A stretch of 35,859 nucleotides of DNA from contig JAGVOD010000060.1 in assembly GCA_020052935.1 (NCBI GenBank), forward strand, positions 1 to 35,859, given 5' to 3'. The notes beneath the pieces are model-generated. The model worked only from the letters and a program-made list of their open reading frames with translations, was not told the origin of the DNA and did not search any database. The translations under genes were made by a program, and so were the position numbers. Of this stretch, positions 1 through 35,859 are shown one piece after another. Numbering within the stretch: the first letter of the stretch is position 1; each line of letters starts with the position of its first letter. The DNA is from an archaeon (GTDB taxonomy: Archaea; Nanobdellota; Nanobdellia; Woesearchaeales; UBA11576).

Positions 1-20
1 ATTTGTACATCATAAAACAT
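1..20 (-). CDS. Possible 5' end of a divergent gene (MFYDVQ...), truncated by window edge
   Basis: Minus strand reads GGAGGAGATGTTTTATGATGTACAAAT: SD-like GGAGG beside an ATG, with a TATA-like tatttaaata about 35-45 nt upstream (plus 53-62). Confidence 0.25.
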
Positions 21-152
21 CTCCTCCACAAGAAAAACAGACATACAAGACCCTATTTAAATACCCGCCAAAAGTGTTAACTGAAATCGGTACTAAACAT
101 CGGTTTTTAAACACGACAAACTTTATATAGAACGATAAGCTATTTTCTCTTC

Positions 153-1196
153 ATGGACCATCGTGAGAGCCTTCTGAGTATTGTGAAAGAGAAAGGGCCT
201 TTGCTGCCCGCGCAGATAAACAAGGAAATGCATACAAACGTCCTTTTCGCGTCTGCGATGCTGGCTGAGATGGTGGACCAGAAGAAGATGAGGCTGACGT
301 CCATGAAGGTGGGTGGTTCGCCTCTATATTATACAGATGGCCAGGAGCATCTTCTTGAGCGGTTTGCGCACAAGCTGGGCGAGAAGGACTACAGGACTTT
401 TGAGCTTCTGAAGAAGTCGAGGATAATCAGAGATAGGGATATGGATCCCCAGAGCCGCGTCTCGCTGCGTGAGATAAAGGACTTTGCCATCCCGCTCGAA
501 GTCACTGCTGATGCTTACTCTGACCTTTTCTGGAAGTATTATCTTGTCTCTGACGAGGATGCCAAGCTCCTTATCACTGATTACATAAATGCCCGTCTGC
601 AGAAGACTGAAGCGAGGCCCGAACCTAAGGAAGTGCAGTCGACGATATCAGAGACTGCTGTGAATGTGCCGGAGCCTGTCGAGCAGAAGATAGTGTCCAA
701 GCCCGTTTCCAAGCCCGTGTCTTCTGTCAGCATGACTCCGATCGACGAGTCCGCTCTTGCAGAGTTCTCTTGCGAGCCCGCGGTGTCTTTCTCCACTGTC
801 ATCGATACGGATGAGAAGGTGAAGCTCGAGAAGAAGCCTGCGCCCGTGTTTGTTGAGCCGTCGAAGATCGCGGCATTCCCTAACGAGGACAAGTTCTTCT
901 CCAGGGTCAAGGCTTTCTTCGACAGTTCTGGCATCGAGATTGCAGAGTTCAGCATAGTCAAGAAGGCGTCAGAGTACGAGTTCGTGATAAATCTCCCGAG
1001 CAATGTCGGTTCGCTGGTCTATTACTGTAGGGCGAAATCTAAGGCCAAGATTAGCGATGCTGACCTGTCCACTGCATTCGTAAGAGGACAGATAAAGAAA
1101 CTTCCTGTGCTTTTCCTCACCCCAGGGGAGCTTACCAAGATGGCCAATGAGCTCCTCTCGAAGGAGTTCAAGAGCATGTTTGTAAAGAAGATCTGA
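153..1196 (+). CDS. Conserved hypothetical protein, N-terminal winged-helix-like, low-complexity linker, C-terminal globular domain
   Basis: 347 aa ORF; TATA-like ctttatatag about 30 nt upstream; N-terminus resembles a wHTH (LLPAQINKEMHTNVLFASAMLAEMVDQKKM). Confidence 0.75.
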   Translation: MDHRESLLSIVKEKGPLLPAQINKEMHTNVLFASAMLAEMVDQKKMRLTSMKVGGSPLYYTDGQEHLLERFAHKLGEKDYRTFELLKKSRIIRDRDMDPQSRVSLREIKDFAIPLEVTADAYSDLFWKYYLVSDEDAKLLITDYINARLQKTEARPEPKEVQSTISETAVNVPEPVEQKIVSKPVSKPVSSVSMTPIDESALAEFSCEPAVSFSTVIDTDEKVKLEKKPAPVFVEPSKIAAFPNEDKFFSRVKAFFDSSGIEIAEFSIVKKASEYEFVINLPSNVGSLVYYCRAKSKAKISDADLSTAFVRGQIKKLPVLFLTPGELTKMANELLSKEFKSMFVKKI

Positions 1197-1210
1197 AAAA
1201 GCGGTGAATC

Positions 1211-2245
1211 ATGGGTGTTAATCTTAAGGAAATAGTTGTGAAGAATGAGATTTCTATACCTCAGTTATGCGGGAAGAGGCTTGTTGTCGATGGCAACAAC
1301 GTCCTGTACCAGTTCATCTCGACAATCCGCCAGGCAGACGGCACATTGCTGATGGATTCGCATGGTAGCGTCACCTCGCATCTCAACGGATTGTTCTACC
1401 GCACGACAAAGCTGATGCATTATGGCCTGAAGCTGATATTTGTCTTTGATGGCAAGCCTCCCGAGCTTAAGCTGGCGGAGCGCGAGCGTCGTGCTGGCAT
1501 AAAAGAGGATGCTCAGCGTATGTATGACAAGGCCAAGGAAGCTGGAAATGTCGATGATATGAAGAAGTATGCAATGCGTACCTCCAGATTGACGAGGGAG
1601 ATGATGGATGAGGCTATAGAGCTGATAACCGCTCTTGGTATCCCAGTCATCCGCGCCCCGTCAGAGGGCGAGGCCCAGGCGGCGTATCTTGTGAAGAATG
1701 GCGATGCTTTCGCAGAGATATCCCAGGATTATGACTGCCTTCTTTTCGGCGTGCCCAGGATGGTGCAGAACCTCACGATTTCAGAGCGGAAAAAGAAGAA
1801 GGACAAGCTCGCGTACGAGACAGTGAAGCCTCAGATCATCGAGCTCGAGCCTAATCTGAAGCAGCTGGGCATAGACCATGACCAGCTCATAGCCCTCGGG
1901 TTGCTCGTCGGCACTGACTACAATATCGGTGGGATAAAGGGAATAGGTCCGAAAAAGGCATTGGACCTTATCAAGAAGTACCCGTCAGATTTCAATGGAT
2001 TGTTTGAGTCAGTCAAGTGGTCAGAGCACTTCAGTTATCCGTGGAAAGAAGTCTTCAATCTGTTCAAGGAGATGCCTGTGCATAAGGATTACACGCTGAA
2101 GTGGGACGAGATTGACCAGGACAAACTCATATCATTGTTATGCGACAAGCACGAGTTCAGCAGGCTGCGTGTCGAGGATACTCTGAATAATCTCAAGTCT
2201 TCCCAGTCAAAGATCTCCCAGAAAGGTCTGGGCGATTTCTTCTAG
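1211..2245 (+). CDS. fen: Flap endonuclease 1 (FEN1/XPG family)
   Basis: VVDGNNVLYQF, FVFDGKPPELK, APSEGEAQAAYL, SQDYDCLLFG, LVGTDYNIGGIKGIGPKKAL; C-terminal PIP-like QKGLGDFF. Confidence 0.96.
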   Translation: MGVNLKEIVVKNEISIPQLCGKRLVVDGNNVLYQFISTIRQADGTLLMDSHGSVTSHLNGLFYRTTKLMHYGLKLIFVFDGKPPELKLAERERRAGIKEDAQRMYDKAKEAGNVDDMKKYAMRTSRLTREMMDEAIELITALGIPVIRAPSEGEAQAAYLVKNGDAFAEISQDYDCLLFGVPRMVQNLTISERKKKKDKLAYETVKPQIIELEPNLKQLGIDHDQLIALGLLVGTDYNIGGIKGIGPKKALDLIKKYPSDFNGLFESVKWSEHFSYPWKEVFNLFKEMPVHKDYTLKWDEIDQDKLISLLCDKHEFSRLRVEDTLNNLKSSQSKISQKGLGDFF

Positions 2246-2252
2246 GTGTAAA

Positions 2253-3278
2253 ATGACGCTCGCAGCAAAAGTCCCTCTGAAGCATGCTCAGGAAGTCAAA
2301 GGATTCTTGATGGAGCACAGGCTGTTTGACCCCCAGCATGGTTTCCGCAAAGACTCTTCCAGCATATTCTTCCCGATAAGTAAGAAGTTGGGATTGAAGA
2401 AGAGCTTTCCATATATTGAGTTTGTCGACGTGGAGCTAGATATCCTTGATAGGAAGAAGAATTTGAGGGCAACTCTCAGCCAGTCCCTGTCTAAGGAAGA
2501 GCTGGCTGTCCTCCGTCGCGCATTCGACATAATGGGGACGATAGCGATCATTGAGATACCTCCGGAAGCTGTGAAAAAAGAGAGATTGATTGCAGAGACC
2601 ATCCTTAAGCTGCAGAAGAACGTCAAGACTGTCTTGAAGAAGTCAGGCATACATGATACAGAGTTCAGGACTCAGCCGATGGAATATGTTGCGGGTGTAA
2701 ACACAAAGGAGACTGTCCACAGGGAGCATGGCGTCATGCTTAAGCTTGACGTCGAGAAGGTCTATTTCTCTCCAAGGCTTTCCACAGAGCGTGCGCGTAT
2801 AGCGAGCCAAGTCAAGCCAGGCGAGTCTGTCCTTGTCATGTTCTCTGGTTGCGCGCCTTACCCTTGCGTCATCGCGAAGAACACAAAGGCAAAGGAAGTT
2901 CTGGGCATAGAACTCAACCCTTTAGGTCACAAGTACGGATTAGAGAACATAAGGCTTAACAAGATAAGGAACGTCACGCTCATCAATGGGGATGTCAAGG
3001 ACATTGTCCCTGAGCTCAAGAGGAAGTTCGACCGTATCGTCATGCCTCTGCCTAAGTCTGCAGGTGATTTTCTCGACGTGGCTTTCTCAGCTTCGAAGAA
3101 AGGCACAATCATCCACTTTTACGCGTTTGAGGAAGAAGGGAAGTTCGATGCGGCAGAGAAAAGGGTCTTGGCAGCATGCAAGAAAGCTGGTGTCAAGTGC
3201 AAGATTCTCCGCACAGTCAAATGCGGCCAGCACGCGCCTCATGTATTCCGCATCTGCGTCGATTTTAAGATACTCTAG
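2253..3278 (+). CDS. Trm5/TYW2-family tRNA (guanine-37) methyltransferase
   Basis: SAM-binding VLVMFSGCAPYP, GIELNPLGHKYGLENIRLNK, MPLPKSAGDFLDVAF as in class I Trm5 enzymes. Confidence 0.88.
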   Translation: MTLAAKVPLKHAQEVKGFLMEHRLFDPQHGFRKDSSSIFFPISKKLGLKKSFPYIEFVDVELDILDRKKNLRATLSQSLSKEELAVLRRAFDIMGTIAIIEIPPEAVKKERLIAETILKLQKNVKTVLKKSGIHDTEFRTQPMEYVAGVNTKETVHREHGVMLKLDVEKVYFSPRLSTERARIASQVKPGESVLVMFSGCAPYPCVIAKNTKAKEVLGIELNPLGHKYGLENIRLNKIRNVTLINGDVKDIVPELKRKFDRIVMPLPKSAGDFLDVAFSASKKGTIIHFYAFEEEGKFDAAEKRVLAACKKAGVKCKILRTVKCGQHAPHVFRICVDFKIL

Positions 3279-4513
3279 CGTCTTGCAGGGTTCTCTCCGT
3301 GTCTCATCCTGGAAAAAGCGTCTGCGTTGAATACCAGCGGCGCGAATAGCTCTACTTCGCTCCAGATGTCTTTCCTTAAGAACTTGAGTATGTCTCTTGA
3401 GTGCATTCCTAGGTTGGCGCCGTCCTGCAGTATGTTTATGTATTCCCTTAGGCCTACTTTTGTGGGTCCGTATCTTTTCTTGAACAGGTACATCCTGCCG
3501 ACGTCATCCACAAGTTCCGCTGCTGTCTGGTATCTTTCATCAAGGGATGTCTCTAGCAGTTTGCATACTATCCTGGACAGTTGAGGGTCTATGCCTTCCA
3601 CTACTTCGTGAGGAGGGATGAGTTCTTTTTGCGTGAAGACCTGGTACAAGTATCCGAGTTGTGATTCTGGTGTCATCTCTCCCCGTATAGGTTCGTTAGG
3701 CCTTATTCCTGTCAGCAGCTCATACGCCACGACACCTAGCGAATATAGGTCTGATCTGCCGTCTACCTTGTTCGGGCTGAACACACCTTCTGGTGATAGG
3801 TAAGGCACTTTTCCGTATATCAGTCCGCCTTCCTCGCTATCGAGGTCTTCTGTTGTCGCCGCGATTCCGAAGTCTCCTAGTTTTACGACGCCTTCATCGA
3901 GCTTGATGAGTATGTTTCCTGGCGAGATGTCGCGGTGCACCACGCCAATCTGTCCGTTCTTGAATTTGTATGTGTGTGCGTAAGCCAGTGCGCTTCCGAC
4001 AGCGAATAGCATGAATCCTACTATCTTGTCAGGCATCTTGATTATCCCGTTTGCGTTTTCAGGCAGCTTGTTGAGGTGGTGGAGGTGCATGAGCCCGTCG
4101 ATGTCAAGGCCTTTGATGTATTCCATCACTATGAAGTATGCTTGGTCTTTCTCGAGGTAGTCCCATCCTTCGAATCTTACTATGTTTTCGTGGTTGAGCC
4201 TTGCTGTCAGCTGCGCTTCTCTGACGAGCCTGACGCTAAGCTCAGAATTCTGTTCTACGCCCGTGACGAACTTGACCGCGACGTCTCTCTTGACGTCGTC
4301 CTCTGTTCCAGGTCCTGCTGGGAAGGTGCATTCTGCTTGCCATACCTCTCCCATGCCTCCTACTCCGAGCAGTTTTTCTAGTGTGTATTGCGCTCCCTTG
4401 GAAGTTATCTCTGCTTCTGTCTTCTGTGTGGGTTCGCGCTCCTTTCTTGTCAGAACAGGGATTATGTTTGCTCCAGCTCCACAGATTGTCCTTTCGAACT
4501 GCCTTCTGCTCAT
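3275..4513 (-). CDS. Hanks-type Ser/Thr protein kinase
   Basis: LGVGGMGEVWQAE glycine loop, VAVKFV, VVHRDISPGNILI catalytic loop, LGDFGIA, SPEGV, DLYSLGVVAYELLTG. Confidence 0.93.
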   Translation of the reverse strand: MSRRQFERTICGAGANIIPVLTRKEREPTQKTEAEITSKGAQYTLEKLLGVGGMGEVWQAECTFPAGPGTEDDVKRDVAVKFVTGVEQNSELSVRLVREAQLTARLNHENIVRFEGWDYLEKDQAYFIVMEYIKGLDIDGLMHLHHLNKLPENANGIIKMPDKIVGFMLFAVGSALAYAHTYKFKNGQIGVVHRDISPGNILIKLDEGVVKLGDFGIAATTEDLDSEEGGLIYGKVPYLSPEGVFSPNKVDGRSDLYSLGVVAYELLTGIRPNEPIRGEMTPESQLGYLYQVFTQKELIPPHEVVEGIDPQLSRIVCKLLETSLDERYQTAAELVDDVGRMYLFKKRYGPTKVGLREYINILQDGANLGMHSRDILKFLRKDIWSEVELFAPLVFNADAFSRMRHGENPARR

Positions 4514-4571
4514 GTTACTGATAAACCCCTGAAGATTTAATTTGGTTGTGTCGTCTCCGATGTTTGACGAC

Positions 4572-5315
4572 TTATCTGAGCTGCTTGAATGAATACGTGG
4601 GCTCGCTCAGCACCTGGCTCAATACTTTGCCGTGTTTGTCGCGCAGTGTCGCGACATCCCCCTTGTCGTTCCACACAGCAGTCTTTGATTTCCAGTATAG
4701 TTTTGTGTTTGTGTTCCTGCCCTTGCCTGTGAATATCTTCACAGGGCCGTAGATCTTGAATTTGTTCGGGAAAGTGAATGTGTGTTTTCTTCCCTTGTCA
4801 TGCAGTTTGAATCCAGTCATGTCAACGCCGTATCCTGTGACTTCGACCCATTCCTGGTTCAGCTTCTTCTTTCCGTTTCCGCTGGCCTTGAACTGGGTCT
4901 TTGTTATCCTTACATCTCCTTCAGGTATGTCGTAGAGTGATTCGCGAGTTTCTTTCGCTCTCGCGTCATCGCGGAGCATATTTCTTACTTCAGATAGCGC
5001 TGATTCCTTGCTTTTGAATACCTGCGAGACCGGAGGTGCAGAGACCTGTCTTATCTCTCTTACGACCTCAGGTTTCCTTGTTTCGAGCTCGTTGAGCCTC
5101 TCGCCAAGCTGGTTTAACGCTCTCTGTTGCTCAAGAATAAGCTTTGTCTGCTCATCAAAAGCTGTTTTTATGCTTTCTGTGGCAAATCCAGAGAAATCTG
5201 TCTTCAGATTCTCTATTTTGCCGTTTATATCCCTTACATCGTATTTTATGTTGTTAAAAGACGTGCAAAGGAGGTCATTGAGCTTTCTGAACTGGAATTC
5301 CTCATTGTTTGCCAT
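4572..5315 (-). CDS. Hypothetical protein, N-terminal coiled coil
   Basis: 247 aa ORF with coiled-coil N-terminus (IENLKTDFSGFATESIKTAFDEQTKLILEQQRALNQLGERLNELE); TATA-like agatttaaatag upstream. Confidence 0.75.
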   Translation of the reverse strand: MANNEEFQFRKLNDLLCTSFNNIKYDVRDINGKIENLKTDFSGFATESIKTAFDEQTKLILEQQRALNQLGERLNELETRKPEVVREIRQVSAPPVSQVFKSKESALSEVRNMLRDDARAKETRESLYDIPEGDVRITKTQFKASGNGKKKLNQEWVEVTGYGVDMTGFKLHDKGRKHTFTFPNKFKIYGPVKIFTGKGRNTNTKLYWKSKTAVWNDKGDVATLRDKHGKVLSQVLSEPTYSFKQLR

Positions 5316-5477
5316 AAATACTCTTGAGAAACCATACTATTTAAATCTTGCGAAATATCACTACCTACTGATAGTAAAAATAGATATTTATATAAACATC
5401 CTTCATCTCGCGATTGAGTGCAAACGGTGATGATTTAGTGAACACCAGATGATCCGAAAGGATATGATTAATGGAGT

Positions 5478-5640
5478 AACTGATGAGCCGGCACAATTCA
5501 TTGTGTTGCGGGATTTTACGAAGTAAACATCCCGCATGCTCACGTGTCAGAAATGCCCTGCATTTCTGAGCATGCTCAGAAATCATAGATTTCTGACATG
5601 CCAGCTTAGTGAGAAGCTGAACTGTTGAGCCGGCACAAAT
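5478..5640. repeat. Element E: hairpin-rich intergenic unit bounded by 21-nt imperfect direct repeats aactgWtgagccggcacaaWtt
   Basis: Repeat copies at 5478-5498 and 5620-5640 (19/21 identity); hairpins GCGGGAT..ATCCCGC, GTGTCAGAAATGccctGCATTTCTGAGCA, TGCTCAGAAATCataGATTTCTGACA, CAGCTTagtgagAAGCTG. Confidence 0.7.
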
Positions 5641-5737
5641 TTCTGCGAAGCCAAGAAATAAAAACAATAATTTTTGTAACTAAAATTTTAGTTCTCTCAC
5701 TACAAATAGAATCTTAACACTGCTCGGTAGAATTCAC

Positions 5738-7078
5738 TTACTCCAGCGTTATCATCTGTCCATTCTGCATTATATGCACGTTCTCACCGACCTTGTAGCC
5801 CATCTCCATCGCCAGTTCAGACAATGCCGATGCCATGTTTATGTCGCCGTGCGCAGGTATGATATGCTTTGGCTTGACCATGTTTATCAGGTCGCGGAGA
5901 TCCTCGCGTGCTGCGTGTCCTGAGACATGTATGTCCCGGAATATACGGACGCCAGATTTCTTCAGTTTGCCTTCCAGTATCTCCCTGTTCGCTTTGTTCA
6001 ATGCAGTCGGTATTATCGTGCAGCTGAATATGACGTGGTCTTCCTTGCCCAATTTAAAATCAAACTCGCCGTTTGCGACGCGAGACAAGACCGATTTCGG
6101 CTCACCTTGGTGTCCTGTGCAGACGATGAGATACTTCGACGGGTTCTTGGCTATCTGTGAGAATTTCTTCTTGACGTGCTTCCTGAATCGTGCTATCTCT
6201 GCGTCCTTGCTGAATTTGACGAGGTCTATCGCCTCTCCTGCAGCGACATACTTGCCCAGGCTCCTGCCCAGCAGCACGACCTTCCGGTTCATCTTCTTGC
6301 CGAACTCGATTATCGAATCAAGTCGCGCAAGGTGTGAAGAAAAGGTAGTCACAATCACTGCCTTGCCTTCTGAACTCACTCCCAGCATGACATCTCGCAG
6401 CATCTCTTTTGCTACCTGTTCAGAAGGTGTCTTCTGCGCCTCTCGGCTTCGTGTGCCGTCGACGATGAGTGCTATGACCTTCTTCTCTTTTCCAAGCTCT
6501 TCCAGCCTCTCGTAATTCGGCTTCTTCCCGATTACAGGGTGGTTGTCGAACTTGAAGTCGTTGCCGTACAGCACCTTTCCGTATGGAGTATGTACGACGA
6601 CCATGACTGTCTGCGGCGTCGAGTGCGTCACATTGACGAACTCTATCTTTATCTTGCTCGATACCGCGATGGTTGAGTTGGCGTTCAGCACGCGTATGTC
6701 ATTGTTTAGCTTTATCTTCTCGTCCTTGCATATAGTCTTTATTATCTCTGCTGTGAAAGGCGTGCATATTATGTCCGCATCGAACCTGTTGGACAGGTAG
6801 GGTATCGCTCCTACGTGGTCCAGGTGCGCGTGCGTCGGCACTATAGCCACTACTTGTTTCCTCCACTGCTTTATCGGAGTGATGTCTGGTATCGCCCCTA
6901 TCTTTGTGAGCGTTGCCTCAGTCACTTCCTTGACTGTATCATCTTCATCCGTGTACTTGATGTAAGGATCAAGATGCAGTCCCATGTCTATTAGGACGAC
7001 TTGGTCGTCCACCTTTATGGCGGTCATGTTCTTTCCAACTTCGTTGTATCCGCCTACTGTGCATATTTCTATTGCCAT
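5738..7078 (-). CDS. rnj: Archaeal RNase J (beta-CASP metallo-beta-lactamase)
   Basis: GGYNEVGKNM, PTHAHLDHVGAIPYL (HxHxDH), YGNDFKFDNHPVIG, HVSGHAAREDLRDLINMVKPKHIIPAHGD. Confidence 0.93.
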   Translation of the reverse strand: MAIEICTVGGYNEVGKNMTAIKVDDQVVLIDMGLHLDPYIKYTDEDDTVKEVTEATLTKIGAIPDITPIKQWRKQVVAIVPTHAHLDHVGAIPYLSNRFDADIICTPFTAEIIKTICKDEKIKLNNDIRVLNANSTIAVSSKIKIEFVNVTHSTPQTVMVVVHTPYGKVLYGNDFKFDNHPVIGKKPNYERLEELGKEKKVIALIVDGTRSREAQKTPSEQVAKEMLRDVMLGVSSEGKAVIVTTFSSHLARLDSIIEFGKKMNRKVVLLGRSLGKYVAAGEAIDLVKFSKDAEIARFRKHVKKKFSQIAKNPSKYLIVCTGHQGEPKSVLSRVANGEFDFKLGKEDHVIFSCTIIPTALNKANREILEGKLKKSGVRIFRDIHVSGHAAREDLRDLINMVKPKHIIPAHGDINMASALSELAMEMGYKVGENVHIMQNGQMITLE

Positions 7079-7114
7079 ATTTGTTTCACCATGTTTCTAA
7101 TTATTTAAATGTTT

Positions 7115-7912
7115 TTAAATGATTATCTTTTTGGGTTGTCTTTTATCGAAGAAATAGATGTTCTTCACCCCGAGAGTCTTAAGAATGGCCTCTGCCTCTG
7201 CCAGCCTTCTGCCGACATCCTCTACCCTGTGTGCGTCGCTGCCTGTCGTTATCTTTCTCACTCCTTTATTCACGAGCAGCTCCATCACGTCCTTTTCAGG
7301 GTATGTCTCTCCAGGGACTTCTCTTGTCCTGCTGGTGTTTATCTCGAATCCCACATCATTCTCTAGCAGGGCATCAGCGACAGATTCCCATTCTGCCTTG
7401 TCTTTTTCGAAATTGTTCTCAATGAATGCCCTTTTGTATATGTCTATATGAGCCACAACATCGAACATCTTTGTCTTTATCATCATCTTTAGCACTTCGA
7501 AGTATTTTTTTGTCATCTTCTCTTGCATTGATGCATCTATCTTGCCTCTGTTGCCAGGGTCGGATATGACCTTGCCTTCGAGGTAGTGTATCGATCCGAG
7601 CACGAAGTCGAACTTGTTTTTCTTAAGGAACTGGCGTATGTATTCTTCATCTTCTAGAGAATATGACATCTCTATCCCGCAGAACAGCTTTGTCTTGCCG
7701 AGCTTATTTGCCTGTTCGATGTCCGACCTTAACCTCTTGAGAGAGTCTTCTGTGAGCGATTGCCGGAAATCATTGTTCTTTACTTCCTCCGGCTGGTGGT
7801 GGCTCGTTACGCATATGTGGGTCAGGCCTTTCCTGGCCGCTTCTTCATAGATTTCTCTGACGGTCATCTTCGAGTCAGAAGAAGTGTTCGAATGTATATG
7901 AAAATCAATCAT
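7115..7912 (-). CDS. PHP-domain metallohydrolase (histidinol-phosphatase/HisJ-like fold)
   Basis: MIDFHIHSNTSSDSKMTVREIYEEAARKGLTHICVTSHH, GIEMSY, GSIHY, HIDIYKR, TTGSDAHRVEDVG. Confidence 0.88.
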   Translation of the reverse strand: MIDFHIHSNTSSDSKMTVREIYEEAARKGLTHICVTSHHQPEEVKNNDFRQSLTEDSLKRLRSDIEQANKLGKTKLFCGIEMSYSLEDEEYIRQFLKKNKFDFVLGSIHYLEGKVISDPGNRGKIDASMQEKMTKKYFEVLKMMIKTKMFDVVAHIDIYKRAFIENNFEKDKAEWESVADALLENDVGFEINTSRTREVPGETYPEKDVMELLVNKGVRKITTGSDAHRVEDVGRRLAEAEAILKTLGVKNIYFFDKRQPKKIII

Positions 7913-8022
7913 TTTTATAACTTATTTCTTGTTAGAATGCCCTTTCTTATAAATCTTTTGTTATCTTGTTTCATTCTATTCGCTGATTATTGTTAATATG
8001 TCGCCGAGAAATGTGGAAAAAC

Positions 8023-8157
8023 TGAGGGGGTAGGGATTTGAACCCTAGTAGGCACTAAGCCAACAGATGACCCACATTGTTCTTCATCGCACTCATACGA
8101 GCACTCAGCACTCAAGTGCCTTGAGTCTGTCCCATTTGGCCGCTCTGGCACCCCCTC
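8023..8157 (-). tRNA. tRNA-Leu(CAA) with a ~51-nt intron at canonical 37/38 position (intron about 8069-8119)
   Basis: Minus strand GAGGGGG TG CCAGAGCGGCCAAATGGG ACAGA CTCAAG [intron] A TCTGT TGGCTTAGTGCCT.. TAGGGTTCAAATCCCTA CCCCCTC A; long class II variable arm. Confidence 0.9.
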
Positions 8158-8257
8158 ATCTATGATGAAAAATCAAGAAAGAGTATTTAAAACATTTGAT
8201 TTAAATCAAATGTGCTCAAAAGCGAACTGGTGAGTTTTTGACATTATTGTAATACTC

Positions 8258-8614
8258 TTAAGCTAGCCTTCCTATCTTATCTTCTATCATCCGTAGCTCT
8301 GACTCTAGCTTCCTCAGTTCGTCTCCCGCGTATTCTTCTTTCTCCTCTCTTCCGCGTTTCGTCTTCTTCTCTTCTTTTCCCAGCCTTAGGCGCATCTCTG
8401 CTGCCGGTAGCTCTCTCTTCAGCTTCGCGACGAGCAGGTTTATCTCCTTGTTCAGTGCCCGAAGTAAAGCCATCCTCTCAATCTTCCTGACTCTTAATGA
8501 TTTTATCCTTTCATATCTCTGGAGTATCTGTATTATCTGTCTCGAGCTTCCAAGTATCCCGCGACGTACGTCTACCGGGCTCTTTATGTGCACGAAGTAC
8601 TGGCTGTCTTCCAT
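8258..8614 (-). CDS. Conserved small hypothetical protein, charged coiled coil
   Basis: 118 aa ORF (YFVHIKSPVDVRRGILGSSRQIIQILQRYERIKSLRVRKIERMALLRALNKEINLLVAKLK); same-strand cluster with next two ORFs. Confidence 0.8.
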   Translation of the reverse strand: MEDSQYFVHIKSPVDVRRGILGSSRQIIQILQRYERIKSLRVRKIERMALLRALNKEINLLVAKLKRELPAAEMRLRLGKEEKKTKRGREEKEEYAGDELRKLESELRMIEDKIGRLA

Positions 8615-8615
8615 C

Positions 8616-8846
8616 TTAGATGTTCTCCGGCTCGAACAGTGTGGTGTCGATGAATTCGACTTTCTTCTCTACATCCATTATCTCATTTGCCCATATCGCT
8701 AGTTCTGAGTCTTCCTGGTTCTTGAGGTCGTTTATCTCGTGCAGTGTGGTCTTCGCTTCCTTTAGCTTGCTCTTTACCAGGTCGAGTATGTCCAGCACGT
8801 CCTTGTACTCTTCTACTTTCACGAACAATGGTGCTTGTCTCTCCAT
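8616..8846 (-). CDS. Small hypothetical protein, paralogous to C-terminal domain of the neighbouring ORF
   Basis: APLFVKVEEYKDVLDILDLVKSKL...NQEDSELAIW...VEKKVEFIDTTLFEPENI parallels GPLFIRSDNFKAIAEDIEQIRAKF...KLLFIDRTLFENR. Confidence 0.8.
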   Translation of the reverse strand: MERQAPLFVKVEEYKDVLDILDLVKSKLKEAKTTLHEINDLKNQEDSELAIWANEIMDVEKKVEFIDTTLFEPENI

Positions 8847-8853
8847 TTTTTTT

Positions 8854-9540
8854 TCACCTGTTTTCGAATAATGTCCTGTCTATGAACAGCAATTTGCGCT
8901 GCATGTCTTCCAGAGCGACTCTGAAAGCTTCGTATTTCTGGTCTTGCGCATTCTTCACTTCTGTTACGCGGAAGAAAAGGTCGTCTTCTTCCTTGAACTT
9001 GGCCCTTATCTGCTCTATGTCTTCTGCTATGGCTTTGAAGTTGTCTGATCTTATGAATAATGGGCCGCGGCCTCGTGTCTTTGTGCGTGGCTCTTCTTGG
9101 GCAGAGTATAGCGGGATGTCTTCCATCTCTGTGGGTTTTGGAGAGAATTCCTTTCGGGGCATCTCTGTTCTGAATTCCGGTGGCTCTGGAAGGCTATCCA
9201 AAGGAGGTACGGTGTCTGGTATTATCTCTTCAGATGGCATCTCTGGAGCGGTCGGGAACTCAAATTTCTGTTCAGCCTTCTCTATCTTCCTCGGCTCTAT
9301 TATTGTCATAGGCGGGGGTGTCGATGGCAGCTCCATCTTCGGCATCGCAGGCATCCCAGAAAGTGCAGCCATGCTAGGCAGTGCTGTCGGCAATGGCGGC
9401 AAAGAAGTCTCAGGTAACGGAGGCAGCTCATCCCCTAGCCTCGGAAATCCTGTGTCATCCAGGCTTGGAAGCGGTGGCAGCTCCATCTCTGCTTGCATAG
9501 ATTCTTCTTTAGGTTTCTTTAAAAAGCCAAAAATACCCAT
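8854..9540 (-). CDS. Hypothetical protein: Pro-rich N-terminal region plus ~70 aa C-terminal domain shared with 8616-8846
   Basis: ORF with LPPLPSLDD/LPPLPETSLPPLP low-complexity region; start at 9540 (MGIFGFLKK) chosen over 9552. Confidence 0.8.
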   Translation of the reverse strand: MGIFGFLKKPKEESMQAEMELPPLPSLDDTGFPRLGDELPPLPETSLPPLPTALPSMAALSGMPAMPKMELPSTPPPMTIIEPRKIEKAEQKFEFPTAPEMPSEEIIPDTVPPLDSLPEPPEFRTEMPRKEFSPKPTEMEDIPLYSAQEEPRTKTRGRGPLFIRSDNFKAIAEDIEQIRAKFKEEDDLFFRVTEVKNAQDQKYEAFRVALEDMQRKLLFIDRTLFENR

Positions 9541-9783
9541 TTTAACCCCCAAACATGATTACTGGTGGATAGCTAACCATTTTATTATTTAAACTTATAT
9601 TAGTATTCCGAAATAGTGACAAAAAAGGGACGAAATTCCTTCGATTTTTCCGTAAGATTTTGCTTTGGTTTAAGTACTGTCCGTAAACTCGTCTAATCCA
9701 CATAGCATTACTTCCGATTTTTCCGTAGGATCTCCGTTTTTTCCAGAGCAATTAATATCAATATCAAAAACAACCTATCCTGC

Positions 9784-10785
9784 ATGAGATTTTTCATCAT
9801 GCTTTTCATCGCAGTATCTTTGCTGGTGATGTCTGTCAAGGCAGACTCATCCAGGAAGATTGAGTTGAATGTCGCTCTTGCGCAGCAGCAGGGTGGCAAC
9901 GAGTCTTATATGACCATAGATTCGCTGCAGGATTATTCTGTGGATGGGAACATATCCATCCCTCTTGAATTATACCGTGGCTCCACATTGAAGCGTACAG
10001 TCTATGTCTGGCTGCAGGATGATGATGGCAAGCGCATCTCTTCAAAGTCAAAGCACTCTCTTCCAACAAGGTTTCGGCGCTATAACGTATCTGCTTCATT
10101 CAATCTTTCCTGCCGCGAGTCAGGGGATTACACGATTGTGGCAGAAGGCCTCGGCATCAACTCTACGAAGAAAGTCCATCTCGAATTCCTGAACTGCACG
10201 ACGCAGCATTCCACAACACAAGGAGACATCTCTTTTGTCATCCTGGATTACCCAGAGGCTATAGGGTCAGGCAGCGTCTTCAGGACGAGGGTTATGGCGT
10301 CTAATCCTACAGGAGACAATCTTGAGTTCGATGCGTGGAGCTATGTCTATCGTTCCTCGAAGTGCTATTCTGGCGGGCGCGAACAGAACAAGAAGACAAT
10401 CAACCTGCCGGAATTCTCTAACGTGACGTTTGACCTGGAGAATGTCGTGAATGCGACAGCAGGAGAGTATAGCATGAAAGTGAAGATCCTTCGTTCGGAC
10501 AGGAAAACTTCTGAGGAGATGACTGTTCCGATAACAGTGCTGGGTGGCAGCATTGTCGAGGCCAGCTCAGCAGGCGAAAAATTGTCTTTGGGCAATATCA
10601 AAGGAGATGATACGAAGAGCGCAAACACAACCCCTCAGAAAAGGCAGTTGCTGAACCTATCCCGTCAGGATGATTCCAAGCCTGTCTACGAGTCGAGCTC
10701 TGCAAAAGCCAGGAACTTGACCGTGTACTTCCTTATAGCTGCTTTGGCGACGCTTCTCGTCATGCTTATACTGAAGAGATTATGA
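9784..10785 (+). CDS. Secreted/membrane-anchored surface protein with Ig-like (CARDB/NEW3-like) regions
   Basis: N-terminal signal peptide (MRFFIMLFIAVSLLVMSVKA), many NXS/T sites, C-terminal TM (LTVYFLIAALATLLVMLILKRL). Confidence 0.75.
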   Translation: MRFFIMLFIAVSLLVMSVKADSSRKIELNVALAQQQGGNESYMTIDSLQDYSVDGNISIPLELYRGSTLKRTVYVWLQDDDGKRISSKSKHSLPTRFRRYNVSASFNLSCRESGDYTIVAEGLGINSTKKVHLEFLNCTTQHSTTQGDISFVILDYPEAIGSGSVFRTRVMASNPTGDNLEFDAWSYVYRSSKCYSGGREQNKKTINLPEFSNVTFDLENVVNATAGEYSMKVKILRSDRKTSEEMTVPITVLGGSIVEASSAGEKLSLGNIKGDDTKSANTTPQKRQLLNLSRQDDSKPVYESSSAKARNLTVYFLIAALATLLVMLILKRL

Positions 10786-10881
10786 TTTCCTCCCATTGAT
10801 TTACGGTTACTGAAATCTCCTCTATACAACATTTTTACGTCCATAGAAAGATATATAAACACACATAATTTTTTTTCTCCC

Positions 10882-11526
10882 ATGCCTAAGCCTAAAAAAG
10901 ATAAAAAGGAAGATGTAAAGAAGCTGTCTGACGCAGAACGCATAGCCAAAGGCAGGATCCTCGCACGCATAATCATAGAGGTTCTTGGCGCTCCGAAGGA
11001 GCATGTAGAGGACGCGATAAAGCAGGTCGTCGATCGGCTTTACGAGACCAAGGATCTTGAGGTCGTTTCCGAGTCTACGTTCGAGGCTGTGGAGAAGGAC
11101 AAGCTCTTCACGACCTTCTCTGAGATTGAGATCTGGTTTAAGGATGTCGATGCCTTGATTCAGATGATGTTCAACTTCACCCCTTCTTCTGTCGAGATAA
11201 TGCAGCCAGCGCAGCTGAACACGGATGCGCACATAATGTCTGGCCTGTGTAATGATTTCCTGCTGAAGATGCATGACCTCGGCCTGAAGATGAAGGACAC
11301 TTCTGCGAATATGCAGCTTTTGAAGAAGAATACCGACGCGCTTATCAGGAATTTCATTAATTTTTTGCTGAAGGAGCCAAGGTCATCTGAGGATTTGGCA
11401 AAACTCACAGGGATACCTAAAGCGAATGTCGAGGCGATACTTGCGAATTATGAGAAGGCAGGTATCGTGAGTAAGAAAGGCGACCTTTTCGTCTTGGCAG
11501 ATCAAAAAAAGGGGAAAAATGGCTGA
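10882..11526 (+). CDS. Conserved hypothetical protein with C-terminal winged helix, coupled to scpB
   Basis: 214 aa ORF; C-term SSEDLAKLTGIPKANVEAILANYEKAGIVSKKGDLFVL; stop overlaps the scpB start by 8 nt. Confidence 0.8.
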   Translation: MPKPKKDKKEDVKKLSDAERIAKGRILARIIIEVLGAPKEHVEDAIKQVVDRLYETKDLEVVSESTFEAVEKDKLFTTFSEIEIWFKDVDALIQMMFNFTPSSVEIMQPAQLNTDAHIMSGLCNDFLLKMHDLGLKMKDTSANMQLLKKNTDALIRNFINFLLKEPRSSEDLAKLTGIPKANVEAILANYEKAGIVSKKGDLFVLADQKKGKNG

Positions 11527-12571
11527 TTTGAAGAGAGAGATCGAAGCGATTCTGTTTTCAGCTGGCCGCACCGTCAAGATGCAGGAGCTCCAGCTACTTC
11601 TGAATCTTAAGAATCCAGGGCTGATAACTGAGTCTGTGAAGGAGCTGGTCTCAGATTATGAGTCCCGAGCCAGTCCTTTGATGATCATCGAGGAGGGTGA
11701 GGGCTGGAAGATAAATGTTAAAGAGAGCTTTCTTCCGCTTGTCCAGCGTATAAACCCGCACACAGAACTGAGCAAGACGATTCTCGAGACCCTTTCAGTC
11801 ATAGCATGGAAGCAACCTGCGTTGCAGTCTGACGTTATAAAGATCCGTACGAACAAGGCGTATGAGCATATCGACGAGCTTGAGCGCCTTGGCTTCGTCT
11901 CTAAGGATCGTCATGGCCGTAGTTTCCGGCTTACTGTTACCCAGAAGTTCCTTGATTACTTCGACCTGCCTGATGCCGCTGCGATAAAGGATGCGTTCAA
12001 GGGTTTCAAGGACATCGGGGTCGCTGCGAAGAAGAAGTCAGATACAGAGAGCGATGAATCAGGAGCAGATAATAAGCCGCCGCAGAAAGTCGGCGGTCTT
12101 CAGACATTTGCCGACGAGCTGCCTCCTATGCAGAAGGTCAAGCACGAGTCCGAGGTAGAGGTGTTCGATCTTCCTCCAGAGGAAGTCAAGCAGGAGGAGC
12201 TCAAGGAAGTGGAAGAGGAACAAGAGGAAGAAGTTAAGCTGTCCGCTCCAAAGATAGTCGAGACTCCTGGGGAGAAAGCAAGACGTCTTGCAAGGGAGCT
12301 TCTTGGTGAGGATCTTCCGAAGCCGAAAGTTAGGGAGAAGGGAGAGGAGAAGCGTCGTCTCCATCCTGAGCTGGAGGAGTTCATATCTGGTGCAGAAAAA
12401 GAGCTTGAGAAAGGAGAGGAAGAAGACGGGTCGCAGGAAGATTCTGCGGAGAGCGATGAAGAAGCTTCGCAGGAAGAGCAAGAGGAGTCTGGGGATGATA
12501 AATCTCTTACTGAAGAGTTTCCCGGCCAGTTCTCAGTCGCAAGTAAAGAAAAGAAAAGGTCAGGAAGGTAA
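11519..12571 (+). CDS. scpB: ScpB-like segregation and condensation protein with long acidic C-terminal extension
   Basis: IEAILFSAGRTVKMQELQLLL, LETLSVIAWKQPALQSDVIKIRTNKAYEHIDELERLGFVSKDRHGRSFRLTVTQKFLDYFDL. Confidence 0.87.
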   Translation: MADLKREIEAILFSAGRTVKMQELQLLLNLKNPGLITESVKELVSDYESRASPLMIIEEGEGWKINVKESFLPLVQRINPHTELSKTILETLSVIAWKQPALQSDVIKIRTNKAYEHIDELERLGFVSKDRHGRSFRLTVTQKFLDYFDLPDAAAIKDAFKGFKDIGVAAKKKSDTESDESGADNKPPQKVGGLQTFADELPPMQKVKHESEVEVFDLPPEEVKQEELKEVEEEQEEEVKLSAPKIVETPGEKARRLARELLGEDLPKPKVREKGEEKRRLHPELEEFISGAEKELEKGEEEDGSQEDSAESDEEASQEEQEESGDDKSLTEEFPGQFSVASKEKKRSGR

Positions 12572-12572
12572 G

Positions 12573-12728
12573 ATGCAGAGCTTCTATTTCCTTCTGAAAT
12601 GCCCTGCATGCTCACATCACATGCGCTACCACACAGATACGCTGCTGCTCGCGGATAAGCGCAAATCTTGTGTCTATTGCGGCAGGAGTTTCAAGGTCAA
12701 GGATAATATCTTGAGACGCGAGAAATAA
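12573..12728 (+). CDS. Small zinc-ribbon protein
   Basis: 51 aa MQSFYFLLKCPACSHHMRYHTDTLLLADKRKSCVYCGRSFKVKDNILRREK; CPAC...CVYC; start 2 nt after scpB stop. Confidence 0.7.
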   Translation: MQSFYFLLKCPACSHHMRYHTDTLLLADKRKSCVYCGRSFKVKDNILRREK

Positions 12729-12739
12729 TCGAGTTTTCT

Positions 12740-12956
12740 TATTTGTTTAACAGCAGCGCCACCGCCAATCCGCGAAGCGATGCACTGCAAATTATGTGCA
12801 CAGACAAGGGGGACGCCCACTCTCGAATGCCTGGCATTCGTGAGTTCCCACAAATCCCTGGGATTTGTTTGACATCCGGGGACTGTCTGTATCAACAGAG
12901 CGAATTCACAAGCGGAGCATGGCGTGGCGCTGCTGCTGGAATTTATCAAACAAATA
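12740..12956. mobile_element. Element A of structured MITE-like family, with internal hairpin insertion
   Basis: TIR TATTTGTTT (12740-12748)/AAACAAATA (12948-12956); stem CAGCAGCGCCAC[c]GCCA/TGGCGTGGCGCTGCTG; inner stem ACAGACA/TGTCTGT; imperfect flanking repeat cgagttttct (12730-12739)/cgcgctttct (12957-12966). Confidence 0.72.
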
Positions 12957-13109
12957 CGCGCTTTCTAGCCTCTGGCTACGCATAATTCTTCAATCCTAAA
13001 ACCTCGAATTCTGGCTCTATACGGCTTGGCGAGGCATTTTAAAAACAAAACACATATAAATACCTCAACTTTCCACATATCAGATTCTAGCATATTTTTC
13101 ATAGGAAAA

Positions 13110-15581
13110 ATGGTAGACGCAAATACACCGAATCAGAGCAAAGACGCTGGCAGAGATAGGCCTGAGAATATCATTCCTACAGTGGTTGAGAAAGAGATCA
13201 AGCGCGCTTATCTTGACTACTCCATGTCCGTCATCGTAGGCCGCGCGCTGCCAGATGTCCGTGATGGTTTGAAGCCTGTCCACCGCCGAGTACTTTACGC
13301 GATGCATGATCTAGGCATGCTTTCCAGCAAGCCTTTCAAGAAGTCTGCCAGGATCGTGGGCGAAGTCATCGGTAAGTATCATCCGCATGGCGATGTTGCG
13401 GTATATGACACATTGGTCAGGATGGCGCAGGAGTTCTCATTGCGATACCCTCTTATCCAGGGTCAGGGCAACTTCGGCTCTGTAGATGGTGATTCAGCAG
13501 CGGCGATGAGGTACACAGAGGCCAGACTCTCCAAGATTTCTGAGGAGATACTTGAGGACCTGAAGAAAGAGACAGTGGATTTCCAGCCCAACTTCGACGG
13601 TGAGCTTAAGGAGCCTATCGTGCTTCCTTGCAAGTTCCCGAATCTTCTTGTCAATGGCAGCTCAGGAATCGCGGTAGGTATGGCTACAAACATCCCTCCG
13701 CATAACCTCGGAGAGGTCATTGATGGCACAATCCACCTGATAGACAAGCCCGACGCTACGCCGCAGCATCTGATGCGTTTCGTGAAGGGTCCTGATTTTC
13801 CTACCGGCGGCATAATCCAGGGGACTGCGGGAATAAATGAGGCTTACAATTCTGGCAGGGGCAAGGTCAAGATCCGCGCCAAGACCCGCTTTGAGAAGAT
13901 CAAGAACCGAGAGTGCATCATCGTTTCCGAGATCCCTTACCAGATCAACAAGGCGCTTCTTATCGAACAGATAGCCGACCTGGTGAATGACAAGCACATA
14001 CTGGGCATCCATGACATACGTGATGAGTCTGACCGTGATGGCATGCGCATCGTCATCGAGCTGAAGAACGATGCGACTCCGGACGTGGTGTTGAATCAGC
14101 TCTTTACGCATACCCGTCTTGAGTCGACATTTGGTATCATACTCATCGGCCTGGTGAATAATGAGCCCAGGATACTGAACCTGAAGGAGATGACCCAGGT
14201 ATTCATCGACCACAGGCGAGAGGTAGTCAGGCGGCGCGCGATGTTCGACTTGAGGAAAGCAGAGGAGCGCGCTCATATCTTAGAAGGCCTGATAGTCGCT
14301 TTGAACAACATCGACGCTGTAGTCCAGAAGATAAAGAAGTCCAAGGATGCTGAGGCTGCGAAGAACATGCTTATCACGGATTATTCCCTTACCGAGATCC
14401 AGGCCAAGGCTATATTGGAGATGAGGCTCCAGAAGCTCGCTTCTCTCGAGCAGCAGCAGATAAAGGACGAGCACAAGTCCCTTCTGCAGCTCATTGTCGA
14501 CCTGAAATCGATCCTCGCGTCTGAGCAGAGGATACTTGACATAATCAAGAAGGAGCTTCTTGACATCAAGGAGCGTTTCTCTGATGCGAGACGCACAGAG
14601 ATTGCGGCTAATGGTGGGGAAGAAGGCATGACTGACGAGGACCTTATCGAGGATGAGGATGTCGTCGTCACAGTTACGCACGCGGGCTATGTCAAGCGCC
14701 TGCCGGTCACGACGTATAAGCAGCAGGGTCGCGGAGGTAAAGGCATAATAGCTACAGGCACCAATGATGAGGATTTTGTTGAGCGCCTTTTCATAGCCTC
14801 CACGCACTCGAATGTTCTTCTGTTCACGAACAAGGGTCAGGTGCATTGGCTGAAGGTGTATGAGATCCCCGTAGGCTCTCGCCAGGCGAAGGGCAAGGCA
14901 ATAGTGAACCTTGTGCAGCTTGAGGCAGGGGAGATGATCAAGGCGTTCGTGCTTGTTAAGGAATTCGACGATAATCATTATCTGATAATGTGTACGCGTT
15001 CAGGCACCATAAAGAAGACCTGCCTTGGTGCATTTGCCAGGCCTAGGAAAGGTGGCATCCGCGCCGTGACGATAAACGAGGGCGATGAGCTTGTTGGTGT
15101 GGCGATGACTGATGGCACGAAGAACATGGTCATCGCTACGAAGGAAGGCATGGCTAGCCGCTTCTCAGAGGCTGATGTGAGGCCTATGGGCCGCTCTGCA
15201 GCAGGCGTCCGTGGCATCACGCTCCGCGACAATGATGTTGTCGTCGGCATGGTCATTGCAGAGGATGACAAGACGCTTCTTACAGTGACTGAGAACGGCT
15301 ACGGAAAGCGCAGTCTTGTCGAGGACTATCGTCTGATAAGGCGCGGTGGTGTCGGCGTCAGGAATATCGTCTGTTCGGAGCGCAACGGCAAGGCAGTTGC
15401 AATAAAGTCCGTGACTGATGATGATGAGCTCATGCTCATATCTCAGAATGGCATAATCATCAGGACTTCTTTAAAGCAGATATCTGTGATTGGCCGTTCG
15501 ACCCAGGGCGTGAGGCTGATGAAGCTGGAAGAAGGGGATAAGCTTGTCGATGCCACTAACATAGTCAATGAAGAGCAGTAA
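13110..15581 (+). CDS. gyrA: DNA gyrase subunit A
   Basis: [49 protein letters not shown] (catalytic Tyr), GyrA-box-like QQGRGGKG in C-terminal domain; TATA-like acatataaat at ~13050; ORF start 13026 is probably upstream of the true start. Confidence 0.95.
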
Positions 15582-15582
15582 G

Positions 15583-16725
15583 ATGAAAGGTCTCATAGTC
15601 ACACATCCGGGAATGGAGGCTGTTTCTGGAAAGGAAGTCAAGGAGCTTATCGACGCTGACTGTAAGGTCTCGCCGTCTGTGGCGTTGTTCGATGCGAAGA
15701 AGCTGGAGGATTTCCTTGTCCTGGCCTATCGTTCCCAGTCTGCGATCAAGGTTGTCTGCTTGCTTATTTCCTGTCCTGTCAAGAAGCTGGATGATATCTT
15801 GCCGAAGATAAAGTCGCTTGATCTTTCAGGATGGCTTAAGGGCAAGTCTTTTGTCGTGAGGAGCAAGGTCATCGGCAACGATTCTGTGGATACGATGGAG
15901 TCTGAGCGGGAGATAGGGACTGTTATCTATGAGAAGTATTCCGAGAGTCTCGACGCCAAAGTGAATCTTGACCACCCTGATGTGCCGTTCTTTGCTTATG
16001 TCTATGCCAACACATTCTATTTTGGCGTTGATTTCGCGGGTTTTGATGTCAGCAAGCGCAACTACAGGATATTCTGCCAGTCTGATTCGATAAAAGGCAC
16101 TGTCGCGTACGCTCTTGTCCGTCTCGCAGGGTATGATGGCAAGCAGTCGTTGATTGATCCTTTCTGCCAGTCCGGCACCGTCGCTATCGAGGCCGCGTTC
16201 TTCGCTTCCAGGAAGCCGATAAACTTCTACAGCAAGGAAGAATTTGCGTTCCGCAAGTTTCCCCAGTTCGAGAAGTTTGACTTTGACAAGTTCTTTGCCA
16301 AGCAGGACAAATTCTCTGAAGGGGATACAGGGATAATATGTTCTGACTCGCAGCAGAGGCATGTGAAGGCTGCGGAGAAGAACGCGAAGATCGCCGGCCT
16401 GAATAAGATCCTGAGGTTCTCTCGCCTTGACGTCGAGTGGCTCGACACGAAGTTCGAGAAGAATTCAGTAGACCTCATCGTGTCTAATCCGCCGAAGGTC
16501 TCACGCCTTCTCACGGAAAAAGGTCTCGACAAGATATTCCAGGAATTCTTCTACACAGCAGACTTCATCCTGAAGCCCAAGGGCAAGATAATCATTCTCG
16601 TGAAGAGCTATGCCCAGATACTGAACCAGGCCCAGCGCTACAACTTCATGCTGAAATCAAAGTTCCCCGTATTCCAGGGCAAGGAAGAGTTCAACATCCT
16701 CATCTTCGAGAAAGAGAAGAAGTGA
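15583..16725 (+). CDS. THUMP-domain RNA methyltransferase (RlmL/Trm14-like)
   Basis: THPGMEAVSGKEVKEL N-terminus, SLIDPFCQSGTVAIEAAF, GIICSDSQQRHVKAAEKNAKIAGL, DLIVSNPPKVSRL. Confidence 0.85.
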   Translation: MKGLIVTHPGMEAVSGKEVKELIDADCKVSPSVALFDAKKLEDFLVLAYRSQSAIKVVCLLISCPVKKLDDILPKIKSLDLSGWLKGKSFVVRSKVIGNDSVDTMESEREIGTVIYEKYSESLDAKVNLDHPDVPFFAYVYANTFYFGVDFAGFDVSKRNYRIFCQSDSIKGTVAYALVRLAGYDGKQSLIDPFCQSGTVAIEAAFFASRKPINFYSKEEFAFRKFPQFEKFDFDKFFAKQDKFSEGDTGIICSDSQQRHVKAAEKNAKIAGLNKILRFSRLDVEWLDTKFEKNSVDLIVSNPPKVSRLLTEKGLDKIFQEFFYTADFILKPKGKIIILVKSYAQILNQAQRYNFMLKSKFPVFQGKEEFNILIFEKEKK

Positions 16726-16736
16726 ATAAAAAATTG

Positions 16737-16907
16737 GTATTTGTTTAGCTATTTCTGGCAGCACCACCGCAGGTTATGCGAAGCGTTTCTCTAGGAGAAG
16801 AATTGCACCGACAAGGGGGATGCCCCCTACGGGGAACGTCGGTGTCGCAGAATTAATCTACAAGCGTAGCCCTGCGTGGTGCTGCTTAATGTGAGCTAAA
16901 CAAATAC
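16737..16907. mobile_element. Element B of structured MITE-like family
   Basis: TIR GTATTTGTTTAGCT/AGCTAAACAAATAC (14/14); flanking exact 8-nt direct repeat AAAAATTG (16729-16736 and 16908-16915); conserved core. Confidence 0.8.
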
Positions 16908-16914
16908 AAAAATT

Positions 16915-17286
16915 GTAGGACCGCCATAAGCCGCCTTCTGTCACGCCCAAACAACCATGTTTCAGGTTGCGATGGCATGTCTTGACATTATACTTAGCGC
17001 AGGTAAGCTGCTTGCACAGGCCAGGGCTAGCCGTTTAATCCCTTCCTCAACGAACGTCCAGGGGTTAACTCACTTGTCTCGCGACAGGCTTCGCGCCTAT
17101 CATCCTCCATCGAGGTGGCTTCGTTTCTGAGCTGTTGCCAGCCGTTTCCGACTCTCACTTCCATGAGTGGCCACATAAGTGGGCGGACTTTCCTCAGCAT
17201 CCGAAGGATGCTGAGACCAGCCAAACTGAAAGTTTGGCGCTGCCTCAGCAATGCGTCGGATTCCGGTAGTCAACTGGCAGTCCTAC
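16915..17286 (-). ncRNA. rnpB: RNase P RNA
   Basis: Minus strand contains GAGGAAAGTCCGCC and ACAGAAGGCGGCTTATGG hallmarks; P1 GTAGGACTGCC/GGCGGTCCTAC closes the ends; TATA-like ttttttaaacac ~30 nt upstream. Confidence 0.95.
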
Positions 17287-17339
17287 GCATTATATTAGTA
17301 GGGGTGTGTTTAAAAAATTTGTGCCTGGAATCTCGCAGA

Positions 17340-17510
17340 GCCACGCCCTACTCGGCTCCGCCTCGTTCGCCACCACGCCCGCACGATTAACTCAAACTCC
17401 GTGAGTTTGAGGTGCCAAAAATCAGAGATTTTTGAGCATTTTTTGCGAAGCTAAACTAAGTGTCAGGAATCAAAGATTCCTGAGCACATTAAAAACCCGA
17501 AGGGTTTTAA
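17340..17510. repeat. Cluster F: tandem hairpins, including copies of the TGTCA-stem-TGAGCA family
   Basis: CTCAAACTccgtgAGTTTGAG, GTGCCAAAAATCagaGATTTTTGAGCA, GTGTCAGGAATCaaaGATTCCTGAGCAC, AAAACCCgaaGGGTTTT. Confidence 0.6.
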
Positions 17511-17704
17511 ATGAAAAACCAATTATTTCTATTACTAAATTTGCCGCAATAGCGGGCTAATTAGGCGGCGACGACTCAGGCTATGCGTGAGGTCTTACGA
17601 ACGCTTGCGTTCGAAAGAGTCGTGGCTCTGCTCGAGAAAGAGCTAATAAGGCGTTGGCCAGATTCCCACAATCTTTAAATACCTCCGCCTTCTCCTTTGT
17701 TGAC

Positions 17705-17884
17705 ATGTCAAGGCAAGATAAGGTCAATATCCCATCAGGTATGGGCGGCTTAACGCGTTATTTCGATGACTATACTTCTAACATCGAGTTGAAGCCTGGA
17801 CACGTAATCATCATTGCCGTAGTGATAATGGTTCTTATTATAATTCTGCACATGCAGGGCGGTTCTTGGCTCGGTTTAGGATAA
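17705..17884 (+). CDS. Preprotein translocase Sec61-beta subunit
   Basis: SRQDKVNIPSGMGGLTRYFDDYTSNIELKPGHVIIIAVVIMVLIIIL; start 17705 preceded by TATA-like ctttaaatac. Confidence 0.9.
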   Translation: MSRQDKVNIPSGMGGLTRYFDDYTSNIELKPGHVIIIAVVIMVLIIILHMQGGSWLGLG

Positions 17885-17885
17885 A

Positions 17886-18224
17886 ATGATGCCTAAGATA
17901 AACCCCAGGCAGATGGCTCAGGCCATGAAGCGTCTTGGGATACAGCAGGTAGAGATTCCTGCCACTGAAGTGATAATCCGCACTGCTGACAAGGAGCTTT
18001 TTATCGAGAATCCTCAGGTCTCTAAGGTGAATATGATGGGCCAGGAGACCCTCCAGATAGTCGGGGAAATCCGAGAGCGCGAACTTTCATCCACGCCTGA
18101 AATAAGCGAGGCGGATGTGAAGACTGTGATGGAGCAGGCGCATGTCTCTGAAGAGGAGGCGAAGCGCGCTATAGAGGAGAACGGCGGTGACCTCGCAGCA
18201 GCGATATTGTCTTTCCAGAAATAG
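17886..18224 (+). CDS. nac: Nascent polypeptide-associated complex protein (NAC + UBA)
   Basis: INPRQMAQAMKRLGIQQVEIPATEVIIRTADKELFIENPQVSKVNMMGQETLQIVGE; UBA VEQAHVSEEEAKRAIEENGGDLAAAIL-type C-terminus. Confidence 0.93.
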   Translation: MMPKINPRQMAQAMKRLGIQQVEIPATEVIIRTADKELFIENPQVSKVNMMGQETLQIVGEIRERELSSTPEISEADVKTVMEQAHVSEEEAKRAIEENGGDLAAAILSFQK

Positions 18225-18236
18225 TCTATTCTCATC

Positions 18237-18713
18237 ATGGACTCGTCTGAATATATCGAGCGGGCAAGGAAGAGCTTGAAGGTTGCTGAGAATATCCTGA
18301 CAAAGACGTATGCTCTGGTCAATGATCCGAAGATAATACTTGCTGTCGCTGAGGATATATATTCTGCTCTTGTGTTCAGTGTTGAGGCAGTCCTTCGTCA
18401 TCATGACATCTTCTTCAATGATGATTTTGGCTCGAAATTTGCGGCGTTCAAGAAACTGGCTGCGGAGAAGGGTTTCAAAGATGATGACATCTCGATGCTG
18501 GCTGATTTCAACAGGATAATCAGGGAGCATGAGGCTAGTCCTGTTGAGTTCTCTCGCAAGGACTGTTTTGTCATCTGCGATGGGGATTACAGGTGTGATG
18601 TCATCTCCTTGGTGGATATGCAAAAGTATTTATTTAGAGCGAGATTATTCGTTGAAAAGGCAGGATCTGCACTTATCAGGAGAGATGGGCCAAGAAATGA
18701 GCGAATATCTTGA
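18237..18713 (+). CDS. HEPN-like small alpha-helical protein
   Basis: 158 aa; helical architecture SSEYIERARKSLKVAENILTKTYALVNDPKIILAVAEDIYSALVFSVEAVL. Confidence 0.65.
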   Translation: MDSSEYIERARKSLKVAENILTKTYALVNDPKIILAVAEDIYSALVFSVEAVLRHHDIFFNDDFGSKFAAFKKLAAEKGFKDDDISMLADFNRIIREHEASPVEFSRKDCFVICDGDYRCDVISLVDMQKYLFRARLFVEKAGSALIRRDGPRNERIS

Positions 18714-19155
18714 AGAAGCTAAGGAAGAGCTGAAGCGTGCAGACCACCTGATTTTCGTCAGTTTGAAGTATACACGTACGTGCGATGTTATAAAGCACGT
18801 GATTGATCGTCTCATAAACTGCATAGACTTCTCCTTTACTGCCTTGCTGGAGCATCTCAAGGAGCAGGGCAAGATAGATGAGGTGCCTAAAGCGCCCATA
18901 CCGAAGGCAGACCTTGCTAAGAAGCTTTTTCCTGATGATGAGCTGATCATGGAATTTGCTGAGTTCTTCAAGAGGCTCAGGAAGATCAGCAAGGCTGATT
19001 TCTCCCGCGAATGCGAGTTCCGCCGCCATGTCGCCATGACTGTTGTCGTCGATAATGAGATAATCAAGATTGACATAGACATAATAACTGATTATTTCAA
19101 GCGCACTAAGGACTTCTTCGCCAGGATCCAGGGAGTGATCGAGCCGCAGAGTTAG
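18685..19155 (+). CDS. HEPN-like small alpha-helical protein, paralogue of the previous ORF
   Basis: MSEYLEEAKEELKRADHLIFVSLKYTRTCDVIKHVIDRLINCIDFSFTALLEHL; start at 18685 or 18697, overlapping the upstream ORF. Confidence 0.65.
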   Translation: MGQEMSEYLEEAKEELKRADHLIFVSLKYTRTCDVIKHVIDRLINCIDFSFTALLEHLKEQGKIDEVPKAPIPKADLAKKLFPDDELIMEFAEFFKRLRKISKADFSRECEFRRHVAMTVVVDNEIIKIDIDIITDYFKRTKDFFARIQGVIEPQS

Positions 19156-19178
19156 TTATTCCTGCATCAAATGCTTGG

Positions 19179-19354
19179 GTTCTATCTATAGAGTGGCCAG
19201 TGCCACCGCCAACATTGCGAAGCGTTTCTTAGCAGAATGAATCACACCGACAAGGGGGACGCCCCCTACGGGGAATGTCGGTATCAGTGAGCACAGCCAC
19301 AAGCGTAGCCTGGCGTGGCACTGGCCGAAGTGAAGCTGAGTCTCCTGACAGAGC
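19179..19354. mobile_element. Element C of structured MITE-like family
   Basis: Stem GGCCAGTGCCAC[c]GCCA/TGGCGTGGCACTGGCC; inner stem ACCGACA/TGTCGGT; exact 11-nt flanking direct repeat CAAATGCTTGG (19168-19178 and 19355-19365). Confidence 0.82.
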
Positions 19355-19400
19355 CAAATGCTTGGAAACCTTTATTAATGCCGTTTCTTCTGTTTTCTTC

Positions 19401-19937
19401 ATGCCGAAGAGTCTTCGCCAGAGATTGCTTGAAAAGGGGTGGACAGAGGAAGAGATAGCGAAGACGATGAACGTTCTTTATTCTGATGAGAAGAGGGACA
19501 AGCACATCGGATTCACTAAGGCGACTCATCCTATAATATACTGGGTCGGCCTGGTCATAGCCATCATCGGGAACCTTCTTCTGTCTGTCGCATTGATACC
19601 TTTCCTGATGATACTCAATTCTGCCCAGCTGTACGTGATACTTGGCATAATAGGGTTGGTGTTCGGGGCGATGTTCAGTCTGATATTGAAGGATATAGAG
19701 CACGTCGACCAGACGCACCACGTGATGGCAGGCATGTTCATACCGTCGATAGCGCTCATAACCGTCTATGTGATGGTCAGTGTCGCCAACCGCTTCAATG
19801 AGCTCATCAATAACCCTAACCCTCACAACGCGATACTGTTGAGCGTCATATACCTGATATGTTTCAGTGCACCTTACTTCTTCTACAAGGTCCGCGATCT
19901 CGCTTGGGAGTGGAAGCACAAAGCGCAATCCTCTTAG
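19401..19937 (+). CDS. Integral membrane protein (about 5 TM segments)
   Basis: MPKSLRQRLLEKGWTEEEIAKTMNVLY then hydrophobic segments; start 19401 preferred because the longer ORF start (19275) lies inside element C; TATA-like tttattaatg upstream. Confidence 0.75.
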   Translation: MPKSLRQRLLEKGWTEEEIAKTMNVLYSDEKRDKHIGFTKATHPIIYWVGLVIAIIGNLLLSVALIPFLMILNSAQLYVILGIIGLVFGAMFSLILKDIEHVDQTHHVMAGMFIPSIALITVYVMVSVANRFNELINNPNPHNAILLSVIYLICFSAPYFFYKVRDLAWEWKHKAQSS

Positions 19938-20000
19938 AGTTCTGTGTTTTGGCCTAATCAAAACTTTTATAAACAACTCTCGAACACAAAAAACCTAGAT

Positions 20001-20119
20001 GGCGGTAGTGGTGTAACCTGGCAGCACAAAGGACTGTGGCGCTTTGCGCAGATATCCTTCGGTCCGAGTTCAAATAACTGGTTGTAAAAATAACCGGTTT
20101 GAAAGTCTCGGCTATCGCT
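20001..20119 (+). tRNA. tRNA-His(GUG) with apparent anticodon-loop intron (about 20040-20053) and apparent T-loop intron (about 20074-20104)
   Basis: G GCGGTAG TG GTGTAACCTGGCAGCAC A AAGGA CTGTGG [14 nt] A TCCTT CGGT CCGAG TTCAA [31 nt] GT CTCGG CTATCGC T; all cloverleaf stems pair; G-1 encoded. Confidence 0.75.
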
Positions 20120-20254
20120 TTTCAATAGTTTTATATAGAACCCAGAATTTGGATAGTTTATAAGTAAACCCGAGTTCAAAGGCTTTTTGGGCGCGTCTAG
20201 GGTTTTAAACACCTTTTGGGTGTAAATAACGCCTTCTAAGCCTTATTAGCGAAA

Positions 20255-20782
20255 ATGGAACCAAAAAAGGAATTTGTAGAAGTAAAGAAGGATTATAGGC
20301 ACATAGTACGCGTGGCGAACACAGATTTAGACGGCTCTAAACCTGTTTATCATGCTCTAAACAAGATAAAGGGCGTTAGCTTCATGTTTGCGAACGCTCT
20401 CTGTAAGATATCTAATATTGATAGGTACAAGAAAGCAGGCCAGCTCAATGAGGCAGAGATAAAGAAGATCAACGAGCTCCTTTTGGAGCCTTCTAAGTAT
20501 GGTTTCCCTGTCTGGATGCTGAACAGGAGGAAGGACGTTGAGACTGGTGATGACATGCACCTCCTTGGTGCGGATCTTACATTCCAGGTCGACAATGACA
20601 TAAAGCTCATGAAGAAGATACGCTCCTACAAGGGAGTCAGGCACATGCTAGGCCAGCCAGTACGCGGCCAGAGCACCAAGAGCAACTTCAGGAACAAGAG
20701 AGGCAAGAAAGGCAGCCTAGGTGTTCATAGGAACAAAACAGCAGCTCCTGCTGCCAAAGCCCCTGCTAAGGAGAAGAAGTAA
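20255..20782 (+). CDS. rps13: 30S ribosomal protein S13
   Basis: YRHIVRVANTDLDGSKPVYHALNKIKGVSFMFANALCKI, IRSYKGVRHMLGQPVRGQSTKSNFRNKRGKKGSLGV. Confidence 0.96.
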   Translation: MEPKKEFVEVKKDYRHIVRVANTDLDGSKPVYHALNKIKGVSFMFANALCKISNIDRYKKAGQLNEAEIKKINELLLEPSKYGFPVWMLNRRKDVETGDDMHLLGADLTFQVDNDIKLMKKIRSYKGVRHMLGQPVRGQSTKSNFRNKRGKKGSLGVHRNKTAAPAAKAPAKEKK

Positions 20783-20792
20783 GGACTGAAAA

Positions 20793-21473
20793 ATGGGCGA
20801 TCCAAAAAAAACAAGGAAGAAGTATAGTACTCCAGGCCATCCGTGGCAGCGGGCCAGGATAGAGGAGGAAGCTAAGCTTATGCAGGAGTATGGCTTCAAG
20901 AACAAGAGGGAGATATGGAAGATGGGCTCTTTCTTGCGAGATGCTACCGCTCAGGCAAAGAAGCTCGTTACGCTCGCAGGTCCGCAGGCAGAGAAAGAGA
21001 AATCTTCGTTGCTTTCAAGGCTGAAGAAGTATGGGCTGTTGAAACCAGAGGCTGCTCTCGACGCTGTTCTTTCAATCTCACTGCGCGATGTTCTGGAGAG
21101 GAGACTCCAGACAGTCGTATACAAGAAGACTCTTGCCAACACCATAAAGCAGGCAAGGCAGTTCATAACCCACGAGCAGATATGCGTCGCAGGGAAGGTT
21201 GTCACTTCTCCGTCTTACCTTGTTCATCTTAGCGAGGAGAACCAGATAGGGTTCAGACCGAACTCCAAGCTCAGTAATCCTGAACATCCTGAAAGGGCTG
21301 CTGCAAGAAAAGCCAAGGAGAAGGAGGCCAAGGAGACTGTTGTGGATAAAGGCGAGCGCTCTGAACCAAAGCAAGAGAAGAGAGAGCACAAGGGGCAAAA
21401 AGAAGGGAAAACAGAAGAAAAGCCCAAGCGCCCTAAGAAGAAGAAAGAGGAAGCTAAGGAGGGCGGGCAATAA
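20793..21473 (+). CDS. rps4: 30S ribosomal protein S4 with charged C-terminal extension
   Basis: [90 protein letters not shown]. Confidence 0.96.
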
Positions 21474-22042
21474 TGGCTGACGAGAAGCAGGAGCCGAAGG
21501 AGCAGCAGGTAAAGCCTGCTGAGAAGCCAAGACCTGCGCCGAAGCAAGAAGCCAGGCCCGAACAGAAGCTTGAGCAGAAGCCTGAACAGAATCCTGAGCA
21601 GAGGCCTGAGCAAAGGCCAGACTACAGGAGCGATAGGCCTAGGTTTGAGCGCAGGCAGATAAGATGGGGTCTCTGTCACATATTCTCATCTTTCAATAAT
21701 ACTATTATTCATATCACAGACATAACTGGCACCGAGTCCATCGCTCGCACATCCGGCGGTCAGGTCGTGAAGTCTGACAGGATGGAGTCTTCTCCGACAG
21801 CAGCCATGATGGCAGCTAAGCGGGCTGCAGAGATTGCGATTGAACGTGGCATAACAGGCATTCATGTTAATATCCGGGCTCCGGGTGGGCATTCAGGCCC
21901 CAGTTCTCCAGGTCCGGGCGCCCAGGCAGCAGTCAGGGCATTGTCCAGGATGGGATTGAAGATAGGTATAATCCAGGACGTGACTCCTGTCCCGCATGAT
22001 GGCTGCAGGAAGAAGGGCGGTAGGAGAGGCAGAAGGGTTTAA
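21473..22042 (+). CDS. rps11: 30S ribosomal protein S11 with PEQ-repeat N-terminal extension
   Basis: [111 protein letters not shown]. Confidence 0.96.
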
Positions 22043-22043
22043 G

Positions 22044-22835
22044 ATGGAAGTCGAGATTATTGAGCAGGACAAGAAGCAGAATCGCATAGTGTTCTTGCTG
22101 AAAGGCTCTTCGCCTGCATTCGCGAACATGCTTAGGAAGACCATCATCGATGAGGTTCCGACGATGGCAATCGAGGATGTCGAGATGAGGAAGAACAGCT
22201 CAGTTCTGTATGATGAGATTATCGCTCATAGGCTCGGGCTTATACCATTGACGACAGACCCTGATGCTTATGTTTTGCCGGAGAATTGCACGTGCAAGGG
22301 AGAAGGCTGTTCTAAATGTCAGCTCCAGCTTTCATTGAAGGCCAAAGGTCCGGGTTATGTCTATGCTTCAGAGCTGAAGTCTAAGGATCCGAAAGTAGTT
22401 CCTGTGCATCAGAAGATGCCTATTGTCAAGCTGATAAAGGGCCAGACCCTTGAGTTGGAGGCAGTCGCAGTGTTAGGTAAAGGCATTGAGCACGCGAAGT
22501 GGTGCCCTGGTCTCGCTTACTACAAGTACAAGCCTGAGATTGAGGTCAAGAAAGGGGTTTCTGACCCTAAGGCAGTCGCTGATTCATGCCCTGTTGATGT
22601 TTACTCTGTCAAGAACAAGGAGCTGGTGATAAACAAGGACAACCTGCTGAAGTGCCACTTGTGCTGCGCCTGTACTGACGTAGACCCTGAGCACATAAAG
22701 CTGAAGGAGATTAATGATGAGTTCGTCTTCGTAGTTGAGTCTTGGGGCCAGCTCTCTCCTAAGGATATAGTGTCAACCGCTGCTGATTTGATGCAGAAGA
22801 AGTGTGATGAGGTGGTTAGGCTCGTTGGCAAGTAA
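22044..22835 (+). CDS. rpoD: DNA-directed RNA polymerase subunit D with ferredoxin-like domain
   Basis: FLLKGSSPAFANMLRKTIIDEVPTMAIEDVEMRKNSSVLYDEIIAHRLGLIPL; CPVDVYSV...CHLCCAC. Confidence 0.95.
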   Translation: MEVEIIEQDKKQNRIVFLLKGSSPAFANMLRKTIIDEVPTMAIEDVEMRKNSSVLYDEIIAHRLGLIPLTTDPDAYVLPENCTCKGEGCSKCQLQLSLKAKGPGYVYASELKSKDPKVVPVHQKMPIVKLIKGQTLELEAVAVLGKGIEHAKWCPGLAYYKYKPEIEVKKGVSDPKAVADSCPVDVYSVKNKELVINKDNLLKCHLCCACTDVDPEHIKLKEINDEFVFVVESWGQLSPKDIVSTAADLMQKKCDEVVRLVGK

Positions 22836-22853
22836 CCCCCTCCTGACATTCGC

Positions 22854-22969
22854 GCGGGGGTGCCGGAGTGGTCAATCGTTTGAAATGGTCGCATTTCATC
22901 GGATTAGACGGGTACGGTTGAGGGCCGTATGGCTTAGTGCCTGCGCGGGTTCAAACCCCGTCCCCCGCA
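22854..22969 (+). tRNA. tRNA-Leu(GAG) with unusual insertion (~25-32 nt) in the D-arm
   Basis: GCGGGGG/CCCCCGC acceptor; TACGG TTGAGGG CCGTA anticodon arm; TGGCTTAGTGCC variable arm; GCGGGTTCAAACCCCGT T-arm; D-loop enlarged by hairpin TGAAATGgtcgCATTTCA. Confidence 0.88.
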
Positions 22970-23004
22970 TTCATAATCATTGAAAATGGTTTATCGTTGA
23001 TAAA

Positions 23005-23370
23005 ATGGCTAACAGAACAGGTCCATCAAACCCACATCATCAGAATTTGATTGTGGAGCTGAAGAAGAAAGCGATAGTTGACAATTCGCAGTTCTGGAAA
23101 AGACTTGCGACTGACTTGGAGGTTCCTACCAGGAATAGGAGGGTAGTCAACCTGTCGAGGATAAATCGCTTCACCAAGGGGAATGAGTTCATAGTTGTGC
23201 CCGGAAAAGTCCTGGGCTCAGGGGTCATTGACCACAAGGTGACTGTTGCGGCCCTTTCTTTCTCTGAAGGTGCTGTTGAGAAGCTCAAGAAGCAGAACTG
23301 TGAGCTGCTTTCGATAGATGATCTTATCAAGAAGAATCCTAAATTGTCTGATGTGAGGATAATAGGTTAA
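23005..23370 (+). CDS. rpl18e: 50S ribosomal protein L18e
   Basis: RTGPSNPHHQNLIVELKKKA, FWKRLATDLEVPTRNRRVVNLSRINRFTK, VVPGKVLGSGVIDHKVTVAALSFS. Confidence 0.95.
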   Translation: MANRTGPSNPHHQNLIVELKKKAIVDNSQFWKRLATDLEVPTRNRRVVNLSRINRFTKGNEFIVVPGKVLGSGVIDHKVTVAALSFSEGAVEKLKKQNCELLSIDDLIKKNPKLSDVRIIG

Positions 23371-23371
23371 A

Positions 23372-23791
23372 ATGATAGTCGACGCAACAAACCTGATCGC
23401 TGGAAGGCTTGGTTCATTGGTTGCCAAGAAGGCATTATTGGGAGAGAAGATCGACATAGTCAATGCCGAGAAGGCAGTCATATCAGGCAAGAAGCAGGAG
23501 GTATTTGATATCTACAAGAGGAAGGTCTCGATGGGTACCTGGGCTAAAGGTCCTCATTACATACGTTCTCCAGAAAGGCTTCTCAAGAGGATCATAAGGG
23601 ACATGCTTCCTTACAAGAAGGCCCGTGGCATTGCAGCATACAAGAACATAATGTGCTGGGAAGGCATCCCCGAGCAGTTCAAGGGCAAGGAACTTGTCTC
23701 ATTCAAGGAAGCTGATGTTTCAAGGCTTTCAATCGCAAATTATATCTCGATTCGTGATATTTCAAAACATATAGGTGGTAGGGTTGAGTAA
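23372..23791 (+). CDS. rpl13: 50S ribosomal protein L13
   Basis: MIVDATNLIAGRLGSLVAKKALLGEKIDIVNAEKAVISGKK, GPHYIRSPERLLKRIIRDMLPYKKARG. Confidence 0.95.
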   Translation: MIVDATNLIAGRLGSLVAKKALLGEKIDIVNAEKAVISGKKQEVFDIYKRKVSMGTWAKGPHYIRSPERLLKRIIRDMLPYKKARGIAAYKNIMCWEGIPEQFKGKELVSFKEADVSRLSIANYISIRDISKHIGGRVE

Positions 23792-24188
23792 GTCAAAAGT
23801 CATTCATACTTCAGGAAAAAGGAAAAGGTCTGTTGCCAGGCTCACTTTGTCTGCTGGCCAGGGCCTTGTCAGGGTCAATGGTAGGATGCTTGATGTTTTC
23901 GAGCCTAGACTCGCAAGGCTAAGAATCCAGGAGCCATTGCTGCTGGTAGGAGACCTTGTTTCAAAATCTCAGATTAACGTTGATGTCTATGGTGGTGGGG
24001 TCACGTCACAGGTAGATGCAGTCCGCCAGGCCTTGGGTAAGGCTCTTTCAGAGCTGGGCGGCGAGAAGGTAAGGAAGATGCTTGTCCAGTATGATAGGTC
24101 ATTCCTGGTGGCAGATACGCGCTATAAGGAGCAGTGCAAGCCTAATGACTCTAAGGCGCGTGCCAAGAGACAGAAGTCATACAGGTAA
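23775..24188 (+). CDS. rps9: 30S ribosomal protein S9 (GTG start, or TTG at 23784)
   Basis: VIHTSGKRKRSVARLTLSAGQGLVRVNGRMLDVF, VDAVRQALGKALSEL, YDRSFLVADTRYKEQCKPNDSKARAKRQKSYR. Confidence 0.95.
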   Translation: MVGLSKSKVIHTSGKRKRSVARLTLSAGQGLVRVNGRMLDVFEPRLARLRIQEPLLLVGDLVSKSQINVDVYGGGVTSQVDAVRQALGKALSELGGEKVRKMLVQYDRSFLVADTRYKEQCKPNDSKARAKRQKSYR

Positions 24189-24249
24189 AATTTGGTAATG
24201 CTCACTTTTTTAGGTTTTTCATATTGATTTTAAAGTTAAAGGTGCTAAA

Positions 24250-24447
24250 ATGATAATACCTATACGTTGCTGGAGCTGTGGAAAGCCCATTGCGCACCTC
24301 TGGGAGGAGTATTCTGCCAGGGTAGCTAAGGGTGAAGCCATAAAGAAGGTCCTTGACGATCTAGGGGTAGAGCGTTATTGCTGCAGACAGCAGCTTATGG
24401 GCCAGGTGGACCTAATAGATGTTGCAGCACAGTTTAAGAAGTTCTAA
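24250..24447 (+). CDS. rpoN: DNA-directed RNA polymerase subunit N
   Basis: [41 protein letters not shown]. Confidence 0.96.
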
Positions 24448-24732
24448 AAACCTATTTTTTGCTCATTTTGCTTAAATTCTTCTATCTTTTATCACTTTTT
24501 ACTGGTTTAAACGTCTAATGCTGAAGATTATCTGCATTTAGAGCGCCAGATATAAGCGCCATTAGGTGCAAAACCCTAACTTTTAGTTACTTTCTGATAA
24601 GTTTTAGGTATTTTTGTCAAGCAGTATTCTCACCTACCTGTAAGATATGCCAAAACCCTGTGTTTCAACCACTTCCCAATATGTCTAAAGACTCTCACTT
24701 TTTGGTCGATTTTGGCTTGATTTTGGTTGTTT

Positions 24733-24930
24733 CACACTAAAAAGCCAGAAAGCCTCGCCTTTCAAGGCGAGGATGTGTCAGAAACTTTGGTTTCTGATCA
24801 CACCAAGGACGCGCGTCCTTGCTGAATGGCTTTCTGGCTTTTGGTGTTCCAAAAATCCGCCTTTCAAAGAAAGTGCACGGACAAGCCACGGGCTTTAGCC
24901 CGTGGTAGTGCGCTTTCGGCGGATTTTTTT
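24733..24930. mobile_element. Element G: composite palindromic unit resembling IS200/IS605-type terminal hairpins
   Basis: Outer stem AAAAGCCAGAAAGC/GCTTTCTGGCTTTT enclosing CTCGCCTTtcAAGGCGAG, TGTGTCAGAAACtttgGTTTCTGATCACA, AAGGACGCGCGTCCTT; adjacent AAAAATCCGCC/GGCGGATTTTT enclosing CCACGGGCTttAGCCCGTGG. Confidence 0.55.
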
Positions 24931-25284
24931 GACCTGCTTTTCCACGCCTCTTGCGCCATACCCTCAGGGTATGCCCTTTAACCACGTCCTGACCGTGTTC
25001 AATGCCTCTTATAGCCATCTGCTGATCCTCTTCTCACCCAAGCTTGTTTTAGACCCCACCTTCTCCCAGGATTGCACATGTGGCCATATGTCAATCCCGT
25101 CTTAAATGAGTGCCCTGTAACCACCCTCACTTCCAACCCCCTGATCCAGGCACCATCGTAACCTCCCATCCAGACCACATAACAATCTCTTCAAAACATA
25201 TTTGGTAAAATAATCTTTCTAAAAATACTATTACAAAATAACTTTCACAGTACAATTATGGCTCTGTTTTTCTTAGCGGTTTTC

Positions 25285-25600
25285 CGATCAGTTTTTTTAT
25301 CCCGAACCAAGTTCGTTCAAAGTTCGGACTTGGCTAAAAGTGCTGAATTCAGCCGTTATAGGCCGTATAAGCAGGTTCGTTCAGGTTCGGACCTGCTCCG
25401 TACCTGATGATGAGCCATATCCACTAAGAATATTCTCTCGACGAGAAAAGTATTCCTCTCGTCGGCGGGTTCAGATACGGATTCAAGCCGTATTCAGTTC
25501 AGGTTCAAGTTCAGTTCGAACTTGTATTACCGCAATATAGGCTGAAAAAAGCGTTTTTTCTGGATGGTCTCAAGTCCGAATCCAGTTCGTACTGAACGTG
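25285..25600. repeat. Array of GTTC-rich hairpins upstream of the coiled-coil/wHTH gene
   Basis: CCAAGTTCGttcaaagttCGGACTTGG; AGCAGGTTCGttcaggttCGGACCTGCT; GACGAGA..TCTCGTC; ATACGG..CCGTAT; CAAGTTC..GAACTTG; AAAAAAgcgTTTTTT. Confidence 0.65.
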
Positions 25601-25662
25601 AACTAAACAGAAAGATTTATATTTTTCAACAGTTTTCAGATGTTGTCACGAGGTGTTTAATC

Positions 25663-26739
25663 ATGGCATTTGATCTTTTCGGGGGAAATAAGAAGAAGGA
25701 AGTAGAGCAAAAAATCACTACTTTCTCAGAGCAACTAACAAGGGCTTTTACCCAGATAAAAAGTGATATCAGTTCTGTCAACAGCAAGGTAGACGCTAAC
25801 CAGAATGACCTTGAGGATTTACGTAAATGGATCGATTACTTATACAGGTATAACCAGCACCTTTCTGCCTCAAGCTCCAGGATTGCTCAAAAATACGAAA
25901 AAATAGCAGAAAACCACCAAAAATTACATAGTTCCCATAACGAGCTGCATTCCAGCCACATAAAGACAGCTAAAATGGCTGAAAACCTCGAAAACAGCCA
26001 CCAGGAGCTTTCCAAAGCTATTCAGACCCATAAGAGCGAGCTAAAGAACGAGGTTTATGGCCAGCTTAAGCAGCATAAGGAGATGTCTGAGAAAGAGCTT
26101 AAAGGCCTTAAAACCTGGGTAGATTACCTTTCCAGCCATCTTGAGCAGCAGAAACGCCAGGAAGACGCCCTGAAGCAGGATCTGGCAAAGACGCAGCAAC
26201 ACTGGTCTGAAAGCTATTCTTCGCTCAGGGAGCTTCTAAATGGCCTTAGGAGCGAAAATAATGAGCTTAAGTCCCACTTGTCAAACGTGCATAACGCGCT
26301 GAAAAACAGCCAGGAAGAGCTTGAAAATGCCAAAAATCTGGCAAAATCCCACATACTTGAAGCAAAAAGTGAGATTTACAAGCATATTGAGGCGTCTAAA
26401 CCTGTTGTCCAGCCGCCAGTCTCACAGCTTCAACAGACCCAACCCCTTATCCAGCAAGTGAGTGCTGCTGCCTCAAGCTTCCAGAGGCACATCATCTCTA
26501 GGGTCATGCCCAATAGGAAAGGCTATGTCCTCAAGTTCATCCTCGACCTGATAGGTGAGAACAAGTACTCGACAAAGGAGATTGAGGAGATGGTCGTCAA
26601 TGAGAAGCAGCTTTGCGGCAGGACCTCTTTCTACGCTTATCTCAAGGAGCTTAAGCTTAAGGGCAGGATAAACTACGCAGAGATAGACGAGCGAATGGTA
26701 TTGATAAACACAGACCCGCAGCAGCGTCTTAACCAGTGA
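25663..26739 (+). CDS. Coiled-coil protein with C-terminal winged-helix-like domain
   Basis: Start MAFDLFGGNKKK at 25663; long heptad-like helix; C-term YVLKFILDLIGENKYSTKEIEEMVVNEKQLCGRTSFYAYLKELKLKGRINYAEID; TATA-like atttatattt upstream. Confidence 0.8.
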   Translation: MAFDLFGGNKKKEVEQKITTFSEQLTRAFTQIKSDISSVNSKVDANQNDLEDLRKWIDYLYRYNQHLSASSSRIAQKYEKIAENHQKLHSSHNELHSSHIKTAKMAENLENSHQELSKAIQTHKSELKNEVYGQLKQHKEMSEKELKGLKTWVDYLSSHLEQQKRQEDALKQDLAKTQQHWSESYSSLRELLNGLRSENNELKSHLSNVHNALKNSQEELENAKNLAKSHILEAKSEIYKHIEASKPVVQPPVSQLQQTQPLIQQVSAAASSFQRHIISRVMPNRKGYVLKFILDLIGENKYSTKEIEEMVVNEKQLCGRTSFYAYLKELKLKGRINYAEIDERMVLINTDPQQRLNQ

Positions 26740-26805
26740 TTTTTGTGATTTTTCCCTGATCTTTTTCAAAAAATTATATAAGAGAGACCTAGACGAGTGT
26801 TTGTT

Positions 26806-29424
26806 ATGATGGATTTTGACTCAGTCCAGAAAAAGTGGCAGAAAAGGTGGGAGGAGCAGCAGGTCTTCAAGGCAGCTGACTCTTCTGCTAAGAAGAAGTT
26901 CTATGTCCTTGAGATGTTCCCTTATCCTTCTGGTTCTGGCCTGCACATGGGCCACGCATTCAACTACATCATAGGCGATATCTACGCGAGATTCAAGAGG
27001 ATGGACGGCTTCAATGTCCTGCATCCTATGGGATATGACTCCCTAGGCCTCCCTGCAGAGAATGCTGCGATAAAGGCAGGTACGCATCCTAAGGAGTATA
27101 CTGAGAAGGCGATAGCCAATTTCATAAGGCAGCAGAAGGAACTTGGAATGACCTATGACTGGTCTCGTGTCGTCATGACCCACGACCCTTCCTATTACAA
27201 GTGGGACCAATGGATATTCCTCAAGATGTTTGAGCGCGGCATCACTTTCAAGAAGATGTCTCCTGTGAATTGGTGCCCTAAGTGCAATAGCGTCTTGGCG
27301 AATGAGCAGGTCCATGACGGCAAGTGCTGGAGGCACGAAGATACTCCAGTAGAGATCCGCCATCTTGAGCAATGGTTCTTCCGCATAACCAAGTATGCTG
27401 ACGAGCTCTACGAGATGATCGACAGGCTCGACCTTTGGACACCTGAGGTCAAGGCCATGCAGAGGAACTGGATCGGCAAGAGCTATGGCACAGAGATCAA
27501 GTTTAAGATTAATGGAGAGGTGTGGCCTATCTACACCACGCGTCCGGACACAGTATTCGGCGTCACATTCATGGTCGTATCTGCCCAGCATCCAAGGCTG
27601 ATGGAGCTCGTGACCAAGGAGCAGAAGCGTGAGGTCGAGTCTTTCCTGAAGAAGATCAAGTCGACCAGCGAGAAGGACATCGAGGAGCTTGAGAAGGAAG
27701 GTGCTTTTACCGGCAGCTACGCGATCAATCCTGTGAACAGCGAGAAAGTCCCGGTCTATGCAGGCAATTTTGTTGTTGCTGATTATGGCTGTGGGATGGT
27801 CATGGCCGTGCCTGCGCATGACCAGCGCGACTTTGAGTTTGCAAAGAAATACAAGATTCCGATAAAAGTTGTTATCCAGCCATCTGATTTTGTGCTTGAT
27901 CCAGGTAAGATGAGCCGCGCCTACACGGGCGAGGGGAATCTTGTCAATTCTGGCGGTTTTGACGGTTCTGGGAACCTTGACGCCATTGAGGATATAACCA
28001 AATACCTCGAGAAAAAAGGCCTTGGCAAGAAGACTGTCAACTACAAGCTGAGGGACTGGCTTATCTCTAGGCAGCGCTACTGGGGCACACCCATCCCTGT
28101 AATTTATTGTGACAAGTGTGGCACTGTACCGGTTCCTGAGTCTGAGCTTCCTGTTGAGCTTCCTCATGATGTCAAGTTCGGTGAAGGGAACCCTCTCGCG
28201 ACCAATAAGGATTTTGTCAATACAAAGTGTCCTAAGTGCAAAGGTCCTGCAAGAAGGGAGACTGACACGATGGACACGTTTGTCAATTCTTCTTGGTATT
28301 TCCTGCGCTATGCTGACGCTAATAACAGCAAGGCAATCTTTGATCCGAAGAAAGCCAATTATTGGGTGCCTGTCGACATCTACATAGGGGGCAAGGAGCA
28401 TGCTTGCATGCACTTGATCTATTTCAGGTTCTATACAAAGTTCTTGCGCGACCTGGGTCTCCTGAGCATTGATGAGCCAGTATTGCGTATGTTCAACCAG
28501 GGCATGGTCCATAAGGATGGGGACAAGATGTCTAAGTCAAAAGGCAACGTTGTCCTGCCAGAGGAGATCAGCAAGACGCACGGCATCGATACCGCGAGGT
28601 TGTTCCTCATATCGATGGCATCCCCTGACAAGGATGTGGAGTGGAGCGACGAAGGCATAAATGGCAGCTTGCGTTTTGTCAATCGTGTTGTCTCGTTTGT
28701 GCAGGAGTTCAAGCCTGGAAAGATGTCTGCTGTGAATGAGAGCCGGTTCCACCGTCTTATCAAGGAATACACCGCGGATCTGGAGACGCTTCGTTACAAT
28801 CTCGCTGCAATCAAGCTGAAGGAGATGTTCGTGGCGATCGAGCAGGGCTGCAGCAAGAAGCAGCTTGAGACGTTTATGCTCACGATGTCTCCCATATGCC
28901 CTCATCTTGCAGAGGAGTTCTGGGAGATGCTCGGCAACAAGCCTTTCGCATCAACGCAGAAATGGCCTGCTGCTGATGAGAAGAAGATTGACCTCAAGGC
29001 AGAGGCAGCGGCCGCAACAGTACATTCTACTGTGAGTGATGTCCGCGATATACTTGCGTTGGTCAAGATTGCGGATCCCAAGAAGATAACCCTGCTCGTA
29101 GCTGAGAGATGGCTTTATGATTTCATGAGGAAGATCAAGTCAGAGATTGAAAAGACATACAATGTTGGCGAGCTCATCCGAGCTGCAATGGATCCGAAGC
29201 ATGGCCAGGAGATTTCCAAGATTGTCCCGAGGCTTGTCAAGGACCGCTCTAAGATTCCCGCAGTAGTTACATCTCAGGAAGAGGAGATTGCTGCCTTGAA
29301 GGAAGGCAAGGCAGTGTTTGAGAAGGAGTTCGGCGCAAGGGTCGAGATTGTCGCGGCAGAGTCTAGCAAGGATGCGAAGGCGAAGAACGCTCTGCCTGGC
29401 AAGCCCGCCATAATTGTCGAGTGA
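26806..29424 (+). CDS. leuS: Leucyl-tRNA synthetase, bacterial-type catalytic core
   Basis: FPYPSGSGLHMGHAFNYIIGDI (HIGH-like), HPMGYDSLGLPAENAAI, NWCPKCNSVLANEQV, TTRPDTVFGVTFMVV, GTPIPVIYCDKCGTVPVPESELPV, KDGDKMSKSKGNVV (KMSKS). Confidence 0.96.
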   Translation: MMDFDSVQKKWQKRWEEQQVFKAADSSAKKKFYVLEMFPYPSGSGLHMGHAFNYIIGDIYARFKRMDGFNVLHPMGYDSLGLPAENAAIKAGTHPKEYTEKAIANFIRQQKELGMTYDWSRVVMTHDPSYYKWDQWIFLKMFERGITFKKMSPVNWCPKCNSVLANEQVHDGKCWRHEDTPVEIRHLEQWFFRITKYADELYEMIDRLDLWTPEVKAMQRNWIGKSYGTEIKFKINGEVWPIYTTRPDTVFGVTFMVVSAQHPRLMELVTKEQKREVESFLKKIKSTSEKDIEELEKEGAFTGSYAINPVNSEKVPVYAGNFVVADYGCGMVMAVPAHDQRDFEFAKKYKIPIKVVIQPSDFVLDPGKMSRAYTGEGNLVNSGGFDGSGNLDAIEDITKYLEKKGLGKKTVNYKLRDWLISRQRYWGTPIPVIYCDKCGTVPVPESELPVELPHDVKFGEGNPLATNKDFVNTKCPKCKGPARRETDTMDTFVNSSWYFLRYADANNSKAIFDPKKANYWVPVDIYIGGKEHACMHLIYFRFYTKFLRDLGLLSIDEPVLRMFNQGMVHKDGDKMSKSKGNVVLPEEISKTHGIDTARLFLISMASPDKDVEWSDEGINGSLRFVNRVVSFVQEFKPGKMSAVNESRFHRLIKEYTADLETLRYNLAAIKLKEMFVAIEQGCSKKQLETFMLTMSPICPHLAEEFWEMLGNKPFASTQKWPAADEKKIDLKAEAAAATVHSTVSDVRDILALVKIADPKKITLLVAERWLYDFMRKIKSEIEKTYNVGELIRAAMDPKHGQEISKIVPRLVKDRSKIPAVVTSQEEEIAALKEGKAVFEKEFGARVEIVAAESSKDAKAKNALPGKPAIIVE

Positions 29425-29491
29425 CTCGAGTACCGATAAACTGATAAATCGTTGACCGATTACTGATTACCGATTACTGTTAAACGGGGTT

Positions 29492-30574
29492 ATGGGGTTG
29501 GACATGGAAGAGGCAGTTGATATGCCTAATCTTAGGCTCATTACTAGAAAGGAGAAGGAAGAGGCTGAGCGCCAGCTTATCAGGCTAGGGCTTCTTTCCC
29601 CGATGTACACTCTTTCTTCAGATTCGAAAGGACGCGCAAGGAAGGAAAGGGAGAGCGCTTGGCGCACCTGTTTTGAGAGGGACGTCGACCGTATAATCTA
29701 TTCTATGGCCTATCGCAGGATGAGGAACAAGACGCAAGTTGTCCTTCTCCCCATGGACCAGCACCTTACTACAAGGATGATTCATACTGAAGAGGTGTAT
29801 CAGGTTGCGCGTGGGATATGCTCCTTCCTAGGTCTTAACAGGGTTTTGGCAGAAGCGATCGCAAGAGGTCATGATTTGGGCCACACTCCGTTTGGTCACG
29901 CCGGAGAGGAGGTTCTTACTGAGATAATCCGGGAGCTTACTGGTAACAAGAAATACAAGTTCCATCACGCAAAGTACGGATTGGAGATTGTCGATCGTGT
30001 AGAGAAGAATGGTCGTGGTTTGAACCTGACTTATGAAGTAAAGGATGGCATAGGTAAGCATTCTGACGGCAAGAAAGGTCTTGATGCGAAAGTCCAGCTG
30101 CCTGCGACTCCTGAAGGGCGAGTGGCCCGCATATCTGACAAGATTTCCTATGTATGTAGTGACTTGGACGACCTTTTGCGTGTCGGCGTGATAAAGAGGT
30201 CTCGTATTCCCAAGTCTGCTTTGAAGCTTCTTGGTCCACGGAAGTCGAGGTGGATAGGCACACTTAACCGTGCAGTTGTTGGGTGCAGCCTCGCTACAGG
30301 AGACATAGCGTTCTATGGAGATGTGTATGGTGCGTTCGAGGAGATCAGGCAGTTCATGTACGATACTGCCTATGGTAAAGGAGAGATGGAGAAGGAGTTC
30401 GAGAAGGCCAGGGAGACTATCCGTTCTGTGTTCATGAGAGTGATGGAGACAGAATTCTCAGGTCTTGACCAGAAGGTGGCTGCCTTCAAGGCGTTGGATG
30501 TTGTCGCCTGCATGACTGACCAGTCGATATTGAAGTATTACGTAGATAACTTTGTCCCGCGCGGCCCTTACTAG
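29492..30574 (+). CDS. dGTPase-like deoxynucleoside triphosphate triphosphohydrolase (HD domain)
   Basis: DVDRIIYSMAYRRMRNKTQVVLLPMDQHLTTRMIHTEEVYQVARGI, AIARGHDLGHTPFGHAGEEVL, ISDKISYVCSDLDDLLRVGVI. Confidence 0.92.
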   Translation: MGLDMEEAVDMPNLRLITRKEKEEAERQLIRLGLLSPMYTLSSDSKGRARKERESAWRTCFERDVDRIIYSMAYRRMRNKTQVVLLPMDQHLTTRMIHTEEVYQVARGICSFLGLNRVLAEAIARGHDLGHTPFGHAGEEVLTEIIRELTGNKKYKFHHAKYGLEIVDRVEKNGRGLNLTYEVKDGIGKHSDGKKGLDAKVQLPATPEGRVARISDKISYVCSDLDDLLRVGVIKRSRIPKSALKLLGPRKSRWIGTLNRAVVGCSLATGDIAFYGDVYGAFEEIRQFMYDTAYGKGEMEKEFEKARETIRSVFMRVMETEFSGLDQKVAAFKALDVVACMTDQSILKYYVDNFVPRGPY

Positions 30575-31147
30575 CTAAGGCATCCTCTTCAGCTGTCTTA
30601 TGAGGTAGCTTTCTTTTCCTTCAGCAAGCTCTTTTGTCTTTTCTTGCTTCTCTTCTTTTTCCTCTTTGCCTGTCTCTGCCTCTATCTTCTCGATCTTCTT
30701 CTTGTCCAGGTCGACTATCTCTTTCTTTTTTTCGTGTCCTAGGAGGTCGCACTTGTCTTTTATCTTGGACTGGACGCTTTTCATCTCTTCTTCAGGTACC
30801 TTGTTCGGGGTCCATATGAAGTTAAGGTCGTCGCCGGATTTTCTCGCTATGACGTCGAGGTGGAAATGCCCTTCTTCCTTGATTATGCTGCCTGTATTCG
30901 CCAGTATGTTTGTGCCATGCGCTTCCAGTGTCTCGAACAGCGATGATGCTGAGAAGCTTGCTGCGTAGAATGCGTGTTCCAGCTCCTTTTCATCGATCTT
31001 CTGCACGTTCTTGTGGTGTGCTTTTGAGATTATCTGGACATGGCCTTTTGTCGCTTGTCTCTCTGGCACTATCGCTATTATCTTCTCGTCTTCGTAGAGC
31101 AGGTTATGTCTGTTCTCGATTATTTCGCAGTATTTGCATTCGCTCAT
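30575..31147 (-). CDS. HIT-family protein with altered triad (HFHLDV)
   Basis: CKYCEIIENRHNLLYEDEKIIAIVPERQATKGHVQIISKAHHKNV; EGHFHLDVIAR; charged C-terminal extension. Confidence 0.88.
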   Translation of the reverse strand: MSECKYCEIIENRHNLLYEDEKIIAIVPERQATKGHVQIISKAHHKNVQKIDEKELEHAFYAASFSASSLFETLEAHGTNILANTGSIIKEEGHFHLDVIARKSGDDLNFIWTPNKVPEEEMKSVQSKIKDKCDLLGHEKKKEIVDLDKKKIEKIEAETGKEEKEEKQEKTKELAEGKESYLIRQLKRMP

Positions 31148-31884
31148 TTTTCCTTGATTATCTTGTCTAGCCTGAGTTTTGATGGCTTTTTAGGCGTCAA
31201 TCTCGCTTTGACTTCTCCTATTATTGCGTCGAGGTCCTTTCCTTTGAACAGGCTGCTCAGCTGCGGGTGTTGCTTCGCGAGTCTTTTGAACTCTTCTGGC
31301 TTGTGGAGTATCATCTCTTTCAGCTGCGGGTTGGAGTCGATTGCATTCAGGAGCTGTTCCTTCGTCAGTGTCTCACCGCCCTGTTGAGCTGTGAAACCCA
31401 TCGAAGCAAGGTTCTGTGTCAAGAGTGCTTTGATGTGTCTTGCTATCTTTCCCATCACTCCTTTTGTCTCCTCTTCGCTCGTTTCCTTACCTTTGGCGTC
31501 GAGCATGTCGAGGCCGTCGCCTTTCTCACGGGGGATTATGTGGAGCATGAAGTGGCTGCTCTGCTGTCCTGCTGCCGCTCCGTTCGCGATGAATATCGTT
31601 GTCTCTTTGCACAGCATAGCGTCTTTTACGCAGCGGTCTATGTCTTTTGTCTTGTCGACTAGCTGCCTGAAAGTCTCTTCTGGTATGAGAGGCATTATCG
31701 GGTAATGCTCTTTCGGCATAAGAAGTACGTGCCCTTTGGAGGCTGGGTTTATGTCCAGGATTCCTATGAGGAGCTTGTCCTCATAGACCTTCTTTGTCTC
31801 CATCTTGCCGGCTATTATCTGGCAGAATATGCATTGCTCTTTCTGCTGCTCTATCGCTTTCTGCTGTTCAGGGCTGAGTTGCAT
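31144..31884 (-). CDS. HIT-family protein with altered triad (HFMLHI)
   Basis: CIFCQIIAGKMETKKVYEDKLLIGILDINPASKGHVLLMPKEHYPIM; QQSSHFMLHIIPREKGDGLD; 4-nt overlap with downstream HIT gene. Confidence 0.88.
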   Translation of the reverse strand: MQLSPEQQKAIEQQKEQCIFCQIIAGKMETKKVYEDKLLIGILDINPASKGHVLLMPKEHYPIMPLIPEETFRQLVDKTKDIDRCVKDAMLCKETTIFIANGAAAGQQSSHFMLHIIPREKGDGLDMLDAKGKETSEEETKGVMGKIARHIKALLTQNLASMGFTAQQGGETLTKEQLLNAIDSNPQLKEMILHKPEEFKRLAKQHPQLSSLFKGKDLDAIIGEVKARLTPKKPSKLRLDKIIKEK

Positions 31885-31938
31885 GTATGGACAAGAAAGA
31901 AATAGCTGTAATAAATCTTTCTACTGTGTTTTTTCTGC

Positions 31939-32838
31939 CTATTCCCTCAGAGCCACAAGTGTGTACGGCTGTATCGGGTTTGGCACCTTGGCTATCCTTG
32001 CCACGTTGGTCTCTATTATTTGGACATGGCGCGGTATCTGGACCGAATTGCCGACTATGATGAGTTGTCTTCCTCTTAAGTCACGCTTGCTGGCAAGCTT
32101 CTCTTTGCCGTATGCTGTTTCGTGGCCTTGCTCAGGTTTGTACTTGCTTGCGTTGTGGCTGGCAAGGTCTGTGACTTGTATCTCGACCTCGAGTCCTCGC
32201 ATTATTGGATTGCCGTTCTCGTATATCATGTTCAGGTGTGTTGATGTGTATCCGTTGGATTTTCTGTGGCGTTCCAAGTGCTCGAGTCTTAGGAAAGGTA
32301 TTGCGATTATCCTGTCGACAAGTTTCTCTATATCCTTCTCTTCCTTGACAACCCCCTCTATGCCGTTCACGTCGCCCACCATCAGCTTGTGCCTGTTGTG
32401 TCTCTCGCAAAGCCTTCCATATACGACTGTCTTTCGCGGCGTTTTCTCTGCTGTGCTGTCGGGATGCTTTGTCCTTGAGATGACCTTGACTACCGGCGAT
32501 TCTGCATCAAGGTTGTGGTATGTCGTTATCTTGCCATCCCTTACGACGTAGTGCGGTAGGTGATGGTTCTGTACAGTGACTATGTGTCTTGGGCAGAGTT
32601 CAGGAAGCAATTTTGCCATTATCTCTTCGAGATGTCTTGGGTCGCGCTCCACTATGACGAGCTTGCTTCTGTCAATGAACCTTCGTTCTCTGTCTGCCTC
32701 AATGAGTGCATTTAGAAGTTGGCCTGTCCTGAGATCATTCATGTTGCTTACTGTGCCTGCAGCTTGGTCTATTCTTAGGTCTAGCTCGTCTGACCTTTCA
32801 GTCGTTGCAAAGCTCCAATATTTCATTTCTCTCAACAC
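31939..32838 (-). CDS. Divergent RelA/SpoT-like nucleotidyltransferase (SYNTH) domain protein
   Basis: LMVGDVNGIEGVVKEEKDIEKLVDRI ... HRKSNGYTSTHLNMIYENGNPIMRGLEVEIQVTDLASHNASKYKPEQGHETAY parallels (p)ppGpp synthetase motifs D-x2-GIR.., K-NGY-S-H, VEIQ(I/V). Confidence 0.6.
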   Translation of the reverse strand: MLREMKYWSFATTERSDELDLRIDQAAGTVSNMNDLRTGQLLNALIEADRERRFIDRSKLVIVERDPRHLEEIMAKLLPELCPRHIVTVQNHHLPHYVVRDGKITTYHNLDAESPVVKVISRTKHPDSTAEKTPRKTVVYGRLCERHNRHKLMVGDVNGIEGVVKEEKDIEKLVDRIIAIPFLRLEHLERHRKSNGYTSTHLNMIYENGNPIMRGLEVEIQVTDLASHNASKYKPEQGHETAYGKEKLASKRDLRGRQLIIVGNSVQIPRHVQIIETNVARIAKVPNPIQPYTLVALRE

Positions 32839-33140
32839 CTGGATGGTTTTTGCTTCTCCTTGTTTTCAGCCCAGCCTCTTCAAGGACTTTATTCCGCTAG
32901 AATTGATGTTGCGCAACAAAGTCCCCGTTTGGCGTAGGACTTTGTTAACGCATGATTGTATACGTGTTAAAGACGCCAGTGAAGACATCTCCATCTAGTG
33001 AAATGTCCAAGTTACTTTTCCAGCATCGCTTCATCTCACCAAATGTCATATTAACTAGTACATAGTAACACCAAAGTATTTAAATGTTTTGTTTTTGAAC
33101 TTTACTTTTTATAAATTATAAACAGTGGTTTATAAAGAAA

Positions 33141-33418
33141 GTAGGCAGGCACACCCAAGGATGGGCCTACCCAAAACCTGATGGTTTGACCTCAGCTTCT
33201 CCTCGACTCCGCTACCCCTGGAGCACCAACCAGACTGGTTAGGGCTGCTCTGTTCCCAGCCTGACCCGATTCCCGGTAAGGCCAGTCCCCAAGGACAGAG
33301 TGTCATTGTCCAAGCCAAGACCAGCAAGCCTTGGATAGACCTCTCCTCAAGCTTCGGCCCCATCGTGAAGTCGTTTTATGGTTACAGGAGACGACTAACC
33401 TCCCAGCCTAGCCTGCCC
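33141..33418 (-). ncRNA. Signal recognition particle 7S RNA
   Basis: Minus strand helix 8 signature GGGTCAGGCTGGGAACAGAGCAGCCCTAACC; terminal helix GGCAGGC/GCCTGCC; TATA-like catttaaaaaac upstream (plus 33440-33451). Confidence 0.95.
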
Positions 33419-33460
33419 GTGCGGCTCAAAGCTGGAATGTTTTTTAAATGTTTGCCAAGA

Positions 33461-33629
33461 CAGCTCTGTCTGGAGAGTAGCCAGTGCCTTTTTTGCGAAG
33501 CGTCTTTCACTTTCTCCTTCACTCGCGACAGGGGGAAGCCCCCTACGGGGATGTCGCGATTAGCTAAAGATATTCTGTGAGCGTAGCCTGGCACTGGCCG
33601 AAGCGAAGCTGAGTCTCCAGACAGAGCTG
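33461..33629. mobile_element. Element D of structured MITE-like family
   Basis: TIR/outer stem CAGCTCTGTCTGGAGA/TCTCCAGACAGAGCTG (16/16); GCCAGTGCC/GGCACTGGC; inner stem GCGACA/TGTCGC around GGGGGAAGCCCCCTACGGGGA. Confidence 0.8.
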
Positions 33630-33689
33630 CCAATCCCAAAGTTTTAAATATAAAAATTAGTGATAGACTTGTAATTGGTGGTGATTTTT

Positions 33690-33944
33690 ATGAAAAAAGA
33701 GAGTTCATCAAAGAATCTTCATTCCCCGACGCTGAATACTATAATGATGGTCGAGGCTGTCCTCGAGGACGCTGAAGGCGATTACTTGTCTATTCCTGCG
33801 CTGAAGAAGAAGCTGCCGAAGCAGGTGAATCACAACACGCTGATGCAGATCCTGGCTTATCTCGAGGAGAGCAACAAGATTTCTGTGAGCCTCAAGGGCG
33901 TGACGTGGGCGCATAAGCTCAGTTCTAAGTTGAGACGCACGTGA
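33690..33944 (+). CDS. Small winged-helix-like DNA-binding protein
   Basis: LNTIMMVEAVLEDAEGDYLSIPALKKKLPKQVNHNTLMQILAYLEESNKISVSLKGVTW; TATA-like ttttaaatataaa upstream. Confidence 0.75.
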   Translation: MKKESSSKNLHSPTLNTIMMVEAVLEDAEGDYLSIPALKKKLPKQVNHNTLMQILAYLEESNKISVSLKGVTWAHKLSSKLRRT

Positions 33945-33967
33945 CTATAATACGTATGCAACTGCGA

Positions 33968-34864
33968 CTATATCACTAGTTGTAGAAGTCCGTATCCGAC
34001 GAAACATCCTGCGGTTACGAACGGCATTGCCGGGTAGAACTTGTCTTTCTTTGCGAACAGCAATAGTAGTAGCAGCGCGACGCTTACTACTGCGGGGATT
34101 ATCAAGACTTTGGCGAATCCGACGCTTTTCATCAGCACGCCTGCGAACAGCAGCGGGAAGCCCATATCCCCTCCGCCGAGGATTGCGCTCTTTATGGTCT
34201 CTTGGACCTTCTTCCCTTTCTTCTCTTCCTTGGCCTTCTGCTCGGATTTCTTTGGCAGCTGGTAGGGTATTGATATGCCTGCAAAGACTTTGGATTCTGT
34301 CTGGAACTGTGCCATCTTGACCATGTGTTTGCTCTGCCAGACCGCGATTATATCATATACAGAGATGAGCACCAATAATATGACTGCTGCGTATAGGTTC
34401 ATTATCGGGACGAATATGGCCGCTAGCCCGCCATAGACGAAAATCTCGCTTAGGTTATGTACTATGAAGTTTGGCTTGTATATCTTCAGTATCGCAACAA
34501 TGACGGCTAGCACCACCGCGATGACTTGTGGTATGAACGCTGAGAACGCTATAGTCAAGCACAGTGCTACCGAGAGGAAGAACCATAGCTTCCAGAGCTT
34601 CAGCCCTTTGAATTTTATCAGTAGCAGCACGAGAACTGTGCCGATCAGTACGGCTCCGAGTATGAATATGTATGATTGTGACTCGTCTATCTCAGGCCTT
34701 TGCATGTCGAGCGGCAGTTTGTTGTAGGTTATGTTGATGACTTCTCCTGTTGTCTCATTCACGACCTTCTGCGCTACGTATTGGTTCGTGACCGCTAAGC
34801 CGACAACCTGCGATAGGAAGAATACTGCGACCAGGATCAGCGTTATCCAGACTGTATGTTTCAT
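33968..34864 (-). CDS. Presenilin/signal peptide peptidase-type (A22) intramembrane aspartyl protease
   Basis: ISVYDIIAVWQSKHMV (YD), ILGGGDMGFPLLFAGV (GxGD), FYPAMPFVTAG; multiple TM segments. Confidence 0.9.
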   Translation of the reverse strand: MKHTVWITLILVAVFFLSQVVGLAVTNQYVAQKVVNETTGEVINITYNKLPLDMQRPEIDESQSYIFILGAVLIGTVLVLLLIKFKGLKLWKLWFFLSVALCLTIAFSAFIPQVIAVVLAVIVAILKIYKPNFIVHNLSEIFVYGGLAAIFVPIMNLYAAVILLVLISVYDIIAVWQSKHMVKMAQFQTESKVFAGISIPYQLPKKSEQKAKEEKKGKKVQETIKSAILGGGDMGFPLLFAGVLMKSVGFAKVLIIPAVVSVALLLLLLFAKKDKFYPAMPFVTAGCFVGYGLLQLVI

Positions 34865-34916
34865 GCCGGTTTTGTTTTCATAAAACTATTTAAACCATTC
34901 GTTTTTACCAGGAGGC

Positions 34917-35366
34917 ATGAAAATCGCCCACAGCATCAGGCTCAGTGTCTTCTCTTATGAAGGCGAGGACTCCGAGAAGATTGCGAAGGTTTTTGCTTCT
35001 CTTTTTCCATTTCCGCTTGAGCAGGAGAAGCTTGCTGTCAAACGCACTAATGCTAGTGGCTTCAGCGAGAAGACCATAGTCATCTTTGAGCTGTTCTTGG
35101 AGAAAGAGAAGCACACTTCAGCATTTCTGAAGTATCTAAAGCAGCGTCTATCTGATGACCAGAGGCAGCTTCTTCTCCGTCAGTCCGAATCCAGACTGGA
35201 TTCTGAACTGAGCTTCTTCATCCGCTTGGACAAGCCTAAGCTTCTTGATGAAGACCGGGTCTGGATAACTGACTCTGGCAACTGCTTCCACATCAAGATG
35301 AGCATCGCAGCATACCCATCTACCCACGAGTCCGCTCTTAAAGTCGTGGAGAACTGGCTGGGCTGA
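34917..35366 (+). CDS. Archaeal RNA-binding protein of the exosome-subunit-like COG1325 type
   Basis: IAHSIRLSVFSYEGEDSEKIAKVFASLFP, LEKEKHTSAFLKYLKQRLSDDQRQLLLRQSESRLDSELSFFIRLDKPKLL, CFHIKMSIAAYPSTHESAL. Confidence 0.8.
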   Translation: MKIAHSIRLSVFSYEGEDSEKIAKVFASLFPFPLEQEKLAVKRTNASGFSEKTIVIFELFLEKEKHTSAFLKYLKQRLSDDQRQLLLRQSESRLDSELSFFIRLDKPKLLDEDRVWITDSGNCFHIKMSIAAYPSTHESALKVVENWLG

Positions 35367-35411
35367 TTTCTATCGTTAAGTTTAAATAGCCAAAACCTTG
35401 CCTCTCGTCAT

Positions 35412-35859
35412 ATGGTAAAGACAATCGACCCGTATGGTTCAGATATCCCTGAGGACTACACGAAACTCATAAAAGATTTCGGTTTGGAGGAGTTCGAGCT
35501 AGGTACGTTTCCGGATCCGAACAGGGTCATGCGTCGCGGTGTCGTGTTTGGCGGTCGCGATCTCAAAGTCATCGGGGATTGCATCAGGCAGAAAAAACCT
35601 TTCTATGTCCTTTCAGGCATAATGCCTACCGGAGATAAGATTCATTTCGGCAACAAGCTTGTTGTTGAGAACATCCGTTATTTCCAGGAGCATGGCGCAA
35701 AAGCATACATCCTCGTGGCCGATCTTGAGGCTGCGGCTGCCCGCGGCGTAACTTTGGAAGAAGGCAGGAAGCGTGCGTTGGAGTTCCACATCCCTGCCTA
35801 CATCGCTCTTGGTCTTGATCCTAAGAAGACCGTCTTTTATTTCCAGTCAGAGAATCGCG
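35412..35859 (+). CDS. trpS: Tryptophanyl-tRNA synthetase, N-terminal part (truncated by window end)
   Basis: MVKTIDPYGSDIPEDYTKLIKDFGL, VFGGRDL, PFYVLSGIMPTGDKIHFGNKLVVENIRYFQEHGAKAYILVADLEA. Confidence 0.93.
   Translation, partial: MVKTIDPYGSDIPEDYTKLIKDFGLEEFELGTFPDPNRVMRRGVVFGGRDLKVIGDCIRQKKPFYVLSGIMPTGDKIHFGNKLVVENIRYFQEHGAKAYILVADLEAAAARGVTLEEGRKRALEFHIPAYIALGLDPKKTVFYFQSENR

Follow-up and report, generated by a model that had tools for sequence, protein, structure and literature searches.

Eight-base-pair duplications have been reported for the IS66 family of insertion sequences (PMC6778807). ISDge4, a member of its ISBst12 group, combines an 8-bp repeat with a transposase of 449 aa and the end GTAACTGCTCAGCA (PMC12898284). 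Prokaryotic MITEs, among them those of archaea, are short, non-coding, TIR-bounded and multicopy elements with target-site duplications (TSDs), which are mostly intergenic and are presumed to be mobilised in trans; a review of these elements makes no mention of IS66 (PMC10969869). With respect to hairpins, template switching during replication has been described as a way of maintaining them; in RNA genes it leaves multi-base compensatory changes and perfect stems without wobble intermediates (PMC8794818), and d(GCGNAGC) GNA mini-hairpins with a variable N are known from synthetic DNA (PMC4686876, and the papers of Hirao and Yoshizawa cited there). We found no report of IS66 MITEs in archaea, or of MITEs in Woesearchaeota, in the open-access literature.

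The element studied here, B, is a MITE of the IS66 type from DPANN archaea, and its DNA-like hairpin core is unusually perfect. It comprises 171 bp (16737-16907) between rnpB and the gene of a THUMP methyltransferase; the window, i.e. the whole stretch of 35,859 nucleotides that was analysed, is contig C63 of the woesearchaeal genome G000 (1.64 Mb, 85% complete). The sequence-only reading had placed B between exact direct repeats, the rnpB-side copy starting at the last base of P1. The repeats were confirmed to the base, with an identity of 8/8, and the pairing of the P1 arms verified the starting point: the last base of rnpB P1 is the C of CAATTTTT (16915), so that the right TSD overlaps the final P1 pair. 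The limits of rnpB listed in Table 1 were chosen because the paired P1 arms reach beyond the RF00373 core. Both copies of AAAAATTG directly flank the outermost G...C of the TIRs, and no listed ORF spans the element. Judged by the MITE criteria of a length below 600 bp, no transposase ORF and the presence of TIRs, B is short, TIR-bounded and without a transposase ORF; it also has a TSD and is multicopy, with 42 matches in its own genome. Small palindromic units (e.g. TCAGAAA...TTTCTGA, sometimes joined via GCATGC) occur around and inside rnpB (17195-17240, 17413-17530) and are also inserted in loops of other elements (L013, L019, L026, L028, L082, L083); they are perhaps a second hairpin repeat family.

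Table 1. Features of element B and its surroundings in the window
Feature	Position	Strand	Sequence or basis
THUMP + UPF0020 methyltransferase gene, convergent neighbour	15568..16725	+	adjoins rnpB also in G003, G004
Left 8-bp target-site duplication	16729..16736	.	AAAAATTG; exact copy; TSD statistics
Left TIR, IS66/ISBst12-type end	16737..16750	+	GTATTTGTTTAGCT; perfect 14 bp
5' arm of stem P1/P2	16758..16772	+	GCAGCACCAC, bulged C, GCAG; core alignment
d(GCGNAGC) mini-hairpin consensus	16778..16784	+	GCGAAGC; in 31/31 type I cores
Central hairpin, variable covarying stem	16806..16844	+	around GGGGG-ATG-CCCCC-TAC-GGGG
Second d(GCGNAGC) site	16864..16870	+	GCGTAGC; conserved
3' arm of stem P2/P1	16872..16885	+	CTGC, then GTGGTGCTGC
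Right TIR	16894..16907	-	AGCTAAACAAATAC; perfect 14 bp with left TIR
Right 8-bp target-site duplication	16908..16915	.	AAAAATTG; CAATTTTT on rnpB (minus) strand
rnpB, archaeal RNase P RNA (372 nt)	16915..17286	-	Rfam RF00373 core 16917-17245 + P1 arms
rnpB P1 arms	16915-16925 and 17276-17286	-	5'-GUAGGACUGCC (17286-17276) pairs with GGCGGUCCUAC (16925-16915)
End sequence of B-type ends			GTATTTGTTTAGC

The ends of B recur in autonomous elements: the 14 nt of its left TIR are identical to one end of an insertion sequence in G026, and an identical 13-bp TIR is common to B and the autonomous elements of G026 and G202. The G026 element (1594 bp) has perfect 13-bp TIRs and the exact 8-bp TSD ACAAAAAT on both sides, and encodes two products, an IS66 transposase (453 aa) and a protein of the DUF2080 family (46 aa). 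The G202 element (1590 bp), from a different family, has the same ends, and its right flank ends at the contig end. NF033517 and PF03050 were above cut-off in both elements; the transposases, which are 54% identical, scored 228.6 (G026) and 223.3 (G202) against an NCBIfam cut-off of 180 bits. A transposase remnant adjoining a perfect TIR was found in G310. No tnpA/tnpB accessory ORFs were found in the two autonomous elements; where these would stand in the IS66 family, there is an accessory ORF of 45-46 aa, whose DUF2080 match was confirmed for G026. Since they carry only the transposase and this small ORF, the elements fit the ISBst12 group, which lacks tnpA/tnpB, better than canonical IS66. 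With that group (e.g. ISDge4, PMC12898284) B and its autonomous relatives share the 8-bp TSD, the end GTA..TG.T.AGC and the single transposase of about 450 aa, and the end of B is identical to that of ISDge4 at 9/14 positions. In contrast to the group, B has no ORF and resides in an archaeal host (Woesearchaeota).

Based on its ends, its 8-bp TSD, and the autonomous elements in which the same TIRs accompany an IS66 transposase, B is very probably a non-autonomous IS66/ISBst12-type MITE inserted in the rnpB terminator, which is the best explanation of the locus as a whole. A DDE transposase, provided in trans by an autonomous member of the IS66 family whose 13-14-bp ends are those of B, would cut or copy B and insert it in the rnpB terminator at an A/T-rich target with an 8-bp stagger; joining would leave AAAAATTG on both sides of B. 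rnpB retains a T-rich terminator directly after P1, with a duplicate T-tract beyond B, and the insertion was probably neutral for rnpB. Judged from sequence, a candidate IS66 transposase may have moved B. No IS66 transposase (PF03050) was found in G000, G001, G003 and G008, all of them MAGs; as G000 is 85% complete, this is a weak negative. An autonomous partner is not strictly required of MITEs. With none found in G000, B has for now to be regarded as an orphan MITE, unless its parent was lost or escaped assembly. An IS6 transposase (PF13610) was also considered as mobiliser; it is absent from G000, G001, G003 and G008, and its copies in G002 and G010 lack GTATTTG TIRs and thus have no link to the ends of B. 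A TIR pair spanning 1199 bp in G010 (L135) was rejected as an autonomous element; it consists of two unconnected TIR ends with a gene between them, which we take to be a tRNA thiolation gene, and holds no transposase.

In a scan of 362 Woesearchaeales genomes, with the reversed pattern as control, the TIR pattern proved strongly enriched in about 20 scattered genomes and absent or nearly absent in most of the 362. Elements that share these ends number in the hundreds over the order, and many of them form unusually perfect hairpins. Exact sites number 187 in G010, 109 in G231 and 88 in G008, compared with 0-1 for the reversed control. A search for the core motif in named genomes gave matches almost only in Woesearchaeota MAGs, and none was found in viral contigs. 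Compared with the MITEs reviewed previously (PMC10969869), one 13-bp TIR is here exact across many families of one order, and the interiors are unrelated and structured. G010 harbours a recently amplified subfamily of 139-143 bp. At least three other types of structured interior, each with its own conserved sequence, lie between the same TIRs in G001 and G003 (L066, L071, L079, L081, L085, L089, L091). Within the window, element A (12740-12957) is a decayed family member whose core contains additional, inserted hairpins. The further copy of the repeat that had been noted there holds as a decayed one: the TIRs are TTATTTGTTTAAC and ATCAAACAAATAC, and the flanks GAGTTTTC and GCGCTTTC are identical at 6/8 positions.

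The core of B, termed type I, can be aligned in at least 31 copies, mostly from G000. In its outer stem P1/P2, 405 of the 406 cells of the alignment are Watson-Crick paired; there is one non-pair and no G-U. Changes occurred on both sides of the stem in 39 cases and on one side in none, and 10 of the 14 pairs have changed on both sides. For the element's P1 alone, all 290 cells are Watson-Crick (290/290). As RNA control we chose tRNA acceptor stems in place of folded rnpB, whose mismatch count was not used because folding without G-U misses the true structure. The same set of loci contains 8 G-U in 119 tRNA acceptor pairs, a comparison that involves a small control and related, non-independent core copies. 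The variable N of the 5' GCGNAGC site is A in 19, G in 9 and T in 3 cores, that of the 3' site T in 19, G in 9 and A in 3. The central hairpin of the form G5, loop, C5, loop, G4 recurs in other-family TIR elements that share little else, e.g. L187, L208 and L214. Both TIRs are retained in only 6 of the 31 cores, which means that the core stem outlives the ends. Two core copies of the window (19168-19365 and 33442-33660) differ in their outer stems and lack GTATTTG ends; the former lies between 11-bp repeats CAAATGCTTGG, the latter immediately upstream of the gene for SRP RNA (33143-33418, minus strand). Several cores (L012, L017, L018, L020, L024) are located inside a second concentric GCAGYGCC... 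stem and look as if one element lay within the stem of another, or as if the stem had been duplicated.

Given the perfect Watson-Crick stem, the lack of one-sided and G-U changes, the GCGNAGC sites and the recurring central hairpin, we lean towards preservation of the core as DNA, not as functional RNA. Upkeep would then be due to template-switch correction of the palindrome arms, or to the need for a cruciform or single-stranded DNA fold. The stem resembles the template-switch maintained hairpins in its multi-base compensatory changes, its perfection and its lack of wobble intermediates, but those were described for RNA genes, whereas here a non-coding transposon core is concerned (PMC8794818). 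Similarly, both GCGNAGC sites, which lie in conserved loops, match the GNA consensus (PMC4686876) exactly in 31/31 cores with N variable, and a natural role of these synthetic-DNA mini-hairpins in a transposon may be supposed.

It is possible, if doubtful, that core and P1 stem constitute a separate repeat, REP-like or hairpin-borne, which was captured between IS66-type ends and is merely carried by them. The 25 of 31 cores without paired TIRs, the two window copies with other outer stems (19197, 33490) and the copies nested in a second concentric GCAGYGCC stem (L012, L020, L024) are in its favour, and the core may have a life besides TIR-driven movement. However, TIR-bounded copies dominate where the elements look recent (G010), and an inspection of the P1 ends by eye revealed no TSD. 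It is unlikely that B is a functional structured RNA, i.e. a 3' extension of rnpB, a terminator or a small RNA, with stems selected as RNA. In favour of an RNA, the fold is far stabler than that of shuffled sequences, with z -6.8 on one strand and -8.1 on the other; the stem covariation is strong, the core is conserved in copies without TIRs, and there is a bias to convergent gaps. The element also folds far better than shuffled sequences when DNA parameters are used. On the other hand, B has no Rfam match above the gathering score, the 406 cells contain no G-U or one-sided change, unlike RNA helices, B is missing from rnpB in all congeners, and the orientation of the core relative to genes is mixed (7 same, 4 opposite). 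At a relaxed threshold, Rfam gave chance matches only, rnpB excepted.

That B is an insertion into the T-rich tract of rnpB can be seen from its relatives. The sequence-only reading had suggested looking for empty sites in close relatives, and these were found: in the four congeners G001-G004, one T-rich tract follows the end of rnpB P1 and an element is lacking, and G003 and G004 retain the same convergent THUMP methyltransferase gene next to rnpB. The sites of G006-G008 are likewise empty. In a scan of the 120 nt after rnpB (TIR at up to 2 mismatches) at 35 loci across the order, 33 had an element-free T-rich 3' end; the same junction is thus not conserved in distant relatives. A TIR element was detected only in G000 and G010, beginning at the same offset in both. 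The interior of the G010 element (L050, G010:C302) is unrelated to that of B, its right end is duplicated and it has no matching TSD. G010 belongs to a genus other than that of G000, and its congener G008 has no element at rnpB. The G010 element is most simply read as having arrived independently; since no TSD has been kept, it represents the same place, and an insertion like that of B is not proven for it. Its presence at the same rnpB offset in another genus of the family might be taken to mean that the junction is ancestral and was lost elsewhere, but the unrelated interiors, the empty sites in G001-G004 and G006-G008, and the 8/8 TSD of B, which fits a recent insertion, make vertical descent highly improbable.

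For the TSD test, unique TIR pairs with a spacing of 90-420 bp were evaluated at an identity of at least 7/8, comparing the true offset with 24 shifted ones. An 8-bp duplication was present at the true offset in 60 of the 94 pairs, compared with a mean of 0.9 at shifted offsets; exact duplications numbered 46 at 8 bp and 1 at 9 bp. The TSDs of the family are A/T-rich octamers whose outer positions are freer. Because they concentrate at the true offset, a single one in many separately assembled genomes, the idea that the repeat of B, short and A/T-rich as it is, arose by chance or assembly noise has virtually no credit. The proposal that the repeat is a TSD of the rnpB T-rich tract is hence supported by the empty sites of the congeners, by the 8/8 identity and by the order-wide TSDs.

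A preference for terminators, by which genes would perhaps be spared, had also been suggested. Enrichment is modest: convergent intergenic gaps hold 14 of 52 insertions, compared with 15% of AT-rich intergenic control positions (p = 0.03), and 9 of 22 type I cores (p = 0.003); 27 of 58 insertions lie no more than 30 nt from a gene 3' end, compared with 33% (p = 0.04). However, 10 of 62 insertions are located inside called ORFs. A general terminator preference is therefore weakly supported; to explain the pattern, a choice of A/T-rich targets together with selection against harmful insertions would be enough, as purifying selection would give the same. The repeated arrival at one rnpB offset in G000 and G010 is suggestive and the best hint of a hotspot.

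We tentatively propose that order-wide archaeal transposons might use a structured DNA core whose pairing is maintained as perfectly Watson-Crick in the DNA itself, i.e. a cruciform with GNA mini-hairpins and a switchable G5-C5-G4 hairpin, for movement or persistence, and that T-tract terminators of the rnpB type might be a recurrent landing site. Perfect covariation, which is usually read as proof of RNA function, is here probably a DNA-level feature, which calls for caution in covariation-based RNA discovery. That a safe position behind an essential RNA gene was used in two genera is relevant to the way in which such elements spare their hosts. For uncultured DPANN archaea, the conserved end, the 8-bp rule and the candidate IS66 parents provide a concrete mobile-element system, and with this end and these candidate parents its movement becomes testable.
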